Positions 1 to 64,000 of a DNA stretch of 64,000 nt are shown piece after piece. Numbering within the stretch: the stretch's first letter is position 1; each line of letters starts with the position of its first letter. The translations under genes were made by a program, and so were the position numbers. The notes under the pieces were generated by a model. It was given only the letters and a program-made list of their open reading frames with translations. It was not told the origin of the DNA and made no database searches. The DNA comes from Pediococcus inopinatus (GTDB lineage: Bacteria > Bacillota > Bacilli > Lactobacillales > Lactobacillaceae): assembly GCF_002982135.1 (NCBI RefSeq), contig NZ_CP019981.1:1798001-1862000 (forward strand), written 5' to 3'.

Positions 1-853
1 CCGAGATTGCATTTGTATTAAGATACTCTTTAACTAAATCAAACGTAATGGCGACAACAACCACTCCAGCAGCCGCAACCATTAACCGTTTCGTTAATTG
101 ACTCACAGTTCGCTCAATCGGTGTTTTTTCTTGTTTCGTTTGTTGGAGAAGATCAGCAATTTTTCCTAATTCAGTTTGCATCCCCGTGGCCGTTACCACC
201 CCGATGCCACTTCCGTTCACGACAGTCGAGCCGGAGAAACCCATATTGGTTCGATCCCCCAGTTCTGTATCTTCAGATAAGGCATCCCGCGTCTTGTCGA
301 TCGCATCTGCTTCTCCCGTTAAATGAGATTCATTAACCTGGAGTTCATTTACAGAAAGCCACCGTAAATCAGCTTCGATAAAATCTCCCATCTTCACATC
401 CACGATATCACCCGGAACAAGTTGATTGGCGTCGATTTTTTGCCACGTTTCACCCCGGAGCACATTTGATTGATGCCGCGAATCTGAACTTAGCGCATCT
501 AGCGATTTCTGAGCCTTTAATTTTTGCCAGTAAGTGAGGCTAGAATTAACTAAAATTACGACTAGAATAACGAGTCCTTCATAAATCGCAGACATACCAT
601 GATTAAAATCGTTTCTGACAAAAAAATCATAGCTGGCACTAATTAAAGTTAAGATAATTGCAATCCACAAGATAATGATAATTGGCTCTGTTAAAGATTT
701 TAAAAACACTTTCCAAGCAGGTTCTCGTTGCTCGTGCTGCATTTCATTTAAACCATATTTCGTTAGTCTTTCGCTGGCTGCTTCAGTGGTCAAACCATCG
801 TGGCGTGAAGTTTCTAGTTGATCAAGTACATCGTGACGGTGTTGTGAGTGCAT
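1..853 (-). CDS. P-type cation-transporting ATPase, N-terminal part (cut by window edge)
   Basis: Membrane ion pump of the P2-type (Ca2+/SERCA-like) family; only about 284 N-terminal residues lie in the window. The visible part has a cytoplasmic N-terminal cation-ATPase segment, a first pair of membrane helices (around residues 60-105), and the actuator domain with the LTGEADAIDK segment, which contains the TGE dephosphorylation motif (normally TGES; here TGEA). The DKTGT phosphorylation site would lie beyond the edge. The ATG at 853 is set by a strong AGGAGG site just upstream; another ATG at 858 is followed at once by a stop. The ion is not decided: calcium or manganese are the family's usual substrates. 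Confidence 0.85.
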   Translation of the reverse strand, partial: MHSQHRHDVLDQLETSRHDGLTTEAASERLTKYGLNEMQHEQREPAWKVFLKSLTEPIIIILWIAIILTLISASYDFFVRNDFNHGMSAIYEGLVILVVILVNSSLTYWQKLKAQKSLDALSSDSRHQSNVLRGETWQKIDANQLVPGDIVDVKMGDFIEADLRWLSVNELQVNESHLTGEADAIDKTRDALSEDTELGDRTNMGFSGSTVVNGSGIGVVTATGMQTELGKIADLLQQTKQEKTPIERTVSQLTKRLMVAAAGVVVVAITFDLVKEYLNTNAIS

Positions 854-970
854 TACATGTCCTCCTTAGGCGATTGGTCAGTTGATTATTTATAATAAAA
901 ACATTATTACAAGTATAATTATCCCAGAGAAATACTAGGTTCGTCAATTCAGACGCTGTCGGGTCGAACC

Positions 971-1015
971 TAAAAAGAGCCCGCTTAACATCTTTATCGG
1001 ATGTTCAGCGAGCCC
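971..1015 (-). terminator. Rho-independent terminator after azlD
   Basis: A 16-bp nearly perfect stem (977-992 with 1000-1015) is followed on the minus strand by a T run at 972-976. It lies 19 bp past the azlD stop and separates it from the ATPase gene. Confidence 0.85.
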
Positions 1016-1033
1016 TATCTGTTTTGTTTTATT

Positions 1034-1366
1034 TTATATAATCATTGATAACAAGATAACTGCAACTAATCCAAACACAACCGAGAGTGCCATCGACCGC
1101 GTCCAATAAGAAATGACAATGACAATCAGGGAAGCCAAAATCAAATCAAGTTTGCCGGAGGCCACAAACTGATATGAACCAGAAATAAAAATATCTTTAA
1201 CCACAATAGCCGTGAACAAAGAGACCGGCACGTATTTCATCCAGTCATTAAACCATTCTGGTATTTTTCGATTTGAAAAGAAAAGAATTGGTATGTATCG
1301 CGGACCAAATGCGACAAAGAAACCTAGAATAACAATTAACAAATGGTCAGTTGTACTATAGTTCAT
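1034..1366 (-). CDS. azlD: AzlD-family branched-chain amino acid transport subunit
   Basis: A 110-residue, very hydrophobic protein with about four membrane helices, typical of the small AzlD partner of the AzlCD exporter for branched-chain amino acids and analogues. The start at 1366 has an AGGAG site 8 nt upstream. It lies downstream of azlC on the same strand, but 156 bp away rather than overlapping it as is usual; the gap holds a long palindromic element. A terminator follows. The family call rests on length, topology and the azlC neighbour. Confidence 0.8.
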   Translation of the reverse strand: MNYSTTDHLLIVILGFFVAFGPRYIPILFFSNRKIPEWFNDWMKYVPVSLFTAIVVKDIFISGSYQFVASGKLDLILASLIVIVISYWTRSMALSVVFGLVAVILLSMII

Positions 1367-1409
1367 ATCATAATCTCCTGAACTTTTTTGAATACCTTTG
1401 TGCTGAAAC

Positions 1410-1519
1410 GTGTTTCAAAGAGCAGCTTTTTCCGTTTAGCTACGATAACCAAACGATTCCAAGAACGAATCATTTGGCTATCTAGGCTATACTCGAAAGC
1501 TAAACGCTCTTTGAAACAC
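1410..1519. repeat. Nested inverted repeat between azlC and azlD
   Basis: The outer arms GTGTTTCAAAGAGC (1410-1423) and its exact reverse complement (1506-1519) enclose further paired arms: GTTTAGCT (1434-1441) with 1498-1505, and CCAAACGATTC (1449-1459) with 1467-1477 (one mismatch). The whole 110 bp can fold into one long interrupted hairpin. It looks like a small palindromic insertion or an intercistronic RNA structure. No target duplication is obvious. Confidence 0.7.
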
Positions 1520-1522
1520 TCT

Positions 1523-2299
1523 TTATATTTCAATATCTTCCTTATCCACTTCCGGTTGTCCCGATGGATCGTGAATCTTATACAATAAATGACTGTTTGG
1601 CCAACGTTTTTTCACGTATCCTTCAATCATAAACCCTAAGAAAGAGGCAATCAGTGTTGAAATTACCAGCCCTAATGTACTCTTGGTCATCATCATAAAG
1701 ACTGCCGCCAGCACGCCCGCAATTATTGAAACCAATAAAATCAAGCGGGTCTTAAGTTGCATCACAATCATATACAAGAACAATGCCGTCAATGCAAAGT
1801 TTACCACTGTAAGGTCAATCGAAACGGCACTTCCAATCAAGCTTCCCACAACGTTAGCAACCGTCCACACTAATAAAGACCAGTGTTCCACCTGCAACGC
1901 ATCTTTTGGTGTCCAGTTACGATCCGTTACAAATTTCAAATAATTAATTGCATAATTTTCATCATTCATAGAAACTGCGAAGAAAAATAAAAAGCGATGA
2001 TTTTGGCCCTTTAAGTAACCGGCTAAACTTGATCCTAGTAATGCATAACGTAATTCAAGGAAAAAAAGCATTAAAATAATGGTTAGGATTGGTGCTGTGG
2101 TAGTTAACATCTGAGCAATCATAAATTGAGCCCCACCCGAAAACACAAGAATGGATACAAGCCCTGTCATGAGCGTATTAAAACCAGCAGCGTGTAAAAG
2201 GATTCCACAAGCCAGTCCAATTGGTGTGTAACTTAAGCACAATGGCCAAGCTTCTTTAAGCGTTACTCGCCATTGTGATCCATTTTCAATCTGTTTCAC
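1523..2299 (-). CDS. azlC: AzlC-family branched-chain amino acid exporter
   Basis: A 258-residue integral membrane protein and the main subunit of the AzlCD exporter for branched-chain amino acids. It has the conserved N-terminal segment with PIGLACG, the FSGGAQF region, and about seven to eight hydrophobic helices. I place the start at a GTG at 2299, because GGAGG sits 8 nt before it; a GTG six codons further up (2317) would place this Shine-Dalgarno sequence inside the gene. The C-terminus is hydrophilic (KIHDPSGQPEVDKEDIEI). Confidence 0.85.
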   Translation of the reverse strand: MKQIENGSQWRVTLKEAWPLCLSYTPIGLACGILLHAAGFNTLMTGLVSILVFSGGAQFMIAQMLTTTAPILTIILMLFFLELRYALLGSSLAGYLKGQNHRFLFFFAVSMNDENYAINYLKFVTDRNWTPKDALQVEHWSLLVWTVANVVGSLIGSAVSIDLTVVNFALTALFLYMIVMQLKTRLILLVSIIAGVLAAVFMMMTKSTLGLVISTLIASFLGFMIEGYVKKRWPNSHLLYKIHDPSGQPEVDKEDIEI

Positions 2300-2447
2300 A
2301 ATTTGTTCCTCCAACACATCTTTAAAGTTGGACCATAGTTACTGAAAAATACTAGAAAACACTGCGAAATCATTTTAACATTTTCAACCTATATTGAATA
2401 GTAACTTTTTTCATTTTTGGAGTTAAATTGCGAATAAACATTCAAAA

Positions 2448-2948
2448 TTACCGAACGGCTTTACCCAGAATTTCTAAATCCATCAAATTTCCCGCAAGTA
2501 ATGCGACTTTTGGCAACGTTCCCCATGTTTCATAGCCTAACTTTTTAAATAAACCTAAGCTCGGTAGATTAGCTCCGAAAATTAAACAAACAATATTTTC
2601 GAGTCCTAATTTAGGGGCTGCATTTTCTGCAAATTTCACCATCTTAGTTCCTAGTCCTAAATGGTGAAATTTCTGATCAATATAAATACTAATCTCAGCC
2701 GTAATTCGATAGGCTGCCCGTGGATGATAAGGTGATAAGCTCACCCATCCAGCCCGCTCACCATCCACAAAAGCCACCCAAATTGGATGTTCGTCTGGTT
2801 TGTGTGCAAGAAACCACGGCTGACGTTGAGCAACCGTCACCGGCGTCAACGTGGCAGTCACCATGTGTCCAGCAATAGTTTGATTATATATTTCTACAAT
2901 AAACGGTAAATCTGCTTGGGTTGCAATTTTAAATTCAATTTTACTCAT
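2448..2948 (-). CDS. GNAT-family N-acetyltransferase, phosphinothricin-acetyltransferase type
   Basis: A 166-residue cytoplasmic acetyltransferase. The acetyl-CoA loop HHLGLGTK is the expected motif A, followed by the C-terminal NLPSLGLFKKLGYE segment shared with Pat/YncA-like enzymes that acetylate small amines. The start has GAGGAA 6 nt upstream. The substrate cannot be read from the sequence; methionine sulfoximine, phosphinothricin-like compounds and other amines are known in the family. It lies between azlC and dacA on the same strand; the 15-bp gap to dacA suggests cotranscription. Confidence 0.85.
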   Translation of the reverse strand: MSKIEFKIATQADLPFIVEIYNQTIAGHMVTATLTPVTVAQRQPWFLAHKPDEHPIWVAFVDGERAGWVSLSPYHPRAAYRITAEISIYIDQKFHHLGLGTKMVKFAENAAPKLGLENIVCLIFGANLPSLGLFKKLGYETWGTLPKVALLAGNLMDLEILGKAVR

Positions 2949-2963
2949 TAACTTTCCTCTATG

Positions 2964-4241
2964 TTAAAACACACTAACGACTGATCGCCACATTCTGACA
3001 AAAATATTGGCCTTTTCAACAGACTTTTTAGCAACTAATTGCAGCTTAGCATCACCAGCTTGCAAATAAGAAACATTTTTGTCTGCGATCTTGGCAGTTG
3101 CAGTTCCTAATTTTTGGCCTTTCGTGACCGGGGCGGTCAGATTCTTTTTAGTCTGGTTACTTATAAAACTGATCGCTTGTTTTGACTGTTTATTAGCTAC
3201 CCAAATTGTGGTTGCTTGACTAATCCCGGCCTTGACCGTGGTCGTCTTTCCCTCTGGCACTTTAAATTTGTTGGCTTGTTTTAACTGCTCACCTTTTTTG
3301 TATCGGATGGGCGTGAAATTAGTGTACACATATTTCATAATTGTCTCTGTGTTTGTAAACCGCGCATCCGCCTTTTTAACCGGATTTGCGTTCATCACCA
3401 CGGTAATCACTCGATGACCATTTTTATTGGCCGTTCCCGTAAAACAGTTACCTGCTTTATCAGAGGTTCCCGTTTTCAGACCATCTACATTGTAGCCCTT
3501 CATGTAATTTTCATTGCCCGCCAGCATTTCATTATGCGTTGTCATTTTGACGGCATCGTCGGTCCCTTTCGCAAACCAAGCGCTAGTTTCCTTGGTAGTA
3601 TTCAAAACTTCTGGGTAAGTGTTAACCAGCTTCGAAGCGACAACGGCAACATCGTTAGCTGACATTTCGTTTTCTGCCGACTTAGCAGTATTCGGGTAGG
3701 CTTCCGTGCCAACTTCGCTTTCTGTTAAACCAGCAGCGTTATAGAGTTTCGCATCTGTGATTCCCCACGCATTTACCTGTGCGCGCATTTCGTTCACAAA
3801 TTTTTCAGACGATCCTGCTTGCGCAACCCCCAAGGCGATTACCGCTGCGTTAGCCGAATAAATTAACGAGGCTTTGTATAAGTCACGAACTGTGTACGTT
3901 CGGCTGGCATTCAGAGGCACATTTGTCAGTTCCGTATTACGACTGATTTTGGCCACGTTGGCACTTACATGTACACGCTGGTCCCACTTCAGTTTACCTT
4001 CATGAATACTTTTTAAAATAATATAAATTGCCAACATTTTTGACATCGAGGCAATTGGCATTACCTTTGAACTATTTTTAGAATATAAAATCTGACCTGT
4101 TTTAGCATCCACAGCAAGCCCAGCTTTGGCTGAAATATTGGTGACCGCTGCGTTAGCCTGAATTGGTGCCAGCGCCAGTGTACTTAACATTAAAATTGCA
4201 CTAAAGATAACTATTAACTTTTGTTTCCACTTTTTAAGCAT
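2964..4241 (-). CDS. dacA: D-alanyl-D-alanine carboxypeptidase (PBP5-like, S11)
   Basis: A 425-residue exported penicillin-binding protein that removes the terminal D-Ala from peptidoglycan stem peptides. It has a signal peptide (residues 1-31, cut near ANA-A), then the three serine-hydrolase motifs: SMSK (65-68), SAN (129-131) and KTG (256-258). A PBP5_C-like beta domain follows and the C-terminus is amphipathic (FVRMWRSVVSVF), suited to lying on the membrane face. An in-frame ATG 24 codons upstream is possible, but the AAAGGTGG site and the signal peptide fix the start at 4241. The gene follows a two-component system but a terminator lies between them. Confidence 0.92.
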   Translation of the reverse strand: MLKKWKQKLIVIFSAILMLSTLALAPIQANAAVTNISAKAGLAVDAKTGQILYSKNSSKVMPIASMSKMLAIYIILKSIHEGKLKWDQRVHVSANVAKISRNTELTNVPLNASRTYTVRDLYKASLIYSANAAVIALGVAQAGSSEKFVNEMRAQVNAWGITDAKLYNAAGLTESEVGTEAYPNTAKSAENEMSANDVAVVASKLVNTYPEVLNTTKETSAWFAKGTDDAVKMTTHNEMLAGNENYMKGYNVDGLKTGTSDKAGNCFTGTANKNGHRVITVVMNANPVKKADARFTNTETIMKYVYTNFTPIRYKKGEQLKQANKFKVPEGKTTTVKAGISQATTIWVANKQSKQAISFISNQTKKNLTAPVTKGQKLGTATAKIADKNVSYLQAGDAKLQLVAKKSVEKANIFVRMWRSVVSVF

Positions 4242-4315
4242 CAAAACGCCACCTTTTATAACAAGAATATAACAAACTACGCGTGTTACGCAAAACTTTT
4301 TTAATTTCTCCAAAC

Positions 4316-4396
4316 AAAAAAACGCGAATCGGTTATTTCAGTATGTTTAGGTAATTTAAAAGTGCTAGTTATGCCTAAATCAGAGAACCGTTCGCG
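4316..4396 (-). terminator. Terminator after the histidine kinase gene
   Basis: Arms CGCGAA.CGGTT (4323-4334) and AACCG.TTCGCG (4386-4396), with an inner CCTAAA/TTTAGG pair, form a long hairpin. Seven T follow on the minus strand (4316-4322). Confidence 0.7.
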
Positions 4397-4406
4397 AATT
4401 GCATTT

Positions 4407-5546
4407 TTATTTTTTGTTTGATTTATGTTGCTTTAAAGGTAAATCAATAATAAAGCTGGTTAATTTTTCACTCGACTCAACACGGATTTTTCCTTGGTGC
4501 AATTCCACAATACTTTGGGCAATCGTTAATCCCAGTCCAGTACCGCCCGTTGCCTTTGAACGTGAAGATTCTACTCGATAGAAACGCTCAAATAAATGGT
4601 TAAGCGATTTTTCCGGAATTTGTTCACCATCGTTGGACACGATAAACGTAATTTGCTGGCCGTTTTGGTTTGCTTCCAAATTAATATGGCGACCGCCCTT
4701 CGCGTATTTCAACGCATTTGAAATCAAATTATTAAAGACCCGTCCTAATTTTTCGGCATCTGCCTCAATTTTCAATGCAGTTGGGGTCGTTTTTACACCA
4801 ATTTCAATTTGTTTTTTCTGAGCTTCCAATTCAAAACTTGCAGCCAGTTGTTCTAACATCGGTTCAACCGAAATTTCACTAAACGTCATTTTCGTAGAGG
4901 TTTGGCGGACCTTTGTATATTCAAACAAATCCTCTACCAGTGACTTCATCTGCTCAGCCTTAAGAAACGCTGTGTGCGTATATTTAAGCACATCGTCTTT
5001 TGTTTTATACTGTTTATTTTCGATCAGACCTAGGTAACCGATAATTGAAGTGAGGGGTGTCCGTAAATCGTGACTTACGTTGGTAATCAAATCATCTTTG
5101 GATTGCTCAATTTTGCGTTCCTCATCCATTGATTCAATCACTGAATCAACCAATGCATTGACACTATCCACCACTCTTTGAGTATCGCCTTTTAACGTAA
5201 ACGGAATTCGGTGATCAAAGTGACCATCAGCAATATAGTGCAACTCACTAATAATATGCCGCAATTGCATTTGCTTGTACCGTCGCATCAAGCGCCAGTA
5301 AACCACCCACACATCCACAATCACCATAAAGAAAATGAAGAAATTCTGATAACTCCAAACTCGATAATTATTGGGACCAATGGTGATGGATTCTTTAATT
5401 TGAAAAATTCCTCGCTCCAAACCCGGGTTTGTTCGAATAAATTCGTTAAGCAAAATCAAAAGTGACAGATTCAAAAGAAGCAACAAAATAACTGTCACAA
5501 ATCCTTCACCGAATAATTCACTTTTTTCTCGTGCAGTTAGTTTCAA
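4407..5546 (-). CDS. Sensor histidine kinase, VanS-like
   Basis: A 379-residue membrane sensor kinase. Two membrane helices (about 17-34 and 68-86) flank a short extracytoplasmic loop, followed by a HAMP-like linker. The H box SHDLRTPLTS has phosphoacceptor His159, and the ATPase domain shows an N box (FNNLISNALKYA, 271-282), G1 (SNDGEQIP) and G2 (GGTGLGL, 334-340). It starts at TTG 5546 with GAGGAG 7 nt upstream, and lies 15 bp after its response regulator. The kinase is of the VanS/PhoR class often linked to cell-wall stress; the ligand is unknown. Confidence 0.9.
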   Translation of the reverse strand: MKLTAREKSELFGEGFVTVILLLLLNLSLLILLNEFIRTNPGLERGIFQIKESITIGPNNYRVWSYQNFFIFFMVIVDVWVVYWRLMRRYKQMQLRHIISELHYIADGHFDHRIPFTLKGDTQRVVDSVNALVDSVIESMDEERKIEQSKDDLITNVSHDLRTPLTSIIGYLGLIENKQYKTKDDVLKYTHTAFLKAEQMKSLVEDLFEYTKVRQTSTKMTFSEISVEPMLEQLAASFELEAQKKQIEIGVKTTPTALKIEADAEKLGRVFNNLISNALKYAKGGRHINLEANQNGQQITFIVSNDGEQIPEKSLNHLFERFYRVESSRSKATGGTGLGLTIAQSIVELHQGKIRVESSEKLTSFIIDLPLKQHKSNKK

Positions 5547-5561
5547 TACGTTACTCCTCGT

Positions 5562-6251
5562 TTAATGGGACTCAATCTTGTAACCCACGCCCCAAACGGT
5601 TTCGATTACTTTCTCGCCGCCAGTTGCTTCTTCAATTTTGTCACGCAAATGACTCACATGCACCATAACCGTCTTCGCTGAAATAATGCTTTCCTGCTGC
5701 CAAACACGCTCAAAAATATCATCTGCTGAAAATACACGATTCGGATGACTTGCCAGTAAATATAAAATCCCGAATTCCAAAGCAGTTAACTGAACTGATT
5801 TACCAGCTAAAGTCTTCACTTCGTGGGAATCACTATTGATCGTTAAAGGACCGATATCCAAGACTTCGGGTTCGTCTTGTTTCATATCGTTTTGACTCCG
5901 GCGAAGCAACGACTTTACACGTGCCATCACTTCCAACGGATTGAATGGCTTAGCAACGTAATCATCAGCACCCGTTAACAGGCCTTTAATTTTATCCATA
6001 TCTTCCGTTTTAGCAGAAAGAATTAAAATTGGGAGTTGTGAATCACGACGAACTTCGCGAACAACTTCAATCCCACTCATTTCAGGCATCATCACATCCA
6101 AAATCATCAAACCAATGTCCGAATCTGTATGTAACTTTGTGAGTGCCTCTTTGCCATTAAACGCTGAAACTGGCTCATAACCTTCATTTTTAATGTAAAT
6201 ATCGAGGAGTTCAACGATTTCTTTATCATCATCAACGACTAAAATTTTCAT
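5562..6251 (-). CDS. OmpR/PhoB-family response regulator, VanR-like
   Basis: A 229-residue transcription regulator. The receiver domain has the acidic pocket (D7-D9), phosphoacceptor Asp52 in LDVMMP, and Lys101 in AKPFNP. A winged-helix DNA-binding domain (about 128-229) contains the LTALEFGILYLLASHP segment. AAGGAG lies before the ATG. It is the first gene of the pair with the kinase at 4407-5546. Its targets cannot be read; dacA next door is a plausible one by position only. Confidence 0.93.
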   Translation of the reverse strand: MKILVVDDDKEIVELLDIYIKNEGYEPVSAFNGKEALTKLHTDSDIGLMILDVMMPEMSGIEVVREVRRDSQLPILILSAKTEDMDKIKGLLTGADDYVAKPFNPLEVMARVKSLLRRSQNDMKQDEPEVLDIGPLTINSDSHEVKTLAGKSVQLTALEFGILYLLASHPNRVFSADDIFERVWQQESIISAKTVMVHVSHLRDKIEEATGGEKVIETVWGVGYKIESH

Positions 6252-6293
6252 TATTTGAAATCTCCTTATAAACTCAATTTTCTTTAGTGTAGC

Positions 6294-6331
6294 AAAAAAA
6301 ACATCAACAAGGAATTATATCCATCGATGTT
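6294..6331 (-). terminator. Terminator upstream of the response regulator
   Basis: Arms AACATC (6300-6305) and GATGTT (6326-6331) with a minus-strand T run at 6294-6301. It would end transcripts from the small gene at 6401-6592. Confidence 0.55.
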
Positions 6332-6400
6332 TTAGGTAATGTTAAGAATACGCCTATAAGTTTTGTCTGTTTCTAACCCGTTTTTGCGTCTATTTCGAAA

Positions 6401-6592
6401 TCAGGTTGGCATTGTCACGCCTTGCACAAAGGTGAATACACCCACCACCGAGAGTGCTAGCGCGACTAAAACAAGAAACCAAATCAGCACTAATAAGTTA
6501 AAGAAGCCATCTCTTCTAATTGTTCTAATTAAGCTGATGAGCACATATAGCGTAACTAAAAACATGAAAATAATATAAAGGGTTATTCGCAT
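6401..6592 (-). CDS. Small two-helix membrane protein of unknown function
   Basis: A 63-residue protein, almost entirely two hydrophobic helices (about 3-22 and 30-56) joined by the short basic turn RTIRRDG. AAGGA lies 8 nt before the ATG and a terminator lies downstream, so it is probably a real monocistronic gene. I do not recognise the family. Confidence 0.6.
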   Translation of the reverse strand: MRITLYIIFMFLVTLYVLISLIRTIRRDGFFNLLVLIWFLVLVALALSVVGVFTFVQGVTMPT

Positions 6593-6707
6593 GTTGTTGT
6601 TCCTTCTCTAATCTGAGTATTTACAGGAGAAGTATATCATACCCGCTGTAAAACTAATGAATAAAAGTCATTTTTCCTATGATATACTGGGTTTTAGGGG
6701 GGTATTT

Positions 6708-6971
6708 ATGTTTAAAAAAGCTATGTTTGAAAGTATGTTGTTTATTGTCGCTATGCTTGTACTGCATATTTTAGGAATTCCAATCGAATTGTTAACCCAT
6801 CGGCCCATATTTAACAGCCTAGTCACCAGTTTTGTTGAGGCTCCAAATCGCCCTGCCTTGTTGGGGGTTATTTTAATTACTGCCATTTCTTGTTGGTTTC
6901 TTCTGGCTTTGGTCATTTGGTTCTTTCTTTCACTTAATCGCCAATTAGCTAAACATGATTATAGAAAATAA
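6708..6971 (+). CDS. Small membrane protein of unknown function
   Basis: An 87-residue protein with two membrane helices (about 5-25 and 48-75) and a basic C-terminal tail. The ATG at 6708 follows a G-rich site (AGGGGGGT) at 6 nt. An upstream in-frame ATG at 6657 lacks a ribosome site and overlaps the likely promoter (TATGATATACT near 6678-6688). A terminator follows. No family is recognised. Confidence 0.6.
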   Translation: MFKKAMFESMLFIVAMLVLHILGIPIELLTHRPIFNSLVTSFVEAPNRPALLGVILITAISCWFLLALVIWFFLSLNRQLAKHDYRK

Positions 6972-6995
6972 GTTTATCTAGTTTCTTATAAATAC

Positions 6996-7035
6996 AGAAA
7001 AACCGTTATCGATTAGGATAACGGTTTTTGTTTTG
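6996..7035 (+). terminator. Terminator, probably bidirectional
   Basis: A perfect hairpin AAAACCGTTATC / GATAACGGTTTT (6998-7027) with T-rich sequence to the right and an A run to the left. It serves the small plus-strand gene and may also stop guaB transcripts. Confidence 0.8.
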
Positions 7036-7045
7036 TTTTTTAGGA

Positions 7046-7150
7046 CAGTTTCTTGAAACAGCTTTAGTGATATAAGAACGTCTTACCGCGGGATTGCGAT
7101 CCCGCATCCAGGACAGTTACAGTTTGGCTTTTACCGCTTTGTTTCACTCA

Positions 7151-7151
<1 letters not shown>
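7046..7151. repeat. Dispersed palindromic repeat, single copy after guaB
   Basis: The core CCGCGGGATTGCGATCCCGC (7086-7105) matches the cores of the repeat cluster at 56.4-56.6 kb. Shared flanking words are TTAGGACAG on the left and a GTTTCACTCAC-like right end. The core is an inverted repeat (GCGGGAT / ATCCCGC). Confidence 0.75.
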
Positions 7152-8329
<1,178 letters not shown>

Positions 8330-8366
8330 CTATCCTCGTATTCTCAAAAATTGTTCTTAAGATATT

Positions 8367-9068
8367 CTATAAAAATCCACCAGTTACGTGGTAGCGGCGT
8401 TTGAACCACATACGAACGCCAAACAAAACAGCTGCCAAGACTAAGTATGCTTCAAATGGTAACACAGGATTCAGTGATTGTGGTAATGATGAGAACGCCA
8501 TGTAGGCTACCATCCAAACCAAAATCATCCCTGTAGCCATTCCGATCGTCTTCCAAATAGAAGTTCTTTCTTTTTTCTTGCTTGTTGGTTGCAAACGATC
8601 CGTCAAGAATGGCGCGCATGCACCACCAATGATCGAAATTGCTAACATCGCGGTGATTCCTGCAGGTCCTGGCTCACTAGTAATGGACTTAGGCTGCGCA
8701 ATCAACATGATTCCAAACATTAAAGCAAAGATCATGAGAAAGACCATTCCGTTATCCAAAGCTTTCATCCAGTATTTTGTTTCTACCGGCGCCTTTTTAG
8801 GTCCTTCAACGATTGACTTCACACGGTCGGTTGGCGTGCCATAAATTTGTTTCGCCGTTTCGCCCTTTAGTTGACCGGCAAGTAAACGTAATTTTGTTTC
8901 TTCAAGTGCTTCATTTTGTTTTTCGACCGCAACATCACTTGCACTTAATTCTTTTTTAAGCCGAAACATAAAGTCTTCGTTCCGCTTGGTAAATGTTTGG
9001 TTCGTTTTGCCAGCTGAAACCTGCTGCTTGCCAGCATTACGTTCTTCGGTTGTTTTATCTTCACTCAT
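8367..9068 (-). CDS. DUF1129-family membrane protein
   Basis: A 233-residue protein. A charged N-terminal cytoplasmic part (about 1-100) contains a heptad-like helix (QNEALEETKLRLLAGQLKG) and the GTPTDRV segment typical of DUF1129, followed by four membrane helices. GAGGAG precedes the ATG at 9068. It sits between ychF and guaB, as commonly seen in lactobacilli. The function is unknown; the conserved neighbourhood is the only clue. Confidence 0.85.
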   Translation of the reverse strand: MSEDKTTEERNAGKQQVSAGKTNQTFTKRNEDFMFRLKKELSASDVAVEKQNEALEETKLRLLAGQLKGETAKQIYGTPTDRVKSIVEGPKKAPVETKYWMKALDNGMVFLMIFALMFGIMLIAQPKSITSEPGPAGITAMLAISIIGGACAPFLTDRLQPTSKKKERTSIWKTIGMATGMILVWMVAYMAFSSLPQSLNPVLPFEAYLVLAAVLFGVRMWFKRRYHVTGGFL

Positions 9069-9098
9069 ATGCGAATTCTCTCCTCTATTTGTGCTTGT

Positions 9099-10205
9099 TT
9101 ACACGTTAAACCGGAACTCGATAATATCTCCATCCTGAACAACGTATTCTTTACCTTCTGAACGAAGCTTGCCGGCTTCACGAACAGCTTGCATGCTACC
9201 TTTTTCATCTAAATCAACATAAGAAACTGTTTCAGCACGGATAAAGCCTCGTTCGAAATCAGAATGAATAATTCCTGCACATTGAGGTGCTGTCATTCCC
9301 TTTTTGAAAGTCCATGCTCGTGTTTCAGGACCACCAGCCGTGAAGAATGTTTCTAGACCTAATAATTTATAAGAAGACCGAATTAAGCGGTTCAATCCGG
9401 GTTCTTCAATTCCTTCAGCCTCTAAGAAATCTTTTTTATCTGCATCTTCAAGCTCAGCAATTTCTTCTTCAGTTTCAGCAGAAATTCCTAAAACCTCTGC
9501 ATCAGGGTCGTCTTGCGCAATATAGTCCTTGATGGTTTGGTAGTACTTGGAATTTTCGGGATCCGCCATGTCATCTTCGGCAATGTTTGCTACATATAAA
9601 ACTGGTTTTGAAGTCAATAAGAACAAGCTTCTCACAATCTTTTGTTCGTCTTTGTCGAAATCAATTGAACGAACCGCTTTGCCACTTTCCAAAACTGGTT
9701 GAATTTTTTCAAGAACAGCTAACTCAGCTAAAGCGTCCTTATCACGACTCTTAGCAGCGCGTTGGACCTTACCAAGGCGTTTATTAACAGCATCTAAATC
9801 GGAAATGCTTAACTCAATATTGATTGTTTGGATGTCTTCAACTGGATCCACTTTTCCAGAAACAGTTGTAATTTCATCATCATCGAATGCCCGGACAACA
9901 TGCACAATGGCATCAACTTGACGAATATTTTCCAAAAACTTGTTTCCTAAACCTTCGCCCTTGCTGGCACCCTTAACAATTCCAGCAATATCGGTAAATT
10001 CAAAGGTTGTGGGCACGATCTTTTTGGCTGGCACAACTTCTTGAATCCGATCCAACCGAGCATCTGGCACTTCAACCATTCCGACGTTAGGATCAATCGT
10101 TGCAAACGGATAGTTAGCCATTTCGGCTCCTGCTTTGGTAATTGCATTAAACAAAGTTGACTTCCCAACATTTGGTAAACCAACAATTCCTGCTGTTAAT
10201 GACAT
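9099..10205 (-). CDS. ychF: Redox-regulated ribosome-associated ATPase YchF
   Basis: A 368-residue Obg-family P-loop protein that prefers ATP and binds ribosomes. The G1 loop GLPNVGKST is at residues 7-15, G3 is DIAGIVKGASKGEGLG, and the NxxE-type G4 that favours ATP appears as NIAEDD. A C-terminal TGS-like domain ends QDGDIIEFRFNV. The length matches the family. The ribosome site is weak (GTGTGAAGA). It has a possible promoter of its own (10250-10279) after the DUF951 terminator. Confidence 0.95.
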   Translation of the reverse strand: MSLTAGIVGLPNVGKSTLFNAITKAGAEMANYPFATIDPNVGMVEVPDARLDRIQEVVPAKKIVPTTFEFTDIAGIVKGASKGEGLGNKFLENIRQVDAIVHVVRAFDDDEITTVSGKVDPVEDIQTINIELSISDLDAVNKRLGKVQRAAKSRDKDALAELAVLEKIQPVLESGKAVRSIDFDKDEQKIVRSLFLLTSKPVLYVANIAEDDMADPENSKYYQTIKDYIAQDDPDAEVLGISAETEEEIAELEDADKKDFLEAEGIEEPGLNRLIRSSYKLLGLETFFTAGGPETRAWTFKKGMTAPQCAGIIHSDFERGFIRAETVSYVDLDEKGSMQAVREAGKLRSEGKEYVVQDGDIIEFRFNV

Positions 10206-10249
10206 TCTTCACACGCTTTCTTTTTAATAATTTTAATTTAAGTGTATAC

Positions 10250-10279
10250 AGTATATATAGTAACAAAAAAGGCCATCAA
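10250..10279 (-). promoter_or_regulatory. Possible ychF promoter
   Basis: Minus-strand TTGATG (10274-10279), an 18-nt spacer, and TATACT (10250-10255), 45 nt before the ychF start. The match is moderate. Confidence 0.35.
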
Positions 10280-10370
10280 GGGACAGAGGCAACTCTAACG
10301 ATCCATTAAAAAGCATTGCTAAATTTAGCATAATCGCTCGTTTACAGTGCTAATCCTAAAAAGACAAATT

Positions 10371-10410
10371 AAAAAGTCTCACAACCGTAAATTAACTATG
10401 GCTGCAAAAC
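10371..10410 (-). terminator. Terminator after the DUF951 gene
   Basis: An 11-bp stem with several G-U pairs (10376-10386 with 10400-10410) followed by five T on the minus strand. Confidence 0.6.
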
Positions 10411-10426
10411 TCTTCTGCTCTTATAC

Positions 10427-10612
10427 TTAAGCTTCTGCCTTTTTCAAAATTTTCTTCAATTTGCGTTCAAAATCACGCCGAGAAAGCATGACAATGTGAC
10501 CACAATTCATGCACTTAATCTTGATGTCCATGCCCATGCGGATAATTTGCCACTCATTAGCCTGACAAGCATGTGGCTTTTTCATTTCAACAATATCATG
10601 TAGATCATACAT
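10427..10612 (-). CDS. DUF951-family small protein
   Basis: A 61-residue basic protein. The pattern MKKPHACQANEW...IKCMNCGH is characteristic of DUF951, where conserved Cys residues (the HxC and CMNC pairs) could bind zinc. AGGAGG lies 8 nt before the ATG. In lactobacilli and bacilli it sits between parB and ychF, as here. Its role is not known; a nucleic-acid binding function is only a guess from its size and charge. Confidence 0.88.
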   Translation of the reverse strand: MYDLHDIVEMKKPHACQANEWQIIRMGMDIKIKCMNCGHIVMLSRRDFERKLKKILKKAEA

Positions 10613-10652
10613 GCCGTTTTTCCTCCTGCTTTGTATTCATACAATTTCTTTT

Positions 10653-11516
10653 CTAATCCAATGAAATATCTAACAAACTCAAAATCCGACTTAAATCATC
10701 ATTTGACACATAATTAATTTCGATTTTACCGCCCTTGCTCTTCTGGTCAATAACGGCTTTGGTACCAAATTTTTCCTGTAATTGTTCTTCAATTTCACGG
10801 ACATATGGTGACTCTCTGTGCGCACTCGTGAGGGTCTGTTTTTTTGTGACTTGTTGTTCATTCAAACGATTAACTAAGTTTTCCAATTGACGAACAGTCA
10901 AATGTTCAGTAATCACTCGTTTGGCCAATGGGATCAGTTTATGCCGATCCTTCAAAGCAAGCAAGGTTCGTGCTTGGCCCATCGATAGGTCGCCATCTTG
11001 CAACATTTTTTTAATTGCTTGTGGCAACCGTAAAAGTCTTAAATAGTTCGCAATGTACGGACGACTTTTGCCCAATTTTTCTGAAACTTGAGCCTGCGTA
11101 AAATTTAGCTTAGCCATCAATGAATCGTAAGCCTGCGCTTCTTCTAGCGGCGTCAAATCTTCACGCTGCAAGTTCTCAATCACTGCAGCTTCCATTGTTT
11201 CCGCATCGTTTAGTTGGCTTATCAGCGCTGGAATTGTATGTAAACCGGCCATTTTAGCAGCTCGATAGCGTCTTTCGCCCGCAATCAGTTCATAATGATT
11301 AGCGTTTGAAAGTGGCTGGCGCACAATAATGGGTTGAAAGACTCCAGAAGCTTGAATAGAATTTGCAAGTTCTCGCAAAGCCTTAGAATCAAAATTATGG
11401 CGTGGTTGATAAGGATTGGGACGAATGTCGTCTAGATTAATCTCTACAACTTGTTTGCTATCCTCATCTCGCAAAAGCTTTTCGGCGCCCATTGTAGGTT
11501 TAGATTTACTTGTCAT
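10653..11516 (-). CDS. parB: Chromosome-partition protein ParB (Spo0J-like)
   Basis: A 287-residue CTP-dependent DNA clamp that loads at parS sites. The N-terminal ParB domain has [18 protein letters not shown] and the CTP-binding GERRYRAA, then [14 protein letters not shown], a helix-turn-helix ([22 protein letters not shown]), and a C-terminal dimer domain. I start it at ATG 11516, which overlaps the end of rsmG by 11 nt and has AAGGAAG upstream. Neither noc nor parA lies between rsmG and parB, unlike the usual order. The IRPNPYQPR sequence is closer to Spo0J than to Noc. The operon is rsmG-parB-DUF951. Confidence 0.9.
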
Positions 11517-12264
11517 GCTTGGTAACTTCCTTTTTCTGGCTGGCAATGGGTTCACGATTTGGTGTGCCCGGTTTACGCGGATATTTATTTGGCGTTTTAC
11601 GAATTTTTTCAATCCAAACTAAATGGCGTTCATCACCTGAAACGGGTAACTCTAAATGCTCATCTTTAGTCAACTTTCCGCCTAAAACTTGCATCGCTTT
11701 GTCGGCATCTGTAAGTTCGTCTTGGGTGTGACTCGCCTTCAGTGCCAGTAATTGGCCGCCGATCTTGACTAGTGGTAAACAAAGCTCCGTCAAAACAGAT
11801 AACCGCGCAACTGCCCGCGCTGTCACAAGATCGAAGGATTCGCGATGACCAAGCTTAGGAGCCGCAAAGGTTTCCGCACGGTCATGATAAAGTGTAACGT
11901 CTGTTAATTGCAATTTTTTCACTAACTCTTGTAAGAAAGTGATGCGCTTATTCAAAGAATCCACAATTGTCACTTGCAACTGGGGAAACACGATTTTTAG
12001 AGGAATTGAGGGAAAACCAGCACCGGCACCCACATCGCACAACGTAATTGGTTGCTCAAATAAAGCCGGATTTTGGACTCCTGGTAAAATTGAATCGTAA
12101 AAGTGTTTCAAATAAACGTCTTCAAGGCTGGTAATCGCCGTTAAATTTACGTGTTCATTCACTTCTACTAAGTATTGATAATATGTATGAAACTGTGCCA
12201 TTTGCGTTTCAGATAGGTTGATACCATGTGCCGCAAGTGTCTGCTGAAATTCTTCTGGGTTCAT
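11506..12264 (-). CDS. rsmG: 16S rRNA (guanine-527 N7) methyltransferase RsmG
   Basis: A 252-residue SAM-dependent enzyme that methylates G527 of 16S rRNA. The SAM-binding motif [15 protein letters not shown] and the following VDSLNKRI are clear, and TARAVARL marks the end of the catalytic core. TGGAGG precedes the ATG. The last 25 residues (from [14 protein letters not shown]) form a basic tail slightly longer than in most relatives and overlap parB. An inverted repeat lies just upstream (12278-12300). Confidence 0.95.
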
Positions 12265-12277
12265 GTTGTTCCTCCAT

Positions 12278-12300
12278 TGTGAAACATTAAGTGTTCCACA
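12278..12300. promoter_or_regulatory. Inverted repeat upstream of rsmG
   Basis: TGTGAAACA-TTAAG-TGTTCCACA: 9-nt arms with one mismatch, 14 bp before the rsmG start. It could be an operator or the 5'-UTR hairpin. It is not a canonical parS. Confidence 0.35.
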
Positions 12301-12373
12301 TTATTATAAACAAAATAAGCGGATGGAACAAGGTAAGACTTGTCTATAGTGGCTAACTAAGCCTGTTTATCTG

Positions 12374-12408
12374 TTAAAAAAGATACCAATCGTTTGATTA
12401 GCATCTTT
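12374..12408 (-). terminator. Terminator after mazF
   Basis: Arms AAAGAT...TAATC and GATTG...ATCTTT (12379-12408), followed by a minus-strand T run at 12374-12381. Confidence 0.7.
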
Positions 12409-12418
12409 TCTGTGTAAT

Positions 12419-12760
12419 TCACAAACTCATTCCATTTTCTAAAATTTGCGTATAATTTTGAATGACTAAATTAAAATCCGCTGCCGACATTGTGGTCACT
12501 TTTTGCATATATCTTTTCCGGTAATCAAATGAGTAAATTTGCCATGCATTAACATAGCCATCAATTTTGATGTCGTGCACTTTAACGGAACCAAATTCAT
12601 GTTTAGTATGTGTAATAGGACACACCACGCACAAACCAACCAACTTATTGTACGGCGTAACACTGATTACAACTGCCGGACGGCGTTTATTGATCTCTTT
12701 GCCCGTAGAAGGATCAAAACCTAGGTAGATAATGTCCTGACAATGAGGATACTCAGTCAT
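12419..12760 (-). CDS. mazF: MazF/PemK-family toxin (mRNA interferase)
   Basis: A 113-residue endoribonuclease of the type II toxin class. Family features are the N-terminal QGDI-like CQDIIYLGFDP, the KRRPAVVIS core strand with its conserved arginine pair, and CPITHTKHEFGS with the catalytic Thr position. ATG 12760 overlaps the antitoxin stop (ATGACTGA), implying translational coupling; an alternative GTG lies at 12769. It is paired with the MazE-like gene upstream. The cut sequence cannot be predicted. Confidence 0.9.
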   Translation of the reverse strand: MTEYPHCQDIIYLGFDPSTGKEINKRRPAVVISVTPYNKLVGLCVVCPITHTKHEFGSVKVHDIKIDGYVNAWQIYSFDYRKRYMQKVTTMSAADFNLVIQNYTQILENGMSL

Positions 12761-12995
12761 CAAATTCACGCCCTAATCTTTTTACATCTTCAAATTCTGA
12801 TTTTTGTGGAGTGATTTTCTTCATTAATTTGGGATCTTTAAATGGGTTCTGAACTTTTGGCATAAACACAATTTCTCCTTCTGGCCCTTTAGTCACAAAA
12901 TAGCGTACATTTTCATCAAGTTTAATGCTTGCGGGAACGGTTAGGACTGTGGAGTTACCAACGTGTCGAGGCTTGATTGTTTGATCCATTGCCAT
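12753..12995 (-). CDS. mazE: MazE-like antitoxin (AbrB/SpoVT fold)
   Basis: An 80-residue protein. The N-terminal half has the swapped-hairpin AbrB pattern (KPRHVGNSTVLTVPASI), used to bind the operon's own promoter. The C-terminal acidic tail (EFEDVKRLGREFDD) is the likely toxin-binding part. ATG 12995 has AGGAG 7 nt upstream; a start six codons earlier would swallow that site. It overlaps mazF by 8 nt. A palindrome inside its promoter (13061-13079) is the likely operator. Confidence 0.88.
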   Translation of the reverse strand: MAMDQTIKPRHVGNSTVLTVPASIKLDENVRYFVTKGPEGEIVFMPKVQNPFKDPKLMKKITPQKSEFEDVKRLGREFDD

Positions 12996-13052
12996 ATTTT
13001 CTCTCCTCATCATTGTATTCTAGAAATTATAAAGTCATCATTAACAACTCAA

Positions 13053-13081
13053 ATCATATCGTATACACACCGTGTTTACAA
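13053..13081 (-). promoter_or_regulatory. mazEF promoter with operator-like palindrome
   Basis: Minus-strand TTGTAA (13076-13081), a 17-nt spacer, and TATGAT (13053-13058). The spacer region holds GTAAACAC-GGT-GTGTATAC (13061-13079), a palindrome with one mismatch, placed so that a bound MazE(F) complex would block RNA polymerase. Confidence 0.6.
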
Positions 13082-13180
13082 GAAAAACGGTCTTCTACAA
13101 CCCTATCACAACTCTCACAAAATAAATTACGCGCCATGAACGTTTTTCTACTAATTAATTTGGACATTTTTCAGTTGAAC

Positions 13181-13219
13181 AAAAAAACAAGCTCTCACAT
13201 TTTTGTGCGAAATCTTGTT
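13181..13219 (-). terminator. Terminator after the nucleoside hydrolase gene
   Basis: AACAAG (13186-13191) pairs with CTTGTT (13214-13219), with an inner CACA/TGTG pair, then seven T on the minus strand (13181-13187). Confidence 0.8.
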
Positions 13220-13240
13220 TCAAGTTCACTCTATTTTTAA

Positions 13241-14158
13241 TTATTCGACTTTCATATTCCGCACTTCTTCAATGAACCACTGATTAAAGTCATCGGCATC
13301 AATGCCAACTGCCACTTCAGCGTTCGTTTTCCCTTGATGATAAGCCCCGCGAATATCGGCCACTGTTTCACCGATCGCCGGACCGCTTGTTTGCACATCA
13401 ATCCAGTAACTTGCCATTTGGTAGAACTCCGGATGTAATAAGTAACAAATCGTGTTGACGTCGTGCATTGGGATGCCACCTTCATGACCTTCATAATAAT
13501 GTTTGAAAATGGCTGCCAACATGTTCCCTGCTTCACCCAGAGTTGCAACGGTATCCAGTGTTTTTGGAGTAAGCAACGCCTTCATTGTGACATCCAAGCC
13601 AATCATTACGATCGGAATTCCAGAGGCATACATAATCTTTGCTGCGTCAGGATCGGTAAAAACATTAAACTCAGCAGCACTGGTCATGTTGCCACGGCCT
13701 AAAGCACCCCCCATGGCAACGATCCGAGAAATTTTAGACTTAACTTCCGGATGAACTGCCAAAAGTAGTGCAATATTCGTATAAGCTCCCGTTGGAACTA
13801 AGGTGATTGGATCCTCGCTGCGCATAATGGTAAGGTACAAAGCTTCCATTGCGGAATGCTTCACAGTATCTCCGACCAGTTCATCGAAATCATAGCCAGG
13901 CATTCCTGATTCACCGTGAATCCGCGCTGCATCTTCAAACGGCTTCAGTAAAGGTTGTTCGGCACCACTAGCCACCGGTACTTTTTTGTTAAAAAAGTGC
14001 ACTAATTTCAAAGCATTCTTAGTGGTTTTATCGACAGTTACATTGCCGGCAACTGTTGTAATTAGTTTGACGTCAAATGCTGGATTATTCAAAGCTACAG
14101 AAATTGCCGCAGCATCATCGATTCCTGGGTCGCAGTCTATAATTATTTTGGTGGTCAT
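13241..14158 (-). CDS. Inosine-uridine-type nucleoside hydrolase
   Basis: A 305-residue enzyme that splits ribonucleosides into ribose and base. The calcium-binding N-terminal signature DCDPGIDDA (residues 8-16) is present, as are AMGGALGRGNMTSAAEFN and the C-terminal calcium site HDVNTICYLL. The length is normal. GAGGAG lies before the ATG. It is monocistronic with a terminator after it. The base preference (Rih A, B or C type) cannot be decided. It would act with the nucleoside transporter at 20.3 kb in nucleoside salvage. Confidence 0.93.
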   Translation of the reverse strand: MTTKIIIDCDPGIDDAAAISVALNNPAFDVKLITTVAGNVTVDKTTKNALKLVHFFNKKVPVASGAEQPLLKPFEDAARIHGESGMPGYDFDELVGDTVKHSAMEALYLTIMRSEDPITLVPTGAYTNIALLLAVHPEVKSKISRIVAMGGALGRGNMTSAAEFNVFTDPDAAKIMYASGIPIVMIGLDVTMKALLTPKTLDTVATLGEAGNMLAAIFKHYYEGHEGGIPMHDVNTICYLLHPEFYQMASYWIDVQTSGPAIGETVADIRGAYHQGKTNAEVAVGIDADDFNQWFIEEVRNMKVE

Positions 14159-14252
14159 TGTTTTGCCCTCCTCGATTTGTTAGATCTCTCTAACCTCCAT
14201 TGTACTGGATTCTCGGATTTTTAATAGTCTAAATTCTTTACAGGTGCTTGGC

Positions 14253-14942
14253 CTAACCAAAAATATTTTTGTACTGATTCAAGTCGGTACTCGTCCCCAC
14301 AAGTTCTCCTTTCACCACGATCCGGTTAGGTTCATTCGCATATGGCGACGCACAGGTAATTAAAGTCACTACTTTTTTCCCTGCAACCTCTTTTAGAACT
14401 TCAACCTCATTTTTAGGAACGGTGCGTTTGCTGTAAGTTCGGTAACGATAAACTTTCTGCATATCCGTTAAATAAATCATATCCCCAATTTTAACTCGTT
14501 TTAATGGGGAAAATAGAATCTGCGTATTCGTCATATAATGGCCAGCCATGGCATAGTTTCCCTGACCCATCTGTTGATCTTCACTCATCGTTCCAGCACC
14601 GCGAGAAAGCACCTGGTGGCCCAGACCTTTCCCAATTGGAAGTCGCAGCGAAACATTTGGAATGGCGACTTTTCCAACTGGCGCATAGTCTGATGTATCC
14701 CCTTGAACAAAATCTTTGGCGGTACCCCAAGTCGTGCTGGCGGGATTCAGCATTTTAACAGATGAGTAATCAAAATTGGCTGGTTTTCGTTTGGAAGCTT
14801 CCACTTTTTTGGGTGTCATGTTATCCACTTCTTCATTTCCCATGTTTTGAATTAGCGGATTACTTAACAAGCCAATCAGCGCGATGATCAATCCGACACA
14901 AAAGATGCTGGCGACTAACCACTTTTTAAATTTTCGGCTCAT
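14253..14942 (-). CDS. srtA: Class A sortase (housekeeping-type transpeptidase)
   Basis: A 229-residue membrane-anchored cysteine transpeptidase. It has one N-terminal signal anchor (about 8-28), then the sortase beta barrel with catalytic His in MAGHYMT, Cys in TLITCASP, and Arg in EPNRIVVKG. There is no C-terminal hydrophobic tail, which separates it from class C. The ATG follows the class C sortase stop directly, with AAGGTG 6 nt upstream, so it is the last gene of the pilus operon. It probably attaches finished pili or other LPXTG proteins to the wall. Confidence 0.9.
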   Translation of the reverse strand: MSRKFKKWLVASIFCVGLIIALIGLLSNPLIQNMGNEEVDNMTPKKVEASKRKPANFDYSSVKMLNPASTTWGTAKDFVQGDTSDYAPVGKVAIPNVSLRLPIGKGLGHQVLSRGAGTMSEDQQMGQGNYAMAGHYMTNTQILFSPLKRVKIGDMIYLTDMQKVYRYRTYSKRTVPKNEVEVLKEVAGKKVVTLITCASPYANEPNRIVVKGELVGTSTDLNQYKNIFG

Positions 14943-15767
14943 CTACTTCACCTTCTTTTTCTTATACCAACGATAGCCACCATATGCAGCGCCTCCAGCT
15001 ACAATTACTCCGAGACCGATCCAGATCCACGGAATTTGTTTCTTAGGGGCTGGTTCTTTCTCGTTTGGAATCCGATGTCCCCGAACCAACAAACGATGCG
15101 TGTTAATCATGTATGGCGTACAAGTCATCAACGTCACATAGTTATAATTATCATCCTTCGCAAAATTACCTAGTTCGGTCGGCTTGATCGTTTTGATTCG
15201 ATCGACTTTGTAAGTCATCTTCTTACCCTTCGAATTAATGAAGAAACGATCACCCTTTTTTAATTTGGGCAAATCTGTAAAGAGCTTGCTTCCAGGCAAC
15301 CCTCGGTGAGCCGTCACCACACTATGCGAACCCTTCTTGCCATCTAGTGGTGAAGTCTTTTCCATCAGCCCGGCGCCTTCACTTAATTGAAGATCCGCAG
15401 TTCCTTTAAAAATTGGTAATTTTGAGTCAATACCAGGAATATTAATCGTTCCCAACATTTCAACCTGAGTCAGCATTCCATTCATCGTGTGTGATTTTTT
15501 GTCTTTATCTACCTTTTTGACATTAAACTGTTGAAACGGGTTTTTAAACCAGGACAACGTTTTATTAATGCGGGAGGTGGAAACAACGACGGCTTGCTTA
15601 CTATGTCGCGAAACGTCATTATATGTGTCGATCATGCGGTGCTGTTGTTGTTGCGACATTGCATTTGAAACGAACGGGAAGGCCAGAATTCCCAGCCCGA
15701 TGACAAATATTAGCGTTGCAAGTATTCGTTTTAGCCATTTTTTCTTAATGACTAACACCTCCTTCAT
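14943..15767 (-). CDS. srtC: Class C (pilin-polymerising) sortase
   Basis: A 274-residue transpeptidase that joins pilin subunits. It has an N-terminal membrane segment, catalytic His in TAHRGLPGSKLFTDLPKL (class C signature), Cys in TLMTCTPY, Arg in THRLLVRGHR, and a C-terminal hydrophobic helix (IPWIWIGLGVIVAGG) with a basic tail. The start is odd: the only in-frame ATG (15767) overlaps the strong AAGGAGGTG site. The codon at the right distance (6 nt) after that site is ATT at 15749. True initiation may be at that AUU, or at the GTG (codon 4) within the ribosome site. Confidence 0.9.
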   Translation of the reverse strand: MKEVLVIKKKWLKRILATLIFVIGLGILAFPFVSNAMSQQQQHRMIDTYNDVSRHSKQAVVVSTSRINKTLSWFKNPFQQFNVKKVDKDKKSHTMNGMLTQVEMLGTINIPGIDSKLPIFKGTADLQLSEGAGLMEKTSPLDGKKGSHSVVTAHRGLPGSKLFTDLPKLKKGDRFFINSKGKKMTYKVDRIKTIKPTELGNFAKDDNYNYVTLMTCTPYMINTHRLLVRGHRIPNEKEPAPKKQIPWIWIGLGVIVAGGAAYGGYRWYKKKKVK

Positions 15768-15859
15768 AAAATTTATTTTTACTATTTATGTATAACAATA
15801 AGGATGAGTTTTCATCCTTATCGTTGATAAAACTTATGTTGTAAAAGTCAGATTAGTGA

Positions 15860-17338
15860 TTAAACTAATTTGTTTTTACGTGATTTGTAGTAGTAAAATC
15901 CTGCGCCACCCATCATTACTGCACCAACAAGGACGAATAACCAGATTCCCATACCACCAGTGGTTGGAAGACCAATCTTTGTATTTTCAATTTCTTGATC
16001 AGAAGTTGCCGAACTACCGGAATTGATTGTGAAAGGAATTAATTCTTTCTTTAATCCATAACCAGCTGGGGCCTTAGTTTCTTGGAGATAGTATCGTGTG
16101 CCTTCACCGTTATATGGCAATCCAGAAACAGATAATTTTCCATCGTCATCTGAAGTAATCTCACTTGCATTATCAAGATTGGTTACCCATTTAACAAATT
16201 TGTTATTACCATCTAGTTGCGCATACTTACGTGTGTCCGTGTTGTTATTAGTAACAACGAACTCAGCACCTTCTAAAACTAATTCTTCATCTTCACTATC
16301 GACTTTAATAAAGTCTTTATCTCCAGTCGTTAAGAAGTTGTCAATTTTAAAGACCCATCTACCATCTGTAGGCTCTGTTAATGTAGCCCAATCAGCTGAT
16401 CCTTCACGCTTTGTAAGTGTTCCGTTATTAACATTAAATAAGAATTTACCTTCAAGTAATTTCCATCCATCTAAAGTCTTAGTTTCTTCAAGGGAATAGT
16501 CTCCGTTTGAAAGCTTTTGAATTTCAATTTTTCCGTCTTCCCCGGTTGTTTTAGTAACACTCCCATTCGGCCCTGTTAGAGTAAATTCAACGCCTGCTTT
16601 TGTAATATATTTTGTTATATCCTCAGGATCTTGCATTTGTTTTTCCAAACCTGGGTCGGTTTTGGGAACTGTGTTTTTGGCATATAGATGAATTTTACTT
16701 GATGTTTCATGATCTTTCAGCGGAAGTCCAAAAATTAACGGTGCCGAAATCGAAGTTGCTTGACTAGAATCAGCATCTGTTTCTAGAATTAAATATTTAC
16801 CTTCATTTGAAATGCCTTCTTTATTGAAATTGAAAGTATTTCCTGTCCAGCCTTCGCTCTTAGTGTCAATCGTGTGTACAGCAGTTAAACCATTAGATGT
16901 AAGATATGTTCTTTGTGCCGCCAATATTTCGTCAACAGTTAAATCATTACCCTCGGCATCTTTTGAAAACTTGGAGATCAATTCCTGCTGAAAAGCGTTA
17001 AAGGCCTCTTCGTCATCTGCATATTGCCCCGATGGTTGCTCATCTTTCCAAGCTTCAAAAGTTGATTCAATATCGAAAATTGAAAACTCAACATTCCCAT
17101 CTGTTTTTTTATCATAGACTTCGTACCCTGGAATATCAGTTTTTTCAGCCCCGTCACTTTCGATAGTTTGAGCATCATCAGAGTTTTTTACCATTTTATG
17201 CAAACTAATTGTAAAATCTGTTTCCGCTGCACTCACACTCTTAATACTTGTTAACCCAAGTGCTAAAGGTGCCATGGCTGCTGCAACCAGCAGGCCGGCC
17301 CCAATTTTTTTAAAAAGCCCTTTTTTCTTTACTGTCAT
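15860..17338 (-). CDS. LPXTG-anchored major (shaft) pilin
   Basis: A 492-residue SpaA/SpaD-like subunit polymerised by the adjacent class C sortase. It has a signal peptide (1-37) and an N-terminal pilin domain ending in IHLYAKNT, where Lys221 is the probable linking lysine. The usual pilin motif is YPK; here Pro is replaced by Ala (YAK). Two CnaB-like domains follow, with E-box segments YSLEETKTLDGW (281-292) and YYLQETKAPAGY (417-428), where intramolecular isopeptide bonds are expected. The sorting signal is LPTTG (457-461) plus helix and KSRKNK tail. AGGAGG lies before the ATG. Confidence 0.9.
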   Translation of the reverse strand: MTVKKKGLFKKIGAGLLVAAAMAPLALGLTSIKSVSAAETDFTISLHKMVKNSDDAQTIESDGAEKTDIPGYEVYDKKTDGNVEFSIFDIESTFEAWKDEQPSGQYADDEEAFNAFQQELISKFSKDAEGNDLTVDEILAAQRTYLTSNGLTAVHTIDTKSEGWTGNTFNFNKEGISNEGKYLILETDADSSQATSISAPLIFGLPLKDHETSSKIHLYAKNTVPKTDPGLEKQMQDPEDITKYITKAGVEFTLTGPNGSVTKTTGEDGKIEIQKLSNGDYSLEETKTLDGWKLLEGKFLFNVNNGTLTKREGSADWATLTEPTDGRWVFKIDNFLTTGDKDFIKVDSEDEELVLEGAEFVVTNNNTDTRKYAQLDGNNKFVKWVTNLDNASEITSDDDGKLSVSGLPYNGEGTRYYLQETKAPAGYGLKKELIPFTINSGSSATSDQEIENTKIGLPTTGGMGIWLFVLVGAVMMGGAGFYYYKSRKNKLV

Positions 17339-17446
17339 GTGTTTTCCTCCTAATATTTAGCTATTACCCTCTTTGATTTTTTCTCGGACGCTCAATAAAA
17401 ATTCATTTAGCCTCGCCGTTCCAGTACTAATGGCAATATGATCCAA

Positions 17447-20017
17447 TTATCCATTTAAGCTACCTCGGCGGTTTTTGTTAAACAAGAAGCCACCCAAGGC
17501 TACTAATATAAAACCAACGAGAATAACTATAAAGTTTCCAATTCCACCTGTTACAGGCATTGTAGGCTCAGTTAAATGATTATTAAATACGACTGAAGTT
17601 GAGCTAGCGCTGATATTTTCAAAATCAATTGTGATTTCTTTTTTGTCTTCAGCATCATTTTCATCATGTTTAACTGTTGTTTTGTATCCATCTGCGTCAA
17701 TTTCAGTAATTGTGACCTTTGCATTCTCTGGCAGTTCCTTAATTGTGGCAGTTTGGTCGGCTTCTAATTCGATTGAAGAAGTTGAGTTCCCTTCTTCATC
17801 AAATTCAATGGTTTGTTCTGTACCACCGTCAATTGAGTATTTATAACTACCCGCTTCTTTTGGATCAATACTCAAATTAAATTTGAATTTAGTGCCGCTT
17901 GGAACATTACCAGTCACTGTTTTTTTAATTTTAAGATCTTTAGTTTCTGGTTCTTCTTCGTCAAATTTATTTGTGTAGTTAACAATATGGCTCTTACCGG
18001 TCTCTTCAGTTCCCATTTCAATTTGCCCAGTTTGTGTGCCACTAATTAAACCCTCTTCGCCTGCGATATCAATGCTCGTTTCTGCCCCATGCGCTTGTGT
18101 TTCATTAATGGAAAATTTAGATCCATTTGGTACGGTTAATGAAACATGCTCTCCATGCTTCAAACTAATTTCTTCTGATTTACCATCCTTAAAGTTAAGG
18201 TCAACTTCCTCGCTTGAACCATTAATTCTTATTTTGAGAGAACCTGTAAAGGTCTCATCATCTAAACGTGTAATAACAAACTTGAAGTCTTTATTTTTGT
18301 CCTCGTCGCTACCATCAACTGTTTTTTGGACAACTAATTGGGTAGTTTCTGGTTCAGGATCTACTGGTTTAGTTGGGTTGTACGTCCAAGAATGCGTTTC
18401 AGCAGATGACCCTGTATAGGTATCAGCAACAATTGTTCCATTAAAGTCAGTTGTACTTGTAACTTTCTGGGTCGGTGCCAATATGGATCCAAAGAACCTA
18501 CTACCAACAAGTGTGATGTCCTTAAATTCTTCTGGAATTACCCACAAAATTGAATACTTAAATTCATTTCCTCCACTTTCAGGATCGGCACCAACATCAT
18601 CACCATCAACAGTTATTTTCATATGAGCAGCACCCAGTGTGCCTTCGCTATTTGGCGATGCAATAAAGATGACATTTTGATCATTTCGTAATTTAATGTC
18701 CAATTCTTTACCAGCTATTTGTGAATTATTGACCTTAATAACAAATGTATTTTGTATCAATTCATTCTCAAAATTTAACACTACCCGATTATCATCATTT
18801 GTCGTCAAATAACGAGTGTCATTAAAGTCAATTGCATACGGTGTTCGAACTAGGTCATCTCTTGTCGCATCTAATTGACTTAAAGTACTCGTGACATCAA
18901 TCCAATTTTCATTAATTGCAGCTCCAGTTGGATTACTTGACTCGCTACCGTCACTGGTATGATATCTAATTAATGATGTTCCCAATGGTCCACCAGTCAA
19001 ACAAGTTCCACTATCATTTTCATCCGGTACTAAACTATGACTATTACCAAAAACACCGGTTCTAAAACTAATTTCATTTTTTGAGCCATCATAATTCTTT
19101 ACATAACTAGTTTCTTGCCAATGCTCATCACGTTTCTCATTACCAATACCAGAAGTATTGGTTAAGGAATTAACCGCAATGTTTCCACTAGTATGGGCAT
19201 GCCCACCAGCCACAAAATTTTCTGCAAAAATATGGAAGTTCGCTGCAACACCCAATGGATTACCAGTCCGGTCAGGCAAAGTTGGCAAATCAATGTTTTC
19301 GATTGCTTTAGCAGCCTTTCCTGCAATACTTTCAGTATCGGCGTCCGCATCCGCATCATCCTCTGATTCATTGTTTTCACTACTCTCAGTATTTGCTTTG
19401 GAAGATGTTTCAGATTCTTTGTCAGTCGCTGTACTTTCCTCTGATTCAACCTTTTCATTTTCAACAGGAGCTAAAAACGAAAGAGATCCAAATTTGATGG
19501 TCTCTGTCAAACCACTAAATTTCATTTCCATATTGGCTTTAGAATCTTCGGTAATCGTTTGAACTTCAAGTGGAAGTGTCACTTCATAATCAAATACCTG
19601 ATCATCTTCAATATTCTCAAAATCTGCTTCATTCCACTTCAACATGTAACTATTAAGACTTGATTCATACTGAAAAGTCATTGTCGGCGCTTTTACAAAG
19701 GTCCCGTTAACAACCTCTGGCGTAATTTGTTGTGCACTACTTGCTATCTTTAAACTATCTGACCCAAGCAATTGTAAAACTGTACTATCGTTTTCACGAG
19801 CCTGCTTTCCAGTCATCTTCAAGTGAAACTTGGCGTTCGCTTGCTTGTCTGCATCAACCTCCTCTAGTTTTTCGCCATTTTCGTTTGTCAGTTCTGTCTC
19901 CGTGATCTTAAATTGATCGTCTTTGTCTTCCTCAGCAAAGGCTCCCGTAGCAGGGTATCCTATCCCGAAGAGTAACAGACAGATCATTAAAACCGAGTAA
20001 ACTTTTCTCATGGTCAT
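17447..20017 (-). CDS. Large surface adhesin, probable pilus tip protein
   Basis: An 856-residue exported protein. It has a signal peptide (1-28), an N-terminal beta-rich region, an acidic low-complexity linker (about 190-230, including DADADAD), then a choice-of-anchor-A-like adhesion domain beginning GNPLGVAANFHIFAENF (from about 252). Two related Ig-like repeats follow (about 560-690 and 693-815; QKTVDG and KKTVTG starts). The sorting signal is MPVTG rather than LPXTG, then a helix and NKNRRG. ATG 20017 is chosen because AGGAGG lies 9 nt upstream. It is first in the operon adhesin-pilin-srtC-srtA. The ligand is unknown. Confidence 0.85.
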   Translation of the reverse strand: MTMRKVYSVLMICLLLFGIGYPATGAFAEEDKDDQFKITETELTNENGEKLEEVDADKQANAKFHLKMTGKQARENDSTVLQLLGSDSLKIASSAQQITPEVVNGTFVKAPTMTFQYESSLNSYMLKWNEADFENIEDDQVFDYEVTLPLEVQTITEDSKANMEMKFSGLTETIKFGSLSFLAPVENEKVESEESTATDKESETSSKANTESSENNESEDDADADADTESIAGKAAKAIENIDLPTLPDRTGNPLGVAANFHIFAENFVAGGHAHTSGNIAVNSLTNTSGIGNEKRDEHWQETSYVKNYDGSKNEISFRTGVFGNSHSLVPDENDSGTCLTGGPLGTSLIRYHTSDGSESSNPTGAAINENWIDVTSTLSQLDATRDDLVRTPYAIDFNDTRYLTTNDDNRVVLNFENELIQNTFVIKVNNSQIAGKELDIKLRNDQNVIFIASPNSEGTLGAAHMKITVDGDDVGADPESGGNEFKYSILWVIPEEFKDITLVGSRFFGSILAPTQKVTSTTDFNGTIVADTYTGSSAETHSWTYNPTKPVDPEPETTQLVVQKTVDGSDEDKNKDFKFVITRLDDETFTGSLKIRINGSSEEVDLNFKDGKSEEISLKHGEHVSLTVPNGSKFSINETQAHGAETSIDIAGEEGLISGTQTGQIEMGTEETGKSHIVNYTNKFDEEEPETKDLKIKKTVTGNVPSGTKFKFNLSIDPKEAGSYKYSIDGGTEQTIEFDEEGNSTSSIELEADQTATIKELPENAKVTITEIDADGYKTTVKHDENDAEDKKEITIDFENISASSTSVVFNNHLTEPTMPVTGGIGNFIVILVGFILVALGGFLFNKNRRGSLNG

Positions 20018-20108
20018 ACCGTTATTCCTCCTATACTGCGTCAATTGCAGCTCACTATCGTATCTATCTTATCGGAATCATAATATGGCTTTTATCTAGA
20101 TTGGAATC

Positions 20109-20138
20109 AATATACTCATGTTTTTCTTATGGTTTCAA
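20109..20138 (-). promoter_or_regulatory. Possible pilus operon promoter
   Basis: Minus-strand TTGAAA (20133-20138), 18-nt spacer, TATATT (20109-20114), about 90 nt before the adhesin start. The surrounding AT-rich sequence makes chance matches likely. Confidence 0.35.
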
Positions 20139-20214
20139 TAATAATATAGTTAAGCATATAATCTTGAAAAATAACTATATTTAATAACCACTCTAAAATT
20201 GAGTTCTTGGAATT

Positions 20215-20270
20215 AAAAAATCCCCTGACAGTTAATAAGCAAACTTTCACTTATCAACCACCAGGGGATT
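20215..20270 (-). terminator. Terminator after nupC
   Basis: AATCCCCTG and CAGGGGATT form the stem base, with an inner GTTGATAAG/CTTATTAAC pair; six T follow on the minus strand (20215-20220). Confidence 0.9.
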
Positions 20271-20295
20271 GAACTATTTATTTAATTTTTCGATT

Positions 20296-21576
20296 CTACC
20301 AGCTAAACAGCCCAACCACGCCGGCTGACATTAGCGAGACTAACACACCGGATAACAGCATGTAGCCCACGTTTTTAGAGATCACATCATTCTTCTTACG
20401 ATCAACAATTCCTTTAAACGCACCGATAATCATCCCGGTCGTTGAAAGGTTTGCGAAAGAAGTTAAGAAAACAGTTAGCATCGCCTTGAAATGAGGCGCA
20501 TACGTATCAACAACAGGAGAAACTTTTCCCATAACGACAAATTCGTTGGTAACCAGCTTGGTTCCCATGAATTGGGCAAATTTGAAGGCCGTTGGGACAT
20601 CTAACCCTAAAAGCCAAGCAAATGGGAACATGATCACTCCTAAAATATTTTCCAAAGTTAACCATGGGAAAATTAATTGTAATCCTTCATCAATTAACTT
20701 AGCTAAGGCCACGAATGCAATAACGTTCGCTAAAATAATTAGCACTAATTTACCAGCACCTAAAATAGAATCTCCCAAGAATGAGAAAAATGGTTCTTTC
20801 TTGGGTTTCATATCTTCTTTAACTTGTGCTTCTGCTAAGTCTTCAGAGCCACTCGTATCGGTAGTTTGATTATTTTCTTCAACTTGTGAACTTCCACCGA
20901 TTTTGGCAATGGTATCCTCTTCCGGCGTTACAGTCACGGGATTTAAAATGATTGTGACAATAATTGCATTCACAATATTAATTGGAACTGCGGCGATCAC
21001 GTACTCACCGGGCATCATCTGCATGTAGGCTCCCAAAATCGAAGCTGTCACACAACTCATTGACATCATGGCAATCGTTACCAGGCGTTGAGCTTTCATT
21101 TGTTTCAATTGTAAACTCGAAACAGCAAGTGCTTCGGTATTTCCAAGAAACATCATTTCAACAGCGAAAAATGATTCGAATTTTGGTTGGCGCGTAACAA
21201 ATGCCAAACCACGACCTACCCATTTAATTAACCAAGGTAGGAACCCAATATAAGTCAAAATATCGAATAATGGCACAATCATCAAAATGGGTAATAACGA
21301 ACTTGTCACAAAGTCCATTTGTTTGACGTCCACCCAACTCGCTAAAGCAAAACCAATTCCTGAATACGAAATTTGCACCATCCAATTAAACGCATTGGCA
21401 GCTGCTTTAACACCGTCAATTCCGATCGAGAAGCCCGTTAAAAACCAGGCCAAGAAGACGTTAATCACTAACATCGTGATCACTGAACGCCAATCAACAT
21501 GTTTCTTATCTTTGGAGAACAAAAACGCGACACCGATAAAAACAAGAATTCCAATAATATTAATGAGTAAGTACAT
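20296..21576 (-). CDS. nupC: Concentrative nucleoside transporter (NupC/CNT family)
   Basis: A 426-residue membrane protein importing nucleosides by ion symport. It has about ten to twelve helices. Family marks are the FFAVEMMFLGNTEALAVSS segment (usual GqtEaplvi-type loop) and MGTKLVTNEFVVMG near the C-terminus. A hydrophilic loop (about 220-270, EEDTIAKIGGSSQ) splits the two halves. ATG 21576 has GGGAG about 10 nt upstream; a start 12 codons further out lacks a site. It has a good promoter and an upstream palindrome, and stands alone between terminators. Confidence 0.92.
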   Translation of the reverse strand: MYLLINIIGILVFIGVAFLFSKDKKHVDWRSVITMLVINVFLAWFLTGFSIGIDGVKAAANAFNWMVQISYSGIGFALASWVDVKQMDFVTSSLLPILMIVPLFDILTYIGFLPWLIKWVGRGLAFVTRQPKFESFFAVEMMFLGNTEALAVSSLQLKQMKAQRLVTIAMMSMSCVTASILGAYMQMMPGEYVIAAVPINIVNAIIVTIILNPVTVTPEEDTIAKIGGSSQVEENNQTTDTSGSEDLAEAQVKEDMKPKKEPFFSFLGDSILGAGKLVLIILANVIAFVALAKLIDEGLQLIFPWLTLENILGVIMFPFAWLLGLDVPTAFKFAQFMGTKLVTNEFVVMGKVSPVVDTYAPHFKAMLTVFLTSFANLSTTGMIIGAFKGIVDRKKNDVISKNVGYMLLSGVLVSLMSAGVVGLFSW

Positions 21577-21630
21577 GTCTGCAAGCTCCCTCTTCCTATA
21601 TAATCCCCACAATTACAACAGTCTTTATAT

Positions 21631-21659
21631 AATATACAGATTAAGTGGCACGCTGTAAA
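21631..21659 (-). promoter_or_regulatory. nupC promoter
   Basis: Minus-strand TTTACA (21654-21659), 17-nt spacer, TATATT (21631-21636), 55 nt upstream of the start. The -35 box overlaps an arm of the palindrome at 21655-21699. Confidence 0.6.
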
Positions 21660-21699
21660 CAAGCAAATATCCGATAGGTCCCTTTTGACCTTGTTTACC
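21655..21699. promoter_or_regulatory. Palindrome overlapping the nupC -35 box
   Basis: GTAAACAAG (21655-21663) and CTTGTTTAC (21691-21699) are exact inverted arms; inside them AGGTC...GACCT form a second pair. It may be an operator pair for a nucleoside-responsive repressor, or an upstream hairpin. Confidence 0.55.
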
Positions 21700-21710
21700 C
21701 ATCTAAAACA

Positions 21711-21734
21711 AAAAAGCTTTCAGCCTGAAAGTTG
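21711..21734 (-). terminator. Terminator after the helicase gene
   Basis: CTTTCAG / CTGAAAG hairpin with six T after it on the minus strand (21711-21716). Confidence 0.65.
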
Positions 21735-21825
21735 ACTGAAACGTAGTGGCAATATTTCACTACTCGGTCATTTTCATTCTGAAAACTATTCAAAAATTTA
21801 TGCTTCATATTTTCGAATTGATTTT

Positions 21826-24195
21826 TTACTCATTCAAATTTTGCCAAAATTCCTGAACATTTTTTGCCAACTGATCGATTGAATACACCCGCTGATAGTT
21901 TTGCCAGTGTCGTGGAAACAGCTGTGTATAGCGCTGACTGCTAAACCGGTTGTCCATCAAGAGTACGTTGCCGGCATCCTGATCACTACGAATCAAGCGT
22001 CCCGCCGCCTGCAGGACATGGTTCATCCCCGGTAGTTGATAAGCATACTCAAATCCTTTGCCATTTTTTTGGTCAAAGTAGTCTCGAATTAAATTGCGTT
22101 CATCACTCAATCCCGGCAAGCCAACACTCACAATTGCCACCCCAATCAAGTAATCACCCACCAAATCGATTCCTTCAGAAAAAATACCACCCAGCACACT
22201 AAAACCAATTAACGAATGCGGATAATTTTTCGCAAACGCATCGAGAAATTCTTGGCGGGCCTCTTCATTCATCTGATTGCTTTGCTCAATCACATTGAAT
22301 TGTTGATACTTTTGAAGAAAGGCGTCTTCAATTTGTGTCATGTATTTGTATGACGGGCAAAAAATAAGATAGTTTCCCTTTTTGGCATTCACCATTTCAA
22401 AGATGCTTGAAACAATGTTGGCCAAACTATTTTCTCGTTGTCGATAGGTTGTATTGACATATTGCGTAATCAAAATATTTTGCCGTTTTTCTATAAATGG
22501 CGAAGTTAGCTGTAACGTCAGTCCGTTTTCGGCGCATCCCAACGTTTCCTTAAAATAATCCATTGGTGATAACGTGGCCGAAAAGAAGACCACCCCACGC
22601 CCCATTTTTAATGACATGTCTAAGTACGGACTCGGATCCAAACACAACTCTTTCACGCTTACACTCTGGTCATCATTAATTGTCACAATCACGCGATAAC
22701 TTTCATCGTAGAAAGCTGAAATTTTGACGTACCTTAATAAGGTGAAATAAAAATCTAATATTTGGGAGGTAAAAGGGGTCGGCGCCTGTTTCGCCAACCA
22801 ATCTGACACAAAAGTATTGAACTTCTCTAACCCATGTCGAAACCCAGTCAACTCTTCAGTCGTTATTGCTTGGGTTTTGTGTTGTTCCGTCAAGGGAAGT
22901 TTTACTTGATCAAAAACCGTCTGAACTTTCTTTAACTGATTGGTAATTCCTTGAATATCTTCGTTTTTACTAGCCGTTTTGCCAGCTTTAATTAAATCAT
23001 CAGTTACCCGATCATCGACTTCGGCAGTATACATATCACGCGATCGCGACACTAAATTATGGGCTTCATCAACCAAGAAAAAATTAGAATCATCAGGTTG
23101 GGTGAAAAACCGTTGCAGATACACGATCGGATCAAACAGATAATTGTAGTCACAGATAATGACATCCACGAAGGTCGAAATATCTAGTGAAAACTCGAAC
23201 GGATCTAAAGTATGTTTCTTCGCATACTTTTCAATGGTTGGCCGCGTAATTTGATTTTCGTTTTCAAAAACGTCGCGAATGCCATCCTTCAAGCGATCGT
23301 AGTAGCCAATCATATATGGATTATCTTCTGGTGCAACGTCCACTTCTTCAGGAAAAATGATTTTATCTTTGGCCGTTAACGTAATACTTTTGATCTGCAA
23401 ACCCTTTTCCACCATCAATTGCAGCCCTTTTTCCGCAACACTACGGGTACTTTGTTTGGCGGTTAGATAAAATAAGCGATCACACAAATCTTCACCCATC
23501 GCTTTAATACTAGGAAATAAGGTTGAAATCGTCTTGCCCGTTCCCGTGGGTGCTTCAACAAATAACCGTTTCTTCAAGGCAACCGTCTTGTAGACCGCCA
23601 CCGCCAAATCTCGTTGGCCATTGCGATATTCGTCAAATGGGAAATCTAGGTCCTTGATACTTTGATTTCGCGTTTTCCGCCAATCACTGCGCATGACTAG
23701 CCAGCTGCTATACTCTTCAATTAAGCCGTCAAAGAATTTCTGAAGTTCTTCGTGTGTATAGGTGTGCTCTGTTTTGGTGATTTTGTCAGTTGTCCGTTGG
23801 TAATACGTTAGGCGTAAAGTAACTTCTGGCATATCCAAATCATGGGTCAAAATGGCTCCATAAACTTTGGCCTGACTCCAATAAAGGGTCAGTGTATTTT
23901 CTGATAAATCCTCGAAATCAGGATCCGACGTTTTAATTTCTTCGATTAAGAGTTGATCATCAGTTTGAATCACACCATCTGCGCGCCCATCAATCACATA
24001 GTCTTCGTCGGCCATGGAAACTGTCCGTTTCACGTAAACTTCTTTTTCATAGTTTTCGCCACCCGCCTTTTGAAGCTTCCGGTGAATTCGAGCTCCTTCT
24101 AAAGCCGTATTTTGACTATTACTCGAAGAATTCAGGTCACCAGCACGGAGAACAAACTCAACTAGTTCCCGAATACCTATTTTTTTAGCTGTCAT
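21826..24195 (-). CDS. Rad3/DinG-like DNA helicase with N-terminal nuclease-like domain, no Fe-S cysteines
   Basis: A 789-residue superfamily 2 helicase. The N-terminal 190 residues resemble a PD-(D/E)XK (Cas4-like) fold, with DGRADG and IEEIKTSD as the metal-binding region. The helicase core has Walker A APTGTGKT and the DEAH box VDEAHN; GRLIRSDQDAG is motif VI. In most relatives an Fe-S domain lies between motifs Ia and II, with the pattern DKxC...C..C...C. Here the aligned stretch reads TAKDKIIFPEEVDVAPEDNP and has no cysteine. ATG 24195 has AAAGGA upstream. It is likely a repair helicase. Confidence 0.85.
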   Translation of the reverse strand: MTAKKIGIRELVEFVLRAGDLNSSSNSQNTALEGARIHRKLQKAGGENYEKEVYVKRTVSMADEDYVIDGRADGVIQTDDQLLIEEIKTSDPDFEDLSENTLTLYWSQAKVYGAILTHDLDMPEVTLRLTYYQRTTDKITKTEHTYTHEELQKFFDGLIEEYSSWLVMRSDWRKTRNQSIKDLDFPFDEYRNGQRDLAVAVYKTVALKKRLFVEAPTGTGKTISTLFPSIKAMGEDLCDRLFYLTAKQSTRSVAEKGLQLMVEKGLQIKSITLTAKDKIIFPEEVDVAPEDNPYMIGYYDRLKDGIRDVFENENQITRPTIEKYAKKHTLDPFEFSLDISTFVDVIICDYNYLFDPIVYLQRFFTQPDDSNFFLVDEAHNLVSRSRDMYTAEVDDRVTDDLIKAGKTASKNEDIQGITNQLKKVQTVFDQVKLPLTEQHKTQAITTEELTGFRHGLEKFNTFVSDWLAKQAPTPFTSQILDFYFTLLRYVKISAFYDESYRVIVTINDDQSVSVKELCLDPSPYLDMSLKMGRGVVFFSATLSPMDYFKETLGCAENGLTLQLTSPFIEKRQNILITQYVNTTYRQRENSLANIVSSIFEMVNAKKGNYLIFCPSYKYMTQIEDAFLQKYQQFNVIEQSNQMNEEARQEFLDAFAKNYPHSLIGFSVLGGIFSEGIDLVGDYLIGVAIVSVGLPGLSDERNLIRDYFDQKNGKGFEYAYQLPGMNHVLQAAGRLIRSDQDAGNVLLMDNRFSSQRYTQLFPRHWQNYQRVYSIDQLAKNVQEFWQNLNE

Positions 24196-24318
24196 CCGTG
24201 CCGTCCTTTCTTTACATTTAGTAATATCTCGACTTACTTTTAAAACAGTTTTGTTAACTTTCCGTAATATAAGCTTGTTATGATTATTAAATTCGGTCAA
24301 ATAATTAAGGGAGTACTT

Positions 24319-24927
24319 ATGAAAATTAAATCTGCATTACCTATTTTACTATTCTTTACCACATTTTTGGCGATCTTCTTCGGTCAATCTACAATTTCGG
24401 CGGACAGCATTAAGCCAATTCAAGGAATTCAGACAACTGTCAACCACAAAGACTGTTTGGCTTCGCTTAGTATTCCTAAGAAAACTCAACAAATCAAAGC
24501 TGACTCCAAACCAGAAGTGTCTGAAACCAGCACCAAAAAAGCAACTAAAAGCTACAGTACTTTGATCAACTTAGCGCGCAAACAACTTGGCAAGAACTAT
24601 GTTTGGGGAGCTGTTGGCCCAGACACATTTGATTGCTCTGGCTTAACCCAATACCTCTTTGATAATGCCTACAATAAAACATTACCAAGAACGGCCGCAG
24701 CTCAATATGCCGCTTTTGATCATGTTTCTCATGATAACGTTAAACCTGGAGACCTTGTTTTCTTCAGTTATAACGGTGGCGCTTCAATTGATCATGTGGG
24801 GATTGTCGTTTCTGGTGATAACCAAATGATTGATGCGCAAGACCGTGGCGTAATCAAAGAAAGCTACATGGCATCTTATTGGAAACCTTACATTGCTGGC
24901 TATGCGCATGTGATGGATCTTAAGTAA
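24319..24927 (+). CDS. Secreted NlpC/P60 peptidoglycan hydrolase
   Basis: A 202-residue exported endopeptidase that cuts peptidoglycan stem peptides. It has a signal peptide (1-28, cut near ISA-DS), a short Lys/Ser-rich linker, then the NlpC/P60 domain (about 80-202) with catalytic Cys106 in DCSGL and His159 in IDHVGIV. The third polar position lies in IDAQDRG, where relatives often have His. There are no SH3 or LysM anchoring repeats, so it is short for the class. ATG 24319 has AAGGGAG 5 nt upstream. It is monocistronic with its own terminator. Confidence 0.9.
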   Translation: MKIKSALPILLFFTTFLAIFFGQSTISADSIKPIQGIQTTVNHKDCLASLSIPKKTQQIKADSKPEVSETSTKKATKSYSTLINLARKQLGKNYVWGAVGPDTFDCSGLTQYLFDNAYNKTLPRTAAAQYAAFDHVSHDNVKPGDLVFFSYNGGASIDHVGIVVSGDNQMIDAQDRGVIKESYMASYWKPYIAGYAHVMDLK

Positions 24928-24950
24928 TTTAAAACGACACTTAAAAACTA

Positions 24951-24992
24951 AAACGACTTTTGCAGGATTTCATGCAAGAGTCGTTTTTTTCG
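24951..24992 (+). terminator. Terminator after the NlpC/P60 gene
   Basis: AAACGAC..TTGCA and TGCAA.GTCGTTT arms (24951-24964 with 24972-24986), then seven T. Confidence 0.9.
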
Positions 24993-25033
24993 ATTAAAAA
25001 GCTGATTCCCGTAATAACATGGGATCCGCTGTG

Positions 25034-25041
25034 AAATTATT
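25034..25041. repeat. 8-bp target site duplication, left of ISL3 copy 1
   Basis: AAATTATT, repeated exactly at 26477-26484 on the other side of the element. Confidence 0.95.
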
Positions 25042-26476
25042 GGGTCTACACTTTCTGGTATTGGTGAATAACTGATACCAGTTTTTATTTTGAAAATTAA
25101 AAGGACATCTGTCCTCTTTGTGCTACGATTTAATCGCCAAACAAAATCGAAAAGAGGAAAAACAGATGTCCCTAACTAATTCTATTTTAAGCTTGTTTGA
25201 AATGACAGACCCAAATATAACCGTAACTGGTGTTACCAAGAAACGTTGCCCGAATGGACAACGAATTCATGTCGTTCACGCCAACCTTTCTTATCAGCTT
25301 GTGAAATGTCCCCATTGTGGCCATAAAAGTCTAATTAAAAACGGTACCCACGTTAGTCATCTAAGGTTGGGAACCTTATCAGGCGGACGTTATGAAATGC
25401 AGCTAAGACGACAAAGATATCAATGCCAACATTGTTTAAAAACCTGTGGAGCTAAAACTAACCTCGTTAGACGTAATGAAACTTTTACCCACAATGTTAA
25501 ACATCAGGTCATTGTGCTAGCTCGTGACATGCTGACCAGTAAAGAAATCGCTAAAATTTGTGGCATTTCACCAAGTAGTGTTCAACGTATTTTAAATGCA
25601 AATATTCACTTGGCTTACCGTGTTAAGCAACTTCCGCCAAATCTTTGTTTCGATGAATTTCGTTCCTGTAATCATCTAATGTCCTTTAACTGTTGCGATG
25701 CCGTTAGTCATCGCCGCATTGTGACCCTCAAAGATCGTCTCAGTAAGGATATCATTGATTACTTTGAAGCTCGTTATTCAGTTCAAGAACGTGCGAAAGT
25801 TCAAACAATTACTATTGATATGAACGCCGAATATGCTAGCTTTATTCATCGTTTATTCCCGAATGCTGTCACGATTATTGACCGTTTCCACATTATTCAG
25901 CTTGCTGGTCGTGCACTAGACAATGAACGTACATGTATTATCCGTACTTTTCAAGATAAGCATTCACGCATTTACCGCATCCTTAAATCTCAATGGCGTT
26001 TATTTCATTTGGCAGAAGAGAAAATCAATGACACTAAGCTTATCTATTTACGAGGCATTAACGAGTATATGACCCAACAGAACGCCATCGACCTTGCCTT
26101 AGATGAATTTCCAGAATTCAAAACTGTGTATCAAACTTATCAAGGCATTCTAACTGCTATCCACCAAAAGAATGCCACGGGATTTAAAAATTTGATTACC
26201 AACTACCAAGTAGCTGGTAATCAAATGGACGTCACCATTTCAACCTTCGTTAAGAACGGCTCAGCAGTGCTCAACAGTTGTCGTTATCCGTATTCTAACG
26301 GTCCTATTGAAGGACTTAATCGCAAAATCAAGGTATTAAAGCGTAGCTGTTTTGGTTTTCGAAATATTCATAACTTCTTCATTCGTATCAGTTTAATTCA
26401 TGAGTAAACAAAAAGCACATTCACCGAAGTGAACATGCCTTCAAAAATCTCTACCAATACAGTTTGACAGAGACCC
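25042..26476 (+). mobile_element. ISL3-family insertion sequence, copy 1 (1435 bp)
   Basis: The ends start GGGTCT and end AGACCC; the terminal inverted repeats are imperfect but share GGGTCT and TGGTATTGGT/TGTATTGGTA about 16-25 nt in. It is flanked by an exact 8-bp duplication, as expected for ISL3. It is nearly identical to copy 2 at 59873-61307, with the same length, so both moved recently. Confidence 0.96.
25166..26407 (+). CDS. ISL3-family transposase, copy 1
   Basis: A 413-residue transposase. The N-terminal zinc finger has CPHCGHKS and CQHCLKTC; a helix-turn-helix follows (TSKEIAKICGISPSSVQRI). The DDE catalytic domain has Asp in FDEFRS, Asp in TIDMNAEY and Glu in GPIEGLNRKIK. ATG 25166 has AAGAGGA upstream. 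Compared with copy 2 it carries GAK for RAK after CLKTC and NATGF for DATEF near the C-terminus. The gene is intact and probably active. Confidence 0.96.
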   Translation: MSLTNSILSLFEMTDPNITVTGVTKKRCPNGQRIHVVHANLSYQLVKCPHCGHKSLIKNGTHVSHLRLGTLSGGRYEMQLRRQRYQCQHCLKTCGAKTNLVRRNETFTHNVKHQVIVLARDMLTSKEIAKICGISPSSVQRILNANIHLAYRVKQLPPNLCFDEFRSCNHLMSFNCCDAVSHRRIVTLKDRLSKDIIDYFEARYSVQERAKVQTITIDMNAEYASFIHRLFPNAVTIIDRFHIIQLAGRALDNERTCIIRTFQDKHSRIYRILKSQWRLFHLAEEKINDTKLIYLRGINEYMTQQNAIDLALDEFPEFKTVYQTYQGILTAIHQKNATGFKNLITNYQVAGNQMDVTISTFVKNGSAVLNSCRYPYSNGPIEGLNRKIKVLKRSCFGFRNIHNFFIRISLIHE

Positions 26477-26484
26477 AAATTATT
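26477..26484. repeat. 8-bp target site duplication, right of ISL3 copy 1
   Basis: AAATTATT, matching 25034-25041. Confidence 0.95.
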
Positions 26485-26619
26485 GTATGTGTTTTAGCAT
26501 TTACAATAAGACCAAGATTTGAGCCAACAAGTTATCTCAAATTTGCGTCCACAGCGTTCCAGCCCAATTTTTATGGAGGAAATCAGCTTTTTAAACTATT
26601 TAGCTATTCAATTCTAATC

Positions 26620-28050
26620 CTATAAATTCTTATCCATATTAAACGTCAGTTTCGACAATCCGGCGCCCTGCACAACCAAACTCCCAATGAAATCAACGGT
26701 TTGTTTACGCATTTCAGCAACTAAAACTTTATTTTGATCAGTTAAGTAATCTGATAAAGCTGTTCCGGACAAGTCGCGCGCTTTATTATCTGTATTTTCC
26801 AAATGACGACGCTGCGTTTCCCGAATTGCTGTTAAGTAATCGCGAGAGTTTTGCACAAATTGTGGATAGTGACTTTCCACCATCATCGATAATGTGCGAT
26901 ACATCCAGTAAGCATCATCGAAATTAAAGTTCATGGCTGTATTCTTATAACTGTCGTCCGTATCCGTCGCATTGCTGTAGAACGGTACGTAAGGACTGAA
27001 AGAAGGCACCCCAAAGTTCAACCAATAAATTGCGGCCTGTTCATCTGGCACGTCATTACGAATCTGCAGCACATGTGAATTTTGCGTTCTGTTCATTGAA
27101 ATTGGACGATAACGATATTTATCTGCACTTTCACCAGGTGCTAGAGGATCGTATTGTGTTTCGTTATAGTGGGAACCCAAAATAAATTCCACATCTTCGA
27201 CCGAAATTTTATGTGATGTATGACAAATAAATGGCAGCTCACCAGATTCTGGATCCTGTTCAATTTCAGGATTCAGGAATTTTTGTGCGTACCAAACTCG
27301 TGGTGTATTGTAATGGCGATCTTTTTCGTTAAATGTGCCAAAAATATGGCGGAAGTTCCAACCCTCATCGTCCACATTCAAATGATGTTTTTCAACAAAT
27401 TCTTGAATTCCATCGGCCCACATGAAATTATCGGGATCATTGAAATCAACTTGTTGAATCGCAACTTCATTAGCAGCTACAGCATACGCATCATCTGGAA
27501 TACGTTGAGCGACCCAGTAATGACCAGTCACAATTTCCATGTACCAAACGTCTTTTTTATCACTGAAAAGAACACTATTTCCGGCATTAGAACCATACTT
27601 GGTGATTAGTTGGCCTAGTCTTTGGACACCTTCAACAGCAGAATTCACATAAGGAAGAACCATCGTTTCAAGCGAATCTTCACCTAATCCGTCTTCAACC
27701 AAAGGATCGTATGCTAACGTGCGTTCATTTCCGTAAGTACTTTCGGTAGCACTGACCGCCACGTTTTTCTCATTAATCCCACTTTCATCGTTCACACCTT
27801 CGTGAAGTTTGCTGGGATCGGCATCTGGCGTTGCTGTATAACGATAGCCGTTTTCTGGTAACGTTGCTTCAAAACCGTTTAATTGGGACTTTAAAATCAC
27901 TTTTTGCCCCTTAACAGCTGGGTGCATATAAAATTTCTTTGGATGAATCGGCAAATACCGATCTTCGTTTCTTGCAATCATTGTTGAACCATCTAAACTG
28001 GCCTTTTTTCCTACTAAAACTGAGGTACACATGCTGGTTACTTTACTCAC
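26620..28050 (-). CDS. C69-family dipeptidase
   Basis: A 476-residue Ntn-hydrolase dipeptidase (PepD type). The nucleophile is the Cys of MCTSVLVGKK near the N-terminus (residue 8 from the GTG start), followed by GSTMIARNED, typical of the family. Mature enzymes of this class expose that Cys by cleavage. The GTG at 28050 has GGAG about 8 nt before it; ATG six codons later has no site. It ends SKLTFNMDKNL exactly as its paralogue at 48.1-49.5 kb does. Upstream lies an amino acid permease, suggesting a peptide or amino acid catabolism role. Confidence 0.92.
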   Translation of the reverse strand: MSKVTSMCTSVLVGKKASLDGSTMIARNEDRYLPIHPKKFYMHPAVKGQKVILKSQLNGFEATLPENGYRYTATPDADPSKLHEGVNDESGINEKNVAVSATESTYGNERTLAYDPLVEDGLGEDSLETMVLPYVNSAVEGVQRLGQLITKYGSNAGNSVLFSDKKDVWYMEIVTGHYWVAQRIPDDAYAVAANEVAIQQVDFNDPDNFMWADGIQEFVEKHHLNVDDEGWNFRHIFGTFNEKDRHYNTPRVWYAQKFLNPEIEQDPESGELPFICHTSHKISVEDVEFILGSHYNETQYDPLAPGESADKYRYRPISMNRTQNSHVLQIRNDVPDEQAAIYWLNFGVPSFSPYVPFYSNATDTDDSYKNTAMNFNFDDAYWMYRTLSMMVESHYPQFVQNSRDYLTAIRETQRRHLENTDNKARDLSGTALSDYLTDQNKVLVAEMRKQTVDFIGSLVVQGAGLSKLTFNMDKNL

Positions 28051-28116
28051 GTTTCATCGTCTCCATTTCTGTGTCAATAAGCCTATTCTACCAGAAAACG
28101 TGCTATATAGATTAAT

Positions 28117-28151
28117 ATAAAAAGCTTGTTCACAATTAAGTAAACAAACTT
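28117..28151 (-). terminator. Terminator between permease and dipeptidase
   Basis: AAGCTTGTT (28122-28130) pairs with AACAAACTT (28143-28151), one mismatch; a T-rich run follows on the minus strand. Confidence 0.65.
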
Positions 28152-28162
28152 CTTAAAAATTC

Positions 28163-29590
28163 TTATTTATTTTTGCCGCGTCGTGCAATCATTGGCATGA
28201 TAAAACCAAGGGCAATTAGCACAACTGGCGTAATAATATTTAAGCCTAACTGTAAAAGCCATCCGTGAGGGTCTGCAGAAAAATTAACTTTAGGAACCAT
28301 CCCTAAGACACACACGAAAGCTGTAAAAATGAAACACCAGAATCCAAGTAACCAACCGATTTTCTTGTTTTTAACAAACATATAATCTGAATGGAATTTA
28401 TTCATATGTTTACTCAAAAGCATGAAGGCTACGAATACCCATAAGTAACGAAGCGGCATGACAATTGAGTTCAAGTTCAGTAACCAATTGTAAAGTTGTT
28501 GAATATTTTTAATTCCGAGTCCAGGTAAAACAATTAAAATTCCAACTAAGATTCCCGTCATTTTGTATCCATTAATGAAGACACCATGCTTGTTGAGCTT
28601 CATTAGTGATTTAGGTACATATTCATCATTATGACCAGAAAGGAGAATTCGAAGGGGCGCATCAATTGAAACGATTAAGGCTGCAATTTGGCCAATGGAA
28701 TTAGTTAATCCATAAGTAATCATCAAGGCATTCCCAACGTGATAATACTGCCCTAACCGTTGAAAAGCACTGTAAGCCCCGTTCATCATCAAATCCTTGG
28801 GAATTGCTTTACTATTGAACATGATAGCCATTCCGATTGATCCAACAATGGCACAAATACCAACCAAGACGGCCAACACAATCATTCCAAGTGGAAATTC
28901 TTTGGAAGGATTTTTCGTCTTGTTAACATACGGCGCAATTTTTTCAGAACCACCAACTGCTAAAACTAACATCGATAAAGTTGTAAAATAGCTAAAATTA
29001 AAGTTTGGAATATAAGTTTTAACATGGGTTAAGTTTTGTGTCGCTGCAGTAACGTTTGGCAAATGTGGTGCCGCGATGGCGAGAAAGATAAATAGAATCG
29101 ACATTACAAAGGTGGCCGTCCCAGCCAACGTTGCAATGACCCCAAGCGTTGTGATCCCTCTTGAAGCTACCCACATGAAAAATAGAAATACAATTAAACA
29201 TAAAATCGAAAAAATAGCTGTTGAAAAATGATTGAAGTAGGTTCCAGCTCCTGTAAACGCCCAACTAATGGCGATTAAAATATTTTGTGGCTTTTGTGCC
29301 AAATATGGCACGTGGACTACCCAATATGTCCAAGCGGCAAAGTAAGCTAATCCACGTGTTGAAGTTGCGTCAATCCAAGAACTAACACCCCCACCACTCT
29401 TTTGGAACGTCGAACCAAGTTGACCAACCATTAATGTATACGGAATAAAATAAACCGCTAAAATAATAATCCACGATGTAATAACGGATGCGCCTTGTTG
29501 CGCATAATTATTCACAACGTTGTTAAATCCCCAAACAGTGTTAAACGCGATCAGTGCAATTGTAAACCAGCGAAATTGCTTTGTGTTCAT
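28163..29590 (-). CDS. APC-superfamily amino acid permease
   Basis: A 475-residue membrane transporter with about twelve to fourteen helices. The N-terminal FNTVWGFNNVVNNYAQQG and the GGGVSSWID segment resemble the YjeM/GadC-like branch (amino acid/polyamine/organocation antiporters). The ATG at 29590 has GGAG 8 nt upstream; a start five codons earlier would include that site. The substrate is not readable. It lies upstream of the C69 dipeptidase with a terminator in between, so coupling is by location only. Confidence 0.88.
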   Translation of the reverse strand: MNTKQFRWFTIALIAFNTVWGFNNVVNNYAQQGASVITSWIIILAVYFIPYTLMVGQLGSTFQKSGGGVSSWIDATSTRGLAYFAAWTYWVVHVPYLAQKPQNILIAISWAFTGAGTYFNHFSTAIFSILCLIVFLFFMWVASRGITTLGVIATLAGTATFVMSILFIFLAIAAPHLPNVTAATQNLTHVKTYIPNFNFSYFTTLSMLVLAVGGSEKIAPYVNKTKNPSKEFPLGMIVLAVLVGICAIVGSIGMAIMFNSKAIPKDLMMNGAYSAFQRLGQYYHVGNALMITYGLTNSIGQIAALIVSIDAPLRILLSGHNDEYVPKSLMKLNKHGVFINGYKMTGILVGILIVLPGLGIKNIQQLYNWLLNLNSIVMPLRYLWVFVAFMLLSKHMNKFHSDYMFVKNKKIGWLLGFWCFIFTAFVCVLGMVPKVNFSADPHGWLLQLGLNIITPVVLIALGFIMPMIARRGKNK

Positions 29591-29723
29591 GCTCGTGTCT
29601 CCCAATTTAACCAGCTCCCCATTCTAATATTTGCCTCTATTATACCGGATAACTGTAAGGGCTTCCTGTGATGTTAGTGAGCGTTTTCACAAATTGCTAA
29701 TTTTTTTCTCACGGTTTTATTAG

Positions 29724-30497
29724 TTAATCATTGTTAGTCATTTCTTTCAGTTGTTTGCGCTCATTATAAAAGTTTCGATAAGCGAGGTAACATGCAATTA
29801 CAGAGCCAATACTAGTTGCCGAAAGTAACATAAAAGTGACCATGATTTGGTATTTAATTGCCCGGACCGGATCCACGCCCGCAAAAATTAGTCCAGACAT
29901 CATCCCTGGTAAACTAACAATTCCAACCGTTTTTGCCGAATCAATAGTGGGTGCCATGCCCGTTTTAATACTTTCCCGTAAAATTCCGATTGAAGCATCT
30001 CGCACAGTACCGCCTAAAGCGAGCCGTTCTAAAACACTTTGCCGTTGATCACGGAATTGTGAATTCATACTGCGATAGCACAATCCAATTGCCACCATCG
30101 AATTACTAGCAATCATTCCTGAAATTGGAATCACTTGTGATGGGACAAGTTTTATAGCGCCAGACAAGATTAGTACTCCCAGCGTAACTCCAGTACTCGT
30201 AAGAATTGCGACAAACGAAATTGGCAACGCGTGCGTCATGCCATTACTTCGCTTTTGTGCATTCCAGGAAGCATTAAATAAAATGATAAAAATCATGACC
30301 AGGGTTAAGAAAATGTTATTAACTTTGAAAATATATTTCAATAAATACCCAACCACGAAGAGTTGAATGACAGCACGAACAACCCCCACAATAATTTCCC
30401 GGTCAATTCCAAGCTTTTCACGATAGCCAATCCATAAAGCCACCATGACCAGCAATGTGGCTAACGATAACGACCAATTACTTACATCAAGATTCAT
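29724..30497 (-). CDS. fetB: ABC exporter permease, FetB-like (UPF0014)
   Basis: A 257-residue membrane subunit with about seven helices. Family marks are the NASWNAQKRS segment, PISGMIASNSMVAIGL, and LPGMMSGLIFAGVDPVRAIKYQIMV (here in two parts). E. coli FetAB (YbbLM) exports iron and protects against peroxide; the same function is likely but not proven here. The gene overlaps fetA by 4 nt (ATGA), so the two are cotranslated. Confidence 0.88.
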   Translation of the reverse strand: MNLDVSNWSLSLATLLVMVALWIGYREKLGIDREIIVGVVRAVIQLFVVGYLLKYIFKVNNIFLTLVMIFIILFNASWNAQKRSNGMTHALPISFVAILTSTGVTLGVLILSGAIKLVPSQVIPISGMIASNSMVAIGLCYRSMNSQFRDQRQSVLERLALGGTVRDASIGILRESIKTGMAPTIDSAKTVGIVSLPGMMSGLIFAGVDPVRAIKYQIMVTFMLLSATSIGSVIACYLAYRNFYNERKQLKEMTNND

Positions 30498-31144
30498 TGT
30501 GCAACCTCCAGTCTTCCCTTTGAGATGGTAATTAAGTGATTAGCTTTCTGAATTTCCGTTGCATCATGCGTCACCGACAAAATCGTCACGTGATGATCTT
30601 TGTGAAAATGTTCAATTAAGTTATGCACAATATCTTTATTTTCTTCATCCAGCCCGGCAGTTACTTCATCCAAAAGCAGCACATCCGGTAAGAACATAAT
30701 GTTACGAATCATAGCTACTCGTTGCTTTTCACCACCAGATAGTTCTGTAATTTTCTTGCTTAAATAGGCCTCTGGTAATCCTACATACTGCAGCGCGGCT
30801 TGTTGTTTTGCCACGTTGATCTCTTCATTACGAATTTGAAAAGGAAAATCCAAATTATCCGCCACGGTTCTCCCAAATAAAGTTGGTTGCTGAAAACAGT
30901 ATGAAACTTGTCGTCGGTATTCAATAGGATCTTTTTTACTAATATCTTGTCCTTTAAACAAAATCTTTCCTTCAGTGGCCGTTAACAACGAAGACAGAAC
31001 TCGTAACAAGGTGCTTTTCCCTCCGCCTGAAGGCCCTGTAATGGTGAGATAATCCTCCGTTTCGACTGATAAAGAAATTCCTTGTAAAATTTGATTGTCT
31101 TCAACCCGATAACCGACTTCTTGAAGCTCTAATATTGCCGCCAT
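30494..31144 (-). CDS. fetA: ABC exporter ATPase, FetA-like
   Basis: A 216-residue nucleotide-binding subunit. Walker A is GPSGGGKST, the signature is ELSGGEKQR, Walker B is LLLDEVTAGLD, and the H-loop is SVTHD. ATG 31144 has GGGAG 8 nt upstream; a TTG five codons earlier would include it. Partner of the overlapping fetB. It is divergent from the glycosyltransferase at 31272. Confidence 0.9.
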   Translation of the reverse strand: MAAILELQEVGYRVEDNQILQGISLSVETEDYLTITGPSGGGKSTLLRVLSSLLTATEGKILFKGQDISKKDPIEYRRQVSYCFQQPTLFGRTVADNLDFPFQIRNEEINVAKQQAALQYVGLPEAYLSKKITELSGGEKQRVAMIRNIMFLPDVLLLDEVTAGLDEENKDIVHNLIEHFHKDHHVTILSVTHDATEIQKANHLITISKGRLEVAQ

Positions 31145-31212
31145 TTTGCCATCTCCCAACGTTTTGCTTTATTGATCACATTATAGCCTGTCTGGATCTA
31201 ATTATTAAATTT

Positions 31213-31243
31213 TTGTACTTGCCGCAAAGGTAAATGTTATAAT
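31213..31243 (+). promoter_or_regulatory. Promoter of the glycosyltransferase gene
   Basis: Extended -10 TGTTATAAT (31235-31243) with TTGTAC (31213-31218) at a long 19-nt spacing. The extended -10 makes it convincing despite the spacing. Confidence 0.55.
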
Positions 31244-31271
31244 TTAAAACAGAGTAGGAGGAGTTTAACTA

Positions 31272-32207
31272 ATGCAAACTGTATCAATGATCGTGCCATG
31301 TTTTAACGAACAAGAATCCGTGCCAATTTATTTTGACGCTATCACAAAGGTATTCGAAGATCCTCAAATGCGAGACTATTCACTGGAGCTTTGGCTAATT
31401 GACGATGGTTCCTCAGATGCCACCTTAACTGAACTTAAAAAACTTAACACTCAACACCCTGAAACGGCCCATTATATTTCGTTTTCACGAAATTTTGGAA
31501 AAGAGTCTGCCATTTTGGCTGGCCTACAAGCCGCCACTGGCGAAATTGTCGGTTTAATGGATGTTGATTTACAGGATCCTCCTGAATTACTCCCCAAAAT
31601 GCTTCGTGAACTTCGCACTGGTGAATACGACACCATTGGCACCCGTCGTGTCGGTCGTGAAGGTGAACCAGCATTTCGGTCTTTTCTTTCAAACCTGTTC
31701 TATAAATTAATTAACAAAATTTCTAAAGTTGAAATTATTCCCAATGCTCGTGACTATCGGGTTATGAATCGTAAGGTGGTTGAGGCTGTTTTAGATATGC
31801 CTGAAATCAATCGTTTTTCTAAAGGAATTTTTAGCTGGGTTGGATTCAAAACAAAATATCTAGACTTTGAAAATCGCGAGCGTGTGGCGGGAAATACTTC
31901 TTGGTCACTTTGGCAGCTTTTTGAATACTCCCTGGAAGCCATCATCGATTTCTCTGCGGCTCCTTTAGCAATTGCCAGTTTTGTGGGAATCTTGGCTTGT
32001 GTCATATCCGTTATCGCTGTTATTTTTATCATTTTTCGCACTATTTTCTTTGGCGATACAACAGCTGGATGGCCATCTTTGGCTGCAATCATCCTTTTCA
32101 TCGGTGGAATTCAGCTTTTCTGCTTAGGTATTCTTGGCAATTATGTCGGTCGTATTTATTCAGAAAGCAAACACCGTCCCATCTATATTATTAACGAAAA
32201 AAAATAG
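31272..32207 (+). CDS. Membrane-anchored family 2 glycosyltransferase (GtrB/dolichol-phosphate-mannose-synthase-like)
   Basis: A 311-residue enzyme that probably moves a sugar from a nucleotide donor to undecaprenyl phosphate. The GT-A domain has VPCFNEQESVP at the start, LIDDGSSDAT, the DXD-type motif LMDVDLQDPPEL, and SFSRNFGKESAI-like context. Two C-terminal membrane helices (about 228-255 and 265-290) are followed by a short basic tail. AGGAGGAG precedes the ATG. It is monocistronic. The sugar cannot be inferred. Confidence 0.92.
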   Translation: MQTVSMIVPCFNEQESVPIYFDAITKVFEDPQMRDYSLELWLIDDGSSDATLTELKKLNTQHPETAHYISFSRNFGKESAILAGLQAATGEIVGLMDVDLQDPPELLPKMLRELRTGEYDTIGTRRVGREGEPAFRSFLSNLFYKLINKISKVEIIPNARDYRVMNRKVVEAVLDMPEINRFSKGIFSWVGFKTKYLDFENRERVAGNTSWSLWQLFEYSLEAIIDFSAAPLAIASFVGILACVISVIAVIFIIFRTIFFGDTTAGWPSLAAIILFIGGIQLFCLGILGNYVGRIYSESKHRPIYIINEKK

Positions 32208-32211
32208 GTGC

Positions 32212-32258
32212 AAAAAAGCATTTGAATTCGGCCGAAAGGCTTAGTTCAAATGCTTTAT
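32212..32258. terminator. Bidirectional terminator between converging genes
   Basis: AAAGCATTTGAA (32215-32226) and TTCAAATGCTTT (32245-32256) form a 12-bp perfect stem, with A/T runs on both sides; the minus-strand tail (T6) is the stronger. Confidence 0.88.
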
Positions 32259-32261
32259 TTA

Positions 32262-32801
32262 TTAGGCTTCATCCGTTTCATCGGAACCAAAATGCCGCTG
32301 CCACCAAGATTTTTTCTTAGGTGGTTCCTGTAATAGCTGAGCACTTTTTTTAGTTACCTCTGTGAGTTCAGAAATTTGCGTTTGTAATTTTACATTTTCT
32401 TCGTGATACTGTTGGTTTTGTTTAACTACCTGAGCTAACATTTCTTTGATCTCAGATAGATCCTTATTCTGTGCTTCAAACATTTTAGTATCAACCACAG
32501 CTGGTGTTTCGTCGGCCTTTTTGCTTCTTTCAGCTGCTTCTTTATCTGTAAGTCCCAAAGTTACATCAACAGCCTGTTTCAAGGTATGTCGGTCTCCCAA
32601 CAAATCATTCATTTGTTGGAGAAGCTTCATATCATCCTCGGAATAAATCCGCCGTCCACGACCATCATGTTGGAACTTATGACCCATTCGTTCCATTTCT
32701 TTAGCCCAGTTACCCAAAGTTGCCAAACTACCGATCCGCTCTACTTTATGAACAACCTCGGAGCCTGTTATGTATTCATCTGCTTTTATATCTTTTGCCA
32801 T
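32262..32801 (-). CDS. MerR-type HTH protein with coiled coil (RacA-like/DUF3967-like)
   Basis: A 179-residue protein. The N-terminal MerR-like winged helix (about 10-80) includes GRGRRIYSEDDMKLLQQM. A linker follows (about 85-105), then a predicted coiled coil (about 107-158, heptads such as IKEMLAQVVKQ and NVKLQTQISELTEV) and a basic aromatic end KKKSWWQRHFGSD. ATG 32801 has GGGGTGG 5 nt before it. The layout is like RacA-type DNA-binding proteins found on chromosomes and plasmids of Firmicutes; the function is uncertain. A 17-bp palindrome upstream may be its operator. Confidence 0.7.
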   Translation of the reverse strand: MAKDIKADEYITGSEVVHKVERIGSLATLGNWAKEMERMGHKFQHDGRGRRIYSEDDMKLLQQMNDLLGDRHTLKQAVDVTLGLTDKEAAERSKKADETPAVVDTKMFEAQNKDLSEIKEMLAQVVKQNQQYHEENVKLQTQISELTEVTKKSAQLLQEPPKKKSWWQRHFGSDETDEA

Positions 32802-32823
32802 ATTGTCCACCCCGCTTTTAACT

Positions 32824-32840
32824 TAATTGTACTACAATTA
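32824..32840. promoter_or_regulatory. Perfect 17-bp palindrome before the MerR-like gene
   Basis: TAATTGTA-C-TACAATTA: 8-bp perfect arms, 23 bp upstream of the start at 32801. It includes a minus-strand TACAAT -10-like box, as in an autoregulated promoter. Confidence 0.55.
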
Positions 32841-32883
32841 GTTCAAAATTTGAAGTTAAAATTAAGTTCGGCAAACCCTAATC

Positions 32884-34095
32884 TCACAGGATTTGTTTCT
32901 TTTTTTCTAGTTTCATTAAATTTACAAATAATCCGAGTGCACCTAATTCACTAATCAAGATCAGAATTGCCATTGGTGCGTAGCTTTGGTTGCCCAGCGC
33001 ACCCGCTAAAGGTGTAAATATCCCACCAACAATATTCATTAAAAGACCTAAGACTGCTGAGGCACTCCCCGTATTTGTACTCTGACTACTCATCGCAAGA
33101 GAAGTAGCAATCGTGTTAACAACCCCGATGCAAACAACCACAATAAAGAGTGGAACTGCCACCAACAAAATATTAGGTGTCAAAAAGAGACTACCAACCA
33201 TAACCACACCTGACAATGATCCTAGAAGCAAGGTTGCTTTTAAAATCTGCCAACTCGTTAACTTCTCGGTGAGATATGCGGGAATATTGTTACCAATGAT
33301 GATACCTAACCCGTTCAAAGCATATAACAAACTAAATTGTTGAGCTGTTAAATGGAAAAAGTTTTGAAAAACAAATGAAGATGCTGAAATGTAGCTGAAT
33401 AAGGACCCAAATACCAGTCCTTGAATTAACGCAATCAAAACAAAATCACGTTTGGTAAACATGACCCCCAAAGATTTAAATCCTTGAAAGATGCTTTGTG
33501 TGCTTCGTAAGTTTAACGGTAATGTCTCTGTTAGTGTCAACCAAATTCCCAGTACTACCAAGATCCCAATAACAGTTAATAGCCCAAAAATTCCACGCCA
33601 ACTCATGAAGTTCAGTAAGAAGCCACCAATGATGGGAGAAATAATTGGAAATATACCATTCACACCCATTAGCAAGGCGAAGAATTTAGTTAGCTCTTTA
33701 CCAGAGAATAAATCGCGAGCGACGGCACGTGAAAGCACCTGACCAGCTGATCCTGCTAATCCTTGAATGAAACGAAGGATAAGAAAAAGGGTAATAGAAT
33801 GGACAAGCATGATCAGGACTGAAGTTAAAGCAAACACTGCAAACCCAATGGCAAGCGGTACCCGCCGACCAAATTTGTCACTGAGTGGACCCACAATTAA
33901 CTGTCCTACTGCCAATCCAACTAAACAAAAAGTAATGCTCATTTGAATTACTGAAGTACTTGTGTGAAATGTTGTTTGCATAGTTGGTAAAGCTGGTAAA
34001 TACATATCTAACGATAAAGGGCCGGTTGCGCTGATCAATCCAAGGAAAAAGGTTAACCAAAGCTTCCGACTCTTTGAGATTTTATGAATACTCAT
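32884..34095 (-). CDS. MFS multidrug transporter, Bcr/CflA family
   Basis: A 403-residue, twelve-helix proton-driven efflux protein. The first helix has the family's GPLSLDMYLPALP pattern, the loop 2-3 motif is GPLSDKFGRR, and motif C-like GSAGQVLSRAVARD follows. Substrates are typically drugs such as bicyclomycin or sulfonamides, but specificity is not predictable. A promoter with a perfect inverted repeat lies directly upstream. The C-terminus is short and basic (LEKKKQIL). Confidence 0.9.
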   Translation of the reverse strand: MSIHKISKSRKLWLTFFLGLISATGPLSLDMYLPALPTMQTTFHTSTSVIQMSITFCLVGLAVGQLIVGPLSDKFGRRVPLAIGFAVFALTSVLIMLVHSITLFLILRFIQGLAGSAGQVLSRAVARDLFSGKELTKFFALLMGVNGIFPIISPIIGGFLLNFMSWRGIFGLLTVIGILVVLGIWLTLTETLPLNLRSTQSIFQGFKSLGVMFTKRDFVLIALIQGLVFGSLFSYISASSFVFQNFFHLTAQQFSLLYALNGLGIIIGNNIPAYLTEKLTSWQILKATLLLGSLSGVVMVGSLFLTPNILLVAVPLFIVVVCIGVVNTIATSLAMSSQSTNTGSASAVLGLLMNIVGGIFTPLAGALGNQSYAPMAILILISELGALGLFVNLMKLEKKKQIL

Positions 34096-34108
34096 TTATA
34101 GGACCCCT

Positions 34109-34161
34109 GTTCTGAATTTAGCTTCAGAACTTAGTGTACCTAATTTAACTTCAAAAACCAA
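34109..34161 (-). promoter_or_regulatory. Promoter and inverted repeat of the MFS gene
   Basis: Minus-strand TTGGTT (34156-34161), 17-nt spacer, TACACT (34133-34138). Immediately downstream, at the expected start of transcription, lies GTTCTGAA-TTTAGC-TTCAGAAC (34109-34130), a perfect 8-bp inverted repeat that could bind a repressor. Confidence 0.5.
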
Positions 34162-34162
34162 A

Positions 34163-35047
34163 TTAATTTGGTAGCTTTCCGGTTTCCCACCAAAGTTTTA
34201 CCAGTACCTGGGTGCCATCATTACCCAGATGTTTCTCATCCACCAAACGGGCATATAAGTTCCGCGCTGCATCTGTTGCAGGAAGACTGATGTGCATGCG
34301 ATCAGCTTCGTTTAAAGCAATTCGTAAATCCTTCAAGAAATGTTTAGCAAAAAATCCTGGCGTATAATCATTCTTGAGTATTCTTGGTGCATAGTTTTCC
34401 ATACTCCAATTATCAGCCCCACCGCTTTCAAGGGTTTGAAGAACTTTTGGCAAATCCAATCCAGCAGCATTAGCGTAAACTAGCATCTCGCTCATCCCTG
34501 TCATAGTCCCGGCAATCATGATTTGATTGGCCATCTTTGCATTTTGCCCAGCACCTGCTTCGCCAAAATAATTTGCTTGTTGCCCAATAATATCAAAAAT
34601 TGGTTGTAAACTGTCATAAGCGTCTTTGTTTCCACCAACCATAATGGTGAGTGTCCCTTTTTCGGCACCAATATCACCACCCGAAACTGGCGCATCTAAA
34701 ACTAGAATCTTCTTTTCTGCTCCGCGCTCACTAATTCTTTTAGCTAAAGTTGGTGTGCTAGTCGTCATATCAACCACAATTTTTCCGGGTTTAACCCCGG
34801 CAAAAATCCCGTTTTCACCAAAGTAGACTTCTTCAACATCAGGCGGGAACCCGACCATCGTAAATACGATATCGCTGACTTCAGTTACATTTTGAGGGGA
34901 CTCTGCCCAGTTAGCACCAGCTTCAATAACCGAATCTGCATGCACTTTTGTTCGATTAAACACTGTCACTGAATAGCCAGCCTTCAGCATATTTTTAATA
35001 ATCCCAGTGCCCATCACACCAGTTCCAATAAATCCAATTTTTTTCAA
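34163..35047 (-). CDS. NAD(P)-dependent beta-hydroxyacid dehydrogenase
   Basis: A 294-residue oxidoreductase of the 3-hydroxyisobutyrate / tartronate semialdehyde reductase family. The Rossmann motif GFIGTGVMG starts at residue 5; the substrate motif DAPVSGGDIGAEKGTL and the catalytic-lysine segment GAGQNAKMANQ are present. The start is TTG 35047 with GGGAG 9 nt before. The gene stands alone. The substrate within the family is open. Confidence 0.9.
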   Translation of the reverse strand: MKKIGFIGTGVMGTGIIKNMLKAGYSVTVFNRTKVHADSVIEAGANWAESPQNVTEVSDIVFTMVGFPPDVEEVYFGENGIFAGVKPGKIVVDMTTSTPTLAKRISERGAEKKILVLDAPVSGGDIGAEKGTLTIMVGGNKDAYDSLQPIFDIIGQQANYFGEAGAGQNAKMANQIMIAGTMTGMSEMLVYANAAGLDLPKVLQTLESGGADNWSMENYAPRILKNDYTPGFFAKHFLKDLRIALNEADRMHISLPATDAARNLYARLVDEKHLGNDGTQVLVKLWWETGKLPN

Positions 35048-35190
35048 TTAGTTCATCTCCCAATCTTTACACCATTATCATACGCACTTTTTCCAAAAAT
35101 GACATTGGAATGACTTAGTAAAAATAAATTCTTAACCTTAATTTCTGGTATGATAGACTATAAGATCATTGCTTAAAGGGAGAGTTGCCT

Positions 35191-35658
35191 ATGTCACAAT
35201 TACATTTGCCAGAAAAAACAATTTTAACTAATCTTGTGATGGTTGAGGACCCGACCACAAAAAAGGTCCTGCTTGAAGACCGACGTAATAAAAACTGGGC
35301 TGGTATCACCTTCCCTGGTGGGCATGTTAATGTTGGCGAATCATTCGTAGAATCTGCTATTCGTGAGGTTTATGAAGAAACCCATCTTGAAATTCAAAAT
35401 CCTCAATTAATTGGCATTAAACAGTTTATGTATGATGCTCATGTTCGTTATATCGTATTTTTGTTTAGGACCAATCAATTTAAAGGAACTCCGCAGTCTT
35501 CTTCAGAGGGTGATGTTTTTTGGGAAGACCCCTATCAAGTTAAACAAACCCAGGCAGTTGATGATTTCTTCGATATTCTACAAATCTTTAAAAGCTATGA
35601 TGTTTCCGAATTATACTATCAAGACTATAATGGGCAGTCAGTCAAACGTGTTGAATAG
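35191..35658 (+). CDS. NUDIX hydrolase (8-oxo-dGTP diphosphatase-like)
   Basis: A 155-residue pyrophosphohydrolase. The Nudix box GGHVNVGESFVESAIREVYE, followed by ETHLEI, matches GX5EX7REUXEEXGU except that T replaces the last G. Members such as MutT and YtkD clean oxidised nucleotides, but substrates vary. ATG 35191 has AGGGAGAG 7 nt upstream. The 42-bp gap to the rRNA methyltransferase on the same strand suggests cotranscription. Confidence 0.88.
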   Translation: MSQLHLPEKTILTNLVMVEDPTTKKVLLEDRRNKNWAGITFPGGHVNVGESFVESAIREVYEETHLEIQNPQLIGIKQFMYDAHVRYIVFLFRTNQFKGTPQSSSEGDVFWEDPYQVKQTQAVDDFFDILQIFKSYDVSELYYQDYNGQSVKRVE

Positions 35659-35700
35659 ATTAAATATAATCCGTTCACACTAATCTAGAAAGGAACTCTA

Positions 35701-37143
35701 ATGAACGATAATAAGAATTACAAGCCACAATTTAAAAAAGACTATCATAAATCCCCCCAATCTCAAGGATCCGTTCAAGATACAATTGAAATTGGACAAC
35801 GAATCCCGTTGACCATCAAACGCCTTGGTATCAATGGGGAAGGCATCGGTTACTTCAAGCATACCATCTGTTTCGTTAAAGGAGCCTTACCTGATGAAGT
35901 TGTCACAGCAACCGTAACTGCCATCCATCCTCGGTATATGACTGCTGAATTGCATGCCATTCGCGAAAAAAGTGAGGATCGGGTTGAACCACGTGATACG
36001 TACGCAGGTAAAGTGGGCGGCTTTGAACTAGAACACCTTGCCTACCCCGCTCAACTTGAGTTCAAGCGGGATATTGTTCGTCAAGCGCTTGAAAAATATC
36101 GTCCTGCCGGCCATCAATACTATAAACTGTTACCAACTATTGGTATGGATAATCCTTATGAATATCGCAATAAGGCTCAATTTCAAGTTCGTAAATTGGA
36201 CGGCAAGGTTGCTGCCGGCCTCTATAAAGAAGGCAGTCATGACCTTGTTGACTTACCTACATGTAGTGTTCAGCATCCTCTCACAATGAAAATCATGCGT
36301 CGGGTGGTTGCGTTATTAGATGAGCTTGACGTTCCGATCTATGATGAAGAACACGGCTCAGGCATTGTTAAAACCATTGTTGTTCGGGTGGCTGCTACAA
36401 CTAATGAAGCTCAGTTAGTTTTCATTACTAATTCTACAAAGCTCCCTCACAAACGAGAAATGATTGCTGAACTTCAAAAAGATTTCCCTGAAATCGTTTC
36501 TTATATGCAAAATGTCAACAAAGGTAAAACGTCCCTTGTTTGGGGAGATGATACAGCCTGCTTGGCTGGTAAAACATTTATCCAAGATAAATTAGACGGA
36601 TTGACCTTCAATTTATCAGCGCGTGCCTTTTATCAATTGAACTCTTCTCAAACTTCTAAACTATATGCAGAAGCTCGCAAGGCGTTAGAATTATCTCCTA
36701 CCGATAACTTAGTAGATGCTTATTCTGGAGTCGGCACAATCGGTCTTTCTCTGGCTGATCAAGTTAAAGAAGTTCGGGGGATGGATATCATTCCCGAATC
36801 AGTCGAAGATGCCAATGAAAATGCAAAACTAAACGGGATCACCAATGCTACGTATGAGGTTGGTCGTGCCGAAGATCTTGTTTCGCAATGGATGGCAGCT
36901 GGCTTTCATCCGGATGCCCTCATCGTTGATCCACCACGAACAGGTTTGGATGATAAGCTCCTTGAAACCATCATTCACGCCAAACCAGAACGTTTTGTGT
37001 ACATTTCATGTAACCCATCTACATTGGCACGTGACTTAACGCAATTAACAACCGACTACATTATTGATTACATTCAATCAATTGATATGTTCCCTCAAAC
37101 AGCACGTTGTGAAGCCGTTGTGAAGTTCACCCGTCGTTCATAA
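35701..37143 (+). CDS. rlmD: 23S rRNA (uracil-5) methyltransferase, RlmD/RlmCD type
   Basis: A 480-residue SAM-dependent RNA methyltransferase. A hydrophilic N-terminus is followed by a TRAM RNA-binding domain (about 30-90, GINGEGIGY). The catalytic domain has DAYSGVGTIGL for SAM, DPPRTGLDDK, and the nucleophile Cys in YISCNPSTLARDL. The four Fe-S cysteines seen in E. coli RlmD near the TRAM domain are not evident, as in Gram-positive RlmCD. AAAGGAAC precedes the ATG. It likely makes m5U747/m5U1939. Confidence 0.92.
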   Translation: MNDNKNYKPQFKKDYHKSPQSQGSVQDTIEIGQRIPLTIKRLGINGEGIGYFKHTICFVKGALPDEVVTATVTAIHPRYMTAELHAIREKSEDRVEPRDTYAGKVGGFELEHLAYPAQLEFKRDIVRQALEKYRPAGHQYYKLLPTIGMDNPYEYRNKAQFQVRKLDGKVAAGLYKEGSHDLVDLPTCSVQHPLTMKIMRRVVALLDELDVPIYDEEHGSGIVKTIVVRVAATTNEAQLVFITNSTKLPHKREMIAELQKDFPEIVSYMQNVNKGKTSLVWGDDTACLAGKTFIQDKLDGLTFNLSARAFYQLNSSQTSKLYAEARKALELSPTDNLVDAYSGVGTIGLSLADQVKEVRGMDIIPESVEDANENAKLNGITNATYEVGRAEDLVSQWMAAGFHPDALIVDPPRTGLDDKLLETIIHAKPERFVYISCNPSTLARDLTQLTTDYIIDYIQSIDMFPQTARCEAVVKFTRRS

Positions 37144-37149
37144 TAACCA

Positions 37150-37188
37150 ACAGTCCTCATCCTAATTTGAAATAGGATAGGGATTTTT
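37150..37188 (+). terminator. Terminator after the rRNA methyltransferase gene
   Basis: Arms TCC..ATCCTA and TAGGAT..GGGA flank a TTTGAAA loop; seven T follow. It ends just at the stop of the convergent yolD-like gene. Confidence 0.75.
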
Positions 37189-37605
37189 TTATGCATTTAA
37201 ATTCAATTTTTTCCAATCGATCGAATCGCTTTGTTCGTGCACATTACAAATATCTTCAAGACTTACAGATTTTAGCTCACCTTCAGAATCAGCTAAAACT
37301 ATCTCGTCTTCATAATACCCGCTAACCATTCCTGTCAGCGACTCAACTCGCTCTCCATTTGTACGAAATTTTAACTGGATATGCACTAAATGCTTATGAA
37401 TCCAGGCTTGTTGTAATCGGCGACTAATCTCTTCAAGCGGTTGCTCTGGTAATTGTTTTTCTGGAATTTCAGCCTTTTTCATTTTTTTAATGGCACTTGT
37501 ATGGTCTGATAGAAAAAATCCACCCCACTTCAGCATACCCCGATCATGATAATCGTTTTTAAAAAATTGTTCTGTAACTGATTCATCAACCCTTTTAATA
37601 ATCAT
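37189..37605 (-). CDS. YolD-like protein
   Basis: A 138-residue protein. The segment YHDRGMLKWGGFFLSDHTSA is the hallmark of YolD-like proteins, which sit beside Y-family polymerases of the UvrX/YqjW type. The C-terminal part has a small beta-rich region (MVSGYYEDEIVLADSEGELKS in two strands). AAGGGAT precedes the ATG at 37605. It is third in the SOS-controlled cassette and begins 4 nt after its neighbour. The biochemical role is unknown. Confidence 0.85.
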   Translation of the reverse strand: MIIKRVDESVTEQFFKNDYHDRGMLKWGGFFLSDHTSAIKKMKKAEIPEKQLPEQPLEEISRRLQQAWIHKHLVHIQLKFRTNGERVESLTGMVSGYYEDEIVLADSEGELKSVSLEDICNVHEQSDSIDWKKLNLNA

Positions 37606-37609
37606 GAAA

Positions 37610-37942
37610 TCATCCCTTTGAAATTCGGTTTTGACTTTCTGGCCACACTAATTCTTGAAAGCCTCTAAATTGCATTGTAATTTGCGTTTGTTTTTGCAGA
37701 TCGCGAATAATCTGCTCTAGGTACGATAAATCATAATTTTCAATCGTGTGTAAGGGAATCGATTTTTCGCGATGATTTTTTGGCTTAATTTCAAGAAAAA
37801 AATTAAATGTCTGGCTGAATCGGTCACGCACAATTAACATCTGATAAATTGTACGCGATTTTCGCAAAAAATCCTTTTGTAGGCGTTCTAAAATTAATTT
37901 GGTTGCTTGTTCGCTGGTTTCAATCAAAACTATTCCCTCCAT
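37610..37942 (-). CDS. Unknown protein of the UvrX-YolD cassette
   Basis: A 110-residue soluble protein, with charged helices and an IVRDRFSQTFNFFLEI strand pattern; no family is recognised. The start is uncertain: ATG 37942 has GGGTGG 5 nt upstream and overlaps the polymerase gene by 23 nt. TTG 37927 has GGAGGG 7 nt upstream and overlaps by 8 nt. The position between a Y-family polymerase and a YolD-like gene implies a part in damage-tolerant synthesis. Confidence 0.7.
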   Translation of the reverse strand: MEGIVLIETSEQATKLILERLQKDFLRKSRTIYQMLIVRDRFSQTFNFFLEIKPKNHREKSIPLHTIENYDLSYLEQIIRDLQKQTQITMQFRGFQELVWPESQNRISKG

Positions 37943-39218
37943 TATGTCCACCCACTAAGGATGCTCGTTCTAGCATCGTTGCACCATGTAACAAACTGCT
38001 AGCTGGCACTAAAGCTGTCGTTCCAAATTGATCATGCACCTTGTCTAGTACACGTGTCATCAAATCTTGTTTAATTTGTTTATGGGGATTCATAAACAAA
38101 TTTAATTGCAGGCCATCGTTTGCTGACAACCGGGAAAGTGAAACTGCAATGTTACGAATCCCTTCTCCATCCCATGTTTTTCGAAATAGATAAATTAAAT
38201 ATTGATTGATCTGATCCGAACTCTCTGTGGCCTCAATTCGCATTGAATGGGCAAATCCGCCTTTATGATTAGCCTCTGCACTCGCATAGGAAAAGCCAAT
38301 CATTAAGCTTACACAGCCAGCCTGCTGGCGATGATGTCGCATGCGTGAAGCAACCTGATTACCAATTTCTTTAATAACCGTTTCAATTTCTCGCTGCACC
38401 AAGTAATCTCTAGCTAAAACTTGTGAGTTTCCCCAACTTTTATCATTTGGTTTGATCAAATCTGATAATTGACTTCGATCAACCCCCCACGCTAAAGCTA
38501 ATAATTGGGTACCGATAATGCCAAACTCCGCCTTTAGTTGATACGGATTTGAATGGGCCAAATCATCCATGCTATGAATCCCTATCCTCACTAAATGAGC
38601 TGCTGTTCGTCGTCCAATACTCCAAACAGACTTCAAATCTGTAATTGGCCAAATTTTTTCTGGAAACGATTCATAAGTTAAAGTTCCCATAAGCTCCTTG
38701 TCATGTTTAGCCATTAAATCCAATGCTAGCTTTGCCTGCACTGGATTCTCACCAATTCCAACCGTTGTCCACAATCCTAATTTTTCGTGAACAGTTGTCT
38801 GAATTCGTTTAGCAACTTCTAACGGGGTTCGGCCAAACAAACGCCAAGATTTCGACATATCTAAAATCGATTCATCAATTGAATACGGATAACAATCCTC
38901 GTCTGCTACAAATTGTAAAAAGATTTTGTTAATCGCTAAATTCTTTTTTATGTACAGATTCATTCGTGGTGGGACCACCGTTAAACGTTTATCATCAGGC
39001 AGATCTCGACAACGAGAGACGTTAGTAATTCCAAAGATTTCTTTTGCCCGCGGTGAGGACGCCAAAATAAGGCCCCCATTCGTGTTATCCGCCTCTGACA
39101 TCACAACTAAAACCGACTCCAAAGGATCCTTATCGCGTGTGACGGATTCAACACTGGCATAAAATGATTTATTATCAATCATGAAAAACACTCCATGCGG
39201 TTCTCGATCATAATTCAT
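37920..39218 (-). CDS. Y-family translesion DNA polymerase (UvrX/UmuC type)
   Basis: A 432-residue error-prone polymerase. Catalytic residues are in FFMIDNKSFYASVES (Asp15) and PYSIDESILDM (Asp115, Glu116). The helix-hairpin-helix TDLKSVWSIGRRTAAHL follows, then the little-finger domain. ATG 39218 follows GAGGTGAGG; a GTG three codons earlier is less well placed. The promoter contains a perfect LexA box, so it is DNA-damage induced. Relatives are often on plasmids or prophages, but no other mobile genes surround it. Confidence 0.92.
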   Translation of the reverse strand: MNYDREPHGVFFMIDNKSFYASVESVTRDKDPLESVLVVMSEADNTNGGLILASSPRAKEIFGITNVSRCRDLPDDKRLTVVPPRMNLYIKKNLAINKIFLQFVADEDCYPYSIDESILDMSKSWRLFGRTPLEVAKRIQTTVHEKLGLWTTVGIGENPVQAKLALDLMAKHDKELMGTLTYESFPEKIWPITDLKSVWSIGRRTAAHLVRIGIHSMDDLAHSNPYQLKAEFGIIGTQLLALAWGVDRSQLSDLIKPNDKSWGNSQVLARDYLVQREIETVIKEIGNQVASRMRHHRQQAGCVSLMIGFSYASAEANHKGGFAHSMRIEATESSDQINQYLIYLFRKTWDGEGIRNIAVSLSRLSANDGLQLNLFMNPHKQIKQDLMTRVLDKVHDQFGTTALVPASSLLHGATMLERASLVGGHNGGNSFD

Positions 39219-39237
39219 CGCCCTCACCTCTTGTTAC

Positions 39238-39267
39238 ATTATACGAACATACGTTCTTAAAAGTCAA
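39238..39267 (-). promoter_or_regulatory. SOS promoter with LexA box
   Basis: Minus-strand TTGACT (39262-39267), 18-nt spacer, TATAAT (39238-39243). The spacer contains the palindrome GAACGTATGTTC (39245-39256), matching the Gram-positive LexA/DinR consensus CGAAC-N4-GTTCG on the core. Confidence 0.88.
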
Positions 39268-39303
39268 CAAAAAAACGTCACTGATTAATTTTTCAGTGAC
39301 GTT
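39268..39303 (-). terminator. Terminator after the ABC exporter operon
   Basis: AACGTCACTGA and TCAGTGACGTT form a perfect stem (39274-39303) with a run of seven T on the minus strand. Confidence 0.9.
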
Positions 39304-39314
39304 CTGAGGTCTAT

Positions 39315-41084
39315 CTATTCAAACACGAACTGATTGTGATAAAGTTCCGAGTAAAACCCTTTTTCTTCCAGCAACTGATCATGGCTTCCTTGCTCAATAA
39401 CTTTTCCGTCTTTTAAAACCACAATTTTATTAGCATTTAGAATTGTTTTTAAACGGTGTGCAATTACAAAACTGGTTCTGCCTTGAATAACATTGTCCAT
39501 CGCTTTTTGAATTTTAGCTTCGGTTACGGTATCAACATTTGAAGTAGCCTCATCAAGAATTAGTAGCGTTGGATTGGTCAGAATTGTTCTGGCAATGCTT
39601 ACCAGCTGCTTTTGACCAGTAGAGAAAACAGAATTTTCATCCGAAACCTGGGTATCATATCCTTTATCTAAATTCAGAATGAATTCGTGAATATCAGCTT
39701 GTTTAGCGGCTTCATAAATTTCTTCGTCGGTAGCATCAGGTTTTCCAAAACTAATATTATCCCGAATGGATCCCGAAAAAATCACACTTTCTTGTAGCAC
39801 AATTCCCACATGATCTCGTAAACTCTTTAATTCAATATCCCGGACATCTGTTCCATCAAACGTTACAGACCCCGCATTAACGTCGTAAAAACGATTCAAC
39901 AGATTCATGATCGTTGTTTTGCCAGATCCAGTTGGTCCGACTAGCGCAACCATGTGCCCCTTTTCAACGTTCATTGACACATCATGCAAAATTTCTTTAC
40001 CTTCATTGTAACCAAAATGGACATGCTTTAGTTCCACGCCTTGCTGTAAATCGGTAAGTTGTTTGCCGTTTTTAGGATTAATCTCGTCAGGTTCTTCAAA
40101 GGTTTCGTTGAGTCGTCTTGCCCCAGTAATGGCCACTTGAAACATACTGTAAAGTGAAGAAATTTGAGAAATCGGTTGATAAAATTGTTGTGAATACTGC
40201 ACGAAAACAACCACTAATCCTAGCGCTGTTGTACGCGCCATATCGCCGTTTAGCGCCATCCAGCCCCCAAAGAAGATCACAATTGCTGTATTTACCAGCG
40301 ATAATCCATTCATCACTGGAAAAAGCATCCCTGAATAGACTTGGCCTTTAAACGTCGCCTTACGAACTTTTTCGTTGTGCGGAAGAAACCCTTTAACAGC
40401 TTCGTCTTGTAAGCCATTACTAATCACAATTTTCTGACCACTAATTTGTTCGTTAATATACCCATTCAGTTTTCCAACTTCGTCTTGCTGCATATCTACA
40501 TATTTTCGCGTTTTCGCAATTAGAATCACTGCGATAATGACAGCCACGGGAGTAGAAGCAATCGTCACCCACGCTAAAGAAACATTTTCATGGAACATCA
40601 TGATAATAATCCCAATCATCATGGCGACATTTATCATGATTTCCCCTAATGCCTGATTTAAGGCATTGGAAATATTATCTAAGTCACTGGTAAACCGGCT
40701 TAAAATATCACCATCTTGATGAGAATCGAAAAATTTAATGGTCATTTTTTGCAATTTACCAAATAACCCACGTCGCATCCGATTCGTTGAATTTCCCGAG
40801 ATATATGTGACCACAATGTTAGAAATAAACATTCCGACCGTTGTTAAAACATAAAATAGTAATAACAACCAAATCGACTGCATAAAAGAACCTTTATCAC
40901 TCACGCCATGCGTTAACCCAATCACATAGTTTGCCAGTTCTGTAATGGCTTTTCCCATATAGACAGGTGCAGTCACTTGAAAATAGGTAGAGGCAATAAT
41001 CGCCAAAATTGTGACCGTAAATCCAAGCTTATAGCGTTTCATGTAATGATAAAAGAACTTGATTGATTTACCCATTTCAGTCAT
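39315..41084 (-). CDS. Heterodimeric ABC multidrug exporter, subunit 2 (LmrD/BmrD-like)
   Basis: A 589-residue half-transporter: six membrane helices (about 1-330) then an ATPase. Walker A is GPTGSGKT, Walker B is [12 protein letters not shown] with the catalytic Glu, and the H-loop is VIAHRL. The signature is FSTGQKQL, departing from LSGGQ. With subunit 1 this gives one normal and one degenerate ATP site, as in LmrCD and BmrCD. Its ATG overlaps the stop of subunit 1 by one base (TAATG). The TetR regulator lies divergently upstream of the pair. Confidence 0.93.
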
Positions 41085-42799
41085 TAGATTGCCTCCTTTC
41101 CTTTTTGAGTTGCATATATTTCTTGATAAATACGATTATGCTTAACTAAATTCTCGTGGGTACCCTCACCAACAAGTTGGCCATCATTCATTACAAAAAT
41201 TCGATCTGCTTGAATAACAGAAGCAATTTTCTCAGCAATAATAAACGTGGTAGTTCCTTTTAGTTCATGGTTTAACGCCTCTTGTACCAGCTTTTCTGAT
41301 TGGGCATCCAAAGCCGAAGTAGAATCGTCCATAATCAAAATTTTAGGCTGGCCAATCACCCCACGTGTAATTGATAAACGTTGTTTTTGTCCACCTGAAA
41401 AATTGGCTGATCGCTCCTCTACTAACGCATCATACCGTTCCGGTAACCGATCAATAAACTCGGCAGCTTGTGCAATGCGACTAGCTCGATCCATATCCTG
41501 TTCGGAAGCATCATTTTTCCCTTGTTTTAAGTTATCACCAATCGTTCCAGAAAAAAGAATTGCCCGCTGCAACACAAACGCGACAGCCTTTCGTAGAGCA
41601 CGTTCATTCACCTGCTTCAAATCAACGCCACCAACTTTGATAGTTCCTTCTTGTGGATCAAATAGCCGAGGAATCATTTGAGCCAAAGTTGATTTTCCGG
41701 ATCCAGTAGCCCCAACAATTCCAATCATTTCACCAGGTTGAACTTCAAAATTAATATCTTTTAAAGTGGGAGTCTCATCGTTATCATAGGCAAATGACAC
41801 ATTTTTAAACGAGACGGCGCCCATTAATTCCTGTTCCGGTACATCAGGATAGGTAATATCTGGCTCTGTATTTAGGATTTCACGAATTCGTTGCAAAGAA
41901 ACCATCGCCCGTGCACTAAATGTCATCATCATCCCACCAATAATGATGGCGAACATAACTTGCATAAGATAGTTTACAAACGAAGCAACTGCAGCAACAC
42001 TTCCGGGATCGCTCTTAGCCAAGTCGCCCACAAAGTAAATTGCTGCTACGACCGCTAAATTTCCAACTAATGTAAAGGCTGGAATCAGTACCGAAAACAA
42101 AGTTCCAACGAAAATATTTTGTTCATTTAACTTATCTGAAACTTCATTAAAACGTTGCTTTTCGTTTTCTTCTTGATTAAATGATTTCACAACGCGCACA
42201 CCAATTAAATTTTCTTTTGCTAGCTCATTTACCCGATCAATTAGACCCTGCATAAGTCCAAAATGGCGCCCCATTTGGCCAAACGTTGCCGCAGAAATTG
42301 CAACGACCAAAACGACGAGTAATAAGATGATCCACCACAGTTGGGGGATCGTATGAATTGCTAAAACAAAGGCCCCAATAAAAAGAATGGGCACCCGTAA
42401 AAGTGATTGCAAAGTTGTCATAATTAAATTTTGGACCTGCGTCACATCATTTGTTAATCGAACAACTAAATTTCCAGCCTGAAATTTTTCAATATTTCCA
42501 AAAGAAAAAGTTTCAATTTTTCGAAAAATAGTTTCCCGAATATCAGCACTCATTGATTGAGCCACTTTAGCAGATAAAATTGTGTTGAAAACACCGGCTA
42601 ACAGCCCAATTACTGCAATCCCAATTAAATAAATCCCCAATGTTGTGATTTTACTATTTTGATTCTTTAAAATGGCATTAATTACTTCTTGAAGTAATTT
42701 TGGTTGCCAAAGTGTCGCCGCTGCCATCACCACTACGGTCAATAACGCCAACAAAATATCTCCCCGATATTTTCGTGCATGTATTTTTAAAATGTCCAA
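41084..42799 (-). CDS. Heterodimeric ABC multidrug exporter, subunit 1 (LmrC/BmrC-like)
   Basis: A 571-residue half-transporter: six helices then an ATPase with Walker [10 protein letters not shown] and signature FSGGQKQR. In Walker B ([12 protein letters not shown]) the catalytic Glu is replaced by Asp, the usual mark of the degenerate half of heterodimeric exporters. The start is TTG 42799 with GGGG 8 nt before it. Transcribed from a promoter whose spacer is a perfect palindrome, facing the TetR gene; drug-induced expression is the simplest reading. Confidence 0.93.
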
Positions 42800-42844
42800 A
42801 TGATTTTCCCCGCTTGAATATTCATGATATTATTTAGTTGTTTC

Positions 42845-42873
42845 AGTTTATCCAACAGTGTTGGATAAGTCAA
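42845..42873 (-). promoter_or_regulatory. ABC exporter promoter with 21-bp perfect palindrome
   Basis: Minus-strand TTGACT (42868-42873), 17-nt spacer, TAAACT (42845-42850). TTATCCAACA-G-TGTTGGATAA (42848-42868) fills the spacer and is perfect over 21 bp; it is the probable operator for the adjacent TetR protein. Confidence 0.82.
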
Positions 42874-42954
42874 TTAAAAGTATTCTGAATTTTTTAAAAA
42901 TTTAAGGCGCTTAAAATAAGTGTTTATTAAACTAATTTCAAGGAAGTTAATTCA

Positions 42955-43617
42955 ATGCCAAAAGCAAAAATTTCACGTTCTCATATTATCCAAGCCTCAT
43001 TAAAAACACTAAGTACTTGTCAGTCATTAGAACACTTTTCAATGCGCAAGGTCGCTACTACCCTTGATATTGATGCGTCGACCATTTATTGGTATTTTGC
43101 CAACAAACAAGCGCTACTGCAGGCTATGGCCGATGAAATAACCGCTGAGATTGCTTTCCCGAATACTAAGTTAAATTGGCAAGAGCAACTTAGACAAGTT
43201 TTTAACAACATTTTTGATGTTTACACTGCCCATCCCCATTCCGCTGAATTAATGATCGAGACAGTTCCTACCTCTAAAGTTCGATTAAGTTTAGTTAATT
43301 ACATTATCGAAATCTTGGTGAAGGCTGGTTTTAGTGAATCGCAAGCGTTCTCAGCTATGTCGACCATTGATTTCTTCCTAGCCGGACTAATCATTGATCT
43401 CTCAAAAGAAAAGCAACTTCAATCTGGCCTTGCTAATAAACAAGATTCCTATGCCCATACGCAGTTTCAACAGGTTAAAAAAGTTAGCACAGATGAGAAA
43501 TTAGAACACATTCAAAATTCACTCAACAATCAAAATATTCATTCGCCAAAACGCCAATTTGAGAGTGGCCTTAAACTCATATTAAACGGCTTGATGGCAG
43601 ACCTATCACCAGAATAG
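42955..43617 (+). CDS. TetR-family repressor of the adjacent ABC exporter
   Basis: A 220-residue regulator. The N-terminal helix-turn-helix has FSMRKVATTLDIDASTIYWY, followed by FANKQALLQAMADEI; the Tyr-Trp-Tyr pattern is that of the TetR_C-type subgroup. The C-terminal ligand domain is rich in helices and variable. AAGGAAG lies 8 nt before the ATG. It is divergent from the exporter, with the palindromic operator between them. The ligand is unknown. Confidence 0.9.
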   Translation: MPKAKISRSHIIQASLKTLSTCQSLEHFSMRKVATTLDIDASTIYWYFANKQALLQAMADEITAEIAFPNTKLNWQEQLRQVFNNIFDVYTAHPHSAELMIETVPTSKVRLSLVNYIIEILVKAGFSESQAFSAMSTIDFFLAGLIIDLSKEKQLQSGLANKQDSYAHTQFQQVKKVSTDEKLEHIQNSLNNQNIHSPKRQFESGLKLILNGLMADLSPE

Positions 43618-43621
43618 TTTG

Positions 43622-43671
43622 TATTCAAAAAGATTTAGAGACCAATTAGGTCTCTAAACCTTTTTTGAATA
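43622..43671. terminator. Bidirectional terminator
   Basis: TATTCAAAAAG.TTTAGAGACC and GGTCTCTAAA..TTTTTTGAATA form a long stem around AATTA; T runs occur on both strands. Confidence 0.9.
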
Positions 43672-43675
43672 TCCT

Positions 43676-44842
43676 TTAAATATTAGTAGAAACCAAAACA
43701 CCAACAAACTGACTAGCAACATCCTGCAAATACGTGATACTCGTTAGATACTGTGAAATATCTACGTATTCATCATAGCCATGTGAAGAATCATTCCCCG
43801 GGCCAACTAAAATAATTGGAAAATCTTTTTTAGCTTGAACAAACTCTGAACCATCATTTGCTCCTGAAGAGCTTTCGACAGGCAAAATTTCATCAAAGTA
43901 CTTACCACTGACTTCTTGTGCCAATTTAGTTAGTGAGTTTTCACCATCAAGAATAGGCACTTCCGGATAAATGAACTTAATTGATAAATCCATTTTTGGA
44001 TCATTTGCGTTCAGTTCATCGATAATTTGTTGCAAGTCTGCAAAAATTTGATCATTTGAATATTCAGGAATTGAACGAATATTACCTTTGAGCATCGCAT
44101 AATCCGGAACACTATTTACCTGTTTGCCACCTTCAATAATATCAATACTATGGGTCATCTTACCCAAGGTCGGATTGACCTCGTTATGCTGACCCATTAA
44201 ATTTTGAACAGCTAGATAAAATTGCATTAAATTATCAATCGCATTCACACCCATATCCGGACGGGAACTGTGAGCTGGCTTTCCAATTGAAGTTACTTGA
44301 TAGTCAATCACGCCTTTACAACTAGTGATGATGCCATCCATATGAGGCTCTGTAATAATTAGCCCATCTAAATCATCAGCATAACCCTGCTGAGTCAAAA
44401 CATGCGCGCCATATTCACCGGTTTCTTCTCCTACGGTGGCTAATAACTTAATTTGACCTTCAATTGAAGTTCCACTTTCCAATAAATCCAGCATAATAAT
44501 GATTGCCGCCGCTAAACCACTCTTCATATCAGAAGCGCCACGTCCAAATAACTTGCCAGCATCTACATCCCCAGAAAATGGATCATGTTCCCAATGATCA
44601 AGGTTTCCAGGATCAACAACATCCATGTGACCAGAAAAGCCAAGATGTTTGCCAGCTGGATTGCCCATTGTAATCACTAAGTTTGTGCGTCCAGCTGCAA
44701 ACGGTACTTTCTTTATTTGAACTTTATCTGAATAAGGTTCAAATAAAGAAATGATATAGTCTGCCACTTTTTCTTCGTGATCGTTTACGGATGGGATCTG
44801 AATTAAATTCTGTAAAATACTAGTTTTTTCATTATCTGTCAT
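43676..44842 (-). CDS. M20-family metallo-deacylase (ArgE/DapE type)
   Basis: A 388-residue zinc enzyme of the ArgE/DapE/ACY1 family. Metal and catalytic motifs are GFSGHMDVVDPG (His, Asp), GRGASDMKSGLA (Asp) and ATVGEETGEYGA (Glu pair). The dimerisation (lid) domain is about 175-290. GAGGAAAC precedes the ATG. Lysine synthesis (DapE) is not indicated by neighbours; the adjacent peptide-binding genes suggest removal of N-acyl groups or peptide breakdown. The substrate is unresolved. Confidence 0.88.
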   Translation of the reverse strand: MTDNEKTSILQNLIQIPSVNDHEEKVADYIISLFEPYSDKVQIKKVPFAAGRTNLVITMGNPAGKHLGFSGHMDVVDPGNLDHWEHDPFSGDVDAGKLFGRGASDMKSGLAAAIIIMLDLLESGTSIEGQIKLLATVGEETGEYGAHVLTQQGYADDLDGLIITEPHMDGIITSCKGVIDYQVTSIGKPAHSSRPDMGVNAIDNLMQFYLAVQNLMGQHNEVNPTLGKMTHSIDIIEGGKQVNSVPDYAMLKGNIRSIPEYSNDQIFADLQQIIDELNANDPKMDLSIKFIYPEVPILDGENSLTKLAQEVSGKYFDEILPVESSSGANDGSEFVQAKKDFPIILVGPGNDSSHGYDEYVDISQYLTSITYLQDVASQFVGVLVSTNI

Positions 44843-44861
44843 ATTAGTTTCCTCGATTTAT

Positions 44862-46480
44862 TTATTTGATTGAAGCATATTGATATAATGCATCCCCACT
44901 TTGATTGGAGTAAGTCAGCCCTTGGACATCTTTGCTAACTAAGTGACTTGCGGTACTTTGGTAAAGTGGCACAATACCTTGTTTGGCCATCAGATACTTG
45001 TCAGCTTCTTGCATCAATGCCCACCGTTCGCTAGTTGTATGATTATTTGTATCATCAATTTCGTTCATCAACTTGGTATAGTGTTTGTCGCCCCACTTTG
45101 TGAAGTTAACTGGATCTTCACCATTGCCTAATTGAAGGAATTCTTCGGGATCTTGATTATCACCTGTCCAACCATCTAAGTTAATGTCATAACCACCATT
45201 AGAAGCAACACCAATGTGTTGGGCATGTGGCATAGCCTTGACGTCAATTGTGAGACCCTTTAAATATTTATGAGCCTGACCTTGAATGTATTGGCCAACT
45301 TTTTTATCAGTAGTCGTGTTATCAACTAACATCGTTAACGTAAGTTTTTTCTTACCCAATTGTTTTTGAGCTAATTTCCAATCTTTTTGGGCATCCTTTA
45401 TGTTGTACGAAAGAAGATTGCCGACCTCACCTGCAAAATCTTTACCATTGGCTGTATCTGTTGAATCACCCTTTGGTACCATGTTTAGTGCTGGTACAGA
45501 GCCGTCTGCCAAAACCTTGGAAGTCATGGTTTTTCGATCCAAAAGTAAACTAATTGCTTTAGAAAGATTTTCATTGCTGGTGGCAGATTTCTTGTAGTTA
45601 AATTCCAAGAAAGCCATCCGTGAAATAAGATGCGTGTTTAAATTTTTTGAATTAGCAAACTGACTCACTGTCTGACCAGAAATGGCAGTTTCTTGAACTT
45701 TGTTTCCTTTAAATAAATTCGTCCCGGTTGTATCATCTTTAACAACTTGAACTTTGATTTTACTTAACTTAACTTAACTTGTTTAGCATTCCAATAATAA
45801 GGATTTTTCTTGTACGTCCAAGTATCCTTAGTTCCGTTCCAACCGACTAACTTATAGGCACCGCTGGAAACCACTTTACTGGAAGAACTACCATAATTAC
45901 TACCATATTTTTTAACATATGCGCTATTAACTGGGTATAAAGATGTGGCTAAAACTGTCTGTAAATAAGGCTCTGGTTTTGATAATTGCATCTGTAATGT
46001 ATCTTTATTCAGCGCCTTGACTCCTAAAGCAGATGGCTTCACTTTTCCGTCTTGAACCGCCTGGTAATTTTTCACATAGGTTAATAAATTAGCGACTTGT
46101 GATTTTGTGTTTGGATCAACTTGGCGTTGGAAAGAAGTTGCAAAATCTTGAGCTGTAATGGCCTTACCGTTTGACCACTTTGCATTTTTCTTAATCTTGA
46201 ATGTATAAGTTTTGCCATTGTTAGTTGGCTTCACAATTTTTGTTGCAACTCCAGCGACCACCTTTTGATTCTTATCTAGTTTATACAATCCTTCATCTGT
46301 TTGGGCAAAGAGACTACCACTATTGGTATCGCCGCCTTTATTTGGATCGGCAGTGGCAGGATTACCAGCCAAGGTTACGTTCATGGTTTCCGGACTACTA
46401 CTTGCGCTACTTGATGAACAACCTGCGAATAAAATTCCTGAAAATAAAATGGCTCCCATTGCTAAAAATTGTTTTTTCAT
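44862..46480 (-). pseudogene. oppA: OppA-like peptide-binding lipoprotein, split by a 5-bp repeat frameshift
   Basis: Family 5 solute-binding protein that would capture peptides for an Opp-type importer. The 5' part (46480-45764) has a lipoprotein signal (LFAGC lipobox) and ends at a premature stop after WNAKQVKLS. The 3' part continues in another frame to 44862 (from about 45770) with the normal C-terminal domain. The break lies in a 5-nt tandem repeat (45763-45781). With one unit fewer the frame reads through as QVKLSKIKVQVVKDDTTG, aligning with the paralogue at 49.5-51.2 kb (VAVSKIPVKVVKD). Either a fresh pseudogene or a slippage switch. Confidence 0.9.
45763..45781. repeat. 5-nt tandem repeat inside oppA
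   Basis: ACTTA repeated 3.8 times on the plus strand (AAGTT units in the sense of the gene). A change of one unit changes the reading frame. Confidence 0.95.
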
Positions 46481-46600
46481 ATTTTCAAACTCCCTATAGT
46501 ATTAATATTCATATTCCTTGTTTTTATTAGAATAAATATTCAATAGATGTATATTACCACATGTATAGCAGAAGTCAACTCGATTTTAAATATTTATACA

Positions 46601-46646
46601 TAAAAAGGACGTTTTAAATGATTTTTAATCATTTGTAGCGTCCTTA
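46601..46646 (-). terminator. Terminator left of the gene remnants
   Basis: AAGGACG (46605-46611) and CGTCCTT (46639-46645) with an inner AATGA/TCATT pair; T run on the minus strand. It directly follows the stop codon of the minus-strand remnant. Confidence 0.75.
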
Positions 46647-46652
46647 TACCGT

Positions 46653-46716
46653 TATTTATGCAAACTAATCTTCTTACTCCGCCATTTTTGCTGCTGTTTG
46701 CTTTGTGTCTCAGCAA
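46653..46716 (-). pseudogene. 3' remnant of a minus-strand gene
   Basis: The last codons of a reading frame ending QQQKWRSKKISLHK and a TAA at 46653-46655, followed at once by a terminator. There is no start; the frame is lost at about 46716, where the TetR remnant begins. It looks like the tail of a deleted gene. Family not recognisable. Confidence 0.45.
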
Positions 46717-47028
46717 CCTGTTTTAGAATTACTGACATTACCTGTGAAGCTCAGATTGGGCGAGGGACTTTTTACATTCATTATGTTGATAAATATGATC
46801 TGCTGGATAAAATTAAGGATTTAGTAGACAAAGAACTATTCTCAGTAAGCCGCATTTCAACTGATGAACTACCAGATGATTATGCACATGAAATTGTTTT
46901 GCAAAGTTTACTTAATGTCATTTATTATTGGCTACAAAAAAAAAGATCCCGAAACTCCCGCAGAAGTCTCAAGGATCATTTTAAAAAGTCGATTACTGGC
47001 GCCTTATCAGCTACTAACTTCTAAGTAA
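46716..47028 (+). pseudogene. TetR-family regulator remnant (5' deleted, frameshifted)
   Basis: The helix-turn-helix part ITDITCEAQIGRGTFYIHYV followed by DKYDLLDKI is clearly TetR-like, but the first third of the protein is missing and there is no start with a ribosome site. Near the 3' end a run of nine A (46936-46944) shifts the frame: with eight A it would read QKKDPETPAEVSRIILKSRL and finish at TAA 47026-47028, a normal TetR C-terminus. Two lesions, so non-functional. Confidence 0.75.
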
Positions 47029-47695
47029 GTTTAAGTTGCCCGGCGTATTGTCCCAGAAAACTCAAATTAAAATCGGCTGCTTTTTTTACATCTTTTCCAT
47101 AGTTCACAATTAATGCATGAAAATTTTGCCACTCAGACAAGTCAAAATCTAATTGCGACTCAATCAGGCTTTGAGCTTGCCCATATTGGCTCGGCAATTT
47201 GCAACCAAGCCAACCAAATAAGCGCCGAGAATATGCGTCAACCATGAAGCTAGGTTTATCAAGCACATACATTAAAATGTAGTCGGCCGTTTCATTACCG
47301 ATGCCCTTTAGGCTCATTAATTCATGACGTAACTTTGTTTGTGACTCCGCCTTTATTTTGGGAAGCTCAAATTGATATTTTTCTAGCCAGTGACAAACAT
47401 TATAAATAGTCTGCGTTTTACGCGTGTAAAATCCACTAGTTCGAATCAAGTTCGTCAACTCATCTAAAGGAAGATTTTCTACCCTTTTTGGATCAAACTT
47501 AGTTGCCTCTTTTAGTTTAAGTAAGCTCGGCGCCACATTTTTCCAATTAGTATTTTGAACCAAAATTGCCCCATAGATAACTTCCCAGGGAGATTCGGCC
47601 CAATCTGTCCCATCTTGGAGCCAAACTTGTGGCCCCATGTGCGTATTCATAATTGTGTATAAATCTTTTAACGTAATTTTTTCCATTGCCCTCAT
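47021..47695 (-). CDS. HhH-GPD DNA glycosylase (EndoIII/MagIII-like), no Fe-S cysteines
   Basis: A 224-residue base-excision glycosylase. The helix-hairpin-helix is LKGIGNETAD (129-138) and the catalytic Asp153 is in MVDAYSRR. The Lys that gives EndoIII its lyase activity is replaced in the hairpin, so it is probably a monofunctional alkyl-base glycosylase. The C-terminal C-X6-C-X2-C-X5-C cluster of EndoIII is absent; that segment reads GKDVKKAADFNLSFLGQ. ATG 47695 overlaps the stop of the small gene upstream (ATGA), so translation is coupled. Confidence 0.85.
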   Translation of the reverse strand: MRAMEKITLKDLYTIMNTHMGPQVWLQDGTDWAESPWEVIYGAILVQNTNWKNVAPSLLKLKEATKFDPKRVENLPLDELTNLIRTSGFYTRKTQTIYNVCHWLEKYQFELPKIKAESQTKLRHELMSLKGIGNETADYILMYVLDKPSFMVDAYSRRLFGWLGCKLPSQYGQAQSLIESQLDFDLSEWQNFHALIVNYGKDVKKAADFNLSFLGQYAGQLKLT

Positions 47696-47829
47696 CTGCG
47701 ATTTTGCCACCAATTGTAAAGATAGCCACCAATGACAATGATCAAAAGTGCCAAAATTTTAGCCGTCGTTCGTGGAAACGGAATATGCGTTAAACCGCCA
47801 TATCCTAATATTAAATGTGAAAATAACAT
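47692..47829 (-). CDS. Small single-helix membrane protein
   Basis: 45 residues with one membrane helix (KILALLIIVIGGYLYNWW) and a basic end QNRR. ATG 47829 has GGAGTG about 10 nt upstream. The stop overlaps the start of the glycosylase gene by 4 nt. The family is not recognised; a longer frame to 47901 has no ribosome site. Confidence 0.55.
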   Translation of the reverse strand: MLFSHLILGYGGLTHIPFPRTTAKILALLIIVIGGYLYNWWQNRR

Positions 47830-48084
47830 TTTATTGATCACTCCATTTCTGTATTTATCTTCATATAAAGTGACGTATAAAGCAACTAAAAGTAATTGCA
47901 CAATTAAAAATGTTCAAAAGCTTTTCTGAATTTACGATACTTTGCCAAAATCTAATATTATTGGTACCGCTTTAATATAAGCCAATAGTCTCCACACAGC
48001 TCTTTAACTTGTCACTCATGAAGTCTTTTTCGATTTGAGTTAAAATGAGGATATCAAATATATATAAAGGGAGTTTTTACATTG

Positions 48085-49500
48085 ATGGAAAAAGCTTGTA
48101 CAACTGTTTTAGTCGGTAAAAATGCTTCTATTGACGGGTCAACAATGATTGCCCGTAATGATGATACATTCTTGCCAGTCGCACCTCATCGTTTCTATAT
48201 GCATCCCGCAGAAAAAGATGTTAACGAAACTATTACGTCATCACAAAATGGTTTCACTGCCAAGTTGCCAAGTAACGGCTACCGACACAGTGCCGTTCCT
48301 AATATCAATCCTACTAAAGATGGGATCTATGACGAAAGTGGCTTCAACGAAAAAAATGTCGCTATGAGTGCAACCGAAAGTGTTTACGGTAGCTCTAAAA
48401 CATTAGCTTACGATCCTTTCGTTGTTGATGGTTTGGCTGAAGACAGCATGCCAACCATGGTTTTGCCATATATTGACTCTGCCAAAGAAGGAGTCGCATA
48501 TTTAGGTAAACTAATTGCTAAATATGGTTCGCCTGAAGGTAATGGTGTAATTTTTAGTGATAAAAATGATGTTTGGTACATGGAAATTGTCACTGGCCAT
48601 CAATGGGTTGCTCAACGCATTCCAGATGATGCTTACGCTGTTGCAGCTAACCAAGTTGCTATTCAACAAATTGATTTCAACGACTCTGACAACTTTATGT
48701 GGTCAGAAAATATTCAAGACTTCGTTGAAACAAATCATTTGAATCCTGACAAAACTGGCTGGAACTTCCGTCATATTTTTGGTACTTCAAATGAAAAAGA
48801 CCGTCACTACAACACACCACGAGTTTGGTTTGGTCAACATTACTTGAATCCAGAAATTGAGCAGGATCCTCAATCTCCTGAATTACCTTTTATCTGCCAT
48901 ACAGAGCATAAGATTTCTGTTGAAGATGTGGGTTACATTTTGAGCTCACATTACAACGAAACACCTTACGATCCATTTGGTCACGCTGCTGACAAAGATC
49001 GTTTGAAGTTCCGTCCAATTTCAATGAACCGGACTCAAAACTCGCATGTTTTGCAAATTCGCAACAATGTGCCTGAAGAACTTTCTGCCATCTTCTGGTT
49101 AAACTTCGGTGTCCCAGCATTCTGCCCTTACGTGCCATTCTACAACAACGCAACGGACACGGACCCAAGTTACAGCAACACTTCGGAAACCATGAATTTG
49201 GACGATGCTTACTGGATGTATCGTGCCCTTTCTTCAGTTGTCGAAGGCCATTACAGCAAGTTCATCCAAGAAGATACTGACTACATCACCGCTTCTCAAG
49301 AACAATTACGTGGCTTAGTCGCTGAAATCGACAAGAAAGCCGCTGATTATTCTGGTGACCAACTCACTGAATTCTTGACAAATGCTAACCACGAAACAGT
49401 TGCCGCAATGAAGAAACGCACAATGTCCTTGTTCTACCACTTGTTAACTGAAGGTTTAACCCTTTCTAAATTAACATTTAATATGGACAAGAATCTTTAA
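48085..49500 (+). CDS. C69-family dipeptidase, second copy
   Basis: A 471-residue dipeptidase closely similar to the one at 26620-28050 through its whole length (GSTMIARND, RIPDDAYAVAANQVA, MNRTQNSHVLQIRN and the same C-terminal SKLTFNMDKNL). The nucleophile is Cys5 in MEKACTTVLVGK. AAGGGAG lies 11 nt before ATG 48085 and 8 nt before an in-frame TTG at 48082, so either may be used. It is monocistronic, next to the two OppA-type genes, consistent with peptide use. Confidence 0.92.
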   Translation: MEKACTTVLVGKNASIDGSTMIARNDDTFLPVAPHRFYMHPAEKDVNETITSSQNGFTAKLPSNGYRHSAVPNINPTKDGIYDESGFNEKNVAMSATESVYGSSKTLAYDPFVVDGLAEDSMPTMVLPYIDSAKEGVAYLGKLIAKYGSPEGNGVIFSDKNDVWYMEIVTGHQWVAQRIPDDAYAVAANQVAIQQIDFNDSDNFMWSENIQDFVETNHLNPDKTGWNFRHIFGTSNEKDRHYNTPRVWFGQHYLNPEIEQDPQSPELPFICHTEHKISVEDVGYILSSHYNETPYDPFGHAADKDRLKFRPISMNRTQNSHVLQIRNNVPEELSAIFWLNFGVPAFCPYVPFYNNATDTDPSYSNTSETMNLDDAYWMYRALSSVVEGHYSKFIQEDTDYITASQEQLRGLVAEIDKKAADYSGDQLTEFLTNANHETVAAMKKRTMSLFYHLLTEGLTLSKLTFNMDKNL

Positions 49501-49513
49501 GATTTCTGCAAAC

Positions 49514-49549
49514 TAAAAGAGCTAACCTCACAGGATTAGCTCTTTTTTG
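49514..49549. terminator. Bidirectional terminator between dipeptidase and oppA2
   Basis: AAAAGAGCTAA and TTAGCTCTTTTTT arms (49515-49525, 49536-49548), with an A run left and a T run right. Confidence 0.9.
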
Positions 49550-49553
49550 CTAC

Positions 49554-51188
49554 CTATTTTTCAACGTGGACCCACTTATAATCATAAGGGGCACCCGTTG
49601 GATGGTACACAATTCCTTTAACCTTGGTATTTACCAATTGCGTTTGAACCGCTTGATAAAGTGGCACTACTGCTTCTTGATTCATCAAAAGTTTTTCAGC
49701 TTTGACAAAATCTTCGTAACGTTTTTGTTCGTTATTAGCATCTTTACCATTTGTGGCAGCTACTAAACTATCATACGTTTTATTAGAGAAGCTTCCATAG
49801 TTATAGGTATTGCCGGTTGTTTGTAGTTGTGCAAACGTTAAGGGATCGGTGTAATCACCAATCCACCGAACAACGGTCATATCGAAATTACCGCCAAGTT
49901 GCGCACTCTGCGCACCTTTAGTTGGTAGTGAGCGAACTGTAACCGTAGCCCCAGGCAAATTCTGCTCAACGGTACTTTGAACAGCTTCGGCTACTTTCTT
50001 TTGTGAATCATCGTCACTTACAACTAATTCAAAGTTAACTTTTGTTTTACCAGTTTCTTTGAGTCCTTTTTTCCAATACTTCTTAGCTTTGGCTACATTA
50101 TATTCAACTGCCTCTGACACATTTGCATCTTTAGTGAAATCAGTACCTGTTTTTGGATTCTTAACAAAGTCAGATGGCATAAATCCGGTTGCTGGGGTGG
50201 ATCCATCTGCCAGAACTTTTGAAGTTAACGTTTTTCGATTAACAACTAGAGACACTGCCTTACGAACATTTACATTAGCCGTTGCTTTGCCTTTTTTAAA
50301 GCTCATGGCAAGATAGGCTGTCTGTCCTTGTTCATACTTTACAAAGGCCTTGTTGCTCTTTTCTTGACTGGCTTGTTCGCCAGAAAGTAAGGCATCACTT
50401 AGCTTACCAGATTGATACAAATTCAAAGCCGTGTTAGGATCCTTAACAACTTTAACGGGAATCTTGCTTACTGCAACATTCTTTTTATCCCAGTACTGAT
50501 TATTCTTCACAAGTTTCCAGCTCATATTTATTCCAGTCCAGCCTTGCAATTTAAATGGACCACTGTAAACCATGTACTTGCTTGCTGTCCCATATTTAGA
50601 ACCATATTTTTCTACTGCATTTTGATTCTGTGGGAAAAATGTTCCAAAAGCCATCAAATATTTAAAATACGGCGTTGCATGCGTTAAAGTTACTTGCAAA
50701 GTTCGCTTATCTAAAGCCTTTACCCCTAATTTACTTGGTTTCATCTTTCCTGCATTAATTGCCGTTGCATTCTTCACATTGTCCATAATGTAGGCATATC
50801 CGGCTTTCGTATCCGGATTAACCGTGCGTCGCCAAGAATAAACAAAATCTTTTGCTGTTAAGGCATCTCCATTACTCCATTTGAGTCCCTTACGAAGTTT
50901 AAATGTATACGTTTTGCCATCATTTGTCGGTTTAACTACTTTCTCTGCCAATCCGGCAACTACCTTATTGCCTTTAGCAACACGATATAAACCCTCCTGA
51001 CTATTATTAATCATATTAAAAGACGTTAAATCAATCGACTTAGATCCATCTGTCGTTAACAAATCCGATTGTTCCATAACGCTAAAACTTTCATTTTTAG
51101 ATTCAGAGCTTTTTGCGCTTCCACAACCTGCCAGTAAAACTGATAATAAAAGTGTCGCCGTGCCTAGCTTTTTCCACTTATTTTCCAT
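49554..51188 (-). CDS. oppA: OppA-like peptide-binding lipoprotein (intact)
   Basis: A 544-residue extracellular lipoprotein, family 5 solute-binding. The signal peptide ends in lipobox LLAGC (about residue 22). The domain shows GLYRVAKGNKVVAGLAEKVV, TYTFKLRKGLKWSNGDALTA and DFVYSWRRTVNPDT, all conserved in OppA. ATG 51188 has AGGGG 8 nt upstream. No permease or ATPase genes are near, so it must use an Opp system encoded elsewhere. It is the closest relative of the split gene at 44.9-46.5 kb. Confidence 0.93.
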   Translation of the reverse strand: MENKWKKLGTATLLLSVLLAGCGSAKSSESKNESFSVMEQSDLLTTDGSKSIDLTSFNMINNSQEGLYRVAKGNKVVAGLAEKVVKPTNDGKTYTFKLRKGLKWSNGDALTAKDFVYSWRRTVNPDTKAGYAYIMDNVKNATAINAGKMKPSKLGVKALDKRTLQVTLTHATPYFKYLMAFGTFFPQNQNAVEKYGSKYGTASKYMVYSGPFKLQGWTGINMSWKLVKNNQYWDKKNVAVSKIPVKVVKDPNTALNLYQSGKLSDALLSGEQASQEKSNKAFVKYEQGQTAYLAMSFKKGKATANVNVRKAVSLVVNRKTLTSKVLADGSTPATGFMPSDFVKNPKTGTDFTKDANVSEAVEYNVAKAKKYWKKGLKETGKTKVNFELVVSDDDSQKKVAEAVQSTVEQNLPGATVTVRSLPTKGAQSAQLGGNFDMTVVRWIGDYTDPLTFAQLQTTGNTYNYGSFSNKTYDSLVAATNGKDANNEQKRYEDFVKAEKLLMNQEAVVPLYQAVQTQLVNTKVKGIVYHPTGAPYDYKWVHVEK

Positions 51189-51233
51189 GTTCAAATCCCC
51201 TTAAAAATATTTTTTTAACTGCTAAAACTATAC

Positions 51234-51306
51234 AAAAAGAGGATAAAAAACACCCACCGCATCTTTCCTTAGAAAGCACGATGGGCGACTTTTTATCCTC
51301 TTTTTT
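51234..51306 (-). terminator. Long hairpin terminator after the 30-codon gene
   Basis: Outer arms GAGGATAAAAA/TTTTTATCCTC and inner CGCCCAT...GGTGGGTG make a very stable stem; TTTTTTATCC follows on the minus strand. It isolates the small gene at 51328 from oppA2. Confidence 0.8.
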
Positions 51307-51327
51307 CGTTCGCTAAAAAGTTATTAG

Positions 51328-51420
51328 CTAAAAGGTTAAAGTCACAGCACCGTGCACTTTAATAATTAAGCTAATAATGACTAAACTGATCAAACTAACT
51401 AATTTATGTGTACGCTGCAT
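51328..51420 (-). CDS. 30-residue hydrophobic peptide gene
   Basis: A reading frame of 30 codons: a basic start MQRTHK, a hydrophobic core LVSLISLVIISLII, then KVHGAVTLTF. AAAGGAG lies about 10 nt before the ATG. A near-consensus promoter is 32 nt upstream and a strong terminator follows the stop, making a transcript of about 200 nt. A second, 8-codon frame (MKSHAAYT) starts within the same leader. The product could be a membrane-active (type I toxin-like) peptide, a pheromone precursor imported by Opp, or a by-product of a small RNA. No family is recognised. Confidence 0.55.
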   Translation of the reverse strand: MQRTHKLVSLISLVIISLIIKVHGAVTLTF

Positions 51421-51451
51421 GTGACTTCATCTCCTTTGATTTAATAAACTT

Positions 51452-51479
51452 ATTATAGCGAGATTAAATTAGAAGTCAA
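51452..51479 (-). promoter_or_regulatory. Strong promoter of the 30-codon gene
   Basis: Minus-strand TTGACT (51474-51479), 16-nt spacer, TATAAT (51452-51457): one mismatch to the sigma-A consensus, in AT-rich surroundings. Confidence 0.8.
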
Positions 51480-51529
51480 CATATTTTTTAATTTATTTTT
51501 AATTTTAGTGCAAACCTCTAAATAATGCT

Positions 51530-51706
51530 CTACCACTTGCTTGGATTCCATGTCCGGCCATCCACCTCACTTTGACCTTGTGCCAAACGTTTTTGTTGTT
51601 CTTTTACGAGGTCAAACAAAGCAAGATAAAATGCCCTATCTTCGTACTGCTTGCTAGTTTTAGCTAATTCATGCAATTGTTCTTCTACCCAATCATTCGT
51701 GTCCAT
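51530..51706 (-). CDS. 58-residue hypothetical protein
   Basis: A charged, helical protein (MDTNDWVEEQLHEL ... GRTWNPSKW) of 58 residues. The ATG directly follows the stop of the oxidoreductase gene (TAGATG), with GAGGATGAG upstream, so it is translated from the same message. The amphipathic helices and the lack of a signal peptide suggest a cytosolic protein. I do not recognise a family. Confidence 0.6.
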   Translation of the reverse strand: MDTNDWVEEQLHELAKTSKQYEDRAFYLALFDLVKEQQKRLAQGQSEVDGRTWNPSKW

Positions 51707-52399
51707 CTACTCATCCTCATCATCTTTAATCATGGAAAGCGTCCAACCTAATTCTTCTAAGTTTTCGCGATTATCTTGAATTACTGATAAAATCTGCGCG
51801 AGTTTCTGTGAATTAGATGAGTCCTTTGTCTTACTAATTTTATCAGCCAACTGCTGTTCAAACCAAAGTTCTTGTCCGTGAAAACTCTCAAAATCTGGAT
51901 TCGTGATGTATTGCTGATACGCAGCCACCAATCGCTGCTTGTCTTTTTCAGATAGATACGCAAACTGAAAAATTGGAAAAGGTTGCAAATATGTCATTTG
52001 CGCTTTGTAAGCCAAAGCTTGATAAGGACGCAGTAATTCAGATAATGTGAATTGTTCTTCACCACCGGCCACAAAACCTTTTTGCCGATCACCAGTCGAA
52101 ACCACGATTCCTAACTCTTTGTTGGCGAGTGCGTGTTCCGTGCCATAAACAAAATTGCGCGTTAAGACATCATCTTCCCACTGTTTCAAAATTGCGGGTG
52201 CGCTATACCAATACAGGGGAAATTGAAAAATGATCCGATCGTGTTCGCGGAGTAAGCGCTGTTCGGAAGCTACATCAAAAGATCCCTGATTTAAAACATG
52301 CCAAGTAACTGAGTCCATTTTAGAAAGGCTCGTTTTCAAAAATTTTTGCGTGCCAGAATCCACTAAATTAGGATGAGCCACGATAATTAACGTTTTCAC
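51707..52399 (-). CDS. NAD(P)H-dependent oxidoreductase, flavodoxin-fold
   Basis: A 230-residue FMN/FAD quinone reductase of the KefF/YwrO/MdaB group. It has an N-terminal AHPNLVDSGTQKFL, the FQFPLYWYSAPAILKQWEDDVL motif in two parts, and the GRQK-like STGDRQKGFVAGG segment. It starts at GTG 52399 with AGAGG 7 nt before. About 40 residues at the C-terminus are extra relative to most relatives. It sits between mutY and the 58-codon gene on one strand, probably one operon. Confidence 0.88.
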   Translation of the reverse strand: MKTLIIVAHPNLVDSGTQKFLKTSLSKMDSVTWHVLNQGSFDVASEQRLLREHDRIIFQFPLYWYSAPAILKQWEDDVLTRNFVYGTEHALANKELGIVVSTGDRQKGFVAGGEEQFTLSELLRPYQALAYKAQMTYLQPFPIFQFAYLSEKDKQRLVAAYQQYITNPDFESFHGQELWFEQQLADKISKTKDSSNSQKLAQILSVIQDNRENLEELGWTLSMIKDDEDE

Positions 52400-52415
52400 A
52401 ATTTTTACCTCTTGT

Positions 52416-53537
52416 CTAAAATAATTGAATTTGTCGTTTTTTGAAAGCTTGCCATAATTTCTTTTGCACCGTTGGCCAAGCTAAGGTTGAAAACTCTTCA
52501 ACCGGCACCACTTTCCCAGAAAAATGACTAAGATCAGGTTGTTTTTGAAGATTGGCATACAACAACGTGACATGCCATTTTTGATGTGTAAATGTGTGAT
52601 TCACAATGGGAATATCTATAAATTGAAGTTCAGTCTGAATTTCAGTTTCACTAGCAAATTGATCTTCAATTGCCTTAATAATCGTTGTTGTATTAAGCTC
52701 TGGTTGGTCTGCTTTCAATTGATCTGCATCAACCAACGGAAATACCCACAGTTTAGCTAACAATTCGTTACCAGCACGCTGCTGAAACAGGAATCCTGAT
52801 GGAGTTTCAATCACCAGCGCAAAATACTGCTTATCAACTGGCTTTAACCGTTTCGAACGCACTGGAAATTCATCCAAACGACCATCCAAATATGCTTGAT
52901 TGAACTTTCGAACCGGTGAATGCTCATTGTCTGAATTTTTGGCCGTCATATAACTCGATCCCAGATCCATAATGGCTTGATTAAAATCGCCAGGACGATC
53001 GGTTGGCATAACTTTACGAATGGCTTCCTCAAATAAGCTACGGGTCTGCGGTTTTGTAATATCTGCATCAATCTCCAAAAGTTGGGAAAACACGCGAAAC
53101 GCATTCCCATCAACAGCCGGTTCCGGTTGATTAAAGGCAATGCTGGCAATTGCGCCTGCCGTATATGGACCAATCCCAACCAGCTCCTGCAACTCAGCCT
53201 TTGTGTGGGGCCATTGACCATCATCATCGTTTAACAATTGCTGCGCCGCGCGTTGCATATTGCGCACCCGAGAATAATAACCCAAACCTTCCCACGCTTT
53301 CAGTAGTTGTTCCTCCGGTGCATTCGCTAGCTTCTCAACCGTTGGAAATACCATCATAAAACGCTGATAATACGGGATCACGGTATTTACTTGTGTTTGT
53401 TGCAACATGATCTCAGAAACCCAAATATGATAAGGTTCATGATCCCGACGCCATGGCAAGTCACGCCGATTGCTATCGTACCAATCTAATAGCGTTGTTT
53501 GAAACTCTTTAATTTTTGGTTTCGACCATTTAATCAT
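52416..53537 (-). CDS. mutY: Adenine DNA glycosylase MutY, clusterless form
   Basis: A 373-residue repair enzyme that removes A opposite 8-oxoG. The catalytic Glu42 is in VSEIMLQQTQV, Asp143 in AVDGNAFRV, and the helix-hairpin-helix is LVGIGPYTAG. A C-terminal NUDIX-like domain (about 230-373) recognises 8-oxoG. The Fe-S motif C-X6-C-X2-C-X5-C after the GxxxC region is missing; residues 193-210 read GSSYMTAKNSDNEHSPVR. I see no cysteine anywhere in the protein. Clusterless MutY is known in some lactic acid bacteria. GAGGAA precedes the ATG. Confidence 0.93.
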   Translation of the reverse strand: MIKWSKPKIKEFQTTLLDWYDSNRRDLPWRRDHEPYHIWVSEIMLQQTQVNTVIPYYQRFMMVFPTVEKLANAPEEQLLKAWEGLGYYSRVRNMQRAAQQLLNDDDGQWPHTKAELQELVGIGPYTAGAIASIAFNQPEPAVDGNAFRVFSQLLEIDADITKPQTRSLFEEAIRKVMPTDRPGDFNQAIMDLGSSYMTAKNSDNEHSPVRKFNQAYLDGRLDEFPVRSKRLKPVDKQYFALVIETPSGFLFQQRAGNELLAKLWVFPLVDADQLKADQPELNTTTIIKAIEDQFASETEIQTELQFIDIPIVNHTFTHQKWHVTLLYANLQKQPDLSHFSGKVVPVEEFSTLAWPTVQKKLWQAFKKRQIQLF

Positions 53538-53642
53538 TTTAAGGATTCCTCATAGCTTCTACACTTTTTTTCGTCAATAGATCATTGTATATCTAGTATA
53601 CTGATAAATTGCTTACTTGTCTTTTCAAGTCTTCTAACCACC

Positions 53643-53671
53643 TTGTAAGAAAGAAACGGATATGCTAGAAT
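53643..53671 (+). promoter_or_regulatory. Promoter of the leader ORF and MFS gene
   Basis: TTGTAA (53643-53648), 17-nt spacer, TAGAAT (53666-53671). Confidence 0.65.
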
Positions 53672-53704
53672 TTTAGTAACATTACACGGAAAGGAACACG
53701 CATT

Positions 53705-53857
53705 ATGTCAGTCATAGCAACGTTAAAACACACTACTGACTACCTTGAATTTTCAGGGATTGTTTGTGCGGAATCATACATTTTGAAGGCTAACGGGACA
53801 AGTCTGTCCATTTTTAACTTTCAATCTAACTATGCGACCACTCAAATGCGTGCTTAA
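53705..53857 (+). CDS. 50-residue leader peptide before an MFS gene
   Basis: A 50-codon frame (MSVIATLKHTTDYLEFSGIV ... NYATTQMRA) with AAGGA 9 nt before the ATG and a promoter 34 nt further up. Its stop is followed within 25 nt by a strong terminator-like hairpin and then the MFS gene on the same strand. The layout is that of a translated leader controlling attenuation of a resistance gene. The protein itself resembles nothing I recognise. Confidence 0.55.
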   Translation: MSVIATLKHTTDYLEFSGIVCAESYILKANGTSLSIFNFQSNYATTQMRA

Positions 53858-53880
53858 TTTCAGCCACAATTGCATTTACT

Positions 53881-53914
53881 AAAGGCGGGTCGTGAATTTT
53901 TGATCCGCCTTTTT
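53881..53914 (+). terminator. Attenuator-like hairpin upstream of the MFS gene
   Basis: AAAGGCGGGTC (53881-53891) pairs with GATCCGCCTTT (53902-53912, one G-U), then a T run. A competing small stem AAATGC/GCATTT (53844-53849 with 53872-53877) spans the leader stop codon, and CGACC at 53835-53839 is complementary to GGTCG in the left arm. Confidence 0.75.
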
Positions 53915-53945
53915 GATGGTCGCTGCCAATTATAGGAGTGACATC

Positions 53946-55139
53946 ATGAAAAACAAACTAACGAATCATTTATCCGTTAACCGCACCATTCACGCTAATT
54001 ATCATTATAGTTTTTGGGCATTCTTTAGTATTACCAGCCTTTGGGTAATCTATTTAACCCAACACGGCATGAGCCTAATTCAAGTGGGACTACTTGAAAG
54101 TATTTTTCATACTGCAAGTCTCCTATTTGAAGTTCCATCCGGGACGCTAGCAGATCATTTTGCTTACAAAACGGTTCTGGTTATGGGCCGTCTCATGGCG
54201 ATCCTATCCGGGATATTATTCTTATCGGGTACCGGTTTCTGGTGGTTTGCCCTAGCTTTTATTATTCAAGCTTTTTCTTACAACTTAAACTCCGGGACCA
54301 ATGAAGCCCTTGTCTTTGAAACTCTTAAAGCAGACCATTTAGAAAAACATTACTTAAAAATTACGGCTAATCTCAATGCAATCTATGAACTAGCCGATAT
54401 GCTAGGTCTGATCGTCGCGGGCTTTTTCGTCCACTGGCATTTTTCATTAACCTATGTAATTTATATCTTCACATCATTTTTAGCAATTGGCGCCATTTTA
54501 CGCATGCAAGAACCATACTCCCAAATCAGCGCAGAAACCGTTCCGGCAACTAGTTTTGCCGTGATCATCAAAACAAGTTGGCAATTTTTAATCAGTCATC
54601 TGATTGTCGCAGGGTTGATGCTTTTTCTAGCTTGCTATGAAGCGATTGGAACAACGTATTTCTTTTATTTTCAAACGCTCATGACCCATTATCGCTTTAC
54701 TGGCTGGCAAATTAGTCTCGTCATTGTCATTGCTTCCTGTTTTAATATTTTAGGAGCTAAAAGTGCCCCTACTTTGGAGAAACATTGGTCCAAACAGCAA
54801 CTTATTTACGGACTGGTTGGCTTAATGATTGCTGGTTTACTTTTCAGTATTTTTAAAAACATCATTATTTTAACCATTTGCTTTATACTAATCGGCTTGA
54901 TGACTACCATCGTGGAACCTATTTTTAATGATTTTTTGCAACAACAAATTCCATCAAATGCACGCGCCACCTTGCTTAGTGTAATGAGCATGATGTTTAG
55001 CTTAGTCATGATCGTCTTATTTCCAGTCGTTGGCAAATTAATTACTTTAGTACAGTTCAATTTAGCCTTCTTCATTATTGGGATTTTCCTGCTATTGATT
55101 GGCTTATCATTAATTGGTCTGCACTTTATAAAAGCATAA
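53946..55139 (+). CDS. MFS transporter, drug-efflux type
   Basis: A 397-residue, twelve-helix transporter. The loop 2-3 motif is EVPSGTLADHFAYK, as in many Gram-positive MFS pumps, and NSGTNEALVFETL lies in helix 4-5. ATG 53946 has AGGAG 7 nt upstream; an earlier in-frame ATG at 53913 is inside the terminator stem. The leader ORF and hairpin upstream suggest induced expression, possibly by ribosome-targeting compounds. The substrate is not readable. Confidence 0.88.
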   Translation: MKNKLTNHLSVNRTIHANYHYSFWAFFSITSLWVIYLTQHGMSLIQVGLLESIFHTASLLFEVPSGTLADHFAYKTVLVMGRLMAILSGILFLSGTGFWWFALAFIIQAFSYNLNSGTNEALVFETLKADHLEKHYLKITANLNAIYELADMLGLIVAGFFVHWHFSLTYVIYIFTSFLAIGAILRMQEPYSQISAETVPATSFAVIIKTSWQFLISHLIVAGLMLFLACYEAIGTTYFFYFQTLMTHYRFTGWQISLVIVIASCFNILGAKSAPTLEKHWSKQQLIYGLVGLMIAGLLFSIFKNIIILTICFILIGLMTTIVEPIFNDFLQQQIPSNARATLLSVMSMMFSLVMIVLFPVVGKLITLVQFNLAFFIIGIFLLLIGLSLIGLHFIKA

Positions 55140-55177
55140 AAAAGAATTAGCGAAATAAAATTCGCTAATTCTTTTTT
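55138..55177. terminator. Bidirectional terminator
   Basis: GAATTAGCGAA / TTCGCTAATTC perfect stem (55144-55154, 55161-55171) with A and T runs on both flanks. Confidence 0.92.
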
Positions 55178-55201
55178 AAGTTAACCATATTAATTTGTTT
55201 A

Positions 55202-55417
55202 CTATTTCAACAATTTTTCAGCTGCAGCCTTCAAGTCGGAATCGTTCATGTCTTCCCACTTTGCAGCTTGTTCGGATGTTGCATCCGTATTATGGTTATT
55301 GCTTTCCATGACCTTGTTCCACATTGAATCACGCAATGGGGTTGCGTCGTCACTCCAGTCAAAAATATCTTTGGTTGCCGTGTCTAAAAGCGCGGTTTTT
55401 TCTGCTACTGCTGCCAT
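55202..55417 (-). CDS. Small acidic protein of unknown function
   Basis: A 71-residue protein, acidic and helical (MAAVAEKTALLDTATKDIFD ...). ATG 55417 has GGAGG 7 nt upstream; a frame reaching to 55474 has none. The 220 bp upstream (55418-55637) has no gene. It holds a stable leader hairpin candidate (CACAAT/ATTGTG arms, 55447-55496) before the ribosome site, and a further small inverted repeat near 55536-55558. Family unknown. Confidence 0.6.
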   Translation of the reverse strand: MAAVAEKTALLDTATKDIFDWSDDATPLRDSMWNKVMESNNHNTDATSEQAAKWEDMNDSDLKAAAEKLLK

Positions 55418-55593
55418 ATTAAAACCTCCAATTATATTTTTGGGTGAAGCACAATAAAGTTCAGTAGCCACCAAGTACTACACCACTTCATTGTGTTTAA
55501 TGTCTTTGATTTTAAATCCCCCAACACCTTCGTTATAACACAAATTTTAAAAATGTGTTTAGAAAAGCACTTTCTTTTTACCTTTTACAAAAT

Positions 55594-55632
55594 AAGACCC
55601 AAGCCTCTTGAAATCAAGAATCCTTGGGTCTT
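55594..55632 (-). terminator. Terminator after the DUF2922 gene
   Basis: AAGACCCAAG / CTTGGGTCTT perfect stem (55594-55603, 55623-55632). The T-rich tail (TTATTTTG) is weak. Confidence 0.65.
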
Positions 55633-55637
55633 GCTTA

Positions 55638-55871
55638 TTAAGCTTTTACCGCTTTATCATCAAACAATGGTGTATTAATTGTTTCAATATACTTAGCTGC
55701 TTGAGGTTGTGCATATAATTCTTCATCGTCTTTCACGAATACCTTCAAACCAGCAAGTTGAGCCATTGCTGACTTAACTGCAGTTGGTTCCAAGTCTTCA
55801 CTCACGTATTTTAACTTAATGTGACGGACCTTACCTAAGCTACTTACAAATTCCATATCTAATTGTTTCAT
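55638..55871 (-). CDS. DUF2922-family protein
   Basis: A 77-residue protein. The pattern MKQLDMEFVSSLGKVRHIKL followed by YVSEDLEPTAVKSAM is typical of DUF2922. AGGAGG precedes the ATG. It is normally paired with a DUF1659 protein, as here (55931-56137), in many Firmicutes. The role is unknown; the regular beta-strand pattern suggests a small oligomer. Confidence 0.8.
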   Translation of the reverse strand: MKQLDMEFVSSLGKVRHIKLKYVSEDLEPTAVKSAMAQLAGLKVFVKDDEELYAQPQAAKYIETINTPLFDDKAVKA

Positions 55872-55930
55872 ATTTGTTTCCTCCTAAATTTTGGTATACA
55901 TAGTCATTAATCGTGCAGGGATTATTTTTC

Positions 55931-56137
55931 TTAGTTATTTACAATTTTTTCTGTAGTGGTAACTGTCGCAAAATCAAATTTGTCTTTTGAAACTGCCTCA
56001 AGGACGCTGCCAAGGCCTTTGATCTGATCATCAGTGACTGTTTCTGGCATATTGCCGAAGCTTCGTTTGAGACCTTCCTCATGACCTTCACCTGACATTG
56101 TTACTGTAACTGCGGTCTTTAACCAATTTTTTTCCAT
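55931..56137 (-). CDS. DUF1659-like protein
   Basis: A 68-residue protein (MEKNWLKTAVTVTMSGE ... TTTEKIVNN). The N-terminal strand, small size and DUF2922 partner fit DUF1659. ATG 56137 has AGGAG 8 nt upstream; a frame to 56158 has none. It lies 59 bp upstream of the DUF2922 gene on one strand, probably one operon. Confidence 0.65.
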   Translation of the reverse strand: MEKNWLKTAVTVTMSGEGHEEGLKRSFGNMPETVTDDQIKGLGSVLEAVSKDKFDFATVTTTEKIVNN

Positions 56138-56231
56138 CTTCCATTCTCCTGTTCTCATTTCATATTAGTAAGTGTCGCGACGGCTTACATCTACTGATAA
56201 CGTTTGAGAGGACCAAAAGTACACAAAGAAA

Positions 56232-56262
56232 TTAAAAAAGAATCAAAAAATTCGGATTCTTT
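56232..56262 (-). terminator. Terminator left of the repeat cluster
   Basis: AAAGAATC / GATTCTTT stem (56237-56244, 56255-56262) with six T on the minus strand. It could end transcripts of the ECF operon. Confidence 0.65.
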
Positions 56263-56347
56263 TGGGTAGATGGTTGATAGATCGGCTTTACAAGGCGATT
56301 TTTAATTTTCAGAAACTTGGACTGGATACCTTTTGAACTGATTTTCC

Positions 56348-56664
56348 GCTGAGACTTAGGACAGCTCGACAAAATAAGAGGCAAAATATAAGCATGACTC
56401 CCGCGGGATTGCGATCCCGCATACGTCCACCTACTATGTTTTTTTCCACTGAGACTTAGGACAGCTCGACAAAGCAAAGAGATGAAAATAGCCAAGGTTC
56501 CCGCGGGATTGCGATCCCGCATCCACCACCTACTATGCTTTTTTTGCTGAGACTTAGGACAGCTCGACAAAATAAGAGGCAGAATATAAGCATGACTCCC
56601 GCGGGATTGCGATCCCGCATACGTCACGCTTATATTCTGCCTCTTACCATTTTGTCTCGCTCAC
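56348..56664. repeat. Three tandem palindromic repeats
   Basis: Units start at 56348, 56448 and 56546 (spacing 100 and 98 bp), each beginning CTGAGACTTAGGACAGCTCG and holding the core CCCGCGGGATTGCGATCCCG (56399-, 56499-, 56598-). Unit 3 is complete: AAGAGGCAGAATATAAGC is mirrored by GCTTATATTCTGCCTCTT, making a 119-bp near-palindrome. Units 1 and 2 share the left half and core but have a different right half (CACCTACTATG plus T run). The core also occurs at 7086-7105. No gene is credible in 56138-56666. Confidence 0.9.
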
Positions 56665-56666
56665 TT

Positions 56667-57500
56667 TTAATTAAACGGATCATAAAATCTTCCCGCATTC
56701 ACCTTAAATAGATACACACCAATCAGCACCACCAGTACAATCACGATCAATGCCAAAAAGTCATTTCTCTTCATCGGTCGCGCCGCATACCAACTTCTTT
56801 TCTTCAGCTTTCCAAAGCGACGGAGCTCCATTGCCTGACTGATCGTTTCAATTCTATCTAAACTCGTAAAAATCAGGGGCAACAAAATTTGAGCCGCCAC
56901 CTTCACTCGATGAGTAATTTTACCCTTCTTAGAAATTTCATTACCTCGTGCCTGTTGCGCCCGACTAATTTGTCGATAATCGTTTTGCACATCTGGAATA
57001 TATCGTAATGCCAACGATACGGCATAACTAATCCGATACGAAATTCCAATTCGATTCAAACTGGAAGAAAATTCACTGGGATTCGTTGTCATCAAAAAGA
57101 TTAATGCCAGTGGCACCGTGAATATATACTTCAAAAATAAATTAAATTCATAAAATAACTGTTCCCAGGTTAAATTGTATGGTCCAATACCTTGCCAAAT
57201 CACGTGTTCAGATCCATACAAATGGACCCCATATCTCGGTCCAAAGATATAGACTGCAATCAGGTTCAGGATGGAAAACACCGTAATGAAACCCAACACA
57301 AAGGATACTTCGTGAAACTTAATCCCCGAAATTCGAAATAACGCCAACGAACAAATCGTTAACACTAATAGGAATCATGTATCAAAACTCACCATTCCGA
57401 TCACCGAAAGCGCAATCATCCCAATTAATTTAGTTGTTCCAGTTAACCGATCCACAAAGTTATCTCGCTGCTTATATCCAATCAAGACATTGTTATTCAT
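56667..57500 (-). pseudogene. ECF transporter T component (EcfT/CbiQ family) with an in-frame UGA
   Basis: The frame from ATG 57500 to 56667 (277 codons) encodes a transmembrane coupling protein, with EISKKGKIT and the ATPase-coupling AQQARGNEI and AMELRRFGKL helices (Ala-Arg-Gly type). Codon 42 (57375-57377 on the plus strand) is TGA in VSFDT-stop-FLLVLTICSL, most likely a TGG to TGA change. Without this the protein would be complete. A restart inside (for example near MLTICSL at 57365) would lack the first membrane part. Follows ecfA by 4 bp. Confidence 0.88.
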
Positions 57501-57504
57501 TGCT

Positions 57505-59202
57505 CTAACCTACCTTTTCTTGATCAATAAAACTAGCAATCAAAGCTTCTGGATCAACCTTCACGCGCTGTGCCAACGTAAATAGACTTGTTTCCACCAA
57601 AGAAGCCTTCTTCAAAAGATCTAAATCGGCAAAAAGCTTCATTGGCTGGTCATCATAGGCGATCACCCCGTTATTCAGCACTATCACGCGATCCGAATAT
57701 TCCATCATTAAATGCATATCATGTGTAATGAAAATGACTGAAATACCTGTCTTTTGATTTAAGTCACGAATAAATGTCAACATCTCTGTATAATGATGCC
57801 AATCTTGACCAGCAGTCGGTTCATCTAAAATAAGCAACTCTGGATTCAAAACTAAAATAGCCGCGATCGTAACCCGCTTTTTTTGACCAAAACTTAAGGC
57901 CGAAATAGGCCAGTGACGATATTCAAACAAACCACAGACTTTTAGTGTTTCGTTTACACGTTTCTCAATATCATCAGACTCAACCTGCCGTAGTGTCAGC
58001 CCTAACGCCACTTCTTCGGAAACAGAATTTTTGGAAATCATCATATTTGGGTCTTGCAGAACGTAACCAATATGATCGGCGCGCTCCTTAATAGAATTAT
58101 CATCAATTACCTGTCCATTTAGTGTCAAACTACCTGAACTTTGATGCAAAAATCCAGTAATGATGTTACTCAAAGTTGTTTTGCCAACTCCGTTTCTGCC
58201 AACCAAGCTAACCATCTCACCAGCCTGAATACTTAAATTTAGGTTGTTTAAAACCTGCTTCGAATCATAACTAAAAGAAATATTTTCAGCCTTCAATAAA
58301 GGTTCTTTGTCTGTTAAATGTGATTGAATGTGCCGTGGCGTGACCCAATTTTTCACGTCTTGAATAGCGTCATTACTTAGCGCTACCTCATTTACACTAT
58401 CCACATGATCAACTTGACTTAAATCGATGCCCGCATATTTCAGCGCAGACAAATAGAGGGGTTCACGCAACCCTAATTTTGCCAAGATACCACTTTTTAA
58501 AATTGTGTCAGGCTTATCATTTGCGACAATCTTGCCTTGATCGACTAAAATAATCCGATCCACGGATTTATATAAAACATTCTCAATTCGATGCTCGATA
58601 ATCACTGTGGTCGTATCACCACTTTTTTGCATCTCATCAATTAATTCGATTGATTCACGACCAGCAACCGGATCAAGGCTGGCGAGGGGCTCATCAAATA
58701 AGAGAATTTTACCTTCATCAACTAAAACACCGGCCATCGATACGCGTTGTTTTTGACCACCCGAAATTTCTTGAGGATGATTATTAATAATTTCAGGGAT
58801 TCCCAATCGTTTTGCCCACTCACTGGCCTTCTGTTTCAAAACGGACTGCTTTTCACCATCGTTTTCCAATGCAAACGCAATATCTTCAGCAACGTTTAAG
58901 CCAACAAACTGCGTGTCTGGATCCTGCAAAACAGTCCCAACCTTCAAAGACAGATCAAATATTGTTTGATCTGCCACTGATTGTCCATTAATTAAAATTT
59001 TGCCACTCAATTTTCCAGGATAAGCTGACGGAATTAGTCCATTCATTAACCGACTAATCGTGGTCTTTCCAGACCCAGATGGGCCAGCAATCAACACTTT
59101 TTCACCAGCATAAATGTCAAAATTTAAATGACTTAACGTTGGTTCTGACTGGCTTTGATACTGAAAGCTGACATCCTGAAAACTAATAATTGGGTTCTTC
59201 AT
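57505..59202 (-). CDS. ECF transporter ATPase, two fused nucleotide-binding domains
   Basis: A 565-residue duplicated ATPase (YkoD-like) energising the ECF transporter. Domain 1 has GPSGSGKTT, ISGGQKQR and LLFDEPLASLD; domain 2 has GRNGVGKTT, LSFGQKKR and LLILDEPTAGQD. The linker spans about 270-300. It lies between the S and T genes (4 bp from each). In lactobacilli, UPF0397-ATPase-T clusters under Met-specific T-boxes or S-boxes have been proposed to import methionine or a precursor (MtsTUV); that is context only. Confidence 0.92.
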   Translation of the reverse strand: MKNPIISFQDVSFQYQSQSEPTLSHLNFDIYAGEKVLIAGPSGSGKTTISRLMNGLIPSAYPGKLSGKILINGQSVADQTIFDLSLKVGTVLQDPDTQFVGLNVAEDIAFALENDGEKQSVLKQKASEWAKRLGIPEIINNHPQEISGGQKQRVSMAGVLVDEGKILLFDEPLASLDPVAGRESIELIDEMQKSGDTTTVIIEHRIENVLYKSVDRIILVDQGKIVANDKPDTILKSGILAKLGLREPLYLSALKYAGIDLSQVDHVDSVNEVALSNDAIQDVKNWVTPRHIQSHLTDKEPLLKAENISFSYDSKQVLNNLNLSIQAGEMVSLVGRNGVGKTTLSNIITGFLHQSSGSLTLNGQVIDDNSIKERADHIGYVLQDPNMMISKNSVSEEVALGLTLRQVESDDIEKRVNETLKVCGLFEYRHWPISALSFGQKKRVTIAAILVLNPELLILDEPTAGQDWHHYTEMLTFIRDLNQKTGISVIFITHDMHLMMEYSDRVIVLNNGVIAYDDQPMKLFADLDLLKKASLVETSLFTLAQRVKVDPEALIASFIDQEKVG

Positions 59203-59206
59203 AAAT

Positions 59207-59764
59207 TTATGACTCTTTCTTTAAGCTGCCTTTCTTGGAACGGGTCCGGGCATAAGCCACCAATAAAATTGTCCCTAAAATTCCGACTGAAAGTGCATTG
59301 CAAATAACCGACGTAATTCCTTGTAAATAAACTTTGGAAGCTGGTTCTGAGTATACCAAAACATCGCCGGTTGGTGCAATAATTCCCCAGACAACAATAC
59401 TGATGATTACTTGGTAAATGTTGAAGAAAACTAACTTACGTTTTGTTAAATCACCAGTTTCAATATTCAAGTATTTTCTAGTTAATCCAAATAGGACTCC
59501 GTAAATACCATCGGCAACAATCCATGTCCACCAAGGCTCGCCCCATGTTAAATCAGTAAACATATGACCGAGAAAGGCAATTAATCCCCCAGCTACTGGT
59601 CCGAAGATTGCACCCATTAATGCTAAAAATCCATATGCCAAATTAATATTTGTATCTGGAACTCCGGTTGGAATCGGAATATAACGCATCAAGACAAAGA
59701 AAATTGCCGTCCCAATCCCAATTGCTACCACTGTTCTTACTGAAATACCTTGCTTCTTATTCAT
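59207..59764 (-). CDS. ECF transporter S component, UPF0397 family
   Basis: A 185-residue substrate-binding membrane protein with about five to six helices. The segments IPTGVPDTNINLAYGFLALM, GAIFGPVAGGLIAFLGH and WWTWIVADGIYG identify UPF0397. AGGGAGAG lies 9 nt before the ATG. It is first in the operon S-A-T. It is transcribed from behind a T-box leader that is now split by an IS element. The ligand is unproven; a methionine-related compound is the best guess. Confidence 0.9.
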   Translation of the reverse strand: MNKKQGISVRTVVAIGIGTAIFFVLMRYIPIPTGVPDTNINLAYGFLALMGAIFGPVAGGLIAFLGHMFTDLTWGEPWWTWIVADGIYGVLFGLTRKYLNIETGDLTKRKLVFFNIYQVIISIVVWGIIAPTGDVLVYSEPASKVYLQGITSVICNALSVGILGTILLVAYARTRSKKGSLKKES

Positions 59765-59812
59765 AAGCTTCTCTCCCTATACCAATATTTTTTTAATTTT
59801 TATTACCAAAAT

Positions 59813-59872
59813 AAAAACGCCCTCTACTTCAAAAACGAAGTAAAGGGCGTTTGACCGCGGTACCACCTTTAT
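59813..59872 (-). ncRNA. T-box leader, 3' part: antiterminator motif and terminator
   Basis: Minus-strand AAAGGTGGTACCGCGGT (59854-59870) is the conserved T-box sequence. It is followed by a terminator, ACGCCCTTTACTTC/GAAGTAGAGGGCGT (59817-59830 with 59837-59850), then a T run (59813-59817). It lies about 50 nt before the S-component start. The 5' part of the leader is at 61308-61500, beyond the IS. Confidence 0.92.
59865..59872. repeat. 8-bp target site duplication, left of ISL3 copy 2
   Basis: ACCTTTAT, repeated at 61308-61315. It falls inside the T-box motif (AAAGGT on the minus strand). Confidence 0.95.
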
Positions 59873-61307
59873 GGGTCTACACTTTCTGGTATTGGTGAAT
59901 AACTGATACCAGTTTTTATTTTGAAAATTAAAAGGACATCTGTCCTCTTTGTGCTACGATTTAATCGCCAAACAAAATCGAAAAGAGGAAAAACAGATGT
60001 CCCTAACTAATTCTATTTTAAGCTTGTTTGAAATGACAGACCCAAATATAACCGTAACTGGTGTTACCAAGAAACGTTGCCCGAATGGACAACGAATTCA
60101 TGTCGTTCACGCCAACCTTTCTTATCAGCTTGTGAAATGTCCCCATTGTGGCCATAAAAGTCTAATTAAAAACGGTACCCACGTTAGTCATCTAAGGTTG
60201 GGAACCTTATCAGGCGGACGTTATGAAATGCAGCTAAGACGACAAAGATATCAATGCCAACATTGTTTAAAAACCTGTAGAGCTAAAACTAACCTCGTTA
60301 GACGTAATGAAACTTTTACCCACAATGTTAAACATCAGGTCATTGTGCTAGCTCGTGACATGCTGACCAGTAAAGAAATCGCTAAAATTTGTGGCATTTC
60401 ACCAAGTAGTGTTCAACGTATTTTAAATGCAAATATTCACTTGGCTTACCGTGTTAAGCAACTTCCGCCAAATCTTTGTTTCGATGAATTTCGTTCCTGT
60501 AATCATCTAATGTCCTTTAACTGTTGCGATGCCGTTAGTCATCGCCGCATTGTGACCCTCAAAGATCGTCTCAGTAAGGATATCATTGATTACTTTGAAG
60601 CTCGTTATTCAGTTCAAGAACGTGCGAAAGTTCAAACAATTACTATTGATATGAACGCCGAATATGCTAGCTTTATTCATCGTTTATTCCCGAATGCTGT
60701 CACGATTATTGACCGTTTCCACATTATTCAGCTTGCTGGTCGTGCACTAGACAATGAACGTACATGTATTATCCGTACTTTTCAAGATAAGCATTCACGC
60801 ATTTACCGCATCCTTAAATCTCAATGGCGTTTATTTCATTTGGCAGAAGAGAAAATCAATGACACTAAGCTTATCTATTTACGAGGCATTAACGAGTATA
60901 TGACCCAACAGAACGCCATCGACCTTGCCTTAGATGAATTTCCAGAATTCAAAACTGTGTATCAAACTTATCAAGGCATTCTAACCGCTATTCACCAAAA
61001 GGATGCCACGGAATTTAAAAATTTGATTACCAACTACCAAGTAGCTGGTAATCAAATGGACGTCACCATTTCAACCTTCGTTAAGAACGGCTCAGCAGTG
61101 CTCAACAGTTGTCGTTATCCGTATTCTAACGGTCCTATTGAAGGACTTAATCGTAAAATCAAGGTATTAAAGCGTAGCTGTTTTGGTTTTCGAAATATTC
61201 ATAACTTCTTCATTCGTATCAGTTTAATTCATGAGTAAACAAAAAGCACATTCACCGAAGTGAACATGCCTTCAAAAATCTCTACCAATACAGTTTGACA
61301 GAGACCC
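59873..61307 (+). mobile_element. ISL3-family insertion sequence, copy 2 (1435 bp)
   Basis: Same ends (GGGTCT ... AGACCC), same length and almost the same sequence as copy 1 at 25042-26476, with its own exact 8-bp duplication. It is inserted in the T-box leader, with its transposase antisense to the ECF operon. Confidence 0.96.
59997..61238 (+). CDS. ISL3-family transposase, copy 2
   Basis: A 413-residue transposase with the same zinc finger, helix-turn-helix and DDE residues as copy 1. It differs by RAK for GAK after CLKTC and DATEF for NATGF, plus a few silent changes. The intact frame and AAGAGGA ribosome site suggest it can still transpose. Opposite in direction to the ECF operon it interrupts. 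Confidence 0.96.
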   Translation: MSLTNSILSLFEMTDPNITVTGVTKKRCPNGQRIHVVHANLSYQLVKCPHCGHKSLIKNGTHVSHLRLGTLSGGRYEMQLRRQRYQCQHCLKTCRAKTNLVRRNETFTHNVKHQVIVLARDMLTSKEIAKICGISPSSVQRILNANIHLAYRVKQLPPNLCFDEFRSCNHLMSFNCCDAVSHRRIVTLKDRLSKDIIDYFEARYSVQERAKVQTITIDMNAEYASFIHRLFPNAVTIIDRFHIIQLAGRALDNERTCIIRTFQDKHSRIYRILKSQWRLFHLAEEKINDTKLIYLRGINEYMTQQNAIDLALDEFPEFKTVYQTYQGILTAIHQKDATEFKNLITNYQVAGNQMDVTISTFVKNGSAVLNSCRYPYSNGPIEGLNRKIKVLKRSCFGFRNIHNFFIRISLIHE

Positions 61308-61315
61308 ACCTTTAT
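61308..61315. repeat. 8-bp target site duplication, right of ISL3 copy 2
   Basis: ACCTTTAT, matching 59865-59872. Confidence 0.95.
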
Positions 61316-61500
61316 TTGAACGCAAACACGTTCCTTAATTCATAAGGGCTTTTAAACCCGCGGCTTTAAATTTTCTTGAGCCACAACGCTCCCAGACCAT
61401 CTTCAGCAAAAACTTCCCACTAGATTTCAACATTCCTAGCTCTCTGTAATTTCCGTTCTTGCGTACTCATCTGTTCACAGCATTTTTTAATATTCTGAAT
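61308..61500 (-). ncRNA. T-box leader, 5' part (stem I region)
   Basis: Read on the minus strand it shows T-box stem I features: GATGAGTA (K-turn and loop E), AGAGAG (distal loop, 61440-61445), GTGGGAAG (61413-61420) and GAAG-ATG-GTC, where ATG (61398-61400) is the candidate Met specifier. It ends ATAAAGGT at the IS border, where the T-box motif should continue. Specifier identity is a guess. Confidence 0.75.
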
Positions 61501-61507
61501 AAGTTTG

Positions 61508-61536
61508 ATGATACTCCAAAATCGCTTTTTAGACAA
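61508..61536 (-). promoter_or_regulatory. Original promoter of the T-box leader
   Basis: Minus-strand TTGTCT (61531-61536), 17-nt spacer, TATCAT (61508-61513), just upstream of the stem I sequence. Confidence 0.6.
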
Positions 61537-61561
61537 GTAGTGAAAATCGTTTTCTGAAAAT

Positions 61562-61607
61562 AAAAATAGTGCGTGTTCTGTATTTTCAAAGAGCACTCAC
61601 TATTTTT
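61562..61607 (-). terminator. Terminator after the PTS operon
   Basis: AAAAATAGTG.GTG.TCT (61562-61579) and AGA.CAC.CACTATTTTT (61590-61607), with a T run on the minus strand. Confidence 0.88.
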
Positions 61608-61619
61608 AAAATTTATTTA

Positions 61620-63125
61620 TTAAGCATTTTTACCAATTGTTTTGCGACGAACAACTTCCTTTTGAGCTGCAACATCGGCATCTTTGAATCCAAATGCCCA
61701 TGTGCACCCAAACGCAACAACTAACGTAACCACCGTTGCAATCCAGAAATTAATTTCATTACTCATCCCACCACCAAATTTAGCAGGGGTGAAGAAGGAA
61801 GGAAATCCGATAATTGATCCGGTAAATCCGTACATGTTTACATTCAAAAGTCCGGAAACTAAGCCACCGGCCGCGGCACCAATACTAGCCGTCAAGAATG
61901 CCCGTCCGTATTTCAAGTTAATCCCGTAAATGGAAGGTTCCGTAATTCCGACAAAGGCTGAAATTGTAGCAGCACCAGAAAGTTCTTTAATAGATGCATT
62001 TTTTGATTTGATGAAAATTGCTAGAACTGCAGCACCTTGAGCAACCATTGTCATTGAAACAATCGCGTTTAAATAACTGTATCCTTTAGATGCAATATCG
62101 TTTGCAATCAATGGCACAATCGCCCAGTGTAATCCGAAGATAACCAAACTTTGATAGAAGCCACCAATGATTGCTCCGGCAATTGGATAATTGAATTTCA
62201 AAATTGCATCTAATAGCCATGAAATTCCGGTACTTACTAAGGTAATCGCAGGTCCCACAACGATCATGATGATTGCTGATACAAGAATAACTTCAAATAA
62301 TGGCACAAAAATCATTTGGAGAATTTGAGGAATCCATTTTTTTAACCAAATTTCAATGTAGTGGGCCATCCATGCCCCCGCAATGATTGGAAAAATACTG
62401 TACGTGTAATTTACCATGTGAATTGGCAGGCCAAACAGATTCGTGTTCAAGGCCATTCCTAATAAAGTACCCGTTGTTTTGGTTCCGGAAGCAATTGCAA
62501 ATAATGACGGATAAACTAACACCCCACCAATAATAGCCATTATAATTGGATCCGATTTAAGCCTTTTGGCAGCCGTAAACCCAACAATAATTGGTAAGAA
62601 GTAAAAGGCAGAATCACCCATTGCTGAGATAATAATGTAAGTTTGTGATGTTGCAGTCGTCCAGTGAAAATCCACGGCCATTTGGAGTAATCCTTTAAGA
62701 ATACCACTCGCTGCCAATAAACCAACGACAGGCATCATTGAACCCGTGATAACCCCAATTAAGGAATTAAAACCGTCTTTAATTTTATCCTTAAAGCTTC
62801 GATTGTCAGGGCCTTTAGCCGCAGCTGATGTTTCCGCTACAATCGCCGCTGTTGCATCTGGATCCGCATATTCTTGTCCAATTTGTGCAATCACTGCATC
62901 ATAAACTTCAGTAACTGCAGCACCAATTACAACTTGGTATTGGCCTTGTGCATGGCGCACGGTAATGACATCTTCAAAGTTTTGAATCACATCGTCTTTT
63001 GCAATGCTTTCATCTTTTAAATAAAACCGCAGACGCGTAATACAATGAATCAGACTTTTTATATTTTCTTTGCCACCAACATTCTCGATAATGTCGGAAG
63101 CAAGCTTTGTATAATCCTTTGCCAT
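61620..63125 (-). CDS. PTS EIIBC component, glucose/beta-glucoside superfamily (trehalose likely)
   Basis: A 501-residue sugar permease-phosphotransferase. The EIIB domain (1-85) has the phosphorylated Cys28 in LIHCITRLRF; the EIIC domain (about 105-485) has about ten helices and the sugar-site GITEPSIYG. It has no fused EIIA domain; that is the next gene upstream. AAGGGGG precedes the ATG. The divergent GntR gene and a TGTATATACA site in the promoter point to trehalose, but beta-glucoside or sucrose use is possible. Confidence 0.9.
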   Translation of the reverse strand: MAKDYTKLASDIIENVGGKENIKSLIHCITRLRFYLKDESIAKDDVIQNFEDVITVRHAQGQYQVVIGAAVTEVYDAVIAQIGQEYADPDATAAIVAETSAAAKGPDNRSFKDKIKDGFNSLIGVITGSMMPVVGLLAASGILKGLLQMAVDFHWTTATSQTYIIISAMGDSAFYFLPIIVGFTAAKRLKSDPIIMAIIGGVLVYPSLFAIASGTKTTGTLLGMALNTNLFGLPIHMVNYTYSIFPIIAGAWMAHYIEIWLKKWIPQILQMIFVPLFEVILVSAIIMIVVGPAITLVSTGISWLLDAILKFNYPIAGAIIGGFYQSLVIFGLHWAIVPLIANDIASKGYSYLNAIVSMTMVAQGAAVLAIFIKSKNASIKELSGAATISAFVGITEPSIYGINLKYGRAFLTASIGAAAGGLVSGLLNVNMYGFTGSIIGFPSFFTPAKFGGGMSNEINFWIATVVTLVVAFGCTWAFGFKDADVAAQKEVVRRKTIGKNA

Positions 63126-63142
63126 TTTAAATACCCCCTTTA

Positions 63143-63637
63143 TTATGCTTTAACTGTGACAGTCCCAATCTTAGCTTTGGCTTTAGTTTGTCCTGTAGAT
63201 ACATCCAAATGATCTAATTTATCAGCAGAATTCGGAAAGACCACAATAATCACATCATCTAACTTAGCTTCATGAACCTGATCTAAATCAATGGTGGCAA
63301 TATCATCCCCACCATTAACAATGTCACCAGGTTGCACGCTAATCGTAAATGGAGCGCCCTTCAAATCGACAGTATCAACACCCATGTGAATTAAAACTTC
63401 CATGCCATTGGCCATCGTAAATCCCAACGCGTGTTTTGTGCTGGCAACCATCGTCACTGTTCCAGCCACCGGACTCACAATGTGTCCGTCACTAGGCTTT
63501 ACTCCAAGGCCTTCCCCCATCGCTTTTTGTGCAAAAACTGGATCGCTGACTTCACTCAAGTCGATAACTTGTCCAGTTACTGGTGCGTAAACTGAATTAT
63601 CATCAGCCACCTTTTTCTTTTTTCCAAATCCAAACAT
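63143..63637 (-). CDS. PTS EIIA component, glucose type
   Basis: A 164-residue cytoplasmic phosphocarrier. Active-site histidines are in TKHALGF and VLIHMGVDTV (the second is phosphorylated), and GHIVSPVAGTV is conserved in IIA-Glc. ATG 63637 has GGAGG 8 nt before it; an ATG two codons earlier is only 2 nt from that site. First of the EIIA-EIIBC operon with a 17-bp gap. Confidence 0.92.
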   Translation of the reverse strand: MFGFGKKKKVADDNSVYAPVTGQVIDLSEVSDPVFAQKAMGEGLGVKPSDGHIVSPVAGTVTMVASTKHALGFTMANGMEVLIHMGVDTVDLKGAPFTISVQPGDIVNGGDDIATIDLDQVHEAKLDDVIIVVFPNSADKLDHLDVSTGQTKAKAKIGTVTVKA

Positions 63638-63705
63638 TTCCATTACCTCCCAACTGAATAATAAAACTTGGCTTTAAAATTAATCGCTTTCTTGTTAACG
63701 GTGTC

Positions 63706-63735
63706 ATCATACATCCTGTATATACATGTTGTCAA
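63706..63735 (-). promoter_or_regulatory. PTS operon promoter with TreR-like operator
   Basis: Minus-strand TTGACA (63730-63735), 18-nt spacer, TATGAT (63706-63711). The spacer holds the perfect palindrome TGTATATACA (63717-63726), matching the core of TreR (GntR-family) operators. Confidence 0.75.
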
Positions 63736-63813
63736 ATTTAAAGTGCTTATTTTTTTAATTGCTTATTTATCGGCTTTTAAATGCATGGTATTTTAAAATA
63801 TTATCTTTTTATC

Positions 63814-63843
63814 TTGTCTATACTTGTAATTTTATGATATGAT
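63814..63843 (+). promoter_or_regulatory. Promoter of the GntR-type regulator
   Basis: TTGTCT (63814-63819), 18-nt spacer, TATGAT (63838-63843). TGGAAGCGCTTTA just downstream (63843-63855) resembles a catabolite-response element but with mismatches. Confidence 0.5.
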
Positions 63844-63869
63844 GGAAGCGCTTTAGGAGGCGAGTAGTT

Positions 63870-64000
63870 ATGCAAAATAAATTTAACGCCATTTATCATG
63901 ATTTAGCAGACAAAATCATTCATCATATCTATCCGGTTGCTAGTTATCTTCCTAGTGAAACTCAGTTATCTGAACTATATGGAACATCTCGTGAAACAAT
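63870..64000 (+). CDS. GntR-family regulator, TreR-like (cut by window edge)
   Basis: The first 43 codons of a winged-helix repressor: MQNKFNAIYHDLADKIIH ... LPSETQLSELYGTSRETI. The start resembles TreR-type regulators of trehalose operons. AGGAGG lies 9 nt before ATG 63870. Divergent from the PTS genes, whose promoter contains the TreR-like palindrome. The effector domain is outside the window. Confidence 0.85.
   Translation, partial: MQNKFNAIYHDLADKIIHHIYPVASYLPSETQLSELYGTSRET

Follow-up and report, generated by a model that had tools for sequence, protein, structure and literature searches.

The window, that is, the whole 64-kb stretch of Pediococcus inopinatus DNA analysed here, carries on its minus strand an ECF transporter operon encoding an S component called riboflavin-type (59207–59764; 185 aa; NF010182, 233.3 bits against a cut-off of 99; PF07155), an ATPase with two ABC domains (57505–59202; 565 aa; TIGR04520 and TIGR04521), and a T component (56667–57500) whose gene contains an in-frame TGA at 57375–57377. 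Directly before the operon, and on the same strand, lies what reads from the letters as the expression half of a T-box leader (59813–59872), consisting of the T-box motif, the antiterminator and a terminator, the last of which was placed by a terminator scan at 59852–59815 as a 17-pair stem. The sensing half, comprising stems I–III with the specifier context GAAG-AUG, is located at 61308–61487 (minus strand), and a promoter-like site, TTGTCT-17-TATCAT, which is a consensus match only, at 61508–61536 on the same strand. An insertion sequence (IS) of 1435 bp on the plus strand (59873–61307) stands between the promoter with stems I–III and the antiterminator/terminator part. This arrangement agrees with an earlier sequence-only reading of the region, which had placed the T-box motif and terminator next to the ECF genes and stem I and the promoter beyond the IS.

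The IS was assigned to the ISL3 family from its transposase profile, its target duplication and its ends. The 413-aa transposase (59997–61238, plus strand) scored 269.9 bits with NF033550, above the cut-off of 180, and 152 bits with PF01610; the related inverted ends read GGGTCT...AGACCC, and an 8-bp duplication, ACCTTTAT, borders the element on both sides (59865–59872 and 61308–61315). The latter copy forms the 3' end of the sensing half, and the former, which reads ATAAAGGT on the minus strand, includes the 5' arm of the antiterminator helix. Across the genome we found 22 copies, 18 with 94–100% identity (window copy included) and four with 80% identity; the near-identity of the copies suggests that the insertion in the window is recent. 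A second copy in the window (L006; 25042–26476), flanked by the duplication AAATTATT, lies outside terminators by the hairpin-plus-tract criterion used below.

At Rfam gathering thresholds, no T-box match was obtained in the whole 64-kb window. A relaxed scan of 59600–61700 matched RF00230 to 61487–61298 on the minus strand. At 67.3 bits (E 6.4e-14), this match falls short of the family's gathering score of 93; it covers the sensing half and extends into the IS as far as 61298. The downstream half by itself reached 20.7 bits (E 0.065). Stem I was thus recognised by the Rfam T-box model, which the sequence-only reading had proposed to run on the joined leader. The same reading had proposed comparison with relatives that lack the IS. 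The S component is encoded in 6 of the 12 genomes of the genus, this genome among them, and an uninterrupted leader was found beside the S gene in four of the five others, with RF00230 scores of 95.0, 110.6, 113.3 and 117.5 bits; in the fifth, the contig starts 42 bases ahead of the S gene, leaving the leader region outside it. Gene order in the four relatives is PTS IIBC, T-box, S, A and T, with no IS. When the IS and one copy of the duplication were removed by script, the joined leader, which was compared by alignment rather than by Infernal score, aligned with the four relatives from the −35 region to the terminator, including similar sequence at the promoter-like site, and located the insertion point between AAATAAAGGT and GGTACCGCGG. 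Taken together, the sub-gathering score of the sensing half, the intact leaders of the relatives and the alignment identify a T-box leader which the 1435-bp IS has split in two; the element did land inside the riboswitch, as had been claimed, and neither of the results named beforehand as speaking against that reading, a missing stem I or relatives devoid of this leader, was obtained. It had further been claimed that the two halves can no longer fold together. This holds as regards their linkage, but because 8 bp were duplicated, each half is itself complete, with stems I–III upstream and both antiterminator arms plus the terminator downstream; the predicted effect of the IS on the leader is a loss of linkage between complete halves.

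The specifier of the split leader is AUG (methionine), and it is common to all five aligned leaders. Its offset was calibrated on the trpS (TIGR00233) leader of this genome, which carries GAAG-UGG, and on the leader of a metE-like gene (NF005085, 425.8 bits; cut-off 313), which carries GAAG-AUG-GUCU. The same context also precedes genes taken, on their opening residues alone, to encode a MetN-type ABC ATPase and a cystathionine-gamma-synthase-like protein. The alternative specifier GAU (Asp), taken from the Rfam alignment column, was rejected, as the trpS leader has UGG one base further along and as GAAGAUGGUCU leaders stand before the metE-like gene and other apparent methionine genes. By comparison with these other leaders, the split leader is assigned as a methionine T-box, and because of this leader assignment, which is its only basis, the operon is probably that of a methionine-related transporter, with an S family called riboflavin-type. 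In L. plantarum, methionine T-boxes are reported on biosynthesis and transport genes in passages of PMC2494555; the window leader belongs to the same class as these lactobacillar leaders but differs from them in being physically split by an IS. By our own reading, 9 of 26 T-box matches in this genome have a methionine specifier, and two of the nine (L047, C1:6390–6641; L048, C1:2123671–2123922) are identical copies. These two are identical over all 3252 bases and lie at opposite ends of contig C1, representing either overlapping contig ends left unmerged in the assembly or a genuine duplication.

A second T-box in the genome is also touched by the IS. Copy L003 (C1:1421394–1422828) abuts a T-box match (L050; 1422833–1423084) whose 91.9 bits narrowly miss the gathering score and whose context GAAG-AUG again reads methionine. 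In two relatives, the counterpart of this T-box stands before a metA-like gene, whose product in congener G006 scored 253.3 and 226.9 bits with the MetA models NF047918 and TIGR01001, respectively, below their cut-offs. L003 begins at the edge of the terminator loop as seen in the relatives' metA-type T-box. Since L003 has no duplication and its other flank is unlike that of the relatives, a rearrangement has probably removed the gene side here; a search of this genome for a metA-like protein, run without a positive control, gave none. Methionine T-boxes are thus touched by 2 of the 22 copies. The shared methionine identity was considered as a sign of selection and rejected, given that 9 of the 26 T-box matches have that specifier.

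As to the consequence for the operon, the sequence-only reading had left two outcomes, shut-off at the terminator or transcription driven from the IS, and the evidence favours the former. Along the operon strand of the IS, the terminator scan found terminator-like hairpins at 61273–61242, 61057–61021 and 60094–60075, and the segment 60010–59916 forms a fold of −28.0 kcal/mol that has a U-rich tail. Were an outward promoter at the left end of the IS to drive the operon, the ECF genes would have become methionine-independent; one promoter-like match on the operon strand within the IS speaks for this (60039–60010; 9/12, weak), but it lies upstream of both the −28.0 kcal/mol hairpin and the intact T-box terminator, promoter-like matches in the region are not in excess of those in shuffled sequence (4 vs 5.6; consensus scan), and the T gene has a stop, and we regard this outcome as very improbable. 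Loss of control, and probably of the transporter too, appears likelier than IS-driven expression because the IS has these operon-strand hairpins and the T gene an in-frame stop.

The stop also bears on whether the operon had been dispensable and already broken when the IS arrived, so that the element hit dead DNA without effect. All five relatives have a sense codon at the position of the TGA, and no metA-like gene, itself a methionine gene, turned up in this genome, both of which fit such a history. The counts of unique synonymous/nonsynonymous changes do not: they were 6/2 (S), 24/13 (A) and 23/6 (T) in this lineage and 6/4, 24/11 and 22/6, respectively, in the G006 lineage. With amino-acid changes not in excess, long decay of the operon was rejected, and a prior breakdown is conceivable but doubtful. 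The IS insertion and the stop in the T gene both look recent, and a sequencing error is possible at the stop.

We consider it highly probable that a methionine T-box was split by an ISL3 element of a lineage favouring intrinsic terminators, with methionine control lost and the operon largely silent. Transcripts from the leader promoter would run into the IS antisense to the transposase gene and halt at one of its operon-strand terminators, and the remaining transcripts would face a terminator no longer relieved by uncharged tRNA-Met through a linked stem I. Control by methionine would then be lost and the operon largely silent, and the stop in the T gene points toward loss of the transporter as well. 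The targeting part of this account, a preference of the lineage for the A-tract, loop or T-tract of intrinsic terminator hairpins, was shown statistically as described below, with a proposed molecular basis; attenuators such as T-boxes, with their terminator and competing hairpin, would be natural targets. Insertion of an IS into a riboswitch is in itself an ordinary event of ordinary gene decay, and it is the wider terminator pattern, rather than the single insertion, that makes the locus interesting.

The terminator criterion (hairpin plus tract) was fixed after folded empty sites had shown many of them in intrinsic terminator hairpins, and the tests on this genome are accordingly post hoc. 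The background, used also for the sites of other species, comprised 304 kb from this genome in which the IS copies were retained and 151 terminator-like hairpins were counted. Among 21 of the 22 copies (L003, having no duplication, was left out), the centre of the duplication fell in a terminator hairpin in nine, against 1.37 expected for intergenic positions (P = 3.1e-6, post hoc) and 1.34 for A/T-matched positions (P = 2.5e-6, post hoc), and sites of the abundant element lay in the loop in 6 of 17 cases against 0.40 expected (P = 1.6e-6, post hoc). The window's own copy is not among the hits (class 9), as it struck the antiterminator arm outside the terminator stem.

An independent set, with the criterion unchanged, was taken from fragmented assemblies of two congeners, G006 and G007, in which this IS forms the ends of contigs. 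Thirty of the 37 left ends had exactly one partner with an identical 8-bp duplication among the 39 right ends; the 7 left and 9 right ends without such a partner were dropped, including two combinations (L144/L192 and L161/L208) that resemble terminator loops and were left uncounted. Eleven of the 30 sites were inside a terminator hairpin against 1.96 expected (P = 1.6e-6) or 1.91 with A/T matching, 13 were within 10 bp of one (2.94 expected, P = 1.8e-6), and four were in loops (0.70 expected, P = 0.005). All of the hits inside hairpins came from G006 (11/25), with none from G007 (0/5). More distant ISL3 elements, with transposases 30–62% identical to that of the window and mostly from other genera, were examined at 35 loci; 19 had a recognised duplication and 16 were used after three repeats were dropped. 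Here, six sites were inside terminator hairpins (1.05 expected, P = 3.5e-4) and ten within 10 bp (1.57 expected, P = 3.7e-7), with tract edges favoured and none of the 16 in a loop. For plasmid copies of the 80% element, 17 of 21 matches were fetched and six distinct sites with a duplication were used; one repeat and ten matches without duplication were dropped, L103 was added, and L102, which has no duplication, was dropped.

Comparison with positions drawn around each site (hairpin plus 4 bp) gave a more graded picture. For the pooled 58 sites of this genome, the 80% element and G006/G007, 24 hits were observed against 9.5 expected within 100 bp (P = 4.9e-7) and 14.4 within 60 bp (P = 9.5e-4), and the pooled comparison was significant at 60, 100 and 150 bp. 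At 100 bp, P was 0.016 for the element of this genome, 0.14 for the 80% element and 0.026 for the distant elements. Sites in terminators thus exceed both the intergenic and the pooled neighbourhood expectations. Of the single sets at 60 bp, only G006/G007 was significant (P = 0.0017), with P values of 0.15 for this genome's element, 0.41 for the 80% element and 0.21 for the distant elements.

As controls from the same genome, 42 of 58 PF00665 matches were examined, with family labels of our own based on ends and duplication lengths. Thirty-three were used (12 IS3-like, groups of 5 and 6, and 10 IS30-like), five being dropped as their ends were not found (L259, L263, L265, L269, L270) and four for lack of an accepted duplication (L274, L281, L284, L286). 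Hits numbered 0/12 for IS3-like elements and 0/5 and 1/6 for the other rve-type groups, together 1/23. IS30-like elements had 6 of 10 sites in terminator hairpins, four of them in the loop; the copies concerned are L271, L275, L262, L264, L290 and L291. The ISL3 count of 9/21 differed from that of the non-IS30 controls (1/23; Fisher P = 0.0029), IS30 having been excluded after the data were seen, but not significantly from that of all controls (7/33; Fisher P = 0.083). IS30 elements like palindromes, and group IIC introns follow terminators. The IS30-like copies in this genome are thus comparable to the ISL3 copies in position, although the enzyme differs, and group IIC introns resemble ISL3 in their association with terminators but differ in both enzyme and mechanism.

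These sets also bear on whether survivorship could produce the pattern, with the IS entering A/T-rich DNA of whatever kind and persisting only where it does no harm, downstream of genes. The duplications are indeed A/T-rich, terminators mark tolerated places, and in the 60-bp neighbourhood comparison only one of the four site sets stays significant. Against this, the A/T-matched intergenic expectation is still exceeded (9/21 vs 1.34 and 11/30 vs 1.91), the pooled neighbourhood comparisons are significant at all three distances, and the non-IS30 control groups together have only 1/23. Because survivorship alone should act on all IS groups, we hold a target preference of ISL3, shared with IS30, to be the better explanation, and survivorship to be unlikely.

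We tentatively extend this target preference to a broader proposal, to which we give somewhat less than even credence: ISL3 transposases would target terminators, and the elements would bring in their own terminators close to either end, making insertion a cheap swap, with attenuators as costly off-targets, such that IS outbreaks would preferentially strip genomes of attenuation control. What is recognised would be either DNA able to form a hairpin or the place at which RNA polymerase stops transcribing. An insertion into a 3' terminator would replace one terminator by another at little cost to the host, whereas attenuators, T-boxes among them, look like such terminators but sit at 5' ends, where hits would be costly. 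Our confidence was lowered slightly because the contrast including IS30 was not significant and G007 gave 0/5.

The IS in the window shares its transposase (NF033550, PF01610), 8-bp duplications and inverted ends with the ISL3 family, and differs in its terminator preference; passages of PMC5395568 describe the target preference of ISL3 as unknown. A search of open-access literature, by title and the start of the abstract, for terminator preferences of ISL3 or other IS elements gave none for ISL3, apart from one event in E. faecium. According to passages of PMC11702846, the insertion in question has an 8-bp duplication, carries an ISL3 element at one of its ends and falls near the midpoint of a rho-independent terminator belonging to an rRNA operon, by a mechanism termed uncharacterised there. 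That case shares the 8-bp duplication, the ISL3 element and the insertion into a terminator with the copies studied here, but, as presented in those passages, concerns one locus in two revertants under drug selection, and the inserted DNA is larger than an IS. ISL3 is also listed among transposase families preceded by terminators in part of PMC2965389, which fits the terminators carried by the IS here. Elements of the TnGBS, ISLre2 and ISKra4 groups, with Mutator-like transposases, insert upstream of sigma-A promoters, as stated in passages of PMC3942029; they too choose their target by a transcription signal, but the signal is the promoter and the transposases are unrelated. If true, a terminator preference of ISL3 would answer the target question called open in PMC5395568 and would mirror the promoter-seeking ISLre2 and TnGBS elements, and attenuators would be predicted hot spots for IS-driven loss of regulation.

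Two observations concern palindromes near IS sites. Among plasmids from brewery lactobacilli, together with one further genome, the 80% element was found on both sides of the loop of one large palindrome (L105, L102, L114, L119), which suggests separate insertions into one hairpin. In the window, 56581–56638 contains a long palindrome, AGAATATAAGC...GCTTATATTCT, enclosing a GC-rich inner hairpin, and similar arms occur beside the IS sites L105 and L169/L176.
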